From assembly GCA_024693545.1 (NCBI GenBank), contig JAILKT010000042.1:1-61732 (forward strand): DNA of 61,732 nt, in the 5' to 3' direction. This DNA is from Lachnospiraceae bacterium. Lineage in GTDB: Bacteria > Bacillota > Clostridia > Lachnospirales > Lachnospiraceae. A model generated the notes under the pieces. That model did not search any database. It saw nothing but the letters and a program-made list of their open reading frames with translations, and was not told where the DNA came from. Made by a program: the position numbers and the translations under genes. Positions 1-61,732 of the stretch are shown here, in pieces (positions within the stretch are counted from its first letter, which is position 1; every line of letters starts with the position of its first letter).

Positions 1-76
1 TACATCAGATGGTTTCTATGATAAAATTATTCCAAATGGGTCCAAATAATCATTACCCAATTTTAGGAGGTTATAT

Positions 77-3000
77 ATGTCCAGAGCTAAACAATCCATG
101 GATGGAAATACTGCTGCGGCTCATGTTGCCTATGCGTTTACAGACGTAGCAGCCATCTACCCAATCACTCCTTCAAGCCCCATGGCAGACAGCGTTGACC
201 AGTGGTCGGCTTCGAAGCAGAAGAACATCTTTGGAAACCAGGTAAAGGTTGTTGAGATGCAGTCCGAAGCAGGTGCTGCAGGTGCTGTACACGGCTCTCT
301 TGCCGCAGGTGCCATTACAACTACATTTACCGCATCTCAGGGATTACTGCTCATGATCCCTAACATGTACAAGATTGCTGCAGAGCAGCTTCCTTGTGTA
401 TTTGATGTTTCTGCACGTACAGTTGCTACCCAATCTCTTAATATCTTTGGCGATCACAGTGATGTGTATGCTTGTCGTCAGACAGGTTTCGCCATGCTTG
501 CAGAGACAAATCCCCAGGAAGTTATGGACCTGAGTCCGGTTGCTCATCTTGCCGCAATTTCAGGTAAGGTTCCCTTCCTTAATTTCTTTGATGGTTTCCG
601 TACATCTCATGAGATCCAGAAAATCGAGAAATGGGACTATGAAGATCTTAAAGAAATGTGTGATATGGATGCTGTTAAAGCATTCAGAGAGCATGCACTT
701 AATCCTGAGAAGCCTGCTATGCGTGGTTCTCATGAAAACGGCGACGTATTCTTCCAGCACAGAGAAGCTTGTAACACTGTTTATGATCAGCTTCCCGCAG
801 TTGTTGAGAAGTATATGAAGAAGATCAACGATAAGCTCGGTACAGATTACGATCTCTTTAACTACTACGGAGCAAAAGATGCTGAGCGTGTCATCATTGC
901 TATGGGATCTATCTGCGACGTTGCAGAAGAAGTAATCGATTACCTTACAGCTAAGGGAGAAAAGGTTGGTCTTGTTAAGGTTCGTCTTTACAGACCTTTC
1001 GTATCAGAAAAACTTATCGCAACTATTCCCGCCACAGCAAAGAAGATTGCAGTACTTGACAGAACAAAGGAGCCCGGATCACTCGGTGAGCCTCTTTACC
1101 TTGATGTATGTACCGCACTTCGCGAAGCCGGAAAGAATGACATTATTCTTTCGGGTGGTCGTTATGGTCTCGGTTCGAAGGATACTCCTCCTTCGTCGGT
1201 ATTCGCTATTTACAAAGAACTTGAGAAGGATGCTCCTAAGCCTCGTTTCACAATCGGTATCGTAGATGATGTTACAGGACTTTCTCTTCCCGAGGTTAAG
1301 CCCGCACCTATCACTTCAGCAGCAGGAACTGTTGAGTGTAAGTTCTGGGGTATCGGCGGTGACGGTACAGTAGGTGCAAACAAGGATTCGACAAAGATCA
1401 TCGGCGATCATACAGATAAGTTCATTCAGGCTTATTTCCAGTATGACTCAAAGAAGACGGGCGGTATCACTATTTCTCACCTTCGTTTCGGTGATAAGCC
1501 CATCAAGAGCCCTTACTATATTAACCAGGCTGACCTTGTTGCATGTCATCAGCAGTCTTATATCGTTAAAGGATACAAGATGGTTCAGGATGTTAAGCCC
1601 GGCGGAATTTTCCTTATCAACTGCCAGTGGTCGGATGAGGAACTCGGACAGCATCTTAATGCTGAGGCTAAGAAATATATCGCAGCAAACAATATCAAAG
1701 TTTATACTGTAGACGCTGTAGATATCGCAGGAAAGATCGGTCTCGGAAAGCGTACATCCACAGTTCTTCAGTCAGCATTCTTTACACTTGCAAAAGTTCT
1801 TCCCGCTGAGGAAGCAATTGCATATATGAAGGAGAAGGTTGTAGCTAAGTTCTCCAAGAAGGGTCAGGAAGTTGTTGACATGAACTGCAAGGCTATCGAT
1901 GCCGGAAAAGATGCACTTCATCTTGTAACGATCCCCGCTGACTGGGCTAACCCCGCAGCAGATCCCGCACCTAAGAAGCTTACAGGACGTCCCGAGACTG
2001 TTAAGATGGTTGAAAACCTCATGAATCCTATCGCTCTTATGGATGGTGACAGCCTTCCCGTATCAGCATTCAAGGATATTGCAGACGGACAGTTTGAGAT
2101 CGGTGCCGCTGCATATGAGAAACGTGGAACAGCAGTTATGGTTCCCGAATGGGATCCCGAGAAGTGTATTCAGTGTAACAACTGTGCATTTGTATGTTCA
2201 CATGCTACGATTCGTCCTTATATGCTTTCTGAGGATGAAGTTAAGGCAGCTCCCGCTCAGATCAAGCTTGCAGATACAAAGCCCAAGGCTTCTCAGTACA
2301 AGTTCACCATGAGCGTATCTCCTCTTGATTGTATGGGTTGCGGTGAGTGCGTTACCGTTTGTCCCGATAAGATCAAGGCTATTAAGATGGTTCCTCAGGA
2401 AACTCAGAGCGAACAGCAGCCTGTATTTGATTATCTTGTTGCAAACGTAGGCCGTAAGGCAGAAGCACCCGCTGAGAACACAGTTAAGGGTTCACAGTTC
2501 AACCAGCCTCTCCTTGAGTTCTCAGGATCATGCGCAGGTTGTGCAGAGACAAGCTATGCAAGACTTATCACTCAGCTCTTCGGTGAGCAGATGTACATCT
2601 CGAACGCTACAGGATGTTCGTCTATCTGGGGTGGTCCCGCAGCTACGTCACCTTTCACAGTTAATAAAGATTCGCTTCGCGGACCCGCTTGGGCTAACTC
2701 GCTCTTTGAGGACAATGCAGAGCACGGCTTTGGTATTTATCTTGGCCAGAAGGTTCTTCGTGATCAGGCAATTGCTAAACTTAATGAGATCGCAGAAGGA
2801 GCAGATACTCCCGAAGCAACTAAAGCTGCTATTGCTAAATTTATGGAGACTAAGGACAGCACAAAAGAGAATCCCGCAGCTGCAAAAGCACTTGTTGCTG
2901 AACTTGAAAAAGGTGCTGCAGCAGGATGTCCCGATTGCAAGGCTGTTCTTGATAAGAAACAGTACTTAAGCAAGAAGTCTGTTTGGATCCTCGGTGGTGA

Positions 3001-3628
3001 CGGATGGGCATATGATATCGGATTCGGTGGTCTCGACCATGTACTTGCTTCAGGCGAGAACGTTAACGTAATGGTATTCGATACAGAAATGTATTCAAAT
3101 ACAGGTGGACAGGCTTCTAAGGCATCCAATATCGGTGAAGTATGTCAGTTCGCTGCAGCAGGTAAGGAAATCGGCAAGAAGTCACTTGCAGAGATCGCTA
3201 TGAGTTATGGCTATGTTTACGTTGCTCAGATCGCTCTCGGTGCTAACCCTGCTCAGGCAGTTAAGGTTCTTACCGAAGCTGAAGCATATAACGGACCTTC
3301 ACTTATTATCGGTTATGCTCCTTGCGAACTTCACGGAGTTAAGGGCGGCATGAACCATTGCCAGGATGAGATGAAGAAGGCAGTAGCCGCAGGTTACTGG
3401 AACCTCTTCTCATACAATCCCGCTCTTAAGGCTGAGGGTAAGAATCCCTTCACCCTTACTTCTAAGGATGGAGACGGAACTTACCAAGACTTCCTTAATA
3501 ATGAGACACGTTATACGTCTCTTAAGGTTAAGTTCCCTGAGAGAGCCGAAAGACTCTTTAATGAATCCGAAAAGGCTGCAAAGTCTCGTTTCGAGCACTT
3601 ACAGAAGCTTGTTGAACTTTATAAATAA
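77..3628 (+). CDS. nifJ: Pyruvate:ferredoxin (flavodoxin) oxidoreductase, single chain
   Basis: This enzyme oxidises pyruvate with CoA to acetyl-CoA and CO2 and passes the electrons to ferredoxin or flavodoxin, the central pyruvate step of anaerobic clostridia. The 1183-residue length is normal for the homodimeric single-chain family. The N-terminal pyrimidine-binding domain begins at the first residues and is followed by the transketolase-C-like domain. Two 4Fe-4S motifs follow, CIQCNNCAFVC near residue 697 and CMGCGECVTVC near 752. The C-terminal TPP domain has the GSCAGCAETSYARL cluster region near 817 and the GGDGWAYDIGFGG motif. The start is fixed by TAGGAGG eight bases upstream. Codon choice is strongly biased (many CCC, CTT, AAG), as expected of a very abundant protein. 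Identity is near certain. Confidence 0.97.
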   Translation: MSRAKQSMDGNTAAAHVAYAFTDVAAIYPITPSSPMADSVDQWSASKQKNIFGNQVKVVEMQSEAGAAGAVHGSLAAGAITTTFTASQGLLLMIPNMYKIAAEQLPCVFDVSARTVATQSLNIFGDHSDVYACRQTGFAMLAETNPQEVMDLSPVAHLAAISGKVPFLNFFDGFRTSHEIQKIEKWDYEDLKEMCDMDAVKAFREHALNPEKPAMRGSHENGDVFFQHREACNTVYDQLPAVVEKYMKKINDKLGTDYDLFNYYGAKDAERVIIAMGSICDVAEEVIDYLTAKGEKVGLVKVRLYRPFVSEKLIATIPATAKKIAVLDRTKEPGSLGEPLYLDVCTALREAGKNDIILSGGRYGLGSKDTPPSSVFAIYKELEKDAPKPRFTIGIVDDVTGLSLPEVKPAPITSAAGTVECKFWGIGGDGTVGANKDSTKIIGDHTDKFIQAYFQYDSKKTGGITISHLRFGDKPIKSPYYINQADLVACHQQSYIVKGYKMVQDVKPGGIFLINCQWSDEELGQHLNAEAKKYIAANNIKVYTVDAVDIAGKIGLGKRTSTVLQSAFFTLAKVLPAEEAIAYMKEKVVAKFSKKGQEVVDMNCKAIDAGKDALHLVTIPADWANPAADPAPKKLTGRPETVKMVENLMNPIALMDGDSLPVSAFKDIADGQFEIGAAAYEKRGTAVMVPEWDPEKCIQCNNCAFVCSHATIRPYMLSEDEVKAAPAQIKLADTKPKASQYKFTMSVSPLDCMGCGECVTVCPDKIKAIKMVPQETQSEQQPVFDYLVANVGRKAEAPAENTVKGSQFNQPLLEFSGSCAGCAETSYARLITQLFGEQMYISNATGCSSIWGGPAATSPFTVNKDSLRGPAWANSLFEDNAEHGFGIYLGQKVLRDQAIAKLNEIAEGADTPEATKAAIAKFMETKDSTKENPAAAKALVAELEKGAAAGCPDCKAVLDKKQYLSKKSVWILGGDGWAYDIGFGGLDHVLASGENVNVMVFDTEMYSNTGGQASKASNIGEVCQFAAAGKEIGKKSLAEIAMSYGYVYVAQIALGANPAQAVKVLTEAEAYNGPSLIIGYAPCELHGVKGGMNHCQDEMKKAVAAGYWNLFSYNPALKAEGKNPFTLTSKDGDGTYQDFLNNETRYTSLKVKFPERAERLFNESEKAAKSRFEHLQKLVELYK

Positions 3629-3660
3629 TTATTGACTTTAACAACTTATACAGTACTAAT

Positions 3661-3687
3661 CCCCGGGAGGTTTTTTGCCGCCCGGGG
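3661..3687. terminator. GC-rich hairpin after the PFOR gene
   Basis: CCCCGGG and CCCGGGG form a stem of seven pairs, extended by GG/CC past one mismatch, around a T-rich loop. It lies 33 bases after the PFOR stop and 50 bases before the next start. No T-tract follows on the plus strand, so it may act as an mRNA-stabilising 3' hairpin or partial attenuator rather than a full terminator. Confidence 0.55.
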
Positions 3688-3737
3688 ATGTAGTATTACA
3701 CCGTATCAGTACTGTTCCCTCTATCAAGGAGAGAGTT

Positions 3738-5471
3738 ATGTCCGATATTACTTGTAAAAATTGCGGAACCATCATTAACATTAATAGAGCACAAAAAGGC
3801 ATTGTTGTCTGCTTAAATTGCAACGTGGAAAATGATTGCAGTGAGCAGATTTATGAGTATGCTTCCGGACTTATGGCTTCGGCCGGAAACGAAGCATCAT
3901 ACAGAGCCGCGGCTGAATCTTTTGCTTCAATAGAAGGATATAAGGATGCCGACATGTACAGGGATAATTGTCTTGAACAGGCAGATATCTGTTTTAAAGA
4001 CGCAACATTCCTTCGGGCTAAAACCGAAATGATGAAGGGAGACCGCGCCGGCTTATCTTTTGCATGTCATCTTCTTGAGTCTATAAGCGGATGGAAAGAT
4101 GCCGATGAACAACTCGGTATATGTAAAATGAGGCTTGAATCAATCACAAGTAAAGAACGTGATAATTCCGTCGATAACATTTACAATAATTCCAACAGGG
4201 CATTTGTAAAGAGAGACAGAAGAATTAATTCCGATACGAGGACCAAGAGTCCCTTGGATAACCAAACGCCCTATATTGATTTTCCTTCACTCAGAAAACA
4301 AAGAGAAATAGAATTTAATTCTTCACCTGAAAATAATCCTAAAAAAATCAGTAAAAAATCTGCTCCGAGAAAGAAGAAGCTTACCTCGATCATAATTATG
4401 TCCTGTATCGGCCTTGCTCTTATAGGAGCACTTATAGCTGTGTATTATACAGTTATCACGCCCATGCTCAGATATGATGATGCTATGGATATGATCAACG
4501 AGGGTAATTATTCGGAAGGTTATGCTATGCTTACGGAACTTGGGCGCGAAAGTGAGATAATCGATAATAAGAAAGACAGAGCGGATGCTCATATTGAGAA
4601 AGAGGAATTTGACAAGGCTTATTTACTTTGGGAAGAAACCGGAGATGAAGATAAAATATCCGAAAGTATTCTCAGCAGAATAACTCCTATTGTAGAAGAA
4701 AAGAAGTATAAAGAAGCCGTTGATCTTCTTGCCAAATACAAGTATGACAGTCTTGCCGAAAAAAGGTTTAATAAAGCAGAGGAATTGATCAGTAATGCCT
4801 CATATGACGAAGCCTATATTCTGCTTTCGGGTAATACTTTTATTGGGAGTGAGGCAAAAAAAGATTCAATTAAAAATGTTTCACCCGAAATAAAATTCCT
4901 GGGTAAAAAAGTAGGAGATACGGTTGATTTCGGTTCGTTCGAATTGGACGGCAACACAGAAAACGGTAAAGAGCATCTTGAATGGAAAATCCTGGAAATT
5001 AAAGATGATTCCTGTTTGGTCATTTGTGATTCATTTATTGATTTTTTACAGTTTAATACTGTAAATGTTGAGATAAACTGGGAGCAAAGCTATTGCAGAA
5101 AAATTTTAAATCTTTCACATTATCAGGATATGTTCTCAAATAAAGAAAAAGAACTCGTGCTTGAAAAAAATGTGGAAGCAACGAAGAATCCTTCTTATGA
5201 TACAGATCCCGGAAAAGACTGTACTAATTACCTTTTCTTATTAAGCTGTGATGAATTCAGCAGACTTCTTAAAGATGAAGCTGACAGGAAAGTTTCTTCA
5301 ATTACATATAAAGCTCAACCAAATGGGATGAATTGGTGGCTGCGCACGCCCGGCGCCGCTACGGGCAGCATTGTTTATGTAAATGCTGATGGGGAAATGG
5401 TTCTTGAGGGTGCACCGGCAAATCTTCAATTCTGTATAAGACCCGCCATGTGGGTAAAGACTGTAGGATAA
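3738..5471 (+). CDS. Zinc-ribbon, single-TM protein with C-terminal DUF6273 domain
   Basis: A 577-residue protein of unknown function. Residues 5-30 hold a zinc ribbon of two CxxC pairs (CKNC and CLNC). A soluble region with TPR-like helical repeats (YKDADMY, WKDADEQ) follows, then a basic stretch and one transmembrane helix near residues 216-238. The remainder is helical repeats ending in a DUF6273-type domain with WWLRTPG and IRPAMWV signatures. The reading frame is open upstream to a TTG at 3675, but ATG 3738 is preceded by AAGGAGAGAG and begins directly with the zinc ribbon. The ribbon should be cytoplasmic and the DUF6273 part outside. DUF6273 proteins are common in Lachnospiraceae and uncharacterised. 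It sits between PFOR and a phosphatase without clear functional linkage. Confidence 0.75.
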   Translation: MSDITCKNCGTIININRAQKGIVVCLNCNVENDCSEQIYEYASGLMASAGNEASYRAAAESFASIEGYKDADMYRDNCLEQADICFKDATFLRAKTEMMKGDRAGLSFACHLLESISGWKDADEQLGICKMRLESITSKERDNSVDNIYNNSNRAFVKRDRRINSDTRTKSPLDNQTPYIDFPSLRKQREIEFNSSPENNPKKISKKSAPRKKKLTSIIIMSCIGLALIGALIAVYYTVITPMLRYDDAMDMINEGNYSEGYAMLTELGRESEIIDNKKDRADAHIEKEEFDKAYLLWEETGDEDKISESILSRITPIVEEKKYKEAVDLLAKYKYDSLAEKRFNKAEELISNASYDEAYILLSGNTFIGSEAKKDSIKNVSPEIKFLGKKVGDTVDFGSFELDGNTENGKEHLEWKILEIKDDSCLVICDSFIDFLQFNTVNVEINWEQSYCRKILNLSHYQDMFSNKEKELVLEKNVEATKNPSYDTDPGKDCTNYLFLLSCDEFSRLLKDEADRKVSSITYKAQPNGMNWWLRTPGAATGSIVYVNADGEMVLEGAPANLQFCIRPAMWVKTVG

Positions 5472-5495
5472 AAATAATATGAGAGAGAAATAATA

Positions 5496-6140
5496 ATGAT
5501 AGGTATCTTTAGACACGGAAAAACTGACTGGAATGTTATACATAAAATTCAGGGACGTACCGATGTCCCTTTGAATGAAGAGGGTATCGCATCTGCGAAG
5601 AGGGCGGCCGAAGAAGTTGCGATGTGTAAATTTGATATATGTTATGTTTCGCCTCTCATCAGAGCAAGACAAACTGCAGAAATAATTACAGAAGGCTCTG
5701 AGATAGAAATCAGAGTTGATAAAAGACTTTCCGAAATCTCATTCGGTAAATATGAAGGTTCAGAAGGTGTTTACGGTATTCCGGATCATCCTCTTCATGA
5801 TTTCTTTTTCGCACCTGAAAAATATAAAGCTGTTAATGGTGCGGAGTCTTTAGAAGAACTCCTTGAACGGATACGTGATTTTTATGAGGAAGTTCTTAAA
5901 GACTGTATAAATCGGAAAAAAAATGTTCTTATTGTTGCACATGGTGCCCTAAATGCAGGCCTTATTACATTCCTGCTCGGTAACGACAAAAAGGATTTTT
6001 GGTCATACGGGCAGTCCAACTGCACTATGTTCAGATTTTATCCGGATGATCCCGAAAGAACAAAAGCTGAAAACAGTTCGACCTTTATAAAACAGATGAC
6101 AGAAAAAGATCTGGCTGCAAGTGTATTTAAGAACAGATGA
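5496..6140 (+). CDS. Histidine phosphatase family protein (phosphoglycerate-mutase-like)
   Basis: A 214-residue cytosolic phosphatase of the branch-1 histidine phosphatase superfamily. The catalytic RHG motif is at residues 7-9 (RHGKTDWN), the LIRARQTAE segment follows near residue 53, SEISFGKYEG supplies the acidic region, and the second catalytic histidine lies in VAHGALN near residue 150. These residues support phosphatase activity through a phosphohistidine intermediate. The substrate cannot be read from sequence; relatives act on sugar phosphates, nucleotides or cobalamin intermediates, and no pathway neighbour narrows this. The start follows GAGAGAAA, a modest ribosome site. It converges on the minus-strand PPTase gene, with 53 bases between the stops and no obvious terminator there. 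Confidence 0.85.
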   Translation: MIGIFRHGKTDWNVIHKIQGRTDVPLNEEGIASAKRAAEEVAMCKFDICYVSPLIRARQTAEIITEGSEIEIRVDKRLSEISFGKYEGSEGVYGIPDHPLHDFFFAPEKYKAVNGAESLEELLERIRDFYEEVLKDCINRKKNVLIVAHGALNAGLITFLLGNDKKDFWSYGQSNCTMFRFYPDDPERTKAENSSTFIKQMTEKDLAASVFKNR

Positions 6141-6193
6141 AAAAAAGGGCACAGTTGAAAGTATATTTAATAACATATAACAGATAAGCCGGT

Positions 6194-6805
6194 TCAAACT
6201 TTAGCACCGTTTTTAATCACAGCTGTTGAATAAACATATTTTTCTCCGGTGATATTTGAAGTATATGTATCGGTCTGATATATATACGTTGTGCCGGTAT
6301 AAACATCAAAAGAATCCAGAGGAGTTTTAAGCCCCTGTCCGGTGAGCTTTACACAGGCTTCTTTTCTGGTCCATACGAGTAAGAATTCGTCTCCGGGAAG
6401 GGGGGCTTTTTTTATTGTGAGATATTCGTCTGTTGTAAAAAAACGTTTCGCAAGTTTTATATAATTATTACGTTTCTTTTCGATATCGACGCCGATCGGC
6501 GAAGAATGACCGGCAAACATAATTATTCCGTCACAGTGAGAGACTGAAATGTGATAGTTTTCAAATCCCTCAATATAAGGCTTACCTTCATTTGTTTTTT
6601 TTATTTTTATCAGATCCAACGGAACACAAAGATCTTTGGCTGCTTCCTCGATCATGGTGAGCTCGGTATAAAGTTCCATGTTTTTCTGACGGTTGCTTTC
6701 AAGACGTGCAATTTTATTGCGTCGTTCGGGACTCATCAGATCAAAAATCTCGTCTGTGGCGCTAAAGGGAAGATCACGGTTGATTTCTCTGAATATAACT
6801 CTCAA
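6194..6805 (-). CDS. 4'-phosphopantetheinyl transferase (Sfp type)
   Basis: This 203-residue enzyme would transfer phosphopantetheine from CoA to a serine of a carrier protein. The two family motifs are present: SVSHCDG then GVDIEKK (Mg-binding Asp and Glu, near residue 100), and the downstream WTRKEACVKLTGQG motif. The start is a TTG at 6805, ten bases after the metAA stop, with TGAGGA about nine bases before it; there is no in-frame ATG close by. It is last in the rluF-ligA-metAA operon. No NRPS, PKS or fatty-acid synthase cluster is in the window, so the partner carrier protein is unknown. The family call is firm; the target is not. Confidence 0.88.
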   Translation of the reverse strand: MRVIFREINRDLPFSATDEIFDLMSPERRNKIARLESNRQKNMELYTELTMIEEAAKDLCVPLDLIKIKKTNEGKPYIEGFENYHISVSHCDGIIMFAGHSSPIGVDIEKKRNNYIKLAKRFFTTDEYLTIKKAPLPGDEFLLVWTRKEACVKLTGQGLKTPLDSFDVYTGTTYIYQTDTYTSNITGEKYVYSTAVIKNGAKV

Positions 6806-6815
6806 TATAGTATCC

Positions 6816-7751
6816 TCAGCTTAAATTGTTATCGTTTCCGATCGATTCGACATCATAAGGAGTTACCTGATATACATAATAGTTAAGCCAGTTTGAATAC
6901 ATGGTATTACAATGAGCACGCCATGTAAGAAGAGGTTTATTGTTTGGGTTGTTATCCGGATAATAGTTTTCGGGTACGGCAATATCTATACCTTTAGCCG
7001 TGTCACGTCTGTATTCTTCGTCGAGAGTCATTCTGTCGTATTCGGGATGACCGAATACAAAGATCTGTTTACCGTTTTTAGCCATTGCAATGCATATTCC
7101 CGCTTCATCCGAGTCAGCAAGTACGGTGAGATCTTTATTATTGTAAACTTCTTCGGGAGACACAGCGGTATAACGGGAATGCGGCATAAGAAAAATATCG
7201 TCAAACCCTCTTACAAAGGGTTCTTTACGCTTATGAACCTTGTGCCGGTATATTCCGGAAATCTTTTTGGGGAGTGAATACTTGTTGATCCCGTAATGAT
7301 AATAGATTCCTGCCTGAGCTCCCCAGCATATATGAAGAGTCGACGTTACGTTTTTCTTTGACCATTCCATGATCGAACAAAGTTCCGGCCAATAAGCCAC
7401 TTCGGTAAATTGTAAATTTTCAACAGGCGCACCTGTGATTATGAGTCCGTCAAATTTCTTCAATTTTACATCTTCAAAGGTAAGATAAAATTGATCAAGA
7501 TGACTTTTTGCTGTGTTTTTACCGACATATGACGATGTTGTAAGAAATGTCATGTTTACCTGAAGAGGAGTATTGGACAGCGACCGCAGCATTTGTACTT
7601 CGGTTGCTTCCTTAAGCGGCATGAGGTTAAGGATTGCTATTTCAAGAGGACGGATATCCTGTGACATAGCCCTTGTGTCATCCATCATAAATATATTTTC
7701 TTCTTCCATTATTTTTTTTGCCGGAAGATCAGCCGATACTCTAATAGGCAT
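6816..7751 (-). CDS. metAA: Homoserine O-acetyltransferase (MetA family)
   Basis: Activates homoserine for methionine synthesis. At 311 residues it matches the MetA family. The catalytic Cys142 lies in ICWGAQAG, and His235 and Glu237 lie in FGHPEYDR, exactly at the family positions. Residue 111 is Glu (GAPVE); in this family Glu111 goes with acetyl-CoA use and Gly111, as in E. coli, with succinyl-CoA. The acetyl-CoA form is therefore inferred although the family is often labelled succinyltransferase. The start is ATG with TTGGAGG upstream. It is 25 bases downstream of ligA in a minus-strand operon. I saw no SAM riboswitch or T-box ahead of it. Confidence 0.93.
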
Positions 7752-7776
7752 ATCATACCTCCAAGTTTATTGTTCG

Positions 7777-10589
<2,813 letters not shown>

Positions 10590-10608
10590 GTAATCATCCT
10601 CATTTACG

Positions 10609-10626
10609 GGTCTCGCGAGCGAGACC
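10609..10626. promoter_or_regulatory. Perfect inverted repeat in the rluF leader
   Basis: GGTCTCGC and GCGAGACC form an eight-pair stem around a two-base centre, 20 bases upstream of the chosen rluF start. It could be an operator or a leader hairpin. On the plus strand it is followed five bases later by six T, but no plus-strand gene ends there. Confidence 0.4.
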
Positions 10627-10798
10627 TGCGCTTTTTTCAAGCTTTAACAGTATGTGAGTATAGCATTTATGGGATTTATTGTAAAGTTGATGAGTGGTTC
10701 AATGATACGAAGTGTACAAGGTTTGTGTAATAAAACAGACATAGTTTTTTCGTTGTGAAATAAAAACGGAAAAACTTTATCAGAAGTGGATATACGCC

Positions 10799-10827
10799 TT
10801 TTCATTCGTTGCTTTTTATGGTATAAT
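10799..10827 (+). promoter_or_regulatory. Candidate promoter of the kinase/LRR/OLD run
   Basis: TATAAT at 10822-10827 is a consensus -10. The best -35 with 17-base spacing is TTTTCA at 10799, a partial match. It lies about 30 bases before the kinase start. Confidence 0.45.
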
Positions 10828-10855
10828 AATATATCGGTTTTGAAAGGATAATCAC

Positions 10856-13054
10856 ATGGATATACTTAATGATATATTATTGTTTCTTGCATTGTTCGTT
10901 TCAGCTTATGTCCTGATCGTTATGACCCGGACCAATATTAAATTCCGTGACAGAATGAAGTTTGGCGGTAAGAGATTTATCATCATAACAGACATATGTT
11001 ATGTTTTTACCGCTCTCTTCTTTATCCTTGTGCTTATTTTGTTTTTATTTGATCTGTTCGATCGTAACGAAATGGGTATTATCAGTTCGCTTGCTATTCT
11101 TATCTCGTCTATAGCCAACTGGCTTCTTTTGTTTATCAGAGGTCTGCAAAATAAAGGGATTGATGTCATGTTCAACAGAGGCAATGCCATGCGTGACAGC
11201 AGAAACAAATTGATGCTGAGTGTATCGCATGATATCAGAACGCCCATGAATTCAATTATTGGTCTTTCCGAAGTAATACTCAGAAGGGATGATATTCCCG
11301 ATGATGTCAGAGAAGATATCGATAACATTTCGGTAGCAAGCAGTCTTTTACTTGGTGTAGTCAATAATCTTATCGATTTTACAAAAGTGGAAAACGGTCA
11401 GATCGAGATAATCGAATCTGAATATAATACAAGAGGCTTTATAGATGAGATCATACACAGAGCCGGCAATATGCTTAAAGGCTCTCAGGTTGAGTTCCTG
11501 ACAGATATAGATGCGAACCTTCCGATCAGGCTTATCGGTGATGAGGTGAGACTTGTACAGGCAATCGCAAACCTTGTATCAAATGCCGGGAAATATACTC
11601 ATGTCGGAGTGATCACTTTCAGGATCGCATGCGAAAAAGAAAGAGATACCGCTAAACTTACGTTCGTGATAGAAGATACCGGCATCGGTATGAAAAAGGG
11701 TCAAAAAGAAAGATACCTCGGATATTCTGCGGATGAGATCATCCGGGATCCCAAAAACGGTGCACTTAAAGGTGCGAGCAGCCTTGGATCTTTTACCGAT
11801 GATGACAGTAAGAGTGTTGGACTCGGTCTTATCATCACTCATTCAATAGTTGAAAAAATGGGTGGAAAAATGTACTTCAACAGCGAAGAAGGGCGAGGTA
11901 CTTCCGTAACCATCGAGGTCGAACAGAAGATTGCGGTTGATACGCCTATAGGGAACTTTGCTTTGATGCATAAAGATACAAAGAAGCATTATATGTTTAC
12001 AGCGCCTATGGCAAGAGTACTCGTTGTTGATGACAATATTGTCAATCTGTTTGTTTCCAAAGAACTTTTGCTCAATTACGAGATAGATGTTACAACAGCC
12101 GGAAGCGGGGCCGAGTGTCTTGCTCTTGTAAATAATAATTATTATGACCTGATATTCATGGATTATGTCATGCCTGAAATGGACGGTCGTGAAACTCTTG
12201 TAAAACTCAGACAAAGGGAAAATGATTTTGCGAGAAAAATACCCGTTGTTGCCCTTACGGCCATGGTCACCAACGGCGGCTCAAAAATGTACATTGACGA
12301 AGGATTCCAGGGGTATCTTTCGAAGCCGATCAATGTTCATGATCTTGAGGAGCAGCTTTTACGTCTTCTTCCGGATAAATATATCGTACGCAAGAATGTA
12401 CCGGAGGAAGTTGACGAAGAACCTATCGAAGAAAAGCTTTGGTATAAACGGATCAGTAATATTCTTACTGATGTTGATATTAAACAGGGACTTTTATATT
12501 CAAACAATGATTATAACTCTTACCTGAATCTTTTGAGAGTAATATACAACGACAGTTATACACAGATCGCCAAGCTTAACAGATTTAAAGAGAAGATAAA
12601 CCTTGACGATTTCCGTGTGACTATCCATGCCTTAAAGAGTGTTACTGCTTCTGTCGGAGCCGACGAACTTTCTGTGATCTGCAGAACACTTGAGACAAAG
12701 GCTAAAGAAGGCGATGTTGCTTATATCAGAGGAAATATTGATGGATTTATCGGAAAATTTGACGATTTCCTTCGAAAGATCGATATGCTTCTTGCCAGAG
12801 AAGACGAGATGAAAGTTCGCGGGTTTAATAAACCGAAGACGAACCTTCCGGAAGAAGAGATCATTGCGATCGTTGATGAACTTATCACGAGTGTGGATGA
12901 ATTTAATGCAGATGATGCGGAAGTCTGCTTAAAGAGACTTTCGAGCACAAATCTTGATTATGAGCGGGCAAAGGCAGTTGAAAATGCCAACGAACTTATT
13001 TCGATGTTTAAGTACGATGAAGTAAAGAGTCTGATTCAAAGTGTGTTTTTCTAA
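10856..13054 (+). CDS. Hybrid histidine kinase (TM-HisKA-HATPase-REC-Hpt)
   Basis: A 732-residue membrane sensor kinase with a full internal phosphorelay. Three hydrophobic segments occupy about residues 5-100, with no large extracellular domain, so the signal may be in the membrane or reach the core through a partner. HisKA has SVSHDIRTPMNS near residue 122. The ATPase domain has N-box LVSNAGKYT and GLGL motifs. The receiver starts at RVLVVDDN near 386, with phospho-Asp in FMDYVMPEMDG. The Hpt domain has TIHALKS near 588 with the phospho-His. There is no DNA-binding output, so phosphate must pass to a separate regulator not in this window. The start follows GAAAGGA. The LRR gene starts 23 bases downstream. 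Confidence 0.92.
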   Translation: MDILNDILLFLALFVSAYVLIVMTRTNIKFRDRMKFGGKRFIIITDICYVFTALFFILVLILFLFDLFDRNEMGIISSLAILISSIANWLLLFIRGLQNKGIDVMFNRGNAMRDSRNKLMLSVSHDIRTPMNSIIGLSEVILRRDDIPDDVREDIDNISVASSLLLGVVNNLIDFTKVENGQIEIIESEYNTRGFIDEIIHRAGNMLKGSQVEFLTDIDANLPIRLIGDEVRLVQAIANLVSNAGKYTHVGVITFRIACEKERDTAKLTFVIEDTGIGMKKGQKERYLGYSADEIIRDPKNGALKGASSLGSFTDDDSKSVGLGLIITHSIVEKMGGKMYFNSEEGRGTSVTIEVEQKIAVDTPIGNFALMHKDTKKHYMFTAPMARVLVVDDNIVNLFVSKELLLNYEIDVTTAGSGAECLALVNNNYYDLIFMDYVMPEMDGRETLVKLRQRENDFARKIPVVALTAMVTNGGSKMYIDEGFQGYLSKPINVHDLEEQLLRLLPDKYIVRKNVPEEVDEEPIEEKLWYKRISNILTDVDIKQGLLYSNNDYNSYLNLLRVIYNDSYTQIAKLNRFKEKINLDDFRVTIHALKSVTASVGADELSVICRTLETKAKEGDVAYIRGNIDGFIGKFDDFLRKIDMLLAREDEMKVRGFNKPKTNLPEEEIIAIVDELITSVDEFNADDAEVCLKRLSSTNLDYERAKAVENANELISMFKYDEVKSLIQSVFF

Positions 13055-13077
13055 AAACGTACCGGAATGGTGAAATT

Positions 13078-14322
13078 ATGAGGAATGCTTTAAAAAAATG
13101 TATATGCATTACGATCGCGGCTATGATGTTATTGGCGGTCGTTCCTGTGCAGGGAGCAGTGATACCGGTTCCGACCGAATTTACCAAGCACGGAATAATC
13201 TATTCGGTATTATCGAAAGGAAAAGGCAACCACGGGACCGTATCGGTTATCGGTATTGATACTCAGGCTGAAGGAGAAGACCTTTCGACAATAATTATCC
13301 CGCAGACGGTCAGAAAATACCAGGTAAGTTACGACGTTATTTTTATCGATTCTTTTGCTTTTGCTGATACCGGTATCATAAAGTCGGTCACTCTCGGAAA
13401 AGGGATCGAAAGTATTAAAACGGGCGCCTTTTACGGGTGCGTTAATCTCTCAGATATAACCATTCCGGAAACCGTTTCAAATATAGACAAATATGCTTTT
13501 GGCGGTTGCGGACAGCTTTCGGTTATTAACATTGCTGAAGAAAACGAATATTATTCAGCCGAAAACGGTGAACTTTATTCGAAGGACGGAGAGACACTTA
13601 TTTCCGCTCCGGGAGCCTCGGGAAAATATACTGTTAGGGAAGGCGTAAGGACAATAGGAGCGGCAGCTTTTGATTCGAATAAGCTTATCACGAATGTAAT
13701 CCTTTCCGATGATGTCAGAAGAATAGAAGAAGGAGCTTTCTATAACTGTACTTCACTCAGTACCGTTGATCTGGGAAAAACGGAATATATCGGTAAAGAT
13801 GCGTTTTGTAAAAGCGGCCTTACAAGCATAAAGATACCTGAAACCACTACAGAACTGACAGATAATCCGTTTGCGTATTGTGATATGCTTTCAGATATAA
13901 GCGTTAAAAAAGCCAACACTAAATTTAAAGTCAGAAAAGGAATGCTGTTAAACAGTTCGGGGAAAAAAGTGATATCTTCCCCGACTGTCACTGAGATAGA
14001 AGAGTTTCCGTCAACGGTTACCACGATCGGTGCTTATGCATTTGCGGGAAATAAGAATTTATCAACGATCGTTTTTCCGTCTAAAATTAAAAAATTTAAA
14101 GAAGGTGCATTTGATTCATGTACCTCTCTTAAAATAATCAGATTTACATCCCGTAATCTTACTTTGCCGGAGATTACGGAAGAAAACAAAGGTGTGTTCT
14201 TTAATACTACATATAACCTTATAGCAGAAATTCCCTATTCCGAAGAAAGTTTTACGGAAGGATCGGCTGAAAAGGCTGTTGAAGAAAACAGTCCCGGTGG
14301 AGTATTGATCACGAATTATTGA
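13078..14322 (+). CDS. Secreted BspA-type leucine-rich repeat protein
   Basis: A 414-residue exported protein. Residues 1-28 are a classical signal peptide (basic start, hydrophobic core, cleavage near VQG-AVIP). The rest is LRR_5/BspA repeats of about 23 residues; typical units read FYGCVNLSDITIPETVSNI and FAGNKNLSTIVFPSKIKKF. No LPXTG, lipobox or C-terminal membrane helix is seen, so it is probably released or held non-covalently. BspA-like repeats bind host proteins or glycans in some bacteria; here the ligand is unknown. Its placement between two sensor kinases with gaps of 23 and 25 bases suggests it could feed an extracellular signal to them; this is inference. Confidence 0.85.
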   Translation: MRNALKKCICITIAAMMLLAVVPVQGAVIPVPTEFTKHGIIYSVLSKGKGNHGTVSVIGIDTQAEGEDLSTIIIPQTVRKYQVSYDVIFIDSFAFADTGIIKSVTLGKGIESIKTGAFYGCVNLSDITIPETVSNIDKYAFGGCGQLSVINIAEENEYYSAENGELYSKDGETLISAPGASGKYTVREGVRTIGAAAFDSNKLITNVILSDDVRRIEEGAFYNCTSLSTVDLGKTEYIGKDAFCKSGLTSIKIPETTTELTDNPFAYCDMLSDISVKKANTKFKVRKGMLLNSSGKKVISSPTVTEIEEFPSTVTTIGAYAFAGNKNLSTIVFPSKIKKFKEGAFDSCTSLKIIRFTSRNLTLPEITEENKGVFFNTTYNLIAEIPYSEESFTEGSAEKAVEENSPGGVLITNY

Positions 14323-14347
14323 CGGTGTTTTCGTTTAGGGGTGATGT

Positions 14348-17300
14348 ATGAATTATAATCTTGACTTTGATTATTGTGCAGTGATCATCATGATTATGTT
14401 CTTCGTCTATTATTTTTCGAGACGAAGATTTCAGAGTGTGCGGAATAAACTGTTTCTTTCTCTTGCATTCGTTTCTTTCTCAAGCATAGTGCTTGATATT
14501 CTGTCCGCATATACGATCCTTTATAAAGAAGCATTTTCTGCTTTTACTATCTGCTTTGTCGCAATACTTTATTTTTTGGTAACCGGTGGATTATCGGCTC
14601 TGTTTTGCGTGTATTCACTTGTTCAGTCAAGAACCGATTCCATTATAAAGAATCTTGTCGGTAAGCTTGCGCTTTTAATGATACCGTATGCGCTTTATTC
14701 GATCATCCTGATATCGACCCCGTTCACCGGGATCCTGTTTTATCTTGAGGAAGACAAAACCTATGTTCAGGGACCTTTTATGATACTTAACCTTATTTTG
14801 GTTATAATGTATCTTCTTTTCAGTTTTTTCAGAATAACGTTTTTCAGTGAAAACATTTCATTCCGAAAGAGGCTTCCTTTTTACTGTTTCGTGTTCTTTA
14901 TGATCACGGCAGTGCTATTGCAGTGGATCCTTAAAGACTATCTTTTTTATGGTTTTGCGCAGGCTCTCGGAGTTCTGGTACTTTATCTTTCGAATCATAA
15001 TTACAACGACCTTGTTGATTTAAGAACAGACCTTTACAACAGACGTACGGCACTCGAACATTTAAAGGATATACGAACTTCGGGTCAGCATGTTTCTCTG
15101 ATCGGCGTTGCGGTATTTGATCAGCAGTTCCTTTCACAGAACGTCAGCGTAAGCGATCTTAACGCATATACAGACGCCTTTGCGGGTTATCTGACCAAAT
15201 TTCTATATAAACAATTCGGGATCCAGAACACATTTTGTATAGAGACAAATATATACCTCGTAACCGTAAAAAAAGAAGAATGTGAGGAAACTGTCCGCAA
15301 AATTTCGGATAGGTTCCTTGATCTGTGGAAGATCAAAGAGAAGGAGTTTTATTTTGTTCCGGGTATAGCGCAGCTTGATTTCCCGGACGAAGTCGAAATG
15401 ATAAATCAGGCATTCGATCTTATAACCGACGGCGTCAGGAATTCATCTGACAACAAGGGAAAGATAATGCATCTTGACGATATTATCGATGATAAGGAAA
15501 GACGTATCAATTCCCTTGAAAAGATTCAGGAACAGCTTGAAAAACAATATATCGAAACCGAGGATAAGATGAACAAGGCCGTTATTGCAGACCGTTCAAA
15601 GAGTATGTTCCTTGCGCAGATGTCTCATGAGATCAGAACGCCTATGACTGCGATACTCGGTATGACTGAACTGCTTCTGAGAGATTCCAAGGATAAGACG
15701 ATTACCGGATATGCCAATGCTATCATGAATTCCGGAAGAAATCTGCTCGGTATTATTAATGATATTCTTGATTTTTCAAAGATTGAATCCGGAAAAATGT
15801 CCATAGTAAAAGAAAAGTACATGATTACATCTGTCATGTATGATCTTGTTGTAGGCATTTTGCACCGTGTAAGCGAGAAAAAGCTTAATCTCCGGGTGCG
15901 CTTTGATCCAAGTATTCCAATTTATCTTTTGGGAGACGAGATCAGAGTAAAGCAGCTTATGTTTAATATTTTGACAAATGCCTGCAAATACACTCAAAAA
16001 GGCGAGATCATTTTTGATGTCAGATGCAGAAAAGAAGGATCGATCTGTAATCTTATTATCAAAATAAGCGATACGGGCATAGGAATCCGCAAGGAGAATC
16101 TTTCCAGGATCTTTGAGAGATTTGAGAGATTTGAACCTGAAATAAACAAGTCGATCGAAGGAACGGGACTTGGTCTTGCGATTGTTAGACAACTTATAGA
16201 GCTTATGGAGGGATCCATAAGAGTAGAGAGTGAATACGGGGTCGGGAGCACCTTTACCGTTACATTACCGCAGGAGATAATAGAAGATTCACCGTCTGTA
16301 CTTTTGGACAGTAACGACAGAAGGAGAATAGCTTACTGTTTTGAGAATGTCTCACTGGAAGAAGATATGCGTGAAGCATGTGATTCTCTTAAGATAGAAA
16401 GCAGTTGCTTTGCATCTTCGGATGATCTTGATATTCTTATCGGAGATGAAACATATACCAATATCTTTGTGTGCTCGGGAATTTTAAGGAGACTTGTGGC
16501 CTCGCAAAATAAGCTTATTTTTGACAGAAGACTTACATGTGTATTTGAATACGGAGAAATCCTTGATGACTATGCGGGAAGGATAATAAAGACTCCTATC
16601 TCTTCGATCAATCTGGGCGCTTTTTGTAACGGAACATTGATCGAACCTATGCAAAACTTCATCAATGAGAAGAATTATACGGCACCAACGGCGAAAATAT
16701 TATGCGTTGATGATAATGCAGTCAATCTAAAGATATTTAAAAGCCTCTGTGAGCCTCATGAATTTATCATTGATTGTGTCGAATCGGGTGACGAATGTAT
16801 TGAACGAACCCGTATAAACGACTATGACATTATCTTCCTTGATCATATGATGCCTCAAAAAGACGGTATAGATACGATACATGAGATCCTGTCAACAGAA
16901 GATAACAAATGCAAGGATAAGCCTTTTGTGGCGTTTACGGCCAATGCTATTTCCGGCATGAAAGAAATGTTCATAAACGAAGGCTTTACAGATTTTCTTT
17001 CGAAACCGATAGATCCTTCAAAACTTGAAGAAATGTTATTCAGATATATTCCGAAGGATAAAATGATCATAAGATTGGCAGATGACAATGAAGAAGGAGA
17101 TGATAATACGGAAGAAAGAATGATAAAGAATTTAAAAGATGCCGGACTTGACACAGAGTCAGCACTTGAATATGCGGGAGGTAGCGCAGATACTCTCAGA
17201 GAGGTGCTTGATGTCTTTATAAGTGACGGAAAAGAAAAGACAGAGCTTATGAAGGATCAGCTTAAAGAAGGCAATTATGCCGATTTTACGACACAGATCC

Positions 17301-17473
17301 ATGCGGTAAAGAGCCTTACAAAAGGACTCGGACTTCCGGATCTGTCACAAAAAGCACTTGAATTGGAACTTGCCGGAAAAGGCGGTAATTATTCTATCAT
17401 TGATGATAAAGGTCCGGAAGTGCTAAAGGAGTACGGAGAAATAATCGATATAATATATAAAGCGATTAATTGA
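14348..17473 (+). CDS. Hybrid histidine kinase with multi-TM sensor and degenerate GGDEF domain
   Basis: A 1041-residue kinase. The first ~215 residues hold about seven membrane segments. Next comes a GGDEF-like domain beginning LRTDLYNRRTALEHL near residue 226. It keeps that opening signature, but the GGDEF site reads ETNIY, so cyclase activity is not expected. A coiled coil leads to HisKA (QMSHEIRTPMTA, near 425), the ATPase domain (NILTNACKYT; GTGLGLAI), a degenerate receiver-like segment (about 660-775), a true receiver (KILCVDDNAVN near 784; phospho-Asp in FLDHMMPQKDG), and an Hpt domain (QIHAVKSLTKG near 980). The dead GGDEF may bind c-di-GMP or GTP as a sensor, by analogy with other degenerate domains. 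The start follows AGGGGTG, 25 bases after the LRR gene. Confidence 0.9.
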   Translation: MNYNLDFDYCAVIIMIMFFVYYFSRRRFQSVRNKLFLSLAFVSFSSIVLDILSAYTILYKEAFSAFTICFVAILYFLVTGGLSALFCVYSLVQSRTDSIIKNLVGKLALLMIPYALYSIILISTPFTGILFYLEEDKTYVQGPFMILNLILVIMYLLFSFFRITFFSENISFRKRLPFYCFVFFMITAVLLQWILKDYLFYGFAQALGVLVLYLSNHNYNDLVDLRTDLYNRRTALEHLKDIRTSGQHVSLIGVAVFDQQFLSQNVSVSDLNAYTDAFAGYLTKFLYKQFGIQNTFCIETNIYLVTVKKEECEETVRKISDRFLDLWKIKEKEFYFVPGIAQLDFPDEVEMINQAFDLITDGVRNSSDNKGKIMHLDDIIDDKERRINSLEKIQEQLEKQYIETEDKMNKAVIADRSKSMFLAQMSHEIRTPMTAILGMTELLLRDSKDKTITGYANAIMNSGRNLLGIINDILDFSKIESGKMSIVKEKYMITSVMYDLVVGILHRVSEKKLNLRVRFDPSIPIYLLGDEIRVKQLMFNILTNACKYTQKGEIIFDVRCRKEGSICNLIIKISDTGIGIRKENLSRIFERFERFEPEINKSIEGTGLGLAIVRQLIELMEGSIRVESEYGVGSTFTVTLPQEIIEDSPSVLLDSNDRRRIAYCFENVSLEEDMREACDSLKIESSCFASSDDLDILIGDETYTNIFVCSGILRRLVASQNKLIFDRRLTCVFEYGEILDDYAGRIIKTPISSINLGAFCNGTLIEPMQNFINEKNYTAPTAKILCVDDNAVNLKIFKSLCEPHEFIIDCVESGDECIERTRINDYDIIFLDHMMPQKDGIDTIHEILSTEDNKCKDKPFVAFTANAISGMKEMFINEGFTDFLSKPIDPSKLEEMLFRYIPKDKMIIRLADDNEEGDDNTEERMIKNLKDAGLDTESALEYAGGSADTLREVLDVFISDGKEKTELMKDQLKEGNYADFTTQIHAVKSLTKGLGLPDLSQKALELELAGKGGNYSIIDDKGPEVLKEYGEIIDIIYKAIN

Positions 17474-17544
17474 TAAGAAGCCGATATAAAGCATCCTGTC
17501 ATAAATGTAGCAAAATAACAGTTAACGGAGGCATTTTTGGGATT

Positions 17545-19524
17545 ATGAAGATCTCGTCACTATTTATCAAGAATTTTAAAACGATAAAAGAGCTTATTCT
17601 CGGAAATATTGAAAATGCAATGATAATCGTAGGTAAAAACAGTACAGGTAAAACCACGATCCTTCATGCGATACGTGCGGTTGCAGGTGATTATACCGTT
17701 TGTCCGGGTGATTTCAACGATGCTGAAAGGAATATTGAGATCGCAGTCGATCTCGAACTAAGCAATGATGATATTCTTATGTTCCATAAAACTGGTACGA
17801 TCAGTAAATACAAAAATTTCGATATGTGGTATGAAGAGTTTAAAAAGACACTTCCGTCATTTGAAAGTGTAAAAAAAGAAGTATCACAAGATTATGAAAA
17901 TTATATGAGAATTACACAGCCGGAAGATTACGGCGGAGTTCTTAAATTTGTTTTCGTTGTCGATCGTGAACTGAATGTCAGATATTATGACGGATATAAC
18001 AAAAATAACATAAGTATAGTGGATATTATTCCCAAGGTACATTTTATAGATGTTTCCAGAGATGTTAAAGGGATTCAGAATGAGATCTTTTCTGCTCAGA
18101 CAGCTGATTCGCTCAGTCCGTTGAAACAGAATTCCTGTATCATGGATCCTGCATGTCCCTGTATTAATTGTTTCAACTGTATTCCCGAAATCCTTTCCAA
18201 GGAACCGGAATCAATGTCCATAGCTCAGACATTTAAGCTGCTTGAATATAAGCTTATGAATGTAAATCTGGATGAGTTTATGTACAACCTGAATAAATAT
18301 TATACCAGAAACAGCGGCAAACAGCAGAATTTCAGATTTGTACTTAATATCAATCCCGAAGAACTGCTTAGTCTCGGAACTGCCGTTATCAAGTCGGACA
18401 GATACGGAACGGATTCCGTTGATCACTTGAGTGCCGGAGGTAAAAGCATATATATTTTATCGATGCTTGAAGCGTATCTGGATGATTCAAGGACAATGCC
18501 CTGCATAATTATGATCGAAGATCCCGAAATATACCTTCATCCGCAGCTCCAGAAAGAAGCAAGCGAAATACTTTACAGATTGTCAAAGAAGAATCAGGTG
18601 ATCTTCTCAACTCATTCACCGAATCTTATTTTTAATTTTACATCCAAGCAGCTTAAGCAGGTTGTGCTTGATGAGAATTCTTACACAACTGCGATCGAGG
18701 ATCCCGATATTGACGTTATTCTTGATGATCTCGGTTATTCGGCCAACGATCTGATGAACGTTAACTTTGTATTTATCGTGGAAGGAAAACAGGACAGCAA
18801 CAGGCTTCCGTTGCTTCTTAAAAAGTATTATTCGGAAGTATATGATAATGACGGTCGTTTGCAGAGAATATCAATAATCACCACAAACAGCTGTACAAAT
18901 ATAAAAACGTATGCAAACCTCAAATACATCAATCAGCTTTATTTAAAAGATCAGTTTCTGATGATAAGGGACAGCGACGGTAAAAAGCCCGAAACGCTTG
19001 TTAAACAGCTTTGTTCTTATTATTTTGCGAGAGCTCATGAGGATTCGGGCAATATTCCGAGAGTACAGCCACGCAACGTGCTGGTGCTTAAATACTACTC
19101 TTTTGAAAACTATTTCCTTAATCCCAAAGTAATGGCGAAGATAGGCGTTATAAAGAATGAAGAAGATTTCTATAATATTCTCCTTGAAAAATTCAAAGCA
19201 TATCTTCATAAGCTTTCAAGCGTCAAGAGGATGAAAGAGATAACCGGAATCAACATAAAATCAAAGGAAGATATAAAGCGCAATCTTGAAAAGATAAAGA
19301 TTTACGTTAGGGGTCATAATCTGTTTGACATTTTTTACGGAAAATACAAAGGTGAAAATGAGACCATGATCCTTCAAAAATATATTGATGAAGCGCCCAG
19401 AAGCGACTTTGAAGATATATTAAATTCAATTGATGATTTCGTCTTTTTCTCAAACAGAAAAGTAAAAGAACAGGAAGAAATCAAACCACTTCGTGATAAA
19501 CATAAAAAGAAAAAGAGACTTTAA
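17545..19524 (+). CDS. OLD-family ATPase with TOPRIM domain and a cysteine cluster
   Basis: A 659-residue protein of the overcoming-lysogenization-defect (OLD) type. Walker A is GKNSTGKTT near residue 31, the ABC signature LSAGGKS lies near 293, and the Walker B-like segment IMIEDPEIYLHP near 321 is followed by FSTHSPNL. The TOPRIM part has IVEGKQDS near 411 and the metal pair in MIRDSDG near 473, so the nuclease site looks intact. An insertion at about residues 197-214 carries five cysteines (C-x5-C-x-C-x2-C-x2-C), unusual for OLD proteins and suggestive of metal binding. The frame extends upstream into the kinase stop; ATG 17545 is chosen because the Walker domain starts there, with CGGAGG about 13 bases before it. 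OLD proteins are nucleases, some with anti-phage roles. It lacks a GajB-like partner. Confidence 0.82.
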   Translation: MKISSLFIKNFKTIKELILGNIENAMIIVGKNSTGKTTILHAIRAVAGDYTVCPGDFNDAERNIEIAVDLELSNDDILMFHKTGTISKYKNFDMWYEEFKKTLPSFESVKKEVSQDYENYMRITQPEDYGGVLKFVFVVDRELNVRYYDGYNKNNISIVDIIPKVHFIDVSRDVKGIQNEIFSAQTADSLSPLKQNSCIMDPACPCINCFNCIPEILSKEPESMSIAQTFKLLEYKLMNVNLDEFMYNLNKYYTRNSGKQQNFRFVLNINPEELLSLGTAVIKSDRYGTDSVDHLSAGGKSIYILSMLEAYLDDSRTMPCIIMIEDPEIYLHPQLQKEASEILYRLSKKNQVIFSTHSPNLIFNFTSKQLKQVVLDENSYTTAIEDPDIDVILDDLGYSANDLMNVNFVFIVEGKQDSNRLPLLLKKYYSEVYDNDGRLQRISIITTNSCTNIKTYANLKYINQLYLKDQFLMIRDSDGKKPETLVKQLCSYYFARAHEDSGNIPRVQPRNVLVLKYYSFENYFLNPKVMAKIGVIKNEEDFYNILLEKFKAYLHKLSSVKRMKEITGINIKSKEDIKRNLEKIKIYVRGHNLFDIFYGKYKGENETMILQKYIDEAPRSDFEDILNSIDDFVFFSNRKVKEQEEIKPLRDKHKKKKRL

Positions 19525-19536
19525 AAACTTGCTGAT

Positions 19537-19565
19537 TTGACAAAGAACTGTAAACATTATATAAT
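19537..19565 (+). promoter_or_regulatory. Consensus sigma-A promoter
   Basis: TTGACA (19537-19542) and TATAAT (19560-19565) are separated by exactly 17 bases, both perfect matches. It drives the CNNM-type gene and marks the start of a new transcription unit after the OLD gene. Confidence 0.88.
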
Positions 19566-19602
19566 TTTCAAATTAAAAACAATAAAAAGGAGTGTGATCT
19601 AA

Positions 19603-20895
19603 TTGGATCCTGACGTCGCGGGTCAGTTGATAGCATTAGTATTGTTGCTTATTTTGTCGGCATTTTTCTCGTCGGCAGAAACCGCATTTACATCGCTTAA
19701 CAAACTTAGGATCAGAACACAGGCCGATGACGGCTCAAAGCGTGCTAAGCTAATTTATGGGATGATAGAAGATCCTTCCAGGTTCCTTGCAACCGTTTTG
19801 GTAGGAAATAATATCGTCAATATTGCAGCATCCTCACTTACTACAGTCCTTGTAACAAAAAGTTTCGGCTCTGATTTCATAGGACTGGGTGCAGGTGTGC
19901 TTACTCTTGTTGTTCTGATATTCGGAGAGATAATGCCTAAAACAATGGCAGCTCTTAAAGCCGAAAAGGTCAGCAGATTTTATGCGCCGATCATTAAGTT
20001 TTTAATGTTCGCGCTGTTTCCGATCGTTTTTCTTGTTAAAAAGATTTCTGATTTCTTCTTTTTTATTCTCAGAGTTGACACAGAAAAAAAAGAAGTCACC
20101 ATTACTGAGGATGAACTTCTTTCTATAGTCGATGCGAGTAGTGAAGAAGGTGTCCTTGAAAATGATGAGCGAGAGATGATCAACAACGTTGTTGATTTCG
20201 GAGATTCGTCTGCCAAGGATATCATGGTCACCTCCGGCAATATGGTTTGTGTTGAAGATAATGTCGATTATGAAACACTTCTGGAAGTCATCCGTGAGCA
20301 TATGTATTCGCGTATGCCTGTTTATCACGATACCATAGACAATATAATCGGAATAGTCTGGGCTAAAGACATTCTTGTAAAATATGACAGGAAAGAGCCT
20401 TTTGATGTTACAAAATATATGCGTGAAGCATATTTTACATATGAATTTAAGAATACACGCGAACTAATGGCAGATATGCGTGAAGAATATAAATCAATGG
20501 CTGTTGTTCTTGATGAATATGGTGCTACGGCGGGACTGTTGACAATAGAAGATCTTATTGAAGAGATTGTCGGTGAGATCAGAGATGAGACCGATACCGA
20601 TGAACTTGATCCGATAGAAAAGATATCAGATCGTGTTTATATAGTTGAAGGCAAGACAGATTTTGACAAGATCAATGAAGTAGTGGGACTCAGGATAAAC
20701 TCGGATGATTATGATTCCATAGCGGGACATGTGATCCATTTAATGAAGGATATCCCCGAATCCGAAGGAGAGTCGGTAAAGGATGAGGACGGTGTTGTTT
20801 TCACGGTTCTTGTACTTGAAAAGAATACGATCGAAAAGATAATGATCGAGCTGCCCGAAGATTTTGAAGTTCACAAAGTTGAAGAAAAAGAATAA
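19603..20895 (+). CDS. CNNM/HlyC-CorC family membrane transporter (hemolysin family)
   Basis: A 430-residue membrane protein. An N-terminal CNNM (DUF21) domain with about four membrane segments spans residues 1-150 (FFSSAETAFTSLNKLRI motif). A CBS pair follows near 205-325 (DIMV ... MPVYHDTIDNIIGIV; MAVVLDEYGATAGLLTIEDLIEEIVGEI), then a C-terminal CorC_HlyC domain. Family members act in magnesium or other cation export; the old haemolysin name does not imply toxin activity. The start is TTG at 19603, supported by AAAGGAGTG upstream and by the alignment-like position of the first membrane helix; no ATG fits. The magnesium transporter mgtE follows under its own promoter, so the two may serve Mg2+ balance together. 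Confidence 0.88.
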   Translation: MDPDVAGQLIALVLLLILSAFFSSAETAFTSLNKLRIRTQADDGSKRAKLIYGMIEDPSRFLATVLVGNNIVNIAASSLTTVLVTKSFGSDFIGLGAGVLTLVVLIFGEIMPKTMAALKAEKVSRFYAPIIKFLMFALFPIVFLVKKISDFFFFILRVDTEKKEVTITEDELLSIVDASSEEGVLENDEREMINNVVDFGDSSAKDIMVTSGNMVCVEDNVDYETLLEVIREHMYSRMPVYHDTIDNIIGIVWAKDILVKYDRKEPFDVTKYMREAYFTYEFKNTRELMADMREEYKSMAVVLDEYGATAGLLTIEDLIEEIVGEIRDETDTDELDPIEKISDRVYIVEGKTDFDKINEVVGLRINSDDYDSIAGHVIHLMKDIPESEGESVKDEDGVVFTVLVLEKNTIEKIMIELPEDFEVHKVEEKE

Positions 20896-20906
20896 GTCAT
20901 ATATTA

Positions 20907-20938
20907 AAGACCGGCGGACATACCGTCGGTCTTATTTT
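20907..20938 (+). terminator. Rho-independent terminator after the CNNM gene
   Basis: AAGACCGGCGG and CCGTCGGTCTT form an 11-position stem with one G-T wobble and a short loop, followed by ATTTTG, 11 bases after the stop codon. Confidence 0.85.
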
Positions 20939-20999
20939 GTTATCATGTTCATTCTTCACGTTTTATATAGTATCTGTTAAACCTTTATTTAATTTTAAG

Positions 21000-21028
21000 T
21001 TGAATAAACATCAAAACAATGATACAAT
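21000..21028 (+). promoter_or_regulatory. Promoter of mgtE
   Basis: TTGAAT (21000-21005) and TACAAT (21023-21028) are 17 bases apart, each one base off consensus, about 54 bases before the start codon. Confidence 0.72.
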
Positions 21029-21081
21029 AACAAGCAAACAGTCAGAGAAATCTGATATGAAAAATATGTGAGAGAAGGTAC

Positions 21082-22428
21082 ATGCGTATGATCGATGAAA
21101 TGAAGGCATTGGTTGAAAAAAAGGCCTATAAAGAGTTTCGAGAATACGCGATGGAAGAGAACGAGGCCGATATCGCATCTGTTCTTGAAGAGATACCTGA
21201 AGCAGAACTTATTACTTTTTTCAGAATACTTCCAAAAGATAAAGCAGCAGATGTGTTTGCTTACCTTCCAATAGATGTTCAGCAACATATGATCGTTACG
21301 ATAACACTCGGCGAGGCAGCAGGCATCATTGAGAATCTTTCCTTTGATGATGCTGCCGATCTTATGGATGAGATGCCTGCCAATGTTGTTACAAGGCTTT
21401 TGGCAAACACCAGTCCTCAGACAAGAAGTACTATCAATGCTCTTCTTAAATATCCCGACAGTTCTGCCGGAAGCCTGATGACGACGGAATATGAAGGTCT
21501 AAAAGAAGGAATGAAGGTGTCTCAGGCAATCGAAAAGATCCGAAATGACGGGATCGATAAAGAAACGATCAACGTTTGTTATGTGCTTGATGCTGCGAGA
21601 AAACTTAAAGGTACTGTCACGCTCAGGAGTCTTTTACTTGCTAATCCGGACACACTTGTCGGTGACATAATGACAGAACATGTCATTTCGGTTAATACTC
21701 TTGATGATCAGGAAGATGTTGCAAGGGATTTCCAGCATTACGATTTCTCGGCTATGCCCGTTGTAGACAGCGAAGGAAGGCTTGTCGGCATTATAACGGT
21801 TGATGATATCGTCGATATCATGCAGCAGGAGGCAACGGAGGATATCGAAAAGATGGCAGCTATCCGCCCTTCGGATATGCCATACATAAAGACCGGAGTA
21901 TTCGAAACATATAAAAAACGTATTCCGTGGCTTCTGCTTCTTATGATCTCGGCAACATTTACAGGGATGATAATAAGTTACTTTGAAGAGGCGCTTGGGA
22001 AGATGCTTGTATTATCTACCTTTATCCCTATGCTTATGGATACCGGCGGTAATGCGGGCAGTCAGGCTTCTGTATCCGTTATCCGTGCACTTTCACTGGA
22101 AGAGATTGAATTCAATGACCTTTTTAGGACGATTTGGAAAGAGATGCGGGTGTCTTTTTTGGTCGGTGCAACACTTGCGGTGACGAATTTTGCCAAACTA
22201 CTGCTTATAGATCGTGTTGATATGTCTGTTGCGCTTGTAGTATGTCTTACACTGGTCGTTACAGTATTTGTTGCAAAGATAGTCGGATGTTCACTTCCCA
22301 TGATCGCAAAAAAGATCGGATTTGACCCCGCTGTTATGGCAAGTCCGTTTATCACTACTATCGTTGATGCGTTATCACTGGTTATTTACTTTAACTTTGC
22401 AACATTTATTCTCGGTCTTTCGGTTTAA
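21082..22428 (+). CDS. mgtE: Magnesium transporter MgtE
   Basis: A 448-residue Mg2+ channel/transporter. The N-terminal MgtE N domain (helical repeats such as DKAADVFAYLP and DDAADLMDEMP) spans residues 20-130, a CBS pair spans about 135-255 (VGDIMTEHVISV; DFSAMPVVDSEGRLVGIITVDDIVD), a plug helix follows, and five membrane segments fill the C-terminal domain with the selectivity-region motif MDTGGNAGSQAS. These N and CBS domains close the pore when intracellular Mg2+ is high. Length is normal. ATG 21082 follows AGAAGG; ATG 21088 is a possible alternative. No M-box riboswitch is apparent upstream. Confidence 0.95.
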   Translation: MRMIDEMKALVEKKAYKEFREYAMEENEADIASVLEEIPEAELITFFRILPKDKAADVFAYLPIDVQQHMIVTITLGEAAGIIENLSFDDAADLMDEMPANVVTRLLANTSPQTRSTINALLKYPDSSAGSLMTTEYEGLKEGMKVSQAIEKIRNDGIDKETINVCYVLDAARKLKGTVTLRSLLLANPDTLVGDIMTEHVISVNTLDDQEDVARDFQHYDFSAMPVVDSEGRLVGIITVDDIVDIMQQEATEDIEKMAAIRPSDMPYIKTGVFETYKKRIPWLLLLMISATFTGMIISYFEEALGKMLVLSTFIPMLMDTGGNAGSQASVSVIRALSLEEIEFNDLFRTIWKEMRVSFLVGATLAVTNFAKLLLIDRVDMSVALVVCLTLVVTVFVAKIVGCSLPMIAKKIGFDPAVMASPFITTIVDALSLVIYFNFATFILGLSV

Positions 22429-22444
22429 ACGAATATATATCTAC

Positions 22445-22466
22445 CGGGTTTTACCCGTGATTTTGT
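22445..22466 (+). terminator. Weak hairpin between mgtE and argS
   Basis: CGGGT and ACCCG pair around three T, followed by GATTTTG. The five-pair stem is short, so it is a leaky terminator or attenuator at best. No T-box motif is seen ahead of argS. Confidence 0.35.
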
Positions 22467-22511
22467 CTTAGCGAGACTTGAACTCGGTGAGGCCCTGAAT
22501 TGGAGGAAGAA

Positions 22512-24278
22512 ATGTTAACCCTGACACAGTCAATTTCAAAAATAATTAAAAAGGCTTTCAATGACGCCGGTTATGACGAAAATTTCGGACAGGTATCGAT
22601 ATCAAATCGTCCCGATCTTTGTGAATTTCAATGTAACGGAGCTCTTATGGCCGCCAAGCAATATCATAAAGCGCCTATCGCGATTGCTAACGAGGTTGCG
22701 GAAAAAATAGAAGAGGGATTTTTTGAAAGCGTACTTGTAGCACCTCCCGGATTTATTAATCTTAAGATAAGTTCGAAAGCGCTTCTCAAACATGTAACAG
22801 GTATGTTCGGTGATGAAAAGTTTGGCTTTGAAACACTCGGAAACAATAAAAAGGTTATCATTGATTACGGAGGAGCAAATGTTGCCAAACCTCTTCATGT
22901 TGGTCATTTACGTCCTGCCATCATCGGCGAAAGTATCAAAAGGATCCTTGAGTTTGACGGTTATGATGCAATAGGTGACGTTCATCTCGGTGACTGGGGC
23001 TTACAGATAGGCCTTATAATAACGGAGTTAAAACGCAGGCAGCCGGGTCTTCCTTATTTTGACGAATCATTTACGGGTGAATATCCTAAAGAGGCGCCTT
23101 TTACGATCACAGACCTTGAAGAGATATATCCTTATGCAAGCAAATATTCAAAGACCGATGAACAATACAGAGATGAGGCAAAGCAGGCAACAAAGCTTTT
23201 GCAGGACGGACACAGAGGATTCAGAGCAATCTGGCAGCATATCCTTGATGTTTCGATCACAGATCTTAAGAAGAACTATGATAATCTTAATGTTCATTTT
23301 GAGCTTTGGAAAAAAGAGAGTGATGCCAATGTTTATATCCCTGAGATCATCGAGGATTTAAAGAACAGAGGACTTGCGAGGACAGATCAGGGGGCACTTG
23401 TAGTTGACGTTAAGGAAGAAAACGATCAGAAGGAGATGCCGCCCTGCATACTTCAGAAATCTGACGGTGCATATTTATATGCGTCAACTGATGTCGCAAC
23501 CATTTACGAAAGAAAGAAACTTTTTGACCCCGCGTGGATCATATACGTTGTTGATAAGCGTCAGGGACTGCATTTCGAGCAGGTGTTCAGAACATGCAGA
23601 AAGGCCGGTATCGTATCCGATGATATCAAGCTTACATTCCTCGGAAACGGCACCATGAACGGTGAAGGAGGAAAGCCTTTCAAGACGAGAGACGGAGATG
23701 TTCTCAGGCTTGAATACCTTATCAAAAGCATAGTCGATAAGGTTGCTGAGAGAATGGCGGATTCTGACATACCGGAGGAAGAAAAGAAAAAAATCTGTGA
23801 TATGGTCGGACTTGCGGCAATCAAATACGGAGATCTTTCAAATCAGGCTACAAAAGATTATGTCTTTGATATTGACAGATTTACATCGTTCGACGGCAAT
23901 ACCGGTCCTTATATTCTTTATACGCTTGTAAGGATCAAATCACTTCTTCAAAAACTCGGTATCGGTGATAAGTTTGACTGTGTTTCGGCACTCGATTCAA
24001 ATAAAGGCGTTTCTGAGTCTGAAAAGAAGCTTTGGCTTACACTCGCCGGTTTCCATGATGCGATGAGAAAAGCTGCCGACGAGATTGCACCTCATAAGAT
24101 ATGTACCTTTATTTATGAGACTGCCGATCAGTTTAACAGTTTTTATCACGATAACAGGATAATCTCTCAGGAAGACTGTGAGATCAAAAACAGATGGACG
24201 GCGCTGTTGATCCTTGTCCTCGGAGTCGTTGAAAAATGTGTTGATATGCTGGGAATAAATGTCCCGGACAGGATGTAA
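22512..24278 (+). CDS. argS: Arginyl-tRNA synthetase
   Basis: Charges tRNA-Arg with arginine. The 588-residue class I synthetase shows the N-terminal Add-1 tRNA-binding domain, the HIGH-type motif HVGHLRPAIIGES near residue 132 and the catalytic core. The KMSK position is replaced, as in many ArgRS, by a divergent loop (GGKPFKTRDGDV near 384). The C-terminal anticodon-binding domain begins with the DALR-type region. The frame extends to TTG 22500, but ATG 22512 sits five bases after TGGAGG and is the likely start. Arginine-pathway gene argH lies 2.6 kb downstream without argG nearby. Nothing odd. Confidence 0.96.
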   Translation: MLTLTQSISKIIKKAFNDAGYDENFGQVSISNRPDLCEFQCNGALMAAKQYHKAPIAIANEVAEKIEEGFFESVLVAPPGFINLKISSKALLKHVTGMFGDEKFGFETLGNNKKVIIDYGGANVAKPLHVGHLRPAIIGESIKRILEFDGYDAIGDVHLGDWGLQIGLIITELKRRQPGLPYFDESFTGEYPKEAPFTITDLEEIYPYASKYSKTDEQYRDEAKQATKLLQDGHRGFRAIWQHILDVSITDLKKNYDNLNVHFELWKKESDANVYIPEIIEDLKNRGLARTDQGALVVDVKEENDQKEMPPCILQKSDGAYLYASTDVATIYERKKLFDPAWIIYVVDKRQGLHFEQVFRTCRKAGIVSDDIKLTFLGNGTMNGEGGKPFKTRDGDVLRLEYLIKSIVDKVAERMADSDIPEEEKKKICDMVGLAAIKYGDLSNQATKDYVFDIDRFTSFDGNTGPYILYTLVRIKSLLQKLGIGDKFDCVSALDSNKGVSESEKKLWLTLAGFHDAMRKAADEIAPHKICTFIYETADQFNSFYHDNRIISQEDCEIKNRWTALLILVLGVVEKCVDMLGINVPDRM

Positions 24279-24336
24279 AGGGAATGAAGGGTTCTGTTTA
24301 TAAAACAGGTAATGTTAAGGATTTACGGAGAGAGAA

Positions 24337-25650
24337 ATGTTTATTGGAAGGAAAGAAGAGCGAAAGAGTCTCGAGTCGGTTTATGAAACTGACAGGAGTA
24401 ATTTGCTTGTTCTCTATGGAAGAGAGGGAATAGGTAAAACTGCTCTTGCGCTTGAATTTGCTCAAAACAAAAAAACTATATATGAACGTTTCCTTCCGGC
24501 AGGCGATAAAGAGCATGAAGGACTTGTAAGTGAACTTTTCGAGAAGATCAAAAAAGGCGAATATAAGCAGGAAGAAAAGACTTTACTGATTTTTGATGAG
24601 TTCCATTACATTGAATCAAAAAAGATTTTTGAGGATGTCGTATATGTTTTGAACAACGAAGAATCGTGCGGAAGATTTATGATATTGATGCTTTCTTCAT
24701 CAATCAATTTCGTTGAAAACAGCCTTATTAACCTTGATCCTTCATTTGTGTCTTCGATCACCGGAATCGTAAAGATACAACCGATCTCGTTTGTGCAGAT
24801 GGTAGAATGGTTCCCTAACAATTCTGTTGAAGAATGTATAATAATAAGGTCGATTCTTGGGGGGATACCGAAATATCTTTCTTTATGGAACAAATCGAAG
24901 AACCTGAAGCATAACATTATCGATCTGTTCCTGACCAGACAGTCGGTTCTTTTGGAAGAGTCCGAATTTGTTCTTCGAAAAGAACTTAGAGAGCTCAGTT
25001 CCTATAACACCATTATGATATCTCTCGGACGCGGACTTATTAAGCTTAACGATCTTTTCCTCTCTACCGGTTATTCAAGAGCTAAAATAAGCGTTTATAT
25101 TAAAAACCTGATTGAAATGGGTGTTGTTGAAAAGATGTTCTCCGCCAACGTTCGAAATGCAGAGAATACCATGAAGGGCTTATATCGCATAAGTGATCCT
25201 CTGCTTAGTTTTTATTACGCATATGTTTATCCGAATATTACACGGATTGAGCTCGGTAAAGGTGAGGAGATTTATGACGAGATCATAAGACCGTCTCTGA
25301 ACAGATATTTGAGACCGTTTTTTGCCGATGTTTGCAGAGAATATCTTGATCTCATGGCTCAATACGGAAAACTTGATCATGATTATAATCAATGGGAGAC
25401 ATGGTACGGAAAAAAAGGTACAATAGATATAGTAGGATATGATTCAAAGAACAATATGATATGCGGTATTTGCAGTTTTGAAGACGATATTGTTACGATC
25501 GAAGCTGTTGCTGAGCTGAAAGCACTTACTGCGCAGGCAGGAATAAAGAAATGTGTTTATTGTCTGTTTGCAAAGAACGGTTTTGACAGCAGTATAGAAG
25601 AACTTGCATCTTCCGGTGAACTGATCGTCGCATCACTGAAGGATTTTTGA
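24337..25650 (+). CDS. DUF234-type AAA ATPase with a degenerate nuclease-like C-terminus
   Basis: A 437-residue protein of the archaeal-type ATPase/DUF234 family. The ATPase opens with FIGRKEER and Walker A GREGIGKTALALEF near residue 28; Walker B is LLIFDEFHYIE near residue 83. A winged-helix segment lies near 240-280 (SRAKISVYIKNLIEMGVVEK). The C-terminal domain resembles the PD-(D/E)XK-like DUF234 domain: TIDIVGYD is present, but the usual E-x-K position reads GICSFED, so the catalytic Glu and Lys appear lost. Family members have no firm function; proposed roles are in defence or toxin-antitoxin-like systems. ATG follows ACGGAGAGAG. It stands alone between argS and the next promoter. Confidence 0.78.
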   Translation: MFIGRKEERKSLESVYETDRSNLLVLYGREGIGKTALALEFAQNKKTIYERFLPAGDKEHEGLVSELFEKIKKGEYKQEEKTLLIFDEFHYIESKKIFEDVVYVLNNEESCGRFMILMLSSSINFVENSLINLDPSFVSSITGIVKIQPISFVQMVEWFPNNSVEECIIIRSILGGIPKYLSLWNKSKNLKHNIIDLFLTRQSVLLEESEFVLRKELRELSSYNTIMISLGRGLIKLNDLFLSTGYSRAKISVYIKNLIEMGVVEKMFSANVRNAENTMKGLYRISDPLLSFYYAYVYPNITRIELGKGEEIYDEIIRPSLNRYLRPFFADVCREYLDLMAQYGKLDHDYNQWETWYGKKGTIDIVGYDSKNNMICGICSFEDDIVTIEAVAELKALTAQAGIKKCVYCLFAKNGFDSSIEELASSGELIVASLKDF

Positions 25651-25657
25651 CGTGTGA

Positions 25658-25686
25658 TTGACACTTGTTTATATCATTGTTAAAAT
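25658..25686 (+). promoter_or_regulatory. Strong sigma-A promoter before the SH3b gene
   Basis: TTGACA (25658-25663) and TAAAAT (25681-25686) are separated by exactly 17 bases. It lies about 90 bases before the start of the SH3b protein gene and probably also reads into argH, zapA and the U32 gene. Confidence 0.83.
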
Positions 25687-25773
25687 ACTAAGAGCTTTGA
25701 TTTTGCATATTCTTGAAGAATTATATGCAATGAAGCGGAGGTGTTTATATTGCCTCTTGGTAAGGAAGGAGTT

Positions 25774-26868
25774 ATGATGAAGAAATCGTTTAAGGATTTG
25801 CTCAGAACATTGATCTTAATTGGGGTATTTGTACTTCTGTTCGGCACGAAGGCAAATGCGGGGGTTGAGGAATACGAATATCCTCATTACGTTGGAGTTG
25901 CTACGGCAACCGTCAATGTGCGAGAAGGAGCAGGTGTCTCTTTTGATAAGGTTACAGATGCATCCGGAAAAGATGTTCAGCTTTCAACCGGTGATGAGGT
26001 TGAAATCCTTGAAGTTCGTAAAGCCGATGATGGTATTGACTGGTATCATATTTATTTTACACAAAAAGGTGTTGAATATATCGGCTTTTCAACAAGTTCT
26101 TATGTTGCAATGGATTCGGAAAAGATCATTACTCCCGCGCCTACACCTACCCCTGTTGAAGTTGAAGAAGAGGTGGAAAAGGAACCTGAAGAAAAGCCCG
26201 AACAGGTAGTAAAAGAAGATAATAACAAAGAAGATAAAGCTTCGGAAGAATCGGAGCAGGTAACTGAAGAGGAAGATGATGAAGAAGAAAGCGGCTTTTC
26301 ATCATGGACATTCTTTTGGCTCTTTTTGTTGATGTCTGCCATTTGTTTAAGTTGTATTTTCGGTTTTAAGTATTTTATGAAAAAATCACAGGGACAAAAC
26401 AATAATCCCGCACGTAAAGCCGAAAGGTTAAAACAGATGAATTCTCAGAACAGAGATCCCGGACGACGTCCGCCTCAGATCAGAACTTCCGGTAATGTAA
26501 GATCAACAGCGCCTTCGGAACCCAGAAGAGAAGTTTATGTTAAGAGGAAAGAAAGGATCGATGAAAGCCTGGTACCTGCAAGTCAGGCTGATATTGAGCA
26601 GGATAATGAAGAAAAGAGAGTCCTTCGTGAAAAGATCGAGCAGCTTCAGCAGCATGATCTTGTAAGACATATTGTTTACGGTGAAGGTGAAGTTTACGAC
26701 AATTCAGATGTAAAACTTCTTGAGGTTCGTTTCGGTAATGATATGCGTTTCTTAAAGAAGGACCAGCTTGTTAATAAGCGTGAACTCGTTGTTTTTGACG
26801 ATGAAGAACAGTCGATATCGAGAAAACGTCGCAGAAGGACAAGTAATCAATCCAACAGAAATTATTGA
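25774..26868 (+). CDS. SH3b membrane protein with a tudor-like cytoplasmic tail
   Basis: A 364-residue protein not matched to a named gene. Residues 1-28 are a signal peptide or first membrane helix. A bacterial SH3 domain spans about 40-110 (TATVNVREGAGVSFDKV ... DWYHIYF). A proline/glutamate-rich linker (PAPTPTPVE, then an acidic run) leads to a second membrane helix near 178-202. The C-terminal ~160 residues should be cytoplasmic and end in a segment VRHIVYGEGEVYDN ... LLEVRFGNDMRFLKKDQL. That segment resembles the tudor-like domain at the C-terminus of PcrA/UvrD helicases (DUF3553-like). The tail is a basic run RKRRRR. The start follows AAGGAAGGA; the frame is open to a GTG at 25741 without better support. 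Outside SH3b should bind cell wall. Confidence 0.72.
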   Translation: MMKKSFKDLLRTLILIGVFVLLFGTKANAGVEEYEYPHYVGVATATVNVREGAGVSFDKVTDASGKDVQLSTGDEVEILEVRKADDGIDWYHIYFTQKGVEYIGFSTSSYVAMDSEKIITPAPTPTPVEVEEEVEKEPEEKPEQVVKEDNNKEDKASEESEQVTEEEDDEEESGFSSWTFFWLFLLMSAICLSCIFGFKYFMKKSQGQNNNPARKAERLKQMNSQNRDPGRRPPQIRTSGNVRSTAPSEPRREVYVKRKERIDESLVPASQADIEQDNEEKRVLREKIEQLQQHDLVRHIVYGEGEVYDNSDVKLLEVRFGNDMRFLKKDQLVNKRELVVFDDEEQSISRKRRRRTSNQSNRNY

Positions 26869-26884
26869 TCGGAGTAATTAACAG

Positions 26885-28258
26885 ATGAGTAAGCTTTGGG
26901 GCGGCAGATTTACAGAAAACACCGACAGTTCGGTTTATGACTTTAATGCTTCTGTTTCATTTGATAAAAGGATGTATCGTCAGGATATCACCGGAAGTAT
27001 AGTTCATGCAAAAATGCTCGGAAGATGCGGGATAATACCTAAAGAAGACAGCAGTGCCATAGTAGCCGGTCTGGAGGGGATTTTGGCCGATATCGAATCG
27101 GGCAGGCTTGCGATCGATGAGACCATGGAAGATATCCATAGCTTTGTTGAATCGGAACTGACTGCCAGGATCGGAGATGCAGGAAAGAAACTTCATACAG
27201 GAAGAAGCCGTAACGATCAGGTTGCCCTGGATATCAAGCTTTTTACGCGGGATTACATTGATACTCTTGACGTTAAACTTAAGGATCTTTTAAATACTCT
27301 TTTGGTTATAATTGAAGATAATATTGAGACTTTTATGCCCGGCTTTACACATATGCAAAAAGCACAGCCCGTTACTCTTGCGCATCACATGGGCGCATAT
27401 TTTGAGATGTTTAAACGTGACAGAAGCAGGCTGTTCGACATACGTAAAAGAATGAACCTTTGTCCGCTGGGCTCGGGAGCTCTTGCAGGTACAACTTATC
27501 CTCTTGACAGAGAATTTGTGGCAAAAGAACTTGGATTTGACGGTGCGACATTTAACAGCATGGATTCCGTATCTGACAGAGATCATATCGTTGAGCTTCT
27601 TTCTGCGCTTTCGACGATCATGATGCATCTTTCACGTTTTTCTGAGGAGATAATCATCTGGAACAGTAACGAATACAGATTCGTTGAAATATCGGACGCC
27701 TATTCAACAGGCAGCAGTATTATGCCTCAAAAAAAGAATCCCGATATAGCGGAGCTTGTTCGAGGTAAGACAGGTCGCGTTTACGGTGCGCTTATGTCTA
27801 TGCTCACAACTCTTAAAGGCATTCCTCTTGCATACAATAAAGATATGCAGGAAGACAAGGAACCGTTTTTTGATGCCGCCGATACAGTGCTTAATTGTGT
27901 GATTTTGTTTAACGGGATGCTTTCAACGATAACATTTAACAAAAAAGTGATGGAAGAGAGTGCTAAGAACGGATTTACGAATGCTACGGATGTGGCGGAT
28001 TATCTTGTTCTTAAGAACATTCCTTTCAGAGATGCACACAGGATCGTCGGTGAACTTGTATTGCTTTGTATTGACAAAGGTTGTGCTCTTGATGACCTTT
28101 CCCTTGATGAATTCAGGAGTTATTCTCCCGTGATCGGGGACGATATATACGAAGCAATCTCAATGAAGACATGTGTAATGAAACGATGTACACAGGGTGC
28201 ACCGGGGCCGGAAGCCATGAAAAAGGTTATCTGCGAATATAAAAAATATCTTTCTTAA
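26885..28258 (+). CDS. argH: Argininosuccinate lyase
   Basis: Splits argininosuccinate into arginine and fumarate, the last step of arginine synthesis. The 457-residue length is normal. The opening LWGGRF motif, the [12 protein letters not shown] segment near residue 109, the THMQKAQP region with catalytic His near 160, and the fumarase/ASL signature [12 protein letters not shown] near 281 are all present. The start ATG lies 16 bases after the SH3b gene stop, with GGAGTAAT upstream, so the two are probably co-transcribed. No argG is in the window. Confidence 0.96.
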
Positions 28259-28296
28259 ACCGTTGAAACTAGATATTACTGATTCAGGGGGAGCCT

Positions 28297-28716
28297 ATGA
28301 ATAAGAAAAATGACACTCAGGTAATAATCTTAAATAAACCGTATACTTTAAGCGGTTTTGAAAGTGACGAATATCTTCAACGGATTGCATATATGATCAA
28401 CAGCATGTATGAAGAAGTTAAAAAACTTGAGGGCTACAGATCGATGGATATGGAGACAAAACATGTCCTGATTGATATTAACCTTGCCGATGAATATTGT
28501 AAGATCAAGAATCGAAATGACGAATACAAAACAGATTTAGAAAAACATGCCGAAGAGATCGGTAATCTGAGACGTGAGATACTTGAACTAAAGTCCAAAC
28601 TTGACAGCTATTCTAAAGAAAAAGATGCACTTAAAGAAAAAATCATTGAAGAACAGAAGAAGATAGTCAAGCTTGAAACCGAGCTGACAGCGGAAAAGAA
28701 AAACAAAAAGACTTAA
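28297..28716 (+). CDS. zapA: Cell division protein ZapA
   Basis: A 139-residue partner of FtsZ that bundles protofilaments at the division ring. The N-terminal ZapA globular domain includes LNKPYTLSGFESDEYLQRIAYMIN; the C-terminal ~75 residues form a long charged coiled coil (EEIGNLRREILELKSKLDSY and onward). The product is longer than the ~85-110 residues of typical Firmicutes ZapA because of this coiled-coil tail. GGGGGAG precedes the ATG. A zapA gene directly upstream of a U32 peptidase gene is a common arrangement in clostridia. Confidence 0.85.
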   Translation: MNKKNDTQVIILNKPYTLSGFESDEYLQRIAYMINSMYEEVKKLEGYRSMDMETKHVLIDINLADEYCKIKNRNDEYKTDLEKHAEEIGNLRREILELKSKLDSYSKEKDALKEKIIEEQKKIVKLETELTAEKKNKKT

Positions 28717-28738
28717 ATCATTATAATAAAGGGGTTGA

Positions 28739-31192
28739 ATGGGACCAATGACAGAATTACTTGCTCCGGCAGGATCTGTTGAAGCACTCCATAGTGCAAT
28801 AAATGCCGGTTGTGATGCGGTTTACATCGGCGGAAAGATGTTCGGCGCTCGCGCATATGCGGATAATCCGGAACGCGATGATCTTCTCGGCGCCATCGAT
28901 CATTGTCATATTTTTGATAAAAAAATATATCTGACAGTCAATACACTTCTAAAAAACGATGAACTAAGTGATAATTTATATAGTTTTTTAAGGCCCTGCT
29001 ACGAAGAGGGTCTTGATGGCGTTATAGTATCCGATCCCGGAGTCATGAAAGCCATTTCCGTTCTTTTCCCCGGTCTTCCTATTCATATCAGTACTCAGGC
29101 ATCTGTGACCGGTGCAGGTGGTGCCCGGGTATTGTCACGTATGGTTAAAGGAATTACAAGGGTGGTTCCTGCCAGAGAACTCTCAATTGATGAAATAGAA
29201 CATTTTAAGAAAAATACGGACCTTGAAGTTGAGGTTTTTGTACATGGGGCTATGTGCGTTTGTTATTCCGGACAATGCCTTATGAGTTCACTTGCGGGTG
29301 GCAGAAGCGGAAACAGAGGACGATGTGCTCAGCCTTGCAGAAAAAATTATGATACCGGGATCAATGATTCTTTTATTTTATCTTGTAAGGACATGTGTAC
29401 CGTACCGGCTTTGGGGAGACTGATTCGTGCCGGAATAGATTCATTAAAGATTGAAGGCAGAATGAAATCACCGATCTATGTTGCCGCTACGGTTGAGGTG
29501 TACAGAAAGTATTTGGATATTGCTTATGAACAGGGCGAAAACTATGAAAAATACCTTTCGGATCATTATTCCGCTCTCGAAGAAGATATCGGAAGGCTCA
29601 GAGAAATATATAATCGCGGCGGTTTTTGTACAGGATTTTTGCTTGGAGAAAAGGAACTGATATGTTCGGATAAAGCATCACATAACGGTGTTTTGGTGGG
29701 CAGAGTTACAGGTGTATCCGGCCGTGAAGCGAATATCTCTTACAGCAAAGAGGTAAATCCCGGTGATGTACTCGAGATCAGAAGAAATGACGGTAACACC
29801 CTATATGAATATACTTCCGGCAGCCACTATGATGTCGGATCAAGCTATTCGGTACTTGTGTCAAAAGGGCATAAGGCTTCTGCCTTAGAGCGGGTTTTCA
29901 GAGTCAGAAACAATCATGTTATAAATGAGATCAATAAAAAGTTTATAGAAACATCTGTAAAAAGAAAACTGAAGCTTTCTTTCTCGGCAAGATCGGGAAG
30001 TCCTCTCAGTCTGACCATAATGCCTCTGGGATGTGATGAAAAAACAGCTGTAACTGTTTGCGGAGCCTGCCCGGAAAAAGCAAAAACAGCCTCTGCAAGT
30101 GTAGAAAATATAAAAAAGCATCTCTGTAAAACAGGTGATTCGCGTTTTGAAGTTTCTCAGTCGGATATCGACATTGAAAACGGTTTGTTTATTCCTGTAG
30201 GTGCCATAAACACACTCAGGAGAGAAGCGATCGAGGTACTTGAAAAGAAGCTTATAAACAGATCGTTTAGAGTTCACGAAAAGGAGGAACACGGATTTCT
30301 TTCTTTTCCGTCATATGGTATAAACATCGACAGACTTTGCAAAGAAACAAAAAATGAAGAACAGGACAATAATATCGTACCCGGAATCTTTCGCAGTGTG
30401 CTTCTCAGTTTTGAAGAATGCCTTGAGCCTGTTTTAAACGATAAATCTGTTGATCGTATATATTTGCCTCTCAGATCATTTAGGGACAAAGGTTCTGCAA
30501 TTAAGAGATTTGAATCGATCGCCGACAAGCTGCTTTCACAAGGCCGCGAGCTATATATTTCATTACCGTTCATTTGCCGTGAGAATACTTCTGAAGAGAT
30601 CAAAGAATCAGGTATTTTAAACAGTCTTTCCGATAAATGCGGATTCCTTATCAGAAACAATGAGGAACTCGGTCTGTTTGATAAGGATAAAAAGTACAGA
30701 ACTGTTTTGGATCATACATTACATATATTTAACAGAGTTACCGCCGATATGTACGACATGGATTTTACATACAGTCCGGAACTAAATAAAGATGAGCTCA
30801 GGGAATTCGGCAAAAAAGGATGCGGTGAACTTATTGTTTACGGAAGGCTTCCTTTAATGCAAACCGCTCACTGTGTATACAAAAACGAGGGATGCGAATG
30901 CCTGAAAGGAAGAAGCAGAGGAGATCTGTCTGAAAGCTATCTGAAACTTAAAGATGAAAAAGGTTATGTATTTCCGGTTATCCGCAGATGCGCTTATTGT
31001 ACAAACCTTATACTTAACAGCTCGGTACTCGATCTTAGAGATACGGCTGACGATATCAAAGAAATAGTCCCGAGATCGGTTAGATATGAATTCACGACAG
31101 AAACTCCTGATGAAACAGAAAGAATACTTAGAGGAGAACGGATCGAGGGAACTCAATATACATTCGGTCATTTCAAAAGAGGGGTTCTTTGA
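28739..31192 (+). CDS. Peptidase U32 family protein with DUF3656 domain (RlhA-like)
   Basis: An 817-residue protein. The N-terminal U32 domain has ELLAPAGSVEAL and the cysteine signature CVCYSGQCLMSS ... NRGRCAQPCRKNY near residues 175-202. DUF3656 and a C-terminal region with further cysteines (CAYCTNLIL) follow. E. coli RlhA of this family hydroxylates C2501 of 23S rRNA and uses a cysteine-bound iron-sulfur centre; related U32 proteins also hydroxylate ubiquinone precursors. RNA hydroxylation is thus more likely than peptidase action, but unproven here. ATG 28739 follows AAAGGGG; ATG 28748 is also possible. It lies 22 bases after zapA. Confidence 0.88.
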   Translation: MGPMTELLAPAGSVEALHSAINAGCDAVYIGGKMFGARAYADNPERDDLLGAIDHCHIFDKKIYLTVNTLLKNDELSDNLYSFLRPCYEEGLDGVIVSDPGVMKAISVLFPGLPIHISTQASVTGAGGARVLSRMVKGITRVVPARELSIDEIEHFKKNTDLEVEVFVHGAMCVCYSGQCLMSSLAGGRSGNRGRCAQPCRKNYDTGINDSFILSCKDMCTVPALGRLIRAGIDSLKIEGRMKSPIYVAATVEVYRKYLDIAYEQGENYEKYLSDHYSALEEDIGRLREIYNRGGFCTGFLLGEKELICSDKASHNGVLVGRVTGVSGREANISYSKEVNPGDVLEIRRNDGNTLYEYTSGSHYDVGSSYSVLVSKGHKASALERVFRVRNNHVINEINKKFIETSVKRKLKLSFSARSGSPLSLTIMPLGCDEKTAVTVCGACPEKAKTASASVENIKKHLCKTGDSRFEVSQSDIDIENGLFIPVGAINTLRREAIEVLEKKLINRSFRVHEKEEHGFLSFPSYGINIDRLCKETKNEEQDNNIVPGIFRSVLLSFEECLEPVLNDKSVDRIYLPLRSFRDKGSAIKRFESIADKLLSQGRELYISLPFICRENTSEEIKESGILNSLSDKCGFLIRNNEELGLFDKDKKYRTVLDHTLHIFNRVTADMYDMDFTYSPELNKDELREFGKKGCGELIVYGRLPLMQTAHCVYKNEGCECLKGRSRGDLSESYLKLKDEKGYVFPVIRRCAYCTNLILNSSVLDLRDTADDIKEIVPRSVRYEFTTETPDETERILRGERIEGTQYTFGHFKRGVL

Positions 31193-31197
31193 GGCAC

Positions 31198-31226
31198 TTG
31201 CAAAAATAGTAATTTATTGCTATACT
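31198..31226 (+). promoter_or_regulatory. Promoter of the Nudix gene
   Basis: TTGCAA (31198-31203) and TATACT (31221-31226) are separated by 17 bases, starting just after the U32 gene stop and about 40 bases before the Nudix start. Confidence 0.72.
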
Positions 31227-31267
31227 ACAACACAGTTTTGTTACACCTATAACGGAGGAACTCGGCA

Positions 31268-31714
31268 ATGGTTGATGCAACGAGCTGTGGTGGTGTAGTC
31301 ATATTTCGGGGCAGGATACTTCTGCTATACAAGAATTACAGAAATAAGTATGACGGATGGGTCCTTCCAAAAGGAACAGTAGAACCGGGAGAAGAGCATG
31401 AACAGACTGCTCTCAGAGAAGTAAAGGAAGAAACAGGCGCTGATGCAAGGATAGTATCTTTTGTCGACACAAGCAGATATACCTTCAATGCGTCTGACGA
31501 TGTTATTTCCAAAGAAGTTCACTGGTATCTTATGATAGCTGACAGCTATTACAGCAAACCTCAAAAAGAGGAGTATTTTTTCGACTCCGGATATTACAAG
31601 TTTCATGAGGCTATTCACTTACTTAAGTTTGTGAATGAGCGAGAAATCTTGCAAAAAGCCTATAACGAATATCAGAGACTCAGAAAAAGTCACCTTTGGG
31701 GTAAAAACACATGA
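31268..31714 (+). CDS. NUDIX hydrolase
   Basis: A 148-residue hydrolase of nucleoside-diphosphate-linked compounds. The Nudix box begins at GTVEPGEEHEQTA near residue 38 and continues into LREVKEETGA with the metal-binding Glu residues intact. The core includes GWVLPKG ahead of it and HWYLMIAD after. The order resembles the Ap4A/8-oxo-dGTP type, but substrate cannot be read from sequence. The ATG follows AACGGAGG, and a separate promoter and a terminator mark it as a single-gene unit. Confidence 0.88.
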   Translation: MVDATSCGGVVIFRGRILLLYKNYRNKYDGWVLPKGTVEPGEEHEQTALREVKEETGADARIVSFVDTSRYTFNASDDVISKEVHWYLMIADSYYSKPQKEEYFFDSGYYKFHEAIHLLKFVNEREILQKAYNEYQRLRKSHLWGKNT

Positions 31715-31718
31715 CTAA

Positions 31719-31746
31719 AACCGGTTGGCTTATGCCAGCCGGTTTT
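31719..31746. terminator. Bidirectional terminator between Nudix and ComFB genes
   Basis: AACCGGTTGGC and GCCAGCCGGTT pair over 11 positions (one G-T) around TTAT, with a T-run on the plus side and an A-run on the other. It sits between convergent genes and can serve both. Confidence 0.88.
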
Positions 31747-31772
31747 TATTTGGAAAGCTTATAAGACTCCGG

Positions 31773-32042
31773 TTAATTGTGTCTGGGATGGTTCTTTACT
31801 ATCATTGCGGCATTTGTCAGTTCTGTAATGATCGCGATATCGAACGTATTACTCAGGGAATCGATTTTCGAGAGCAGCTCACCGTTGTTAGTTGCAACAT
31901 ACTTGGGATGAAGTCTGTTGAGAGTGTAGCACAGGATGTCTGTTCTGCAGATCTCGCATGTACAAACCCCCAGTTTATCTACCATTTTATCAAGCTTTTG
32001 GGAAACGATGTCTTCCATGAGGTTTTTTATTGTAATTGCCAT
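31773..32042 (-). CDS. ComFB family (late competence development) protein
   Basis: An 89-residue protein with the ComFB pattern: CTCEICRTDILCYTLNRLHPKYV in the middle, holding a CxCxxC-type cysteine set followed by a helical segment and PKYV. The role of ComFB is unresolved; in some bacteria, including cyanobacteria, ComFB-like domains bind cyclic nucleotides such as c-di-GMP. No com genes are nearby. The start ATG has GGAGG upstream on the minus strand. It would transcribe towards the Nudix gene and share its terminator. Confidence 0.8.
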   Translation of the reverse strand: MAITIKNLMEDIVSQKLDKMVDKLGVCTCEICRTDILCYTLNRLHPKYVATNNGELLSKIDSLSNTFDIAIITELTNAAMIVKNHPRHN

Positions 32043-32112
32043 AACTGCCTCCGAATAAATTAGTAAATAAATTATAGATTATTACTTTAAAATCTACAAG
32101 GAGAAAATCCCC

Positions 32113-32550
32113 ATGATCGACAAATTAAAATTATCCGATAGAATGAAAGAAACAATCTTATATATTATTTCCGGAGCACTTACAACTCTTGTGAATTTTG
32201 CAGCATCTTATCTGCTTTACAATATATGCGGTATAAACGAAAACATAACCAATGCTGTAGCTTGGACAGCTGCTGTTATATTTGCTTTCTTTTCGGCTCA
32301 TATATTTGTTTTTAAAACTTCCGACAAAGAAATAGGAAATAACATGTCGCCGTTCAAAAGATTCCTGTTATTTGCGGCAGGAAGAGTGTTTACTCTTGTG
32401 GTAGAACTGCTTGCTACATTCATTTTTGTAACCAAACTGGGAAAAGGATTTTGGCTGATCAAAGTGATAATATCTGTTGTCGTGATAGTTCTGAACTATT
32501 TAATATCAAAATTTATTGTTTTTAAAGGAAATAAAAAGGATAAAAGTTGA
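32113..32550 (+). CDS. GtrA family membrane protein
   Basis: A 145-residue protein with four membrane helices. The first helix carries ISGALTTLVNFAASYLLY, typical of GtrA, and the last ends NYLISKFIVFKG. GtrA-like proteins are thought to flip undecaprenyl-linked sugars or modify lipopolysaccharide/teichoic glycosylation. No glycosyltransferase lies next to it, so its substrate is unknown. The start follows AAGGAGAAAA. It is divergent from comFB. Confidence 0.88.
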   Translation: MIDKLKLSDRMKETILYIISGALTTLVNFAASYLLYNICGINENITNAVAWTAAVIFAFFSAHIFVFKTSDKEIGNNMSPFKRFLLFAAGRVFTLVVELLATFIFVTKLGKGFWLIKVIISVVVIVLNYLISKFIVFKGNKKDKS

Positions 32551-32598
32551 ATTTTTCAATTATCCCGATCTTTTATACTGAATTAACAGGAGAAGCAT

Positions 32599-33798
32599 AT
32601 GGAAAAGAAAGTTGTGATCAGAAAGGGCGAAGGAAGATATTTAAAAAAGGGCGGTTTATGGCTGTATGATAATGAGATCGCAGAGCTTTACGGTGATATA
32701 GCCGATGGCGATATCATTGAGGTTGATGATTTTGACGGCTACTTTATGGGTATGGGCTTTATTAACAGAAATTCAAAGATTATGATCAGAATGCTGACAC
32801 GTCGAAACCGTATTGACAATATAGATAATCTTATCTACGAAAGAGTGAGAGACGCATGGGAACACAGAAAAAAAGTAGTGGACATAAGTTCTTGCAGGAT
32901 CATATTTGCAGAAGCAGATCATCTTCCCGGAATTGTCATAGATAAGTTTGAGGATATACTTGTTGTGGAGTCTCTTGCACTCGGGATCGATCGCCTGAAG
33001 GATAAGATCATCAACTGTGTAAAGGAAATCCTTGCCTCTGATGGCATATGCGTCAGAGGGGTATTTGAAAGAAGTGAATCAAATATCAGACGATTGGAAG
33101 GAATGAAACCCTTTAAAGGATTTATAGGTCCGAAATTTGATAATGAGATTGAAATTGTCGAAAATGGGGTAAAGTATATAGTCGATGTTATGGACGGACA
33201 GAAAACCGGCTTTTTCCTCGATCAAAAATATAACAGGCTTGCGGCAGGAAAACTATGCAAAGATGCAAAAGTACTGGACTGTTTTACACATACAGGTTCT
33301 TTTGCGCTTAACTGCGTAAAATACGGAGCAAAGAGCGTTCTCGGACTTGATATATCACAACTGGCAATTGATACGGCCAAAAGGAATGCAGTTCTGAACG
33401 GATTTGAAGACAGAGTTATATTTAACTGTGTCGATGTATTTGAAGAACTTCCACGTCTTATTGAACAGGGAGAGAAGTATGATGTGGTGATACTCGATCC
33501 GCCTGCTTTTACGAAATCAAGAGATTCGATAAAGAATGCGGTTAAAGGATATAAAGAAATTAACCTCAGAGGAATGAAACTATTGAAGGACAGAGGGTAC
33601 CTTTGTACATGTACGTGTTCTCATTTTATGGACGGTGCGCTGTTCCTTGAAACGGTGCATAAAGCTGCCGATAACGCACATAAAAGATTAAGGCTCGTCG
33701 AAGCGAGAGCCCAGTCACCGGATCATCCGATCGTACTCGGAATGGATGAATCGTCATATTTAAAATTCCTCATTTTTCAGGTTTATGATGAAAAATAA
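32599..33798 (+). CDS. Class I SAM-dependent rRNA methyltransferase (RlmI/YwbD type)
   Basis: A 399-residue methyltransferase of the RlmI/RlmK-like family (COG1092). The N-terminal PUA domain covers residues 1-75 (KGEGRYLKKGGLWLYDNEI). The catalytic domain has the SAM motif VLDCFTHTGSFALNCVKYGA near residue 224 and motif IV VVILDPPAFTKS near 303, followed by CTCSHFMDG. The product in E. coli is m5C1962 of 23S rRNA; the same target is likely but inferred. ATG follows ACAGGAGAAGC. It converges on the small minus-strand gene. Confidence 0.88.
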   Translation: MEKKVVIRKGEGRYLKKGGLWLYDNEIAELYGDIADGDIIEVDDFDGYFMGMGFINRNSKIMIRMLTRRNRIDNIDNLIYERVRDAWEHRKKVVDISSCRIIFAEADHLPGIVIDKFEDILVVESLALGIDRLKDKIINCVKEILASDGICVRGVFERSESNIRRLEGMKPFKGFIGPKFDNEIEIVENGVKYIVDVMDGQKTGFFLDQKYNRLAAGKLCKDAKVLDCFTHTGSFALNCVKYGAKSVLGLDISQLAIDTAKRNAVLNGFEDRVIFNCVDVFEELPRLIEQGEKYDVVILDPPAFTKSRDSIKNAVKGYKEINLRGMKLLKDRGYLCTCTCSHFMDGALFLETVHKAADNAHKRLRLVEARAQSPDHPIVLGMDESSYLKFLIFQVYDEK

Positions 33799-33819
33799 AA
33801 ACTATAATGAATGAAAATA

Positions 33820-34023
33820 TTAATCTCCGCCAACCCTGACAGGTTCAATAGATTCACATCTGAAATATTTGATCATGTTGGGATTGTGCATTTTAAGCGG
33901 TTCGTCATCCTCGGCAATGCTTAAATCCCTGGTGTAAGAAGTTGGAGTGTAGATGGTAAAATTATCGAATCCGGTATGATCGTAAGGAAGAACCGGCGCA
34001 AATTTGGGATCTGTATATGACAT
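33820..34023 (-). CDS. Small conserved-looking hypothetical protein
   Basis: A 67-residue protein I do not recognise. It starts MSYTDPKFAPVLPYDH and includes NPNMIKYFRCESIEPV near the end. The frame is open for 18 codons upstream, but ATG 34023 has AAAGGAG eight bases before it and is clearly the start. There is no signal peptide, membrane segment or cysteine pair. The leader upstream holds an 11-base inverted repeat. The good ribosome site and defined leader support a real gene; function is unknown. Confidence 0.6.
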   Translation of the reverse strand: MSYTDPKFAPVLPYDHTGFDNFTIYTPTSYTRDLSIAEDDEPLKMHNPNMIKYFRCESIEPVRVGGD

Positions 34024-34067
34024 ATCGGTTCTCCTTTCATAATGATATCGAATGATAATTAACGATT

Positions 34068-34101
34068 TTGTATTCATGCGCTTAAAAACTCATGAATACA
34101 A
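34068..34101. promoter_or_regulatory. Perfect 11-bp inverted repeat upstream of the small gene
   Basis: TTGTATTCATG (34068-34078) and CATGAATACAA (34091-34101) are exact complements around a 12-base loop. A second small hairpin, AAGTAT/ATACTT at 34100-34114, adjoins it. It lies between two divergent genes and could be an operator or a leader hairpin. Confidence 0.45.
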
Positions 34102-34153
34102 GTATTTGATACTTATCTATGTTATACTACAAAAAAAGTTTTTATACAAGCGA

Positions 34154-34175
34154 TATTTGACACATATTTGACACA
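34154..34175. repeat. Two tandem 11-bp copies of ATATTTGACAC
   Basis: The unit ATATTTGACAC occurs twice in direct tandem, each copy holding a TTGACA hexamer. Neither hexamer has a good -10 at 16-18 bases, so a regulator site or an alternative promoter form is possible. It lies about 75 bases before the acidic orphan gene. Confidence 0.5.
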
Positions 34176-34248
34176 TTTTTAGTGTATAGAGAAACTAAGT
34201 ATAAAAGAATGCGGTACTATGAGATTTTATGGAAAGGAGGCTCTGCGT

Positions 34249-35082
34249 ATGAATGTTTTTATTACAGAACGTGGTTTGTTCAGCAATGACAGACATGATT
34301 ATCCCATCAGTCATGCAAATCCCGTAAACAAAGTAGAGGCTCCCGAAAGCGTCTCAAGTGAACGAAGTATTATCCGTGAAGTGCAACAGGCTTATGTTGC
34401 CGAGAATACACCTGCATATAATATCAGTATCTCGAGCATGGGGAAAGCCGCACTTCAGTCAATGCTTGAATTGTCCAAAGATTTTGCTTCGTATTATGAC
34501 GAACTCGCATCCGACTATACCGAAACAAATACTGCTGAACCTGCAAACAACGAAGAAGCTCAGGGAGGCCCGATCACGGATGAGACGGTTAATGAGGAAG
34601 CTGTCGCTGACACAGGTTTACAAAATGGTGTTGAGACCGGTTTTATAAATAATTCCGGTGAAAATGCTCCCGGTATTACAAATACATTTGATACCAGGCT
34701 TCAGGAAGAACTGTATGAGCCCGTTGCCGACGATTCGTTGCAGACAATCTATGATAATGTTGCTTCTGATATCGAAAACGTTGAGCTCTTTGAGGAAACT
34801 GAAGGGACTCTTCAGACTGAACTTGTTGAGGAACCCGGACAGATCGAAGTTCTTAATGAAGAGACCGAAGAGTTACCGATCAATGAGCCTGTTGATATTC
34901 CGCGGGATGATGAAGTTGAGCCGGGATTTGATAAGCTGTTGCAGCCCACCATTGAAGAGCAGGAAAATGATGCCCGGGTTAGAGAAGATATACGTCCCGA
35001 TAACAATCCGGTGATCAGGCAGGCAATGACTGCATATAATTATCAGATGTCATATGCCATCAATCTTCAGATGACTCAATAA
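34249..35082 (+). CDS. Acidic low-complexity protein of unknown function
   Basis: A 277-residue protein not recognised as any family. It opens MNVFITERGLFSNDRHD, has a short conserved-looking helix SSMGKAALQSMLELSKDFASYYDEL near residues 65-90, then a long stretch rich in Glu, Asp, Asn and Thr, predicted disordered, and ends ITAYNYQMSYAINLQMTQ-like. There is no signal peptide or membrane segment. ATG 34249 has AAAGGAGG eight bases ahead; an upstream in-frame ATG at 34219 lacks such a site. It is followed 59 bases later by another orphan, and the two are probably co-transcribed. Confidence 0.6.
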   Translation: MNVFITERGLFSNDRHDYPISHANPVNKVEAPESVSSERSIIREVQQAYVAENTPAYNISISSMGKAALQSMLELSKDFASYYDELASDYTETNTAEPANNEEAQGGPITDETVNEEAVADTGLQNGVETGFINNSGENAPGITNTFDTRLQEELYEPVADDSLQTIYDNVASDIENVELFEETEGTLQTELVEEPGQIEVLNEETEELPINEPVDIPRDDEVEPGFDKLLQPTIEEQENDARVREDIRPDNNPVIRQAMTAYNYQMSYAINLQMTQ

Positions 35083-35141
35083 TACTGAGTCCAAAATTTG
35101 ATACGTTGTTTACAATATAATAAGACAAGGAGGTCATTATT

Positions 35142-35867
35142 ATGTCGTTAAATTCTATTGGCGGTTATTCCAATCAGTCGTCAGGTATGAAATGGATATT
35201 TTCATCACAAAGCTCGCAGTCAGGCTCAGGTGCTATATTTCCTAATGTTTCCGATTATAATCTTATAAAGAGCGGTGCATATAAAAAGCTTCTTAATTCT
35301 TATTACGGAAACGCTACGAGAAGCAAGACTATTTCCGACAATTCAGATTCGCTTGATTCTGATAAAAAGGAAAAGATCAACCTTGTCGCTGCTAATACAG
35401 ACTCGAAAGCTTTGGCTTCTTCGATTGCTGATTTCTCTAATGTTACAGTTACAAACGAGAACAGAGAAGAACTGAAAAGCAATTTTAAAAAAGTAGTTGA
35501 GAATTATAACAAACTGATCGATTCCGGAAGTGAGGTTGATGATCATTCCGTACTTCGAAATGTATTGTGGATGACCAAGGGAACAAGTGAGAATTCCGGA
35601 CTTCTTGCCGATATCGGTATTACTGTCGGTGAAGGTAATAAACTATCGTTTGATGAAAGCAAGTTTGATTCTGCATCACTTTCCGATGTTTCAACACTCA
35701 CCAAAGGTAAAGATTCATTTTTCGGAAGAGTTATGAATCGTGCGCTTACTGTTTCGAGAGAATCGGCAACTGCAGTCAATCGGACTATGTCGGGCTCCGT
35801 TTATTCTAAAAACGGTATGATGTACGGAGAGATTAATCCTTCAGCTATGATAAACAGATTGACATGA
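35142..35867 (+). CDS. Serine-rich protein with a weak FliD C-terminal resemblance
   Basis: A 241-residue protein of unknown function. The first 60 residues are Ser/Gly/Asn-rich. Residues ~105-215 (FKKVVENYNKLIDSG ... LADIGITVGEGNKLSFDESKF ... DVSTLTKGKDSFFGRVMNRA) resemble the coiled C-terminal part of the flagellar cap protein FliD, where a similar GI-x-G-L-x-D-x-x-K pattern recurs. The N-terminal FliD domain is missing, so it is at most a relative. No signal peptide is seen. AAGGAGG precedes the ATG. It ends at a strong bidirectional terminator. Confidence 0.6.
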   Translation: MSLNSIGGYSNQSSGMKWIFSSQSSQSGSGAIFPNVSDYNLIKSGAYKKLLNSYYGNATRSKTISDNSDSLDSDKKEKINLVAANTDSKALASSIADFSNVTVTNENREELKSNFKKVVENYNKLIDSGSEVDDHSVLRNVLWMTKGTSENSGLLADIGITVGEGNKLSFDESKFDSASLSDVSTLTKGKDSFFGRVMNRALTVSRESATAVNRTMSGSVYSKNGMMYGEINPSAMINRLT

Positions 35868-35897
35868 AAAAAAAGCATCCGCGCGGATGCTTTTTTT
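35867..35897. terminator. Bidirectional terminator between orphan and cyclophilin genes
   Basis: GCATCCGC-GCGGATGC (35875-35890) is a perfect palindrome flanked by A8 and T7. It lies between convergent genes and ends both transcripts. Confidence 0.92.
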
Positions 35898-35900
35898 ATG

Positions 35901-36425
35901 TCAGTCAAGTTTCTCAGGCTCGGGATAATCGTTTCCGAACAGTTCAACAGTCACACTTTCCATGCATTGTTCTTTAAGAGGCCTGTCACTGTAATCTGTA
36001 TTTGTATTGGCAATCTTGTCTATAATCTCTATTCCTTCCGTTACTTTTCCGAAAGCGGCATATTGTCCGTCAAGATGAGGAGAATCTTCGTGCATGATGA
36101 AAAATTGTGATCCTGCAGAATCGGGCATCATTGAACGTGCCATTGAGAGCACTCCGCGAGAATGCTTAAGATCGTTTTTAAATCCGTTACCTGAGAATTC
36201 TCCTTTGATCGAATATCCCGGACCGCCCATACCTGTCCCTGTGGGATCACCGCCCTGTATCATAAAACCGGCAATTACTCTGTGGAATATAATTCCGTCA
36301 TAGAAACCCTTTTTTACAAGCGATATAAAATTGTTTACGGTATTGGGGGCAATATCGGGATAAAGCTCAGCTTTGATCGTATCGCCGCCTTTCATGGTAA
36401 TTGTTACAACTGGATTCTGTTTCAT
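35901..36425 (-). CDS. Peptidyl-prolyl cis-trans isomerase (cyclophilin)
   Basis: A 174-residue cytosolic cyclophilin that speeds proline isomerisation during folding. The domain runs from VVTITMKGGDTIKAELYPDIAPNTVNNF through FHRVIAGFMIQGGDPTGTGMGGPGY to AFGKVTEGIEIIDKI; the catalytic Arg is in FHRVI and QGGD is intact. The frame stays open more than 120 codons upstream, across the antisense of a minisatellite in the next gene, but ATG 36425 follows GAAAGGAAAAAAC and gives the normal length. There is no signal peptide. Confidence 0.95.
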   Translation of the reverse strand: MKQNPVVTITMKGGDTIKAELYPDIAPNTVNNFISLVKKGFYDGIIFHRVIAGFMIQGGDPTGTGMGGPGYSIKGEFSGNGFKNDLKHSRGVLSMARSMMPDSAGSQFFIMHEDSPHLDGQYAAFGKVTEGIEIIDKIANTNTDYSDRPLKEQCMESVTVELFGNDYPEPEKLD

Positions 36426-36575
36426 TGTTTTTTCCTTTCGTTTTTCATGGATGTATTTTCGCATCGCTTGATTTATTTTATACCATATAATAAAATATTT
36501 CCATCTGTAATATTTTGAAGAAGGTAACCCATCTATAAATAGAATTTGGTATTTCCAAGAAAGGATTTTTGGAAA

Positions 36576-37343
36576 ATGAGCATGGATTTTGATTATTGGG
36601 ACAGTAAAGCCAGGGAAGAAAACCCCGTAATTGAAGAGATGATCGAAAATACGGAAAATAATGATACGGTACTTCCGAATGCGGCGACTGAAGTAAACGA
36701 TACGGCACTTCCGAATGCGGCGACTGAAGTAAACGATACGGCACTTTCGAATGCGGTGACTGAAGTAAACGATACGGCACTTTCGAACGCAGCTGTTGAA
36801 GAACATGATAATGCGTTTCAGAACATGCCCGCCGAAGCAAGCGATATGGCGCTTCCCATAAGTGATGATGTGGTTATCAAAGCTTCCGACAGTTCTGCTG
36901 AGGATGCCGTAAATAATGACATAATACTGAATGTGTCTAACAATGATATTAAGGTCGAAAAGAAATCAGCCCGAATATGTAAGGCGATATTCCTTGGAAT
37001 TCCTTTCGGAATACCTGTCTTTGTTCTGATGCTCATAATATTTAGCGTACTTGTGGCTTCAATATGTTTGATATTCGGTGCAATGGTTATGGCGAGTGTA
37101 CTGGCTGCTATGTGTTCCCTCGGATTCATAATCCTCGGTATATCAAATGTTCATATTTCTCTTGCACCTTCAATGTTATTGATCGGTGCGGGAATACTCG
37201 GAGCGGGCAGCGGCATCTTCCTTGCACTCATTACAAGGCTTGTCTTTAAATATATACTTGTCGGTCTCATAAAGTGTTACAGCCTTCCTGTCAGATTTAT
37301 AAAAATATTCTTTGGAAAAAAGAAGGAGGTGGAGAACGTATGA
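36576..37343 (+). CDS. DUF1700-like membrane protein with an N-terminal tandem repeat
   Basis: A 255-residue protein. Residues 1-28 are acidic, residues 29-88 are a 12-residue tandem repeat (NDTALPNAATEV and variants), and residues ~140-245 hold three to four membrane helices (IPFGIPVFVLMLIIFSVLVA and onward) resembling the C-terminal half of DUF1700/HAAS proteins. ATG 36576 follows GAAAGGA; an upstream in-frame ATG at 36546 lacks one. Its stop overlaps the start of the DUF4097 gene (ATGA). In other Firmicutes DUF1700 and DUF4097 genes sit with a PadR regulator, absent here. The repeat replaces the usual HAAS N-terminus, which looks lost. Confidence 0.65.
   Translation: MSMDFDYWDSKAREENPVIEEMIENTENNDTVLPNAATEVNDTALPNAATEVNDTALSNAVTEVNDTALSNAAVEEHDNAFQNMPAEASDMALPISDDVVIKASDSSAEDAVNNDIILNVSNNDIKVEKKSARICKAIFLGIPFGIPVFVLMLIIFSVLVASICLIFGAMVMASVLAAMCSLGFIILGISNVHISLAPSMLLIGAGILGAGSGIFLALITRLVFKYILVGLIKCYSLPVRFIKIFFGKKKEVENV
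36660..36839. repeat. 36-bp in-frame minisatellite
   Basis: Four good copies (36660-36803) and one decayed copy (36804-36839) of a 36-base unit, encoding NDTALPNAATEV-like peptides. Copies two and three differ by only a few bases. Length multiples of three keep the frame, so copy number could vary between strains without breaking the gene. Confidence 0.85.
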
Positions 37344-37951
37344 AAAAACATATAAAAGTTCTTTCGATCGTTGCCCTTATCCTTTTTGTTATCGGTGCAT
37401 GTTTAATGATCGCTTCTTATTTTATATTTTACAGCAATGATATACCTTCAAAGATCCGGAGTGATCATACAGTCAATGTAGAGGGAGAAATTATAGGCAT
37501 TGATCTTACATCATCCTATTTTGACGTATCTGTTGAAAGAGGAGACAGTTATAAGGTGGTTTTTGAAGATTCATACGAACCGGGAACAAAAGTGTCTATA
37601 AAGGACGGAATATTAAGGATCACAGGTGATTACTGTGATGATATTGATCTGTTTGATTTTAAAGTTTCCCCGGCTTCAAAGCTGCTGGATCCGCTGGGCG
37701 GAAAGGTTAAGATATTCTTCCCGGAATACAAAAATCCACAGCTTATTTATGCTGAGATCGGGTGCGGTTCACTTAGCATAAAAGATGTATCATGCGGCAG
37801 ACTGGTGGCTCAGGTGGGAATAGGCAGTATCTCACTCGATAATGTTTATGTGCCGGTTGACCACTTCCTTGAATGTAAGCTTGGAAATATCTACATTAAC
37901 GGAGATATGAATTTTGCTATAAACCATTCTGTTTCGAAGTCGTATAAATAA
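37340..37951 (+). CDS. DUF4097 family beta-strand repeat protein
   Basis: A 203-residue protein with an N-terminal membrane helix (residues 6-28) and an extracytoplasmic domain of short beta-strand repeats: LTSSYFDVSVERGDSYKVVFED, IYAEIGCGSLSIKDVSCG, LVAQVGIGSISLDNVYV. This is the DUF4097 pattern, often found beside DUF1700 genes and thought to act in envelope-stress sensing. ATG overlaps the previous stop, and the GGAGGTGGAGAAC site lies in that gene, so translation is coupled. The frame stays open 22 codons upstream. The last 61 bases overlap the 3' end of the opposite-strand aminopeptidase gene. Confidence 0.78.
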   Translation: MKKHIKVLSIVALILFVIGACLMIASYFIFYSNDIPSKIRSDHTVNVEGEIIGIDLTSSYFDVSVERGDSYKVVFEDSYEPGTKVSIKDGILRITGDYCDDIDLFDFKVSPASKLLDPLGGKVKIFFPEYKNPQLIYAEIGCGSLSIKDVSCGRLVAQVGIGSISLDNVYVPVDHFLECKLGNIYINGDMNFAINHSVSKSYK

Positions 37952-39696
37952 TTTGATATCTCGTTAAAGATCCGGTTATGATAGTCTTTGATATATTCTA
38001 TTTCTTCATTACTGAGCATAGAAAGGATCATGGCTTTCGGATCGAAAGGTATCAGCGTTAAAACTTCAAATTTATAAAATTCGCCATAAGCGGTCTCCTT
38101 ATACGGTACAACAAGGAGATCGTTTTCTGTTCTGATGCCGTATTCACCGTCTTTATAATATCCCGGCTCATCCGAAACGAGCATACCGGGTTCAAAAGGG
38201 ATCATATTTGAAGGGATTTTTGTATTGTAACTGAGTGAAAATGGACCTTCGTGAACACTGAGAAGATACCCGATGCCGTGTCCTGTTCCGTGTCTGTAAT
38301 CAAGGCCGTCTTTCCAAAGTTCACGTCTGGCCAGGATATCAAGACCGGCTCCTGTTGTTCCTTTTTTGAATACGCAGGAGGAGATAGCTATATTGGCCTT
38401 AAGTATCCTTGTATATATCTCTTTCTGTTCTCTGTCAGGTTCACCGATCACTATGGTACGTGTAACATCGGTCGTTCCGATCAGATAATGTCCGCCGGTA
38501 TCGGTAAGAAGAAAAACATCTTTATCGGAAACAGCTTTACCGTTACCTTTATGTTCGTAGTGGACTATAGCCGCATTGCTGCCTGCGGCGATTATAGGTG
38601 CAAAGCTTTCACAAATGAATTGTTCGGACATTTGACGCTTATTTCTAAGCAGCTCCGCACAATCATTTTCACAAAAGGATTTTCCGGAATTGAACTCTTT
38701 TTCAAACTCATATAGAAAACGAATGAAAGCGATTGCATCAATGAGATTGGCTCTGCGAAGGTTATTCTGTTCGGTTTTGTTTTTAATGGCTTTCAGAAGA
38801 GTTGAGGGATTTATCTTTGAATAAACATTGTTACGGGGACCGATCGCTTCAAAAAGAGCATAATTCACGCGTGATTCATCAATAAGTATCTGCTTTGAAG
38901 AGAGGTTACCTATATATATGTAAAATTCTTCATAATTCTTAATACTCACACCGAGAGAGCCAAGATACACGTTTACCTCTGAAGTAATGCTTTTAGGTGA
39001 TACAAACAGTACCGCGTCATTTAACGTGATCAAAAGATATGATATAAACAAAGGGTTATAAGGTATATCCGAGCCTCTGAGATTAAGAATGTATGCTATA
39101 TCGGTAAGATTACATATGATATGAGTATCACATTCATTATCTTTCATATAACACCGGATCTTATCAAGTTTTTCAACCGCTGCTAAGCCTGTATATTTTT
39201 CATCAAGGATATAAAGCTTTGATTCCGGAAGTGAAGCACGCGGAGATATGATTTTTTCGGGATCAGAAAATGAGCTTAAAAAATGAGCGCCTCTTTCTGC
39301 GCATATGTTTATAAAGTCCTTTACCGCTTTAACACTGAAAAATCTCGAATCAAGTCCCAAAGTATCGTTTGAAGAAAGCATGTCGATAAGGAGATCTTTT
39401 AATGAAGGGACATCTTTTACGCCTTCTCGCATAAGCGTTATGCCTGTTCCGATAAGAACTTTTTCCGCTTCAAGGAAATATCTGCCGTCGGTAAATAAAA
39501 ATGCTTCTTCGGCATTAACAACAAGCGTAGCTCTTGAACCGGAAAAGCCACTGAAAAATTCAAGTATCTTAAAGTGATCACATACATATTCGGACATATG
39601 ATGGTCGCCGACGGTACATATATAAATATCAACGCTGTTATTTTTCATAACACGGCGAAGCGAACTGAGACGTAAGTGTATATTTGCAGAATTCAT
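37891..39696 (-). CDS. M24 family Xaa-Pro aminopeptidase
   Basis: A 601-residue peptidase removing N-terminal residues ahead of proline. Two creatinase-type N-terminal domains precede the pita-bread catalytic domain. Metal ligands are visible: LTDTGGHYLIGTTDVTRT (two Asp), HGTGHGIGYLLSVHEGP (His), VSDEPGYY (Glu) and GIRTENDLLV (Glu). The 600-residue form is the eukaryote-like, cytosolic APP1 type. The frame allows starts at 39717, 39705 and 39696; only 39696 has a ribosome site at good spacing (GCGAGGAT). The last 61 bases overlap the DUF4097 gene on the other strand. Confidence 0.92.
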   Translation of the reverse strand: MNSANIHLRLSSLRRVMKNNSVDIYICTVGDHHMSEYVCDHFKILEFFSGFSGSRATLVVNAEEAFLFTDGRYFLEAEKVLIGTGITLMREGVKDVPSLKDLLIDMLSSNDTLGLDSRFFSVKAVKDFINICAERGAHFLSSFSDPEKIISPRASLPESKLYILDEKYTGLAAVEKLDKIRCYMKDNECDTHIICNLTDIAYILNLRGSDIPYNPLFISYLLITLNDAVLFVSPKSITSEVNVYLGSLGVSIKNYEEFYIYIGNLSSKQILIDESRVNYALFEAIGPRNNVYSKINPSTLLKAIKNKTEQNNLRRANLIDAIAFIRFLYEFEKEFNSGKSFCENDCAELLRNKRQMSEQFICESFAPIIAAGSNAAIVHYEHKGNGKAVSDKDVFLLTDTGGHYLIGTTDVTRTIVIGEPDREQKEIYTRILKANIAISSCVFKKGTTGAGLDILARRELWKDGLDYRHGTGHGIGYLLSVHEGPFSLSYNTKIPSNMIPFEPGMLVSDEPGYYKDGEYGIRTENDLLVVPYKETAYGEFYKFEVLTLIPFDPKAMILSMLSNEEIEYIKDYHNRIFNEISNYLYDFETEWFIAKFISPLM

Positions 39697-39833
39697 AAAA
39701 GGCATCCTCGCAATCAAAAATATTATTGTAGCTAAGCAGTTGCAATTATTTGAAACATATTTATGATAAACAATCCGGTTACTATTATCAATATTATAAT
39801 TTGGGCTTTTATTATCGTTTCTTTTATCACTGC

Positions 39834-39861
39834 TTTACTTTTTCACAAAATAATGTAAAAT
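39834..39861 (+). promoter_or_regulatory. Possible promoter of the antiporter operon
   Basis: TTTACT (39834-39839) and TAAAAT (39856-39861) are 16 bases apart, about 70 bases before the first gene. The -35 is weak, so confidence is limited. Confidence 0.35.
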
Positions 39862-39932
39862 GTTTTTGTTCTATAAAGAAGAATTTACGATATGAGAATT
39901 GTTGGTTTTCATGGTTTTTACGGGAGTTGCTT

Positions 39933-40223
39933 ATGGATATTCTTATGATGATACTCCTGATAGTGCTTATTGTGTGCGCTGTCGTTGTCAGCTTTATCAA
40001 AAGCCTTACGGCTTCTGTCATTGTATTTGGCTCTTTCAGTCTTGTAGTTGCTGTTATCTGGATGCTTCTTGAGTCACCGGATCTCGCAATAACAGAGGCC
40101 GCAGTCGGAGCCGGAGTGACAGGGCTTTTATTCTATGCGACTTTGAAAAAAATTGGGTCTATTAAGGATGCGGATGATAAGTCCGATGACGATTCGAGGT
40201 TAGAAGATGAAAGATCTAAATAA
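39933..40223 (+). CDS. DUF4040/MbhD-like membrane subunit
   Basis: A 96-residue protein with two to three membrane helices. The motif WMLLESPDLAITEAAVGAGVTGLLFYATL is diagnostic of the MbhD/DUF4040 family, equivalent to part of the C-terminal end of MrpA. The frame is open to 39750, but ATG 39933 follows GGGAG and is in the right place. It is the first gene of a seven-gene membrane operon and its stop overlaps the next start. It is expected to sit at the ion-exit end of the antiporter module. Confidence 0.85.
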   Translation: MDILMMILLIVLIVCAVVVSFIKSLTASVIVFGSFSLVVAVIWMLLESPDLAITEAAVGAGVTGLLFYATLKKIGSIKDADDKSDDDSRLEDERSK

Positions 40224-41073
40224 TAAAGACAACAGAAAGCTGTATTTGATATTCAGGATCGTAGCGTCGATCCTTATGGTTTGTCTCGCGGCTTCACTTA
40301 TTATATGTATGCTTGATATGCCGGGCCTTTTTTCTTCGGAGCATCCGGGAGAAAACATTGTAGCCGAACGATATATAGAAAGCGGAATCGAAGAAACGGG
40401 TGCAGTAAATTTTGTTGCCGGTATGATCCTCGATTACAGAGCATTTGACACTTTCGGCGAATCAAATGTGCTGTTTGCCGCAACAATATGCGTTATGGTT
40501 CTTTTGCTTGTTCAAAAGCCTCTTCCACGAAAGTACCGCAGAAAAAAGACACCGGATGCAATAGAAGGATCGGACAGTGACAGCTCTAAGCTTCCCGAAT
40601 GCAAGGAATATTACGAAGAACTCCGGGAGGAACACGAAATTGAACCAAAAAGGATCAAGAACGATGTTATACTTAAAACCGTAGCGAAATTTGCAGTGCC
40701 GTTTATTCTTATATTCGGGTTATATGTCATACTCAACGGACATCTTTCACCCGGAGGGGGTTTTTCGGGCGGTGCGATAGTCGGAAGCGGTTTTATTCTT
40801 GCGTCGGTTTCATTCGGCTTTGATAAAATGGAGCGTTTCCTCAATAAAAGAAGCGCGGGTATCATTACGTTTGTATCGCTTATGGTATATTGCCTGGCAA
40901 AGAGCTATTCATTCTTTACCGGAGCCAATCATCTTGAATCCGGAATACCGCTCGGTACACCGGGAAACATTTTGAGCAGTGGTCTTATATTGATACTGAA
41001 TATATGTGTCGGCCTTGTTGTTGCCTGTACAATGTATTCTTTCTTCAGTCTGATGAGAAGGGGGAAGATCTGA
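40207..41073 (+). CDS. Fused MbhE/MnhB-like subunit
   Basis: A 288-residue fusion. Residues 1-110 resemble MbhE (helix, then NFVAGMILDYRAFDTFGES, helix), a polar linker follows, and residues ~155-285 are a MnhB/MrpB domain (NGHLSPGGGFSGGAIVGSGFIL). In archaeal Mbh complexes these are separate subunits (MbhE and MbhF). The start overlaps the previous stop by 17 bases, with GAGGTTAG as ribosome site. Together with the upstream gene it supplies the MrpA C-terminal plus MrpB parts of the complex. Confidence 0.87.
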   Translation: MKDLNNKDNRKLYLIFRIVASILMVCLAASLIICMLDMPGLFSSEHPGENIVAERYIESGIEETGAVNFVAGMILDYRAFDTFGESNVLFAATICVMVLLLVQKPLPRKYRRKKTPDAIEGSDSDSSKLPECKEYYEELREEHEIEPKRIKNDVILKTVAKFAVPFILIFGLYVILNGHLSPGGGFSGGAIVGSGFILASVSFGFDKMERFLNKRSAGIITFVSLMVYCLAKSYSFFTGANHLESGIPLGTPGNILSSGLILILNICVGLVVACTMYSFFSLMRRGKI

Positions 41074-41075
41074 TA

Positions 41076-41462
41076 ATGCTTGAACAGATTTATAATCATT
41101 TTAATGATATTGTTGCGGCTATTCTGTTTGTTATCGGTTTTTCAAATCTTTTGTTTCAAAAGAACCTGATAAAAAAGATCATCGGTATAAACATTATGGA
41201 TGTTTCAATATACCTGCTTCTGGCCTCACAGGGTTATATAAGCGGCAGGATAGCGCCCATCCTTACGGACGGAAGCGAAAATGCTGTGACATATATAAAT
41301 CCTATCCCCAGCGGACTCGTGCTTACCGGGATCGTTGTATCTGTAAGCGTAACCGCACTTATGCTTTCGATGACCGTAAGACTTTACAGAAAATATAAAA
41401 CCCTTGATCTTGACGAAATTCTGATGAAGGTACGTCGGGAAAAAGAGGAATCTGAAAAATAG
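41076..41462 (+). CDS. mnhC: MnhC/MrpC (NuoK-like) subunit
   Basis: A 128-residue protein with three membrane helices. It has the NuoK-like core GFSNLLFQKNLIKKIIGINIMDVSIYLLL and the conserved loop ending INPIPSGLVLTGIVVSVSVTAL, characteristic of MrpC. ATG 41076 is two bases after the previous stop with AGGGGGAAG upstream. Its C-terminal tail is charged and cytoplasmic. After the stop there is a 74-base gap with a small hairpin before the next gene. Confidence 0.9.
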   Translation: MLEQIYNHFNDIVAAILFVIGFSNLLFQKNLIKKIIGINIMDVSIYLLLASQGYISGRIAPILTDGSENAVTYINPIPSGLVLTGIVVSVSVTALMLSMTVRLYRKYKTLDLDEILMKVRREKEESEK

Positions 41463-41465
41463 AAG

Positions 41466-41490
41466 AGTACCCCTCGTTTTTTGAGGTACT
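41466..41490 (+). other. Intra-operon hairpin between mnhC and the next subunit
   Basis: AGTACC...CTC pairs with GAGGTACT through six pairs, a two-base bulge and two pairs, around GTTTTTT. It may set relative expression of the upstream small subunits and the downstream large ones. Confidence 0.4.
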
Positions 41491-41536
41491 AGTGAAATGA
41501 TACATTGATCAGCTGTTTTATAGGAGAATCAGTAAA

Positions 41537-43078
41537 ATGGATTTTGTTATGAATTTCCCGTTCTTTTCTATAATGCTCTGTATGTTTGCGGCTCTGGCAA
41601 CGTTTATGCTGGGGCGAAAAGCAGCCGGCATAGTTGCCAAAGCAGCAATTTCCATAACGCTTATAATGTCTGTTGTTTTAACGGCGTGGCTGCACATGAG
41701 CGGAGAGAGTTTTGTTTATATGATGGGTCATTTCCCCGCACCATGGGGTAATGAGATAAGAGCCGGAGAACTTGAAGGCATTATGGCGGTTTTCACTTGT
41801 ATTATTGCCCTTCTTTCAATGACAACCGGTAAAACATCGATCAGGACGCAGGTTGACGATACAAAGCAAAATCTGTTTTATCTGATAACCTGTCTGATGG
41901 AAGCGTCTCTTTTGGCTCTTATATATACAAACGATATATTTACCGGATATGTTTTTATCGAGATAAATACGATCGCGGGCTGTGGTCTGATCATGATAAA
42001 AAATACCGGAAGAGCGATCGCTTCAGCTGTGAGATATATGGTGGTCAGTTTGGTTGGCTCGGGGCTGTTCCTTATAGGAACAACACTGCTTTACTCTATA
42101 ACGGGCCATCTTCTTATGGAAAATATCTTCGATTCCGTTTCAGAGCTGTTCTCCGACGGCAGCCATATAGTAACTCTTACGATAATTACAGCTTTGATGA
42201 CTGTCGGGCTTTCTATAAAATCCGGTCTTTTTCCTTTTCATCTCTGGATACCGGATGCGTATGCCGTTTCGATCGCTCCGTCATCCGCAATGCTTTCTGG
42301 CATGGTATCAAAGGGATATATTTTCCTGCTGATCAAGCTTATCTACAGAGTTATCGGATTCGAAGTCTTTAAAGAGACAGGAGTTTTTGATCTTATATTT
42401 ATAGCCGGAGTTGCGGCTATGATCATGGGATCGGTTTCGGCAATCAGGTCTGAGCATTTAAGAAGGATGACGGCATATTCCTCTGTTTCGCAGATTGGAT
42501 ATATCTTTATGGGAATAGGAATAGCAAATGATGCCGGAATGGTTGCGGCGATATTCCATATAATCACCCACGGATTAACAAAATCGCTTCTGTTTATGTC
42601 TGCTTCGTCTTTTACAGGGAAAAAAGAGGATATCAGGATAAGGGACATTAAAGGAATGGGACATAAGCATCCGGTTTCTTCGGCTGCTTTTACCGCTGCC
42701 GCACTTTCGATTGTCGGGTTCCCGCTTTTTGCAGGCTTTATTGCTAAAATGCTGCTTGCCAATGCATCGTTCGGCGAGGGATATAAAATGTATATCGCTA
42801 TTTGTGCTATAGCGATAAGTACCATTCTTAACGTTATATATTTCTTCAGATGCATTATTAATCTTTATGCATTCGGTGGATTCGAAGACAAAGATCGGGA
42901 AAATTCCATAGCCGGCGGAGATACAGCTAAAGAAGAGGCAGAATTCTTACCTACCCGCTATGAGCGTATCGTTCACGGAGTGAGCGTTTCCGTTCTGGCT
43001 GTTTTAAATCTGTATATCGGCGTTGCACCAAAGCTTTTGACATCCATATTAACGAAAGGACTTAATGTATTTAATTAA
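41537..43078 (+). CDS. MnhD/MrpD-type proton-pumping subunit (copy 1)
   Basis: A 513-residue antiporter-like subunit with about 14 membrane helices. The conserved Glu of TM5 is in GYVFIEINTIAG and the TM7 Lys in LSIKSGLFPFHLWIPDAY, followed by the SIAPSSAMLSGMV segment of the family. These residues form the half-channel for ion movement in NuoL/M/N and MrpA/D. The tail has a long polar cytoplasmic loop near residues 455-480. The start follows TAGGAG. It is closer to the MrpD/NuoN style than the next three. Confidence 0.88.
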   Translation: MDFVMNFPFFSIMLCMFAALATFMLGRKAAGIVAKAAISITLIMSVVLTAWLHMSGESFVYMMGHFPAPWGNEIRAGELEGIMAVFTCIIALLSMTTGKTSIRTQVDDTKQNLFYLITCLMEASLLALIYTNDIFTGYVFIEINTIAGCGLIMIKNTGRAIASAVRYMVVSLVGSGLFLIGTTLLYSITGHLLMENIFDSVSELFSDGSHIVTLTIITALMTVGLSIKSGLFPFHLWIPDAYAVSIAPSSAMLSGMVSKGYIFLLIKLIYRVIGFEVFKETGVFDLIFIAGVAAMIMGSVSAIRSEHLRRMTAYSSVSQIGYIFMGIGIANDAGMVAAIFHIITHGLTKSLLFMSASSFTGKKEDIRIRDIKGMGHKHPVSSAAFTAAALSIVGFPLFAGFIAKMLLANASFGEGYKMYIAICAIAISTILNVIYFFRCIINLYAFGGFEDKDRENSIAGGDTAKEEAEFLPTRYERIVHGVSVSVLAVLNLYIGVAPKLLTSILTKGLNVFN

Positions 43079-43093
43079 GAACGGTGATCGTAT

Positions 43094-44581
43094 ATGAGCA
43101 TTTTACTTCCTTTATCTGTGTTTTTCCCGCTTGTATGTGCCCTCTTTTTCCTTTTTGTAAGGAAAAAGATCGGAACATACCGAGGCGTCTGTCTTTATAC
43201 GGGAATTGTGATGTGCGTCAGCGCACTTTTGAATGTTCTTGTGGCCGTTTTTTCGGCCGGCGAAGAGCTTAGATTTGTGCTTGTCAGGATCACCGATAAT
43301 ATATCTCTGACTTTCAAGGCCGATAACTTATCGCTTGTTTTTGCAATCCTCATGTCGTTTATGTTTGTAACAGTGGGATTCTATTCTTTTGATTATATGA
43401 AACATGAGGAGAATACCAAACGGTTTTACCTGTTTTATATGTGCCTGATAGGAATTCTTTCCGGAATGTATTATTCGGCAGATCTTATATCTCTTTATCT
43501 GTTCTATGAGATGATGACGCTATTCTCGCTTCCTCTTGTACTTCACAGTCTTACAAAAGAAGCGATAAAGGCAGGTTATAAATATCTGTTTTATTCGATC
43601 GGCGGGGCGCTTCTGTCGCTTATGGCCATATTCGTTATTTATTCCATGAGTACCGGGCACGAATTTAAAGCAGGAGGATTTCTCGATCCTTCTCTGGTAA
43701 GCGGCAAAGAAGGACTTTTACTTATATTTGTTCTGCTTGCAATAATAGGCTTCGGTTGTAAGGCAGGTCTCTTCCCGATGCATGACTGGCTGCCCGTTGC
43801 ACATCCCATTGCACCGGCTCCGGCAAGTGCGCTTCTTTCCGGTATAATTACAAAATCCGGTGTACTGGCAATTATAAGAGTTGTTTTTTACAGTGTCGGC
43901 GCAGATATGATAAAAGGTACATGGGTTCAATATACATGGATGATACTTGCGCTTATCACTGTGTTTATGGGATCTATGCTTGCATTCTGTGAAAAAGGAC
44001 TGAAAAAGAGACTTGCTTTTTCAACCGTGAGCCAGGTTTCATATGTTTTGTTCGGACTTTCGTTGTTAAATCCCGTAGCAATACTCGGAGCACTTCTTCA
44101 TGTTATTTTCCATTCGATCATTAAAGACGACCTTTTCCTTGTGTCCGGTGTGATCATACATAATACCGGAGCCACCTCATGTGATGAGTTAAACGGTATC
44201 GGAAGAAAGATGCCTGTTTCAATCATAAGTTTTACTATCGCGTCGGTAGCGCTTATAGGAATCCCCCCCGCGAGCGGATTTATCAGCAAATGGTTTCTGG
44301 CTGAAGGCGCCCTTACTTCAGGGACCGGAGCGTTTGCTTATATCGGACCCGCAGTTCTTCTGATAAGCGCATTGCTAACGGCGGGGTATCTGCTCCCCGT
44401 AATGATCGATGGATTTTTTAAAGGGAAAAGCGAAAATCAGGAAAAGCCTTTCTCTCATGAGGCGCGTCCGCTTTCTCTTGTCCCGGTGATCCTGCTTGCT
44501 GCACTTGCTTTACTTCTCGGTATTTTCCCGGGTATTATAACAGGATTCCTTGAGGGGATCGCAGGAAGTATGATCCCATGA
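43094..44581 (+). CDS. NuoM/MrpD-type proton-pumping subunit (copy 2)
   Basis: A 495-residue subunit with about 14 helices. TM5 Glu lies in YLFYEMMTLFSLPLV, TM7 Lys in GFGCKAGLFPMHDWLPVAHPIAPAPASALLSG, and the later helix GALLHVIFHSIIKDDLF holds the broken-helix region. All signature residues are intact, so it should translocate ions. It begins 16 bases after copy 1 with a weak GGTGAT site. Its sequence is closer to copies 3 and 4 than to copy 1, suggesting a local duplication history. Confidence 0.88.
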   Translation: MSILLPLSVFFPLVCALFFLFVRKKIGTYRGVCLYTGIVMCVSALLNVLVAVFSAGEELRFVLVRITDNISLTFKADNLSLVFAILMSFMFVTVGFYSFDYMKHEENTKRFYLFYMCLIGILSGMYYSADLISLYLFYEMMTLFSLPLVLHSLTKEAIKAGYKYLFYSIGGALLSLMAIFVIYSMSTGHEFKAGGFLDPSLVSGKEGLLLIFVLLAIIGFGCKAGLFPMHDWLPVAHPIAPAPASALLSGIITKSGVLAIIRVVFYSVGADMIKGTWVQYTWMILALITVFMGSMLAFCEKGLKKRLAFSTVSQVSYVLFGLSLLNPVAILGALLHVIFHSIIKDDLFLVSGVIIHNTGATSCDELNGIGRKMPVSIISFTIASVALIGIPPASGFISKWFLAEGALTSGTGAFAYIGPAVLLISALLTAGYLLPVMIDGFFKGKSENQEKPFSHEARPLSLVPVILLAALALLLGIFPGIITGFLEGIAGSMIP

Positions 44582-44653
44582 TATTTAGATAAACAGAGAG
44601 ACTGTCGGACAGATTTGTTATTTGATCTGAGCATCTGTAGAGGAGAGTGCGTT

Positions 44654-46111
44654 ATGCTTTATAAACTTTTGCTTCTTGCGGCTGTATTGCTCCCGATCGT
44701 ATGTGGAGTACTTGTACTGTTTCTGAAGCTTAAAAGTGAAAAAGTCAGGAATATATTTACTTTTATCGTATCGGTCATAAATCTCGGACTTGTGATCGGT
44801 GCTTTGTGTACCGGATACGGAGAGTCATTCGTTCTATATGATACCGGTTTTGCACTCAGGATTTCTTTCGGTATCGATGGAATGTCCCGATTCTTCGGAC
44901 TTATCGTTTCAGTATTATGGCCGTTCAGTCTGCTTTATGCGTATGAATATATGGAAAACGAGGAAAACAAGAATTCGTTTTTTGCATTCTTTATGATGAC
45001 GCTTGGTGCGGTTCTTGGTGTATCGTTCTCCGGTGATCTATTTACAATGTATATATTCTACGAACTGATAACACTCTTTACATTCCCTCTTGTAATGCAC
45101 GAGAGGTCGAAAGAAGCTGTTTCGGCGGGCAGAAAGTATCTGGTGTATATGCTTGGCGGTGCGGGCTTTGCACTCATGGGTATAATAGTAATACTCAATA
45201 TTTCGGGGACCGTTACGTTTACGGCGGGCGGATTCCTTTCCGGTGTGTCTTCGAAATACAGCGGGCTTATCCCGGTAATGTTTCTTATAATGTTCCTTGG
45301 TTTCGGTGTTAAAGCCGCCATAATGCCTTTCGGAAAATGGCTTATACACGCAGCTGTGGCACCTACTCCGGTAACGGCGCTTCTGCATGCTGTCGCCGTC
45401 GTTAAAGCAGGCGCATTTGCAGTTATAAGACTTATTTATTATTCTTTCGGGGCGGATCTTCTCAGGGGAACATATGCGCAGTATGCGGCTATGGGATTTT
45501 GCATACTTACAATACTTTACGGTTCGTATATGGCTGTCAGAATGCCTCATATAAAGAAAAGACTGGCATATTCTACGATAAGTAATCTGTCATATGTTGT
45601 TTTCGGTGCATGTATCATGACTCCGATGGGGCTTTACGGCTCGTTATCGCATTTTCTTGTTCACGCACTTACCAAGATAGCTCTGTTTTTCTGTATAGGC
45701 GCCGTAATGCATATAACGGGCAAAACGCTTATAAGTGAGATAGGCGGTTACGCACGCAGAATGAAGATCATATTTTCATGTTTTCTTGTTTGCTCGATTT
45801 GCCTTATCGGAATCCCGCCTTTTTCAGGTTTTATAAGCAAATATAATCTTATTGAGGCAGCGATAGAAGAGGGAAGCGTTGCATCGTATATCGGTGCAGG
45901 CGCAATAATTATATCGGCGATCCTCACCGCCATCTATCTGATGACGGTTGTTGTCAGGGCGTTTTTCCCCGAAAACGGAAAGCCCTCAGAAGATATTGAA
46001 AAAGCTCATGATCCCGGATTTAAAATGAATTGTCCGATCGTGTTATTTTCTTGTGTGATATTTATACTTGGTCTTACATGGGGCCATATTGAAGGATTTT
46101 TGAAATTTTAA
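44654..46111 (+). CDS. NuoM/MrpD-type proton-pumping subunit (copy 3)
   Basis: A 485-residue subunit with about 14 helices. TM5 Glu is in YIFYELITLFTFPLVMHE and TM7 Lys in GFGVKAAIMPFGKWLIHAA. The usual PFHxWLPxAH run is altered to PFGKWLIHAAVAP, so this copy is the most diverged while keeping both charged residues; the adjacent HAVAVVKAG segment adds another Lys. The frame is open to 44615, but ATG 44654 follows AGAGGAGAG. It lies 72 bases after copy 2. Confidence 0.87.
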   Translation: MLYKLLLLAAVLLPIVCGVLVLFLKLKSEKVRNIFTFIVSVINLGLVIGALCTGYGESFVLYDTGFALRISFGIDGMSRFFGLIVSVLWPFSLLYAYEYMENEENKNSFFAFFMMTLGAVLGVSFSGDLFTMYIFYELITLFTFPLVMHERSKEAVSAGRKYLVYMLGGAGFALMGIIVILNISGTVTFTAGGFLSGVSSKYSGLIPVMFLIMFLGFGVKAAIMPFGKWLIHAAVAPTPVTALLHAVAVVKAGAFAVIRLIYYSFGADLLRGTYAQYAAMGFCILTILYGSYMAVRMPHIKKRLAYSTISNLSYVVFGACIMTPMGLYGSLSHFLVHALTKIALFFCIGAVMHITGKTLISEIGGYARRMKIIFSCFLVCSICLIGIPPFSGFISKYNLIEAAIEEGSVASYIGAGAIIISAILTAIYLMTVVVRAFFPENGKPSEDIEKAHDPGFKMNCPIVLFSCVIFILGLTWGHIEGFLKF

Positions 46112-46131
46112 CTCATATAGGAGGAAAAGCT

Positions 46132-48090
46132 ATGCTTCCGTTCGAGATAAATATTGATTCGCTTGTCGGATTCGGGATGAATTTTCGGATTGACGGCTTC
46201 AGGATCGTATATTCGGCAGTTACGATCTTTATGTGGCTGTGCAGTACTATGCTCACTCCCGAATATTTCGGAAGATCGGAAGGTAGGAAAAGGTATCATA
46301 TATTCAGCTTTCTGACTATGTTTGCAACTCTCGGAGTATTTCTTTCGGCTGATCTTTATACAACATTTATATTTTTTGAGATCATGTCGTTTACTTCCTA
46401 TGTACTTGTAGTTCATACAAAAAAAGAGGATGCGGTAAGGGCAGGTTCAACATATCTTGCGGTTGCGGTGATCGGCGGTCTTGTTATGTTGATGGGATTA
46501 TTTATGCTGTATGACCTTGTCGGCACATTAAGGATTGTTGATCTTAAGGAACACTGCGGAAAAATCCTTTCGGGAGGTGAAGCAGGAGAGGTAAAAAGAC
46601 TTGTTGCATCAGCAGTTACAATTCTGTTTGGATTTGCGGCCAAGGCCGGTATGTTTCCTCTTCATGTGTGGCTTCCCAAAGCACATCCTGTTGCGCCGGC
46701 TCCGGCAAGTGCATTGCTTTCAGGTGTTTTAACAAAATGCGGTATTTTCGGTATTCTTATCATTGTTATGGAAATAATGGCCGGGAGCGAAGGATTTGGG
46801 ATCGTTCTATATGTATTCGGCTTTATAACAATGTTTGCCGGAGCTCTTCCTGCTTTGTTTTCAACAGATATAAAGAAGACTCTTGCCTGTTCATCGGTTT
46901 CGCAGATCGGATTTATAATAGTGGGAGCGTCACTTATCCTTCTTTTGGGTGAAGAATGTACACTTGCCGCTACCGGAACACTTCTGTATATGGTAAATCA
47001 TTCGATGTTTAAGCTTTGCCTGTTCCTCAGCGCAGGAATTATATACATGAAAAACCACAGCCTCGATCTCAATAAACTTCGCGGTTACGGCCAAGATAAA
47101 ACGTTCCTTAAGATCATATTCCTTACAGGTGCCCTCGGTATAAGCGGAGTACCTCTTTTCAGCGGATATGTGAGTAAAACTCTCATTCATGAGGGTCTTG
47201 TCGAATATATTCATATTGCGGAAAGCGGAACAGTATTGCTTGAGATAAGCGAATGGCTTTTCCTTATATGCGGAGGTATGACCGCAGCATATATGACAAA
47301 ACTCTTTGTGGCCATTTTTGTCGAGAAACCCGGTAAAGAAATACAAACTGCGGAAGATCACGATTTAAGTACTGAAACTCAAAACAAGAGAAAGGTTTTA
47401 CATAAAAATGAAAAAATTCGTTTTATAAGCTATTTAAGCGCATTACTTCCTGCCGTTGTAATTCTTTTCTTCGGCCTTTTTCCGAATCTCTTTATAAGAG
47501 GACTGGGTGTGTTTATGGGAAACTTTAACAATTTTTCTCTCAGCGGAGAAAGTGAAGAAATCCTTCGGAATTTGAGCATATTTTCACTTGAAAACCTTAA
47601 AGGATCTGCAATCTCTTTAGCATTCGGTGCAGTTATATACATTTTTGTGATACGAAGATTCCTTACTGTAAAAGATGATGTGAAAGGAAGGATTTACATC
47701 CAAAGATGGCCTTTATGGCTTGATATCGAAGAGGTTATATACAGGCCGTTACTTCTTAAGATATTACCCGCCGTTTTGGGTTTTGTATGCAGATTCTTTG
47801 CAAATACATTACCTGAGTTTATAGCGCGCTATGTAATGAAGTTTTCAAAATTAACGGCAAAGATATTCGGCAATTTATTTGACCGTATAGTAACCGTAAC
47901 CAAGGCTAAAGCATTTAAGGATATAACAGATAAAAAGCATCCGAAGCTTGATAACGCTCATAATAAAATACGAGAAATACAAGAAAAAGATGAGGTGGTC
48001 GCGTCTTCGATATCTGCAAATTTGTTATTTATAAGCCTTGGTTTGTGTTTGACAATTTTATTCCTTTTCTACTTGCTATTTTTACGATAA
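46132..48090 (+). CDS. NuoL-like proton-pumping subunit with long C-terminal extension (copy 4)
   Basis: A 652-residue subunit. The core has TM5 Glu in TFIFFEIMSFTSYVLV and TM7 Lys in GFAAKAGMFPLHVWLPKAHP. After the core, a further helix (AISLAFGAVIYIFVIRR) leads to a ~170-residue tail with an amphipathic, basic stretch and a last membrane helix at the very end. This layout recalls the lateral helix and final TM of NuoL, which clamps neighbouring antiporter subunits together in complex I. ATG follows ATAGGAGGAAAAG. It is the last gene of the operon. Confidence 0.88.
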   Translation: MLPFEINIDSLVGFGMNFRIDGFRIVYSAVTIFMWLCSTMLTPEYFGRSEGRKRYHIFSFLTMFATLGVFLSADLYTTFIFFEIMSFTSYVLVVHTKKEDAVRAGSTYLAVAVIGGLVMLMGLFMLYDLVGTLRIVDLKEHCGKILSGGEAGEVKRLVASAVTILFGFAAKAGMFPLHVWLPKAHPVAPAPASALLSGVLTKCGIFGILIIVMEIMAGSEGFGIVLYVFGFITMFAGALPALFSTDIKKTLACSSVSQIGFIIVGASLILLLGEECTLAATGTLLYMVNHSMFKLCLFLSAGIIYMKNHSLDLNKLRGYGQDKTFLKIIFLTGALGISGVPLFSGYVSKTLIHEGLVEYIHIAESGTVLLEISEWLFLICGGMTAAYMTKLFVAIFVEKPGKEIQTAEDHDLSTETQNKRKVLHKNEKIRFISYLSALLPAVVILFFGLFPNLFIRGLGVFMGNFNNFSLSGESEEILRNLSIFSLENLKGSAISLAFGAVIYIFVIRRFLTVKDDVKGRIYIQRWPLWLDIEEVIYRPLLLKILPAVLGFVCRFFANTLPEFIARYVMKFSKLTAKIFGNLFDRIVTVTKAKAFKDITDKKHPKLDNAHNKIREIQEKDEVVASSISANLLFISLGLCLTILFLFYLLFLR

Positions 48091-48101
48091 TATGTTAATA
48101 T
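48073..48101 (+). promoter_or_regulatory. Candidate promoter of cheX
   Basis: TTGCTA (48073-48078) and TAATAT (48096-48101) are 17 bases apart. It begins inside the end of the antiporter operon and lies about 56 bases before cheX. Confidence 0.5.
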
Positions 48102-48157
48102 ATTTCAAAACGTGAAATGTGTTTTCGAATATCGATAATAGAGAAGGAGAATATCAT

Positions 48158-48640
48158 ATGGCTCAAGCACTTGATATTAAGTATATAAATCCATTTCTTC
48201 AGTCAACACTTACTATTTTGGAAACACTTGGGCTGGCCGGCGGAAAAGTCGGTAAGCCTTCACTCGCGGACCTCGATTTTCCGGAAGATACGTTTCTTAT
48301 TCAGGTCGGTGTAACCGGTGCTATGAAGGGTCAGGTATTCTTTAAAATGACCGATAAAAAAGCGATGAATATTGCAAGCGTCATGATGATGGGCATGCCC
48401 GTTGAAACGCTTGATCCCATGGCGTGTTCGGCTCTCGGAGAACTCGGAAATATGATACTCGGAAATACAGCCACTGTGTTTTCTATGATGAACATTATTT
48501 TTGATATCACACCTCCTTTATGCATGCATGGTAAAAAGCTGAAACTTCAATCGGATATTCCGGCGATTGCCATTCCCGTTGAGATCAACAGTGATGAATA
48601 CATAAAGATTTATATATGTGTAAAAGAAGAGACCAAATGA
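48158..48640 (+). CDS. cheX: Chemotaxis protein CheX (CheY-P phosphatase family)
   Basis: A 160-residue CheC/CheX/FliY-family protein, predicted to dephosphorylate CheY-P. The active-site helix carries the E-x2-N motif in SALGELGNMILGNTATVF near residue 92. The family core FLIQVGVTGAMKGQVFFKM precedes it. The frame is open upstream to a TTG at 48119, but ATG 48158 follows GAAGGAG. No other chemotaxis gene is in the window. As free CheX proteins also serve receiver domains other than CheY, it might act on the receivers of local hybrid kinases; that is inference. Confidence 0.85.
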   Translation: MAQALDIKYINPFLQSTLTILETLGLAGGKVGKPSLADLDFPEDTFLIQVGVTGAMKGQVFFKMTDKKAMNIASVMMMGMPVETLDPMACSALGELGNMILGNTATVFSMMNIIFDITPPLCMHGKKLKLQSDIPAIAIPVEINSDEYIKIYICVKEETK

Positions 48641-48656
48641 TCATATCTTTGAACAC

Positions 48657-48686
48657 AAAAAGAGCAGCCCGAGCTGCTCTTTTTTA
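48657..48686. terminator. Bidirectional terminator between cheX and fapA
   Basis: AGAGCAGC and GCTGCTCT form an eight-pair stem around CCGA, with A-rich upstream and T6 downstream. It lies between convergent genes. Confidence 0.9.
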
Positions 48687-48795
48687 ATGTTTATCATATA
48701 ATATCATTGATTATATTTATTATATAACAGCAATGATCATATTTATCATATTACATCATTAATTATGTATATCATTTATTATGTATATCATTAAT
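48686..48795. repeat. AT-rich degenerate tandem repeats at the fapA 3' end
   Basis: Imperfect copies of an ATCAT-TATATTTAT-type unit run through the 3' region. The last two, ATTATGTATATCATT at 48762 and 48778, are exact 15-base copies with a 16-base period. The repeat runs into the last codons of fapA and seems to have supplied its C-terminal residues NDIHNK. Confidence 0.65.
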
Positions 48796-50181
48796 GACTG
48801 CGACCTCACCGGCGGATTCGGTGAGATATACGTTGGTGAATGTATCCTTTGATATGTAGTGAAGTCCGTTAAGCGTAACATGGACATTCGGATAAAGATA
48901 CTTTTGTACCGTGATTTTTGATTTTGAATAATTCTGTGTCTGGAAAAGCTTGGCTTCAAGCTCACTGTTAAGACCGGAGAGCTTATGATCAAGTTCCTGC
49001 ATGGATTGAATGACCTGTTCAAGCATCTTTGTAAGCTTATCTTTTTCGGAAGGATTCTTGATAGACTTAAGCATATCGAGGATCCTTTCATGCTTGGAAT
49101 GAGCTTCTTTTACAGTTTTAATTTCGCTTTCGAGTGCATTTATCTCTTTTACAAGCTTTTCATTCACACCTGCTGCGATAACAGTCTTGACTTCTGCCAT
49201 GTTTCCGATGACAGTTGCGGTTATATTACCTTGAGTCATTGTGGTACCGCCGACAATTATGCCGTGACGACCGGAGATCGTTATATCACCGCAGCAGAAG
49301 ACGTCACAATTCATCATGGAATTGACGTTTATACTTCCGTTGCAACGTATCTTGGTCTGCTCAAAGAATTTACCGCATATGTTTCCGTCTGCCTCAACAT
49401 AACCTTTCCCGCCGCCCTGCATTCCGGCTTTAAGTTGTACATCGCCGCCGGCGTAGAGCATTGCACCTTCAACATTACCCATAATGGTAATATTATTTTT
49501 TGATTTTATAACGGCGCCCATATATACGTTACCATGAATGATTATGTCGCCGTTAAATACGACATCACCTGTTGTGAGATCAACATCGCCGGGAATATCA
49601 AGGACATTTGTTATGGTAAGAGTATCGTTTTTATATTCAATCTTGCCGTCAAGGGCAGAGTAATATGTTTTGTTATCATCAGAAACAGTAAAGCCGGTAC
49701 CTTTGAGAGGAGCGAGTTCACGTCCGTTAGTACAGTTGATAACTCCCCCCGCAACATTATATCCGAAATGACCTGTAGTGGCGGGAGTGTATTCGGCAAT
49801 CTTCATACCTTCGTGAACCGGCTCATAAAGATCGATGTTATGATAGTCAACCGAACCGTCTTCGAGAACTTTGGGGTGATTGTCTATCTCTGTTTTGAAG
49901 AGAAGAGTAAAGAAACCGTCTTTTCCGTCCTCAGCAGGTTTCCCTTTGGCAATAAGATGTTTACGGTCGAATAATCTGTTAATAAGGATAGATTGCAGAA
50001 GAGTTTTATCAATGCCTGCTTTGATTCCGCGAGACGACAGAAAATCACGAAGATTTTCGGGAGTGATCGAATCGGCAGGAATAACACCGTTTTCTGCCGT
50101 TTCCGATGAAATATAGATATAAGCGGTCATTTGGTCTTCACTTACTGTGGTATTGATATAATTAGACAGATCGATATCCAT
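48772..50181 (-). CDS. FapA family (DUF342) protein
   Basis: A 469-residue protein of the FapA/DUF342 family, with the N-terminal globular domain (residues 1-165), a polymer-forming beta-helix of short repeats (GDVVFNGDIIIHGNVYMGA; GNVEGAMLYAGGDVQLKA; CDVFCCGDITISGR, about 200-330) and a C-terminal coiled coil (NALESEIKTVKEAHSKHER onward). FapA proteins form scaffolds and in Vibrio respond to glucose to influence cell growth; their role in clostridia is unknown. AAAGGAGG precedes the ATG by eight bases. The very end is encoded by an AT-rich tandem repeat. Confidence 0.87.
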   Translation of the reverse strand: MDIDLSNYINTTVSEDQMTAYIYISSETAENGVIPADSITPENLRDFLSSRGIKAGIDKTLLQSILINRLFDRKHLIAKGKPAEDGKDGFFTLLFKTEIDNHPKVLEDGSVDYHNIDLYEPVHEGMKIAEYTPATTGHFGYNVAGGVINCTNGRELAPLKGTGFTVSDDNKTYYSALDGKIEYKNDTLTITNVLDIPGDVDLTTGDVVFNGDIIIHGNVYMGAVIKSKNNITIMGNVEGAMLYAGGDVQLKAGMQGGGKGYVEADGNICGKFFEQTKIRCNGSINVNSMMNCDVFCCGDITISGRHGIIVGGTTMTQGNITATVIGNMAEVKTVIAAGVNEKLVKEINALESEIKTVKEAHSKHERILDMLKSIKNPSEKDKLTKMLEQVIQSMQELDHKLSGLNSELEAKLFQTQNYSKSKITVQKYLYPNVHVTLNGLHYISKDTFTNVYLTESAGEVAVINDIHNK

Positions 50182-50526
50182 ATCTACATCCTCCTTTCCG
50201 GCATAAATACGTGGAAAACAGAAACTAGCTATATGCCTATTATCGCCTTATATCCTATCATTATTATACTAATAAAATGTCAAAACTGCAACCCTAATAT
50301 ATACAAACTGTGATAATTTTATCTGATTTCATTCACAATAGTATAAGGTTTCTCTTTAAGTATTCATCTTTAATGGAGAAATCAGCACATAAATATCAAA
50401 GTCTTCTTTACTCAGATTTCACATTGTGGTAAAATATCTATGATTATCCCATATATCAAAGAATGAATTTTGTTCATGTGTATATGGGGAAAAAGTCAAT
50501 CTCAAATTCTAAAAGGAGAAGACAGT
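50182..50526. other. 345-bp divergent intergenic region
   Basis: It holds the fapA leader on the minus side and the phosphohexomutase leader on the plus side. A plausible plus-strand promoter is TTTACT (50407) with TAAAAT (50430-50435) at 17-base spacing. I see no hairpin, riboswitch-like conserved block or small gene with a ribosome site in the rest. Confidence 0.5.
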
Positions 50527-52254
50527 ATGAACGACTATATGAAGGAATATAATTATTGGCTTACTGCCGATACTTTTGATGCCGAAACACATAAAGAGCT
50601 TGAAAGCATCAAAAACGATGAAAATGAGATCAGGGACAGATTCTTTAAGAATCTTGAATTCGGAACGGGCGGACTGCGTGGTGTTATCGGTGCAGGAACA
50701 AACAGAATGAACATTTATACGGTCAGAAAAGCTTCACAAGGGCTTGCGGATGTTATAAATTCTGTCGGCGCCGCCGCAAAAGGAGTTGCGATAGCATACG
50801 ATTCACGTCATATGTCTGTGGAATTCAGTCGTGAAGCTGCTCTTACCCTCAATGCCAACGGAATAAAAACATACAGATTTGAATCACTTCGTCCCACTCC
50901 CGAGCTTTCATTTGCGCTCAGAACGCTCGGATGTACCGCAGGTATCGTTGTAACGGCAAGTCATAATCCTCCCGAATATAACGGTTATAAAGTATACTGG
51001 GAAGACGGTGCTCAGATCACAGCACCTCTCGATGATGAAATTATCACTAAAGTCAATTCAATCACCGATTTCTCAAAGCTTAAGACCATGAGTCTTGAAG
51101 AAGCCGAGAAGAAAGGTTTATACAATACGATAGGCAAGGAAATAGACGATAAATATATCGATACGCTTGAGAAACTTGTTTTAAGACCTGATGTTGTCAA
51201 GGCGGCTTCCGATATGAAGATAGTTTATACTCCGCTTCATGGAACCGGACTTATGCCTGTTACTCGAATTCTTGACAGACTCGGCTTTAAAAATGTTTAT
51301 GTTGTTCCCGAACAGGAAAAACCGGACGGAGATTTCCCTACAGTCGGATATCCGAATCCCGAAGATCCCAATGTTTATAAACTTGCACTTGCTCTTGCAA
51401 AGAAGGTTGATGCGGATCTTATACTCGCGACCGATCCGGATGCCGACAGACTCGGCGTTTATGCAAAGAATTCCGCTACGGGTGAATATGTACCGTTTAC
51501 AGGAAACATGAGCGGAACGCTTATTTGCGAGTACCAGCTTTCAACCAAAAAGGAACTCGGGATCCTTCCCAAAAACGGTGCTGTTGTTAAGACGATCGTT
51601 TCTTCCAACATGTGCGACAGAGTTGCCGATGCTTACGGTTGCGATCTGATCGAGGTACTGACCGGTTTCAAATACATCGGAGAGCAGATCAAACTCTTTG
51701 AGCAGGGGAAAAAGGATAACACATATCTTTTCGGATATGAGGAGTCGTACGGATGTCTTGTTGGTACACATGCAAGAGATAAAGATGCGATCGTTGCTGT
51801 TATGGCACTTTGCGAAGCAGCATCTTATTACAGACTAAAAGGACTTACTCTGTACGATAAAATGCTTGACATGTATGAAAAATACGGTTATTACATGGAA
51901 GGTGCCGTTTCGATCACAATGAAGGGTGTTGACGGAGCGGAGCGGATCAAGGCAATCCTTGAAAATCTCAGGCAGAATCCGATAGATTCACTTGCGGGAG
52001 CCAAAGTTTTGGAGAGAAGAGATTACCTGAACGATTTTGTCATTTCAACCGTTACAGGGGAGAAGAAAGCAACCGGACTTCCCAAGTCAAATGTTCTTTA
52101 TTACGTACTTGAAAACGATCAGTGGTGCTGTGCCAGACCTTCCGGAACTGAACCCAAGATCAAGTTCTACTTCGGAATACGCGGAAAGAATATGGAAGAG
52201 GCCAAAGCTCTTTATGAGAAGTTTGACAGAGAGATAAGAAAGCTCAGCGAATGA
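50527..52254 (+). CDS. Phospho-sugar mutase (alpha-phosphoglucomutase/phosphomannomutase)
   Basis: A 575-residue alpha-D-phosphohexomutase that interconverts hexose 1- and 6-phosphates. The N-terminal FGTGGLRGVIG motif, the phosphoserine loop in VTASHNPPEYNGYK near residue 145, the Mg loop ATDPDADRLG near 303, the sugar-binding FGYEESYG near 403 and the phosphate-binding RPSGTEPKIKFYFG near 537 are all present. It is the large, PgcA-like type. ATG 50527 follows AAAAGGAGAAG; the frame is open to 50470. The next gene is a beta-helix protein annotated in relatives as a UDP-GlcNAc enzyme, consistent with nucleotide-sugar metabolism. Confidence 0.93.
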   Translation: MNDYMKEYNYWLTADTFDAETHKELESIKNDENEIRDRFFKNLEFGTGGLRGVIGAGTNRMNIYTVRKASQGLADVINSVGAAAKGVAIAYDSRHMSVEFSREAALTLNANGIKTYRFESLRPTPELSFALRTLGCTAGIVVTASHNPPEYNGYKVYWEDGAQITAPLDDEIITKVNSITDFSKLKTMSLEEAEKKGLYNTIGKEIDDKYIDTLEKLVLRPDVVKAASDMKIVYTPLHGTGLMPVTRILDRLGFKNVYVVPEQEKPDGDFPTVGYPNPEDPNVYKLALALAKKVDADLILATDPDADRLGVYAKNSATGEYVPFTGNMSGTLICEYQLSTKKELGILPKNGAVVKTIVSSNMCDRVADAYGCDLIEVLTGFKYIGEQIKLFEQGKKDNTYLFGYEESYGCLVGTHARDKDAIVAVMALCEAASYYRLKGLTLYDKMLDMYEKYGYYMEGAVSITMKGVDGAERIKAILENLRQNPIDSLAGAKVLERRDYLNDFVISTVTGEKKATGLPKSNVLYYVLENDQWCCARPSGTEPKIKFYFGIRGKNMEEAKALYEKFDREIRKLSE

Positions 52255-52322
52255 TAAGGGAATATTAAAGTTTTTAAATTATCGGGGCAAATGCTCCTGA
52301 AAAATGAATAGAGGGGAATAAT

Positions 52323-52988
52323 ATGGAAAGCATTAAAATTAAAGATCTTTTTGACACTTCAAACACTATCGCGGAAGAACTTTTCAAAGGCAAGACCTAT
52401 CCGTGGGAAGTTTTACCGCTTATCGGCGAGTTTATCACAACTTTATCACAGTCACTTTCATCTGATGAATATGAAAGCCGCGGTGATGGAGTATTTATTC
52501 ATAAAACCGCCAAAGTTGCACCTTCGGCTTCTATAACGGGACCTTGCATCATATGTAAGGACGCCGAAGTCAGACATTGCGCATTTATAAGAGGTAAAGC
52601 CATTATCGGAGAAGGTGCTGTGCTCGGTAATTCTTGCGAAGTAAAAAATGCGATCCTGTTTAATAAAGTTCAGGTTCCTCATTTTAATTATGTAGGTGAT
52701 TCGGTACTTGGATTTAAGTCGCATATGGGCGCCGGTTCCATTACTTCAAACGTTAAATCTGACAAAACTCTTGTTACCGTTACATTTGAAGGCAATAAGA
52801 TTGAGACGGGCCTCAAAAAATTCGGAGCCATGCTCGGCGACAACGTTGAAGTCGGCTGCAACAGCGTCCTCAATCCCGGTACTGTGATCGGTAAAGGAAG
52901 TAATGTTTATCCTTTGTCTATGGTAAGAGGATTTGTACCGTCAAATTCAATCTATAAGACAGGTGGAGTGATTGTAACAAAGGAATGA
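52323..52988 (+). CDS. Left-handed beta-helix (hexapeptide) protein, GlmU C-terminus-like
   Basis: A 221-residue protein. After a ~50-residue helical start it consists of hexapeptide repeats (KVAPSASITGPCIICKDAEVRH; AIIGEGAVLGNSCEVKNA; GAMLGDNVEVGCNSVLNPGTVIG) as in the acetyltransferase half of GlmU and related sugar acyltransferases. The N-terminal uridylyltransferase domain of GlmU is absent, so a name such as UDP-GlcNAc pyrophosphorylase would be wrong for catalysis. The catalytic His region HFNYVGDSVLG resembles GlmU's. ATG follows GAGGGGAA. Its stop overlaps the region just ahead of the hybrid kinase start. Confidence 0.82.
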   Translation: MESIKIKDLFDTSNTIAEELFKGKTYPWEVLPLIGEFITTLSQSLSSDEYESRGDGVFIHKTAKVAPSASITGPCIICKDAEVRHCAFIRGKAIIGEGAVLGNSCEVKNAILFNKVQVPHFNYVGDSVLGFKSHMGAGSITSNVKSDKTLVTVTFEGNKIETGLKKFGAMLGDNVEVGCNSVLNPGTVIGKGSNVYPLSMVRGFVPSNSIYKTGGVIVTKE

Positions 52989-52993
52989 TCATC

Positions 52994-55522
52994 ATGCAAA
53001 AGATCAGCGAACGTAGTCCGGGACTATTCGATACAGTTTTTTCCGATTGTATCGGTTATTTTGTGTGCAATCTTACAAAAAACACAATGGTCGAAGGCCT
53101 TTATTCAAAAGGACCGGACGGTTTCACAATCTTATCTCGAGATGTAAGCTCAGAATCTTATTTGGGTTATATCAGGTCATATGTAACACGCCACAGAGTT
53201 TATGACGCAGCCGAAACGGTTGATTTTGCGAAACCGGACAGGCTCATATCGGAATTCGGGTCCGGAAATCATAAAGTCAGAAAAAAAATTCATGCTCTTG
53301 ACAGCGATGAAAAAGATCAGTATTTCGAAGTTACCTTTTATATGTATGAAGAAAATGATGAGATCAATGCCATTGTTACGCTGAAGGACGAAACCAAAGC
53401 CGTTATAAGCGAAAAGGCCAATGACTTTAAAGATATTATCATCAATTCTCTTGCGGTTGATTTCGGATTGATCTCATATATCAACCTTGATACCGATATT
53501 GCAACGACGGTCCGTGTAAACGATACCTTTTCGAACTATATTTCACTTAGCAATAATCTCGGATTTGCCGAAAGAGTCGATGTGTTCGCTCAAAATTATG
53601 TTTTTGTCGGAGACAGGGAAAAGTTTCGCTTCAGGTTAAGCAAAGAATCGATCATTTCCGAGCTTTCTCTCGGCAATATCTTTGTATTTACGTACAGAGC
53701 CTCAATAGAAGGATCTGTTAAGTATTATCAGGTTAAGATCATAAAAAACTACTCCGATTCCAATGAGCATATTGTGATCTGCGGAATACGAAACATAGAT
53801 GAAGAAATGAGGCATGAGCTTGAGCAAAGAAATACGATCGAAGGTATGTTGCGTAAGGCCAGGATCGATCAGCTGGAGCTTGATGAAAAAGATCATGAGC
53901 GTGTTCGCAGAGAAGAAGAACTCAGGCGAAATCATCAGATCATCGAGATTTTGGCCAGTGAGTATTCTTCCGTATATTACGTAGATCTTATTACGGATAA
54001 GCTTACAACTTATTCAATGAACGATGACCTCGAAAGAGATCTCGGAGGAATATTCAGAAGAGGAATCAGATATTCGGATGCTTATGAGCTTTATGTCACA
54101 AAATATATCTATGAAGACGATAAAAAAATGATGAGAGCTTCAGGCTCGATTTCAAATATCATTTCCAATCTGACGGACCAGAAATCATATACTGTTAATT
54201 TCAGATCTTCAAACGACGGTAATCCTCAGTATTGTGAAATGAAGTTCGTCAAAGTCGGTAACGATCGTATTCCCAAAGCAGTTGCTCTTGCGTTCGCAAA
54301 TAAGGATATCGAGATCAGACGTGAAAACGAACGTCAGCTTCAGCTTGAGGAAGCAAAAGCCAGGGCGGAAGCCGCCAACAAAGCAAAAAGTTCATTTCTC
54401 TTTAATATGTCACATGATATCAGAACGCCTATGAATGCGATCATGGGATTTGCAAACATGGCTCTTAAGTATATCGATGATAAAGAAAAAACGAAAGAAT
54501 GTCTTGATAAGATCGATATTTCAGGTAAGCATCTTGTCGCACTTATAAATGATGTACTTGATATGGCAAGAATCGAAAGCGGCAAGGTCACTATTGAAGA
54601 AAACAGCGTCAATATGGAAAAACTTGCGGATTCTATCCTTTCCATAGTACGTGAAAATGCCGAGAATAACGGTCTTAAATTGATAAAGAAGTTTAAAGGG
54701 CTTAAGAATGCCAACGTATATGCCGACGGACTGAGAATTTCCCAAATTCTCATTAACGTTATCGGTAATTCCATTAAATATACAAAACCCGGTGGGACGA
54801 TCATTTTCGCGATAAATAAAGTGATGTCAATGAAACCCGGTTATACATCTTTCGAAATGAAGGTTTCCGATAACGGTATAGGTATGAGCAAAGACTTTGT
54901 TGAGCATGTATTCGAATCGTTCAGCAGAGAAAAATCATCAACGGTATCAGGAATTCAGGGCTCCGGACTGGGTATGGCGATCACCCAGGAGCTTGTACGG
55001 ATGATGAACGGAACGATCACCATCGACAGTGAGCTTAATGTAGGAACAAACGTTACTATAAGGTTCTCTTTCCGAAACAGTACCGATCAGCCGGAAAAAA
55101 TAGATGAAGCTGAAGAGACCGAGAGTATTTCGCTTGAAGGTCTTAAAGTTCTCCTGGTTGAAGACAATGAGTTAAACCGTGAGATCGCAAAGGATATTCT
55201 TGAGAGTGAGGGAATAACTGTTCATGAAGCAGAAGACGGATCGGTTGCGGTTTCCAAAGTTATAGAAAACAAAAAAGTCCCGTATGACGTAATACTTATG
55301 GATATTCAGATGCCCTATATGGACGGTTATAAAGCAACTGCAGAGATTAGGCATCTTCCGTACAAAAAGATAAAGGATATTCCGATAATCGCCATGACTG
55401 CAAATGCTTTTGAGGAAGACAAGAAGAGAGCATTGAGCAGCGGAATGAATGACCATCTCACAAAGCCGATCAATAATAACGAACTGATCAGGACGCTGGC
55501 TAAATATACAAAAAAGAAATAA
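52994..55522 (+). CDS. Hybrid histidine kinase with tandem PAS-like sensors (soluble)
   Basis: An 842-residue kinase without membrane helices, so a cytosolic sensor. Two PAS-like domains (ends near 125 and 280), each with the GYFVCNLTKNTMV or SVYYVDLITDKLT opening, a third related segment, and a coiled coil precede HisKA (NMSHDIRTPMNAIMGF near residue 470). The ATPase domain shows NVIGNSIKYT, DNGIGM and GSGLGMAI. The receiver starts KVLLVEDNELN near 717 with phospho-Asp in LMDIQMPYMDG. No Hpt domain follows, unlike the two other kinases. ATG 52994 is preferred over 52985, because AAGGA is ten bases ahead of it and too close to 52985. Confidence 0.9.
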   Translation: MQKISERSPGLFDTVFSDCIGYFVCNLTKNTMVEGLYSKGPDGFTILSRDVSSESYLGYIRSYVTRHRVYDAAETVDFAKPDRLISEFGSGNHKVRKKIHALDSDEKDQYFEVTFYMYEENDEINAIVTLKDETKAVISEKANDFKDIIINSLAVDFGLISYINLDTDIATTVRVNDTFSNYISLSNNLGFAERVDVFAQNYVFVGDREKFRFRLSKESIISELSLGNIFVFTYRASIEGSVKYYQVKIIKNYSDSNEHIVICGIRNIDEEMRHELEQRNTIEGMLRKARIDQLELDEKDHERVRREEELRRNHQIIEILASEYSSVYYVDLITDKLTTYSMNDDLERDLGGIFRRGIRYSDAYELYVTKYIYEDDKKMMRASGSISNIISNLTDQKSYTVNFRSSNDGNPQYCEMKFVKVGNDRIPKAVALAFANKDIEIRRENERQLQLEEAKARAEAANKAKSSFLFNMSHDIRTPMNAIMGFANMALKYIDDKEKTKECLDKIDISGKHLVALINDVLDMARIESGKVTIEENSVNMEKLADSILSIVRENAENNGLKLIKKFKGLKNANVYADGLRISQILINVIGNSIKYTKPGGTIIFAINKVMSMKPGYTSFEMKVSDNGIGMSKDFVEHVFESFSREKSSTVSGIQGSGLGMAITQELVRMMNGTITIDSELNVGTNVTIRFSFRNSTDQPEKIDEAEETESISLEGLKVLLVEDNELNREIAKDILESEGITVHEAEDGSVAVSKVIENKKVPYDVILMDIQMPYMDGYKATAEIRHLPYKKIKDIPIIAMTANAFEEDKKRALSSGMNDHLTKPINNNELIRTLAKYTKKK

Positions 55523-55655
55523 GGTAAATGAGATCAGGAGGTATTTACCAGCTCTTTACTTTTACAAATAATTGTGAGAAAATATCCCCCGGCAAATTAG
55601 TTCGGCAAATGGTCGATCTGGTTTATAAAAATTAAATACCGAAAGGAGTTTCAAC

Positions 55656-56348
55656 ATGATCTATACTCATGAAGTTGAAATGATGTGCCCCGTTGCCAAA
55701 GGTGCAAAGCATGATCCGGCTCCTATCCCTCAGGAAGGAAAATGGACCAAGGTTAAAAAGGTTGAGGAAATTAACGGCTTTACACATGGCATTGGTTGGT
55801 GTGCACCCCAGCAGGGAGCTTGTAAGCTTTCCCTTAATGTAAAGGACGGAGTTATTCAGGAAGCACTCGTAGAGACTATCGGTTGTTCGGGTATGACCCA
55901 TTCTGCAGCTATGGCAGCAGAAATTCTTCCCGGCAAGACAGTTCTTGAGGCTATGAATTCCGACCTTGTTTGCGATGCGATCAATACAGCAATGAGAGAG
56001 CTCGCACTTCAGATAATCTATGGTCGTACTCAGTCTGCATTTTCTGATGACGGTCTTCCCGTCGGTGCAGGCCTTGAAGACCTCGGAAAAGGACTCAGAA
56101 GCCAGGTTGGTACAATGTATGGTACTCTCAAGAAGGGCCCCAGATATCTTGAAATGGCTGAGGGCTACGTTACAGGTATCGCTCTTGATGAGAATGACGA
56201 GATCATTGGGTACCAGTTTGTTAGTCTCGGAAAAATGACTGATTTCATCAAAAAAGGAGATGATCCCACCACAGCTTGGGAAAAAGCTAAAGGACAATAT
56301 GGCCGTGTTGACGATGCCGTAAAGATCATCGACCCCAGAAAAGAATGA
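55656..56348 (+). CDS. NifU-like iron-sulfur cluster assembly scaffold protein
   Basis: A 230-residue protein of the clostridial NifU-like scaffold group. NifU/IscU-type features: GWCAPQQGACKLSLNVKDGVI near residue 46 and ETIGCSGMTHSAAMAAEIL near 73, giving three cysteines in the expected places; a long C-terminal extension carries DDGLPVGAGLEDLGKGL and WEKAKGQYGRVDDAV. It is longer than IscU (about 130). It is transcribed with the GGGtGRT gene 16 bases downstream. ATG follows AAAGGAG. A large opposite-strand open frame across it is only a shadow. Codon use is highly biased, suggesting strong expression. Confidence 0.85.
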   Translation: MIYTHEVEMMCPVAKGAKHDPAPIPQEGKWTKVKKVEEINGFTHGIGWCAPQQGACKLSLNVKDGVIQEALVETIGCSGMTHSAAMAAEILPGKTVLEAMNSDLVCDAINTAMRELALQIIYGRTQSAFSDDGLPVGAGLEDLGKGLRSQVGTMYGTLKKGPRYLEMAEGYVTGIALDENDEIIGYQFVSLGKMTDFIKKGDDPTTAWEKAKGQYGRVDDAVKIIDPRKE

Positions 56349-56364
56349 TTAGGAGGAGACTAAT

Positions 56365-57375
56365 ATGGCATTATTTGAATCATATGAGAGAAGAATTGAC
56401 CAGATAAATAAGGTCATCAAGGGATATGGCATCTCCTCTGTTGAGGAATGTGAAACTATCTGCAAAAATGCAGGCATAGATGTTTATGCGCTTGTTAAAA
56501 AAATCCAGCCGATCTGCTTTGAGAATGCTTGCTGGGCATATACAGTAGGTGCAGCTATTGCGATTAAGAAGGGATGCAAGAGGGCAGCCGATGCTTCGGC
56601 AGCTATAGGCGAAGGCCTTCAGGCTTTCTGTATTCCCGGTTCTGTTGCAGATCATCGTAAGGTAGGTCTCGGACACGGAAACCTCGGCAAAATGCTTCTT
56701 GAAGAAGAGACAGATTGCTTCTGCTTCCTTGCCGGACATGAGTCCTTTGCTGCAGCCGAAGGTGCAATCGGTATTGCCGAGAAGGCAAACCGCGTACGTA
56801 AGAAGCCACTCAGGGTTATCCTTAACGGTCTCGGAAAAGACGCAGCTCAGATCATTTCACGTATCAACGGATTTACATTCGTAGAGACGGAGATGGATTA
56901 CTTCTCGGGTGAAGTAAAAGAGATCAAGCGTACAGCTTATTCAAACGGTCCCCGTGCAAAGGTTAACTGCTATGGTGCAGACGACGTTACGGAAGGCGTT
57001 GCGATCATGTGGAAGGAAGGCGTTGACGTATCGATCACCGGTAACTCGACCAATCCCACACGTTTCCAGCATCCCGTTGCAGGTACATACAAGAAGGAAT
57101 GCAACGAGAAGGGCAAGAAGTACTTCTCGGTAGCATCGGGCGGCGGAACAGGTCGTACACTTCATCCCGATAACATGGCAGCAGGTCCTGCTTCTTACGG
57201 TATGACAGATACTATGGGCCGTATGCACAGCGACGCTCAGTTCGCAGGTTCTTCATCGGTTCCCGCACACGTTGAGATGATGGGTCTTATCGGAATGGGT
57301 AACAACCCCATGGTCGGTGCAACGGTAGCAGTCGCAGTAGCGGTTCAGGAAGCATTTGATAACGGAAAATGCTGA
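56365..57375 (+). CDS. GGGtGRT family protein
   Basis: A 336-residue protein with the motif SGGGTGRTLHPDN near residue 256 that names the family. Other conserved-looking runs are GLGHGNLGKMLLEEET, FLAGHESFAAAEGAIG, GNSTNPTRFQHP and GSSSVPAHVEMMGLIGMGNNPM. Function is unknown; the family is found with NifU-like scaffolds in anaerobic clostridia, so a role in metal or sulfur metabolism is plausible. There are three cysteines in the first 60 residues (ECETICKNAG; CFENACWAY). ATG follows TAGGAGGAGACTA. Heavily biased codons like the PFOR gene suggest a very abundant protein. Confidence 0.88.
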   Translation: MALFESYERRIDQINKVIKGYGISSVEECETICKNAGIDVYALVKKIQPICFENACWAYTVGAAIAIKKGCKRAADASAAIGEGLQAFCIPGSVADHRKVGLGHGNLGKMLLEEETDCFCFLAGHESFAAAEGAIGIAEKANRVRKKPLRVILNGLGKDAAQIISRINGFTFVETEMDYFSGEVKEIKRTAYSNGPRAKVNCYGADDVTEGVAIMWKEGVDVSITGNSTNPTRFQHPVAGTYKKECNEKGKKYFSVASGGGTGRTLHPDNMAAGPASYGMTDTMGRMHSDAQFAGSSSVPAHVEMMGLIGMGNNPMVGATVAVAVAVQEAFDNGKC

Positions 57376-57417
57376 TCTTTTTCAGGAATTAACTGTTATA
57401 AAGTCAAATAATTATAT

Positions 57418-57464
57418 TAAAGTGATAGACATGAAATATTTACAGTTTCATGTCTATCACTTTA
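57418..57464. terminator. Perfect 19-bp inverted repeat after the GGGtGRT gene
   Basis: Left arm 57418-57436 and right arm 57446-57464 are exact complements around a nine-base loop TATTTACAG. It is AT-rich with only a TTATCTTTC tail, so it is a probable terminator or stabilising hairpin for an abundant mRNA. Confidence 0.7.
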
Positions 57465-57472
57465 TCTTTCAT

Positions 57473-57501
57473 TTGATATTGAGTTTACTTTGAGATATAA
57501 T
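57473..57501 (+). promoter_or_regulatory. Promoter of the cyclase/TIM-GAF-HD-GYP operon
   Basis: TTGATA (57473-57478) and TATAAT (57496-57501) are 17 bases apart, one mismatch in total, about 57 bases before the cyclase start. Confidence 0.82.
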
Positions 57502-57557
57502 TGAAGCGTGTGTAGCATATTTTTGTGTATTATCATAGGAGAAGGGGAGTATCTTAT

Positions 57558-59411
57558 ATGAAAAGCATTAAAGATATATTAAATATTAAAAAAATATCTC
57601 TTGTCAGAAGAATACTAATTTCCGTCGCTATTTTAGTATTCGTTTTTTTGTTTGAATATTTGGGTTTGTTCAGGACTATAGATAATTATATATTTGATAT
57701 TGCGTATATGCAGCATAAACAGATCGATCTTCCTATTACGATCATCGGTATAGACGAGCCTACTCTCAGTAATTTGGAAGAGGGCGGACTCGGAGATTAC
57801 GAGCAATGGGACAGAAGTTATTACGCAAAACTTTTGGAGATAATTTGTACCGATGAATACGCACCGGCAGAGATTGTATTCGATATTTTGTTTTCCGGCC
57901 CCAAAACTCCCGAAGGTGATGCCGCATTTATTGAGCAGATCCAAAAATATGGAAAATGCATCTTTGGTGAAAGGCTTGAGTTTGATGAGCAGATCATTAC
58001 CGAAGAGAACGGTGTAAAACGTCTTGATACAGCTCATATTACAACCGTTGGAAAGCTTTTCCCCGAACTTGAAGCCCTTAACCCGAAGAGAGCGTTCACA
58101 AATAACAACAGTGCATATGATAAGTTTATAAGAACATTTATACCTTGTTTTAAAAATCCTGAATATTCAGGCGATTGTCTTGCTTATGCAGCATATAAAT
58201 ATTACTGCGAACAAAATGGAATCGAATATACCAAATTCAGTGAAGACGGAATTCCGGTACAGTTACGTTTCTCTTATGCGGGACCTCCAGGAGAGTTTGA
58301 AACGGTGTCGTTTGTTGATGTTTTGAACGGTGAAGTCGATCCCAGAGCTTTTAAGGATAAAATTGTGTTTGTCGGTGGAACTTCAACCGGATTCCAGGAC
58401 GATTTCTTTACTCCTGCGGATTATAGACATACAATGTACGGAGTTGAGATTCATGCAAATATCTTGGAAGCGATTTATGACGGGGATTATCAGACAGATG
58501 CCAATTCAATTTCTATGGGTATTGTTTATGGTATTGTAACCGGATTGATCTTCTTTATTATTTGTTTCCTATCACTTCCGGTAAGTGCGATACTTTCATT
58601 AATAATGCTTGTTGCAAACATCGTTCTCGGAAGAACTTTATATGAAAACGGTATTGTTATAGATCAGTTTTCGTATATGTTGGCGATCATATTATCATAT
58701 ATCGGAATGGTTGTTCACCATTACTTGAAAGAGCGAGCAGCCAAAAAGAAAGTTTCCGATGCGTTTAAGATGTATGTTGCTCCCGAAATCGTTAAGGAAG
58801 TTGCCGGTCAGGGCGATTTCGTTCTTAACCTTGGCGGCCGCAACAAAGACATCGCTGTTCTTTTCATTGATATTCGTGGATTTACATCAATGTCAGAGAA
58901 CCTTAGTCCCGAGGAGGTCGTAAATATTCTCAATGAGTATTTTGCCGTTGTTACGGAGGCCGTCTTCAAGAACAAAGGAACAATAGACAAGTTCATCGGT
59001 GATGCGTGCATGGCGGTATTTAACTCGCCGTTCGATCTCGATGATTATGTATTCCGCGCTGTACATACAGGTTGGGATATACTTCAGAGTGGACAAAAGC
59101 TTCAGAACACCCTTATGGAAAAATATGGACGTACGATCAATTTCGGTATCGGCGTTAACTGCGGTGAAGCCGTCATCGGTAATATAGGCTGTGAATTCCG
59201 AATGGACTACACGGCTATCGGAGATACGGTTAATACTTCGTCTCGTCTCGAGTCGAATGCCAAAGCAGGACAGCTTTTGATCAGTGAAGAAGTATTAAGG
59301 CGTCTGGAAGGCAGGATCACGGTAGAAGAAATCGGTGCTATCCCTCTTAAGGGAAAATCAAAGCACATTATGGTCTACAATGTGATCGGTATTAAGGAGG
59401 AAGAAGAATAA
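57558..59411 (+). CDS. CHASE2-containing class III adenylate cyclase
   Basis: A 617-residue membrane signalling enzyme. Residue ~17-36 is a first membrane helix, about 40-320 an extracellular CHASE2 domain (IIGIDEPTL; VFDILFSG; DKIVFVGGTSTGF), then three helices near 325-395, and a cytosolic class III cyclase domain at about 425-600. Metal-binding Asp residues lie in LFIDIRGFT and IGDACMAVF; substrate-specificity Lys and Asp are in TIDKFIGD and MDYTAIGD; the transition-state Asn/Arg are in NTSSRLES. All suggest ATP as substrate, hence cAMP. The frame is open to 57525, but ATG 57558 follows TAGGAGAAGGGGAG. Its TAA shares one base with the next ATG, so both proteins are coupled. Confidence 0.9.
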   Translation: MKSIKDILNIKKISLVRRILISVAILVFVFLFEYLGLFRTIDNYIFDIAYMQHKQIDLPITIIGIDEPTLSNLEEGGLGDYEQWDRSYYAKLLEIICTDEYAPAEIVFDILFSGPKTPEGDAAFIEQIQKYGKCIFGERLEFDEQIITEENGVKRLDTAHITTVGKLFPELEALNPKRAFTNNNSAYDKFIRTFIPCFKNPEYSGDCLAYAAYKYYCEQNGIEYTKFSEDGIPVQLRFSYAGPPGEFETVSFVDVLNGEVDPRAFKDKIVFVGGTSTGFQDDFFTPADYRHTMYGVEIHANILEAIYDGDYQTDANSISMGIVYGIVTGLIFFIICFLSLPVSAILSLIMLVANIVLGRTLYENGIVIDQFSYMLAIILSYIGMVVHHYLKERAAKKKVSDAFKMYVAPEIVKEVAGQGDFVLNLGGRNKDIAVLFIDIRGFTSMSENLSPEEVVNILNEYFAVVTEAVFKNKGTIDKFIGDACMAVFNSPFDLDDYVFRAVHTGWDILQSGQKLQNTLMEKYGRTINFGIGVNCGEAVIGNIGCEFRMDYTAIGDTVNTSSRLESNAKAGQLLISEEVLRRLEGRITVEEIGAIPLKGKSKHIMVYNVIGIKEEEE

Positions 59412-61732
59412 TGAATTTATTACACATCATCCCTAATCGTAGTGATGTTGATAAATGGGCGCGTATAGCAAAAGAACTTAGTGCGGTATTTGAATATAAT
59501 GATTTCTTTGATCCGGAACTTATTGAGAACAAGGAAGAATACGAAGCAACCATTCAGAAATATCTTGCGCTTGACAGAGACAGAACGAAAGACACATTTC
59601 ACGGAGTTTTCTATGACATAGTGCTCAATTCGCTTGATCCGGCGATAAGACAAAAGAGTATCGAAAGAGTATATCTAAGCTGTGAAACGGCTGTAAGACT
59701 TGAATGCAGAGCTGTTATTTTCCATACTAATTATATCGTAGGTTTTAAAAGTATTCCCTACAGGGATAAATGGGTCAAGGATATGGCCGCATTCTATAAA
59801 AAGCTTGTGGACGATTTCCCGACACTTGAAATCTATGTTGAAAACATGTATGACGATACTCCGGAGCTTTTGAGACGACTTGCCGAAGCTCTCAGAGATG
59901 AGCCTCGTTTCGGTGTTTGTTTTGACCTTGCTCATGCATATCTTTGGGAAGTTCCGCTTAAAGAGTGGATTGATGAGCTTTCACCGTATATACGTCATAT
60001 TCATGCCAATGACAACCATAAAGACCAGGATTCTCATATGGCGATCGGAACGGGAAGTCTTGACTGGTCAATACTAAACTATAGACAACTTATTAAAAAC
60101 AAGCCTTCGATCCTTATTGAGGTTTCTGACGAAGAAAGACTTATGAAGTCATATAACTACCTCATTAAGAATTGTCTTTATCCTTTCCATATGCGTAACC
60201 GTATCAACATGGAAGTTACCGATGATATGGAGAGGATCCTCGAGATCGGTCGTGAACTCACTATTCAGAAAGATTATGCAAAGCTTCTGGAAAATATTAT
60301 CGGTGAAGCGATGGAAATCGCCAACTGTGATGCCGGAACACTTTACATATTTAACGAAGACAAACTTCACTTCATGATCATGCGTAATAATACCATGAAC
60401 GTTTATCAGGGAGGTAACGGCGAACCCGTTAATATACCGCCCGTAAAAATGGAAGAGAAGTATGTTTGTGCGTATTGTGCACTTCATAATGAAACGATCA
60501 ACGTCGATGATGTATATACAAACGAACGATTCGATTGGAAGGGACCTCGTGAGTATGACAAAATGACAGGCTACAGAACGCGTTCCATGCTTGTCATTCC
60601 TCTCGAAAATCATGACGGAAAAGTTATCGGTGTACTTCAGCTAATTAATGCACTCGATATAAACGGGGATGTTTGCAACTTCAGTGAGAACAACGAGTTC
60701 ATAACCTCATCGCTGGCTTCACAGGCAGCAATTTCGCTCTCGAACATGCTGATGATCAAAGAACTCAAGGATCTGTTAAATTCCTTCGTGGAATCGATGG
60801 TTACCGCAATAGACTCGCGTACTCCTTATAACGCGAACCATACGATGCACGTTGCGGAATATTGTGACAGGTTTTGCAGATATTTGCAGGATCTCTACAT
60901 TCAAAACAAAGTTAAATACAATCTTACAAATGATGACCGTGAAGAACTTGTCATGGCGGCAAAGCTTCACGACATAGGCAAGATGATCACGCCGCTTAAC
61001 GTTATGAATAAAGCCGATCGTCTTTCTGATCTTATGCCCATAATGGAGATGAGATTTAAGCTTATAGAGCAGATTCTTAAGACCAAGCACGCAAAAGGGG
61101 AATACGACCGGGCTCAATATGATGAAGCAAAAGCAGCACTTGAAGACAATATAAAATTCATAAAAGAAGTAAATGTTGCCGGATTCCTTCAGGACGATGT
61201 TCTTGAAAGAGTAAATTCTCTTGAAAATATTGTTTATGAAACGGGAGATGATTCCGTACGCCTTGTTACAGATGAAGAAATGGCGCTCCTTCGCATCAGG
61301 AAGGGTACACTTTCGGCGGAAGAAAGACATATTATGGAACAGCATGTCGAATATACCGAAAAGATACTTTCCGCCATTACTTTCGGCGACAAATACAAGA
61401 ACGTTAAGTTCTTTGCTTCCGCACATCATGAATATCTTGACGGTTCGGGATATCCCAAACATCTTAAGGCTGAAGATCTGCCTACTCAGGTCAGAATGCT
61501 TACCATCATGGATGTTTTTGACTCTCTTTCATCAAGCGACAGACCTTATCGTAAGGTTCAGCTTTCAAATGAAAGAATCTTCCAGATTCTTGAAGCAATG
61601 GTAGGTGAAGGAAAGCTTGACGGTGAGCTTGTTGCACTTGCAAAGGATTGTTTCTGCAATTCACAAAATGAATGCGCAAACTCTGATACATCTTCACACA
61701 GAGCAGGTTCCGAGGCTGAGGAAAGAGCAGTC
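59411..61732 (+). CDS. TIM barrel-GAF-HD-GYP fusion protein (runs off the right edge)
   Basis: At least 774 residues, open to the window end. Residues ~1-265 form a xylose-isomerase/endonuclease-IV-like TIM barrel with the metal ligands in place: Glu144 (VENMY), Asp172 and His175 (FDLAH), His196/His198 (RHIHAND) and Glu237 (LIEVSD). A GAF domain spans about 285-430 (SMLVIPLENHDGKVIGVLQL). The HD-GYP domain follows: His477 (NHTMHVAEY), HDIGKM at 520-525, an inserted helical segment at about 535-630, then HHEYLDGSGYP at 672-682 and RPYRK. HD-GYP enzymes break down c-di-GMP or related dinucleotides. The ATG overlaps the cyclase TAA by one base, with AAGGAGG ten bases ahead. No usual gene name fits this architecture. 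Confidence 0.88.
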   Translation, partial: MNLLHIIPNRSDVDKWARIAKELSAVFEYNDFFDPELIENKEEYEATIQKYLALDRDRTKDTFHGVFYDIVLNSLDPAIRQKSIERVYLSCETAVRLECRAVIFHTNYIVGFKSIPYRDKWVKDMAAFYKKLVDDFPTLEIYVENMYDDTPELLRRLAEALRDEPRFGVCFDLAHAYLWEVPLKEWIDELSPYIRHIHANDNHKDQDSHMAIGTGSLDWSILNYRQLIKNKPSILIEVSDEERLMKSYNYLIKNCLYPFHMRNRINMEVTDDMERILEIGRELTIQKDYAKLLENIIGEAMEIANCDAGTLYIFNEDKLHFMIMRNNTMNVYQGGNGEPVNIPPVKMEEKYVCAYCALHNETINVDDVYTNERFDWKGPREYDKMTGYRTRSMLVIPLENHDGKVIGVLQLINALDINGDVCNFSENNEFITSSLASQAAISLSNMLMIKELKDLLNSFVESMVTAIDSRTPYNANHTMHVAEYCDRFCRYLQDLYIQNKVKYNLTNDDREELVMAAKLHDIGKMITPLNVMNKADRLSDLMPIMEMRFKLIEQILKTKHAKGEYDRAQYDEAKAALEDNIKFIKEVNVAGFLQDDVLERVNSLENIVYETGDDSVRLVTDEEMALLRIRKGTLSAEERHIMEQHVEYTEKILSAITFGDKYKNVKFFASAHHEYLDGSGYPKHLKAEDLPTQVRMLTIMDVFDSLSSSDRPYRKVQLSNERIFQILEAMVGEGKLDGELVALAKDCFCNSQNECANSDTSSHRAGSEAEERAV

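Follow-up and report, generated by a model that had tools for sequence, protein, structure and literature searches.

The window, a 61,732-nucleotide stretch of DNA that makes up one whole contig of a Lachnospiraceae genome, ends within a gene that joins three domains. Its open frame runs from 59411 to 61732 on the forward strand, as do all features described here, and encodes 774 residues; the 3′ end is cut by the contig end at 61732, so that the C-terminus of the protein lies beyond the sequence. Nine complete copies of fused homologues are 757 to 773 residues long; a complete homologue at L086, for example, has 765 residues. A likely ribosome-binding site, AAGGAGG, can be read at 59394 to 59400, and directly upstream Pfam identifies a CHASE2-class III adenylate cyclase of 617 residues (57558 to 59411), whose TAA (59409 to 59411) overlaps the ATG of the fused gene by one base. 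In the fused protein, Pfam places AP_endonuc_2 (PF01261) at residues 62–219 (78.7 bits, cut-off 31.1), GAF at 290–443 (52.7 bits, cut-off 22.4), HD at 475–534 (42.8 bits, cut-off 22), and HD_5 at 623–740 (95.8 bits, cut-off 27.2). Together with the open frame, this bears out an earlier note on this DNA, which had proposed that barrel, GAF, and HD-GYP are united in one frame.

The N-terminal domain (residues 1–256; 59411 to 60178) is an endonuclease IV (EndoIV)-like TIM barrel according to Pfam, conservation in 81 of 81 barrels, the AlphaFold model, and Foldseek. A flexible linker (residues 261–267; 60191 to 60211; pLDDT below 50), located near the gene boundary of split relatives, precedes the GAF domain (residues 271–445; 60221 to 60745), which is supported by Pfam, the model, and Foldseek. 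A helix of 45 residues (426–470; 60686 to 60820; DSSP on the model) connects the GAF to the HD-GYP domain (residues 450–751; 60758 to 61663), assigned from Pfam HD and HD_5, conserved His and Asp residues, and PDB matches. The Pfam HD halves lie apart: an insert of about 85–90 residues, absent from the earlier note, separates the two halves of this domain, and in the model it is mostly helical (about residues 541–620; 61031 to 61270), with helices at 541–561 and 567–588. The variable C-terminal tail (residues 752–774; 61664 to 61732; pLDDT below 50) is cut by the contig end. For the overall domain arrangement of the full protein, the model has a pTM of 0.55. Term searches of the open-access literature, with subscription papers outside their scope, found no description of this architecture, as the earlier note had supposed.

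Because the gene is fused in 11 of 24 genomes of the same genus, at identities down to 55%, we consider it the product of a fusion event and rule out a frame error or assembly artefact, although barrel and GAF-HD-GYP are adjacent separate genes in 8 of the 24. Separate genes in relatives had been named beforehand as a sign of a frame error; the split forms do exist, but the frame error does not. The fused forms make up one clade in our tree; in this single Lachnospiraceae clade, two operon genes are one. The cassette barrel was not seen in 5 of the 24 genus members, all of them genomes that are 64–83% complete.

By sequence, the C-terminal domain belongs to the HD-GYP family: Pfam HD and HD_5 score over their cut-offs, and the metal ligands are present, as are both motifs reported earlier, HD (520–521) and HHExxDGxGYP (672–682). 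H477, H520, D521, H645, H672, H673, and D701 are invariant in 49 of 49 rows, and D677 of the longer motif is Asp in 34 rows and Asn in 15. The PDB matches include 5z7c (V-cGAP3, a 3′3′-cGAMP phosphodiesterase) and 4mcw (PmGH, an HD-GYP), which have the metal ligands, the HHExxDGxGYP motif, and the fold in common with the window protein; the latter differs in its insert and in the barrel and GAF in front. Foldseek matches the GAF domain to the GAFs of PDE5, PDE2, and a cyanobacterial adenylyl cyclase. The genome has 20 GGDEF matches, which makes c-di-GMP synthesis in this bacterium likely.

Nine positions of the barrel correspond to EndoIV-type metal ligands (H64, H105, E144, D172, H175, H198, D207, H209, and E237), an assignment that leans on the ligand list of Escherichia coli endonuclease IV, which we take to hold here. 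The residues named in the earlier note (E144, D172, H175, H196/H198, and E237) are present, and none of them varies among the 81 barrels; H64, H105, D207, and H209 are added here. All nine positions are kept in the 81 aligned barrels and in 16 of 16 further members. Their value as proof of a phosphodiesterase is reduced, since the site is shared by 19 of 20 weakly matching AP_endonuc_2 relatives that are themselves uncharacterised (the remaining one is gapped at position 64).

The PF01261 score and the TIM barrel fold of the model place the domain in the AP_endonuc_2 superfamily, where its nearest named families are CbiR and EndoIV. The CbiR model (NF041277) gives 39.7 bits for the barrel alone and 36.6 for the whole protein (cut-off 105), and the EndoIV NCBIfam models give 24.3, 19.2, and 15.7 bits for the barrel (cut-offs 244, 129.65, and 376); all scores being below the cut-offs, membership of either family was rejected. 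Among 14 members, PRK01060.1-3 (EndoIV) matches 14 and CbiR 13. Endonuclease IV (Nfo) matches the window barrel in fold and in each of the nine metal-ligand positions, whereas the barrel scores below the cut-offs and lies in a signalling operon, not in DNA repair. CbiR is described as a cobamide remodelling phosphodiesterase that cleaves a phosphate-ribose bond and has to be purified in the absence of oxygen (PMC7733943). The best named match of the window barrel, it is likewise an AP_endonuc_2 barrel of approximately 250 residues with His/Asp/Glu metal-ligand positions; by contrast, the window barrel remains below the cut-off, lies beside a cyclase, and is fused to GAF-HD-GYP, and Pfam found no cobamide genes among the six genes upstream in the window.

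Foldseek with the barrel model (pLDDT 94.2, pTM 0.91) returned TTHB071 and MJ1311 as best matches and endonuclease IV next by E-value, and the sequence matches likewise rank MJ1311, TTHB071, and EndoIV first. We know of no tested function for MJ1311 or TTHB071, and a literature search on the two gave nothing bearing on the barrel among the titles. This ranking argues against an enzyme that isomerises or epimerises sugar phosphates and against a sensor retained for sugar binding. In favour of such a sugar reading are the Pfam family name, low scores for fructoselysine 3-epimerase (24.7 bits, cut-off 305) and for IolO (20.5 bits, cut-off 300), the D-tagatose epimerases and UlaE among the structure matches (TM-score 0.70 for UlaE versus 0.69–0.70 for EndoIV by query length, with a worse E-value for UlaE), and the record title of MJ1311, a D-tagatose 3-epimerase-like protein. 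The ligand positions again argue against it, since 18 of 18 TIGR00542 3-epimerases above the cut-off lack at least H105, H175, D207, and H209 while keeping E144, D172, H198, and E237; with all nine positions present, the window barrel is not of this four-ligand type (E, D, H, E). Position 64, which is Ser in the epimerases with a His three residues later in the rows shown, does not discriminate safely. Reading the neighbourhoods by eye, we noticed no recurring sugar genes near the barrel. A sugar epimerase is thus disfavoured on ligand positions, with position 64 uncertain, and we regard the sugar reading in both its forms as improbable. The carbohydrate-type enzyme or sugar-geometry sensor of the earlier note gives way before the nine EndoIV ligands, of which epimerases lack at least four, and before an adenylate cyclase as the steadiest neighbour.

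That neighbour scores 130.7 bits for CHASE2 and 100.5 bits for Guanylate_cyc, and its D438, K478, D482, T552, N559, and R563 are invariant in 70 of 70 aligned domains, including that of the window. We take these residues to be the two metal Asp, the Lys and Thr for adenine, and the Asn and Arg, and by sequence the gene qualifies as a class III adenylate cyclase. Neighbourhoods were scanned at the best 80 of 241 relatives, picked by barrel similarity alone, with profiles built from 10 proteins each (barrel, cyclase), from 5 (FecR-type), or from the window only (GAF, HD-GYP). Within these 80 loci, a cyclase lies immediately 5′ of the barrel within 200 bp in 65 and within 250 bp in 66, and GAF-HD-GYP follows as a separate gene at 38 loci and forms part of the barrel gene at 10. 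No HD-GYP is found at 22 of the 66 cyclase-barrel loci (22 of all 80) despite at least 2 kb of downstream sequence, which makes the cyclase, as judged by gene order, a steadier partner of the barrel than HD-GYP. Of the earlier note's reading, a connection between the barrel and cyclic-nucleotide signalling is supported.

The same loci bear on a further possibility, that the barrel is a metallophosphohydrolase acting downstream of HD-GYP, for example on linear pGpG, with the fusion channelling the product. Its fusion partner is indeed HD-GYP, and 7 of the 80 loci have barrel and HD-GYP with no cyclase in the flanking DNA. However, the 22 loci with cyclase and barrel only weigh against it, as do 16 loci where a Fic gene precedes cyclase and barrel, all of them without HD-GYP (one, L135, has less than 1 kb downstream). 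At 11 of the 80, the flanking DNA lacks a cyclase, and a class III cyclase is encoded elsewhere in 6 of 8 such genomes searched; PF00211 is absent from 2 of 5 searched genomes of the loci with barrel and HD-GYP but no cyclase.

By sequence, the operon comprises a CHASE2-adenylate cyclase, the EndoIV-like barrel, and GAF-HD-GYP, often with a FecR-type protein. Pfam confirms FecR in 3 of 3 such proteins, which came from the 80 loci or the genus; near the closest relatives of the window, no FecR-type match was seen at the four loci with downstream DNA (L084 to L087). In Anaeroplasma, two loci have the barrel oriented divergently from two paired genes, which encode a cNMP-binding protein (Pfam, 2 of 2) and, in the one pair tested, an RCK-channel-like protein. 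In one study, most CHASE2-cyclase clusters of Campylobacterota include a cAMP phosphodiesterase together with FecR, and the clusters also have TPR proteins (PMC9239204). These clusters resemble ours in the CHASE2-cyclase, the frequent FecR, and the adjoining metal hydrolase, whereas the hydrolase of our cassettes, located next to GAF-HD-GYP, is either an EndoIV-like barrel or a metallo-beta-lactamase (MBL). In a co-occurrence sample of 196 genomes of the class, 11 with CHASE2, the three best barrel matches (above 170 bits) fall in CHASE2 genomes and the next seven (86–134 bits) in genomes without it; with so few cases this carries little weight, and among the three best matches that of G201 (L174) is a remnant.

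An MBL-fold protein can stand where the barrel otherwise does. A survey of 392 genomes from the order yielded 47 GAF-HD-GYP genes; an MBL adjoins or is fused to 32 of them and the barrel to 8, and none has both. The profile behind this count (A4) included the window and five MBL-linked seeds from the sample (G047, G048, G052, G053, and G058); minus these six rows, the 41 genes divide into 27 with MBL, 7 with barrel, 1 fused to CHASE2, and 6 with none, two of which (L216 and L222) have little flanking DNA on one side. As a control, eight (L001 to L008) of nine other HD_5 matches in the same genome were checked, and none had an MBL or barrel match within 1.5-kb flanks. On a 69-row tree made with a quick method, the barrel label requires 3 changes, of which at least 2 are forced; this tree has 49 earlier rows thinned to 25 and omits L229 (gene in two frames), L230 (fused to CHASE2), and the duplicate window row. 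The MBL also occurs fused, in two MBL-GAF-HD-GYP proteins (L205 and L209) and in MBL-GAF-GGDEF proteins (L168 to L170). Both types share with the window protein the order of metal hydrolase, GAF, and cyclic-dinucleotide enzyme; they differ by the MBL fold in place of the barrel and, in L168 to L170, by GGDEF in place of HD-GYP.

The MBL heads resemble RNase Z more closely than they do established cNMP phosphodiesterases: that of L205 scores 78.5 bits for RNase Z (cut-off 252) and 43.8 for a "cyclic nucleotide-degrading phosphodiesterase" (cut-off 400). This likeness counts against cAMP as the substrate and in favour of the pGpG reading, which we nonetheless judge unlikely overall. The HxHxDH motif is present in 34 of 34 MBL stretches. 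Replacement by such a metal hydrolase, together with the exceptionless retention of the nine ligands in 81 rows from distant taxa, points to catalysis, on a substrate that either fold is able to cleave. This weighs against a phosphodiesterase with a different ligand and against a non-catalytic, metal-bound adaptor that would regulate the cyclase or HD-GYP. Such a role would accord with the breadth of the EndoIV-like site across the superfamily and with the fact that gene order indicates partnership, not substrate, and we hold it to be quite unlikely.

Because a cyclase adjoins the barrel, the nine ligands are kept, and the MBL fold replaces it, we favour a metallophosphodiesterase. The window protein would then be a fusion of two signal-ending enzymes from one conserved operon, the barrel most likely cutting cAMP, a reading to which we give almost even credence; cAMP as substrate we infer from two things, gene order and MBL replacement. 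CHASE2, plus FecR where present, would set the cyclase, and the barrel, as a multinuclear-metal phosphodiesterase, would terminate the signal of the adjoining cyclase, most likely through cleavage of cAMP at its P-O3′ bond, which would yield 5′-AMP. The GAF may read a small ligand, for which cAMP or its product is the obvious candidate, and the long helix could transmit the state of the GAF and so set the HD-GYP domain, which would hydrolyse c-di-GMP (or 3′3′-cGAMP). Fusion would keep removal of cAMP and of the cyclic dinucleotide in one polypeptide, at a fixed ratio. More tentatively, the barrel may be a cyclic-mononucleotide phosphodiesterase of a new structural class, built on the fold of endonuclease IV and CbiR. 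In the CHASE2-cyclase cassettes of Clostridia and Acholeplasmatales, this class would alternate with MBL-fold hydrolases, and its fusion to GAF-HD-GYP in one genus would yield a single protein terminating two second-messenger signals together.

To our knowledge, it is largely open how gut and rumen Clostridia remove cAMP and whether their cAMP circuits are connected to those of c-di-GMP. The cassette makes this question testable, with a metal hydrolase head of two unrelated folds, an adjoining or fused cyclic-dinucleotide enzyme, and an adenylate cyclase encoded alongside. Should the barrel prove to degrade cAMP, it would be a signal-terminating enzyme of a new type, and some of the numerous genes now named "xylose-isomerase-like barrel" or "sugar isomerase/epimerase" would be signalling phosphodiesterases whose names mislead.

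The fused gene at 59411..61732 (+) encodes 774 residues in one frame without a stop, and the contig end is reached before the gene end. Pfam places AP_endonuc_2 (62-219), GAF (290-443), HD (475-534) and HD_5 (623-740) on the protein, all above curated cut-offs, and we take the HD and HD_5 pieces as a single HD-GYP domain that, as modelled, would be interrupted by a mostly helical insert. The contig of a 96% identical relative (G014; locus L010, position 1) ends within the fused gene at the same base as the window contig (61732). In a genus sample of 24 genomes, own included, 11 carry the fused gene, at 85-100% identity (G000, G014, G017, G011, G010 and G023) or 55-57% (G003, G015, G018, G004 and G008). 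The earlier note had described a one-frame fusion, and this is borne out and a frame error ruled out, although 8/24 genomes (G001, G005, G006, G007, G009, G013, G016 and G022) have barrel and GAF-HD-GYP as adjacent separate genes. Contig ends truncate the barrel of G001 and, in both G000 and G014, the fused gene; a strong match is missing from 5/24 genomes, each 64-83% complete. Among 49 GAF-HD-GYP rows placed in a tree, a single branch (99/97) separates all 11 fused ones from the rest, and one branch (100/98) likewise splits off the fused rows among 81 barrels, so that one fusion of two adjacent genes would be the simplest history. Four fused-type loci have a second, unfused GAF-HD-GYP gene before the cyclase (L088 2337-3809, L089 2386-3858, L091 2496-3974 and L092 2460-3935).

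The barrel (residues 1-256) alone gave a confident structure model (pLDDT 94.2, pTM 0.91). Ranked by E-value, Foldseek returned TTHB071 (TM-score to target 0.82), MJ1311, which carries an epimerase-like title, and endonuclease IV (EndoIV) before UlaE and tagatose epimerases, whereas UlaE and EndoIV are equal by TM-score. A profile search of PDB sequences gave MJ1311, TTHB071 and several EndoIV, then AsbF and a putative sugar isomerase. The barrel residues that the earlier note had listed as intact are correct, and nine ligand positions are predicted in total (H64, H105, E144, D172, H175, H198, D207, H209 and E237), which we take to correspond to the zinc ligands of E. coli EndoIV. The EndoIV register is visible in alignments to 3wqo and 5zhz, with H64 only in the former. 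All nine are invariant in 81/81 aligned barrels and 16/16 further members. As a control, 18/18 above-cut-off TIGR00542 epimerases retain E144, D172, H198 and E237 but lack H105, H175, D207 and H209. Their alignment shows a Ser at position 64 with a His three residues later, making this position non-decisive. The predicted site is thus EndoIV-like, yet not special to the cassette, because 19/20 weak, uncharacterised AP_endonuc_2 matches also possess all nine positions.

Cyclic-nucleotide phosphodiesterases cleave a phosphate-to-ribose kind of bond. The best-scoring named family for the window barrel, CbiR, cuts the same kind: PMC7733943 describes cleavage of the cobamide phosphoribosyl bond to alpha-ribazole and cobinamide-phosphate. 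Two distant barrel relatives (L177 5297-6061 and L181 5752-6552) have neighbours resembling, by eye, cobalamin synthesis genes; they score 49.8 and 42.1 bits against CbiR, below the cut-off, and are possibly unrecognised CbiR.

By Pfam, the gene directly upstream (57558..59411, +) combines a CHASE2 domain with the catalytic domain of a class III cyclase. Two metal aspartates, Lys478, Thr552, Asn559 and Arg563 are invariant in 70/70 aligned cyclase domains, and we therefore call it an adenylate cyclase; the aspartates presumably bind metal, and Lys478 with Thr552 presumably marks the adenine type. Directly upstream of it lie a GGGtGRT-family gene (56365-57375; 643 bits) and, before that, a NifU_N-like gene (55656-56348; 19.7 bits, under Pfam's cut-off of 22); the former has a counterpart, by eye, at the same place in L040, L041 and L046.

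What occupies the barrel's position elsewhere was counted in an order sample of 392 genomes, 47 of which have a GAF-HD-GYP of the window subfamily at E 1e-100 or better, taking partners that are fused or at most 200 bp away. A metallo-beta-lactamase (MBL)-fold partner is found in 32/47 (29 same strand, one other strand, two fused) and a barrel in 8/47 (six, one and one, the last being the window protein); CHASE2 is fused to GAF-HD-GYP in 1/47, and 6/47 have none of these three partners. Within the examined flanks, MBL and barrel never occur together at the same GAF-HD-GYP (0/47). Leaving out six rows that are profile seeds or the window, the counts are 27, 7, 1 and 6 (n = 41). HxHxDH is kept in 34/34 MBL stretches, including two from the class sample. 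The two 783-residue fusions (L205 1438-3789 and L209 652-3003; MBL 1-266, GAF 284-458, HD-GYP 464-752) match the window protein (barrel 3-257, GAF 270-444, HD-GYP 450-749) in layout, with an MBL head in place of the barrel. In a quick 69-row tree the barrel label requires three changes, at least two of them forced by well-supported branches. Replacing HD-GYP by a diguanylate cyclase domain gives the arrangement of the MBL-GAF-GGDEF proteins that directly follow the cyclase in 3/12 stretches around class-sample CHASE2 genes (L168 8379-10094, L169 178-1887 and L170 3262-4974). That a single slot is occupied by either of two unrelated metal hydrolases, both of which have become fused to the same partner, is our best evidence that the barrel is a catalyst acting on a phosphoester. 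According to PMC9117128, class II MBL-fold phosphodiesterases such as YhfI and Apyc1 cleave cyclic mononucleotides. Matches of the tested MBL heads to Apyc1 or a cyclic-nucleotide phosphodiesterase family are weak and under the cut-off, and those to RNase Z are stronger. CHASE2 is fused straight onto HD-GYP in L037 (346-2400), adjoined by a FecR-type gene, and L230 (2538-4556).

Scanning a genome collection with the barrel alignment gave 241 relatives, the best 80 of which (by record title Lachnospiraceae, other Clostridia, Acholeplasmatales, Anaeroplasma and a few 'Bacilli') were used for the locus counts that follow, with neighbour profiles built mostly from genus proteins, those for GAF and HD-GYP being derived from the window sequence alone. 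The cyclase lies immediately 5' of the barrel, within 200 bp, in 65/80 loci; GAF-HD-GYP is the next gene in 38/80 and fused in 10/80, and a FecR-type gene is within the examined DNA of 43/80. Cyclase-barrel gaps group near 0, most frequently -4, a spacing that resembles translationally coupled operons. Classified with a 250 bp limit, the same 80 comprise cyclase with separate (30) or fused (10) HD-GYP, cyclase without HD-GYP (22 with at least 2 kb examined, plus four with less), HD-GYP without cyclase (seven), neither (four) and other orders (three). The cyclase is therefore the barrel's steadier partner, and the 22 loci count against the main rival explanation, that the barrel or MBL head takes the HD-GYP product as its substrate. 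Eleven loci lack a cyclase in the examined DNA; a class III cyclase is present elsewhere in 6/8 of their genomes searched, and that of L125 is, judging by names, on the same contig just outside the examined stretch. In two Anaeroplasma loci (L121 4202-5853 and L152 3993-5638) the barrel is divergent from a channel-like gene, with an RCK domain by Pfam in L121 and by eye in L152, followed by a cNMP-binding protein gene (Pfam, 2/2).

Other neighbours were also seen. By our own profile, 16 of these 80 loci have a Fic-like gene ahead of the cyclase-barrel pair (L105, L107-L109, L112, L114-L116, L119, L120, L122, L123, L129, L132, L133 and L135), with Pfam Fic confirmed in 2/2 tested. L118 (483-5991) has a GAF-ABC ATPase gene before the cyclase and an FtsX/MacB permease gene between cyclase and barrel. 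In L174 (6049-7239; genome G201), a partial CHASE2 runs into a barrel whose middle is missing, and a FecR-type gene follows; the stretch appears to be what a cassette deletion left behind.

From the observed gene order, fusion and intact sites we infer the signalling steps: an envelope signal would reach CHASE2 (and FecR where present), the cyclase would then make cAMP, the barrel would remove it, and GAF-HD-GYP would couple this removal to that of c-di-GMP. GGDEF proteins occur in 24/24 genus genomes (20 matches in the own genome) and a cNMP-binding domain above cut-off in 23/24, so that both messengers are likely in use. The closest precedent, described in PMC9239204, is a Campylobacterota cluster of CHASE2-cyclase, cAMP phosphodiesterase and FecR. 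Neither the barrel-GAF-HD-GYP fusion nor such a barrel as a signalling enzyme was found described in the open-access papers searched. We see the window protein and its cassette as a variation on two known themes, HD-GYP proteins and CHASE2-cyclase signalling clusters, and there is a fair chance that the barrel represents a new class of cyclic-nucleotide phosphodiesterase.
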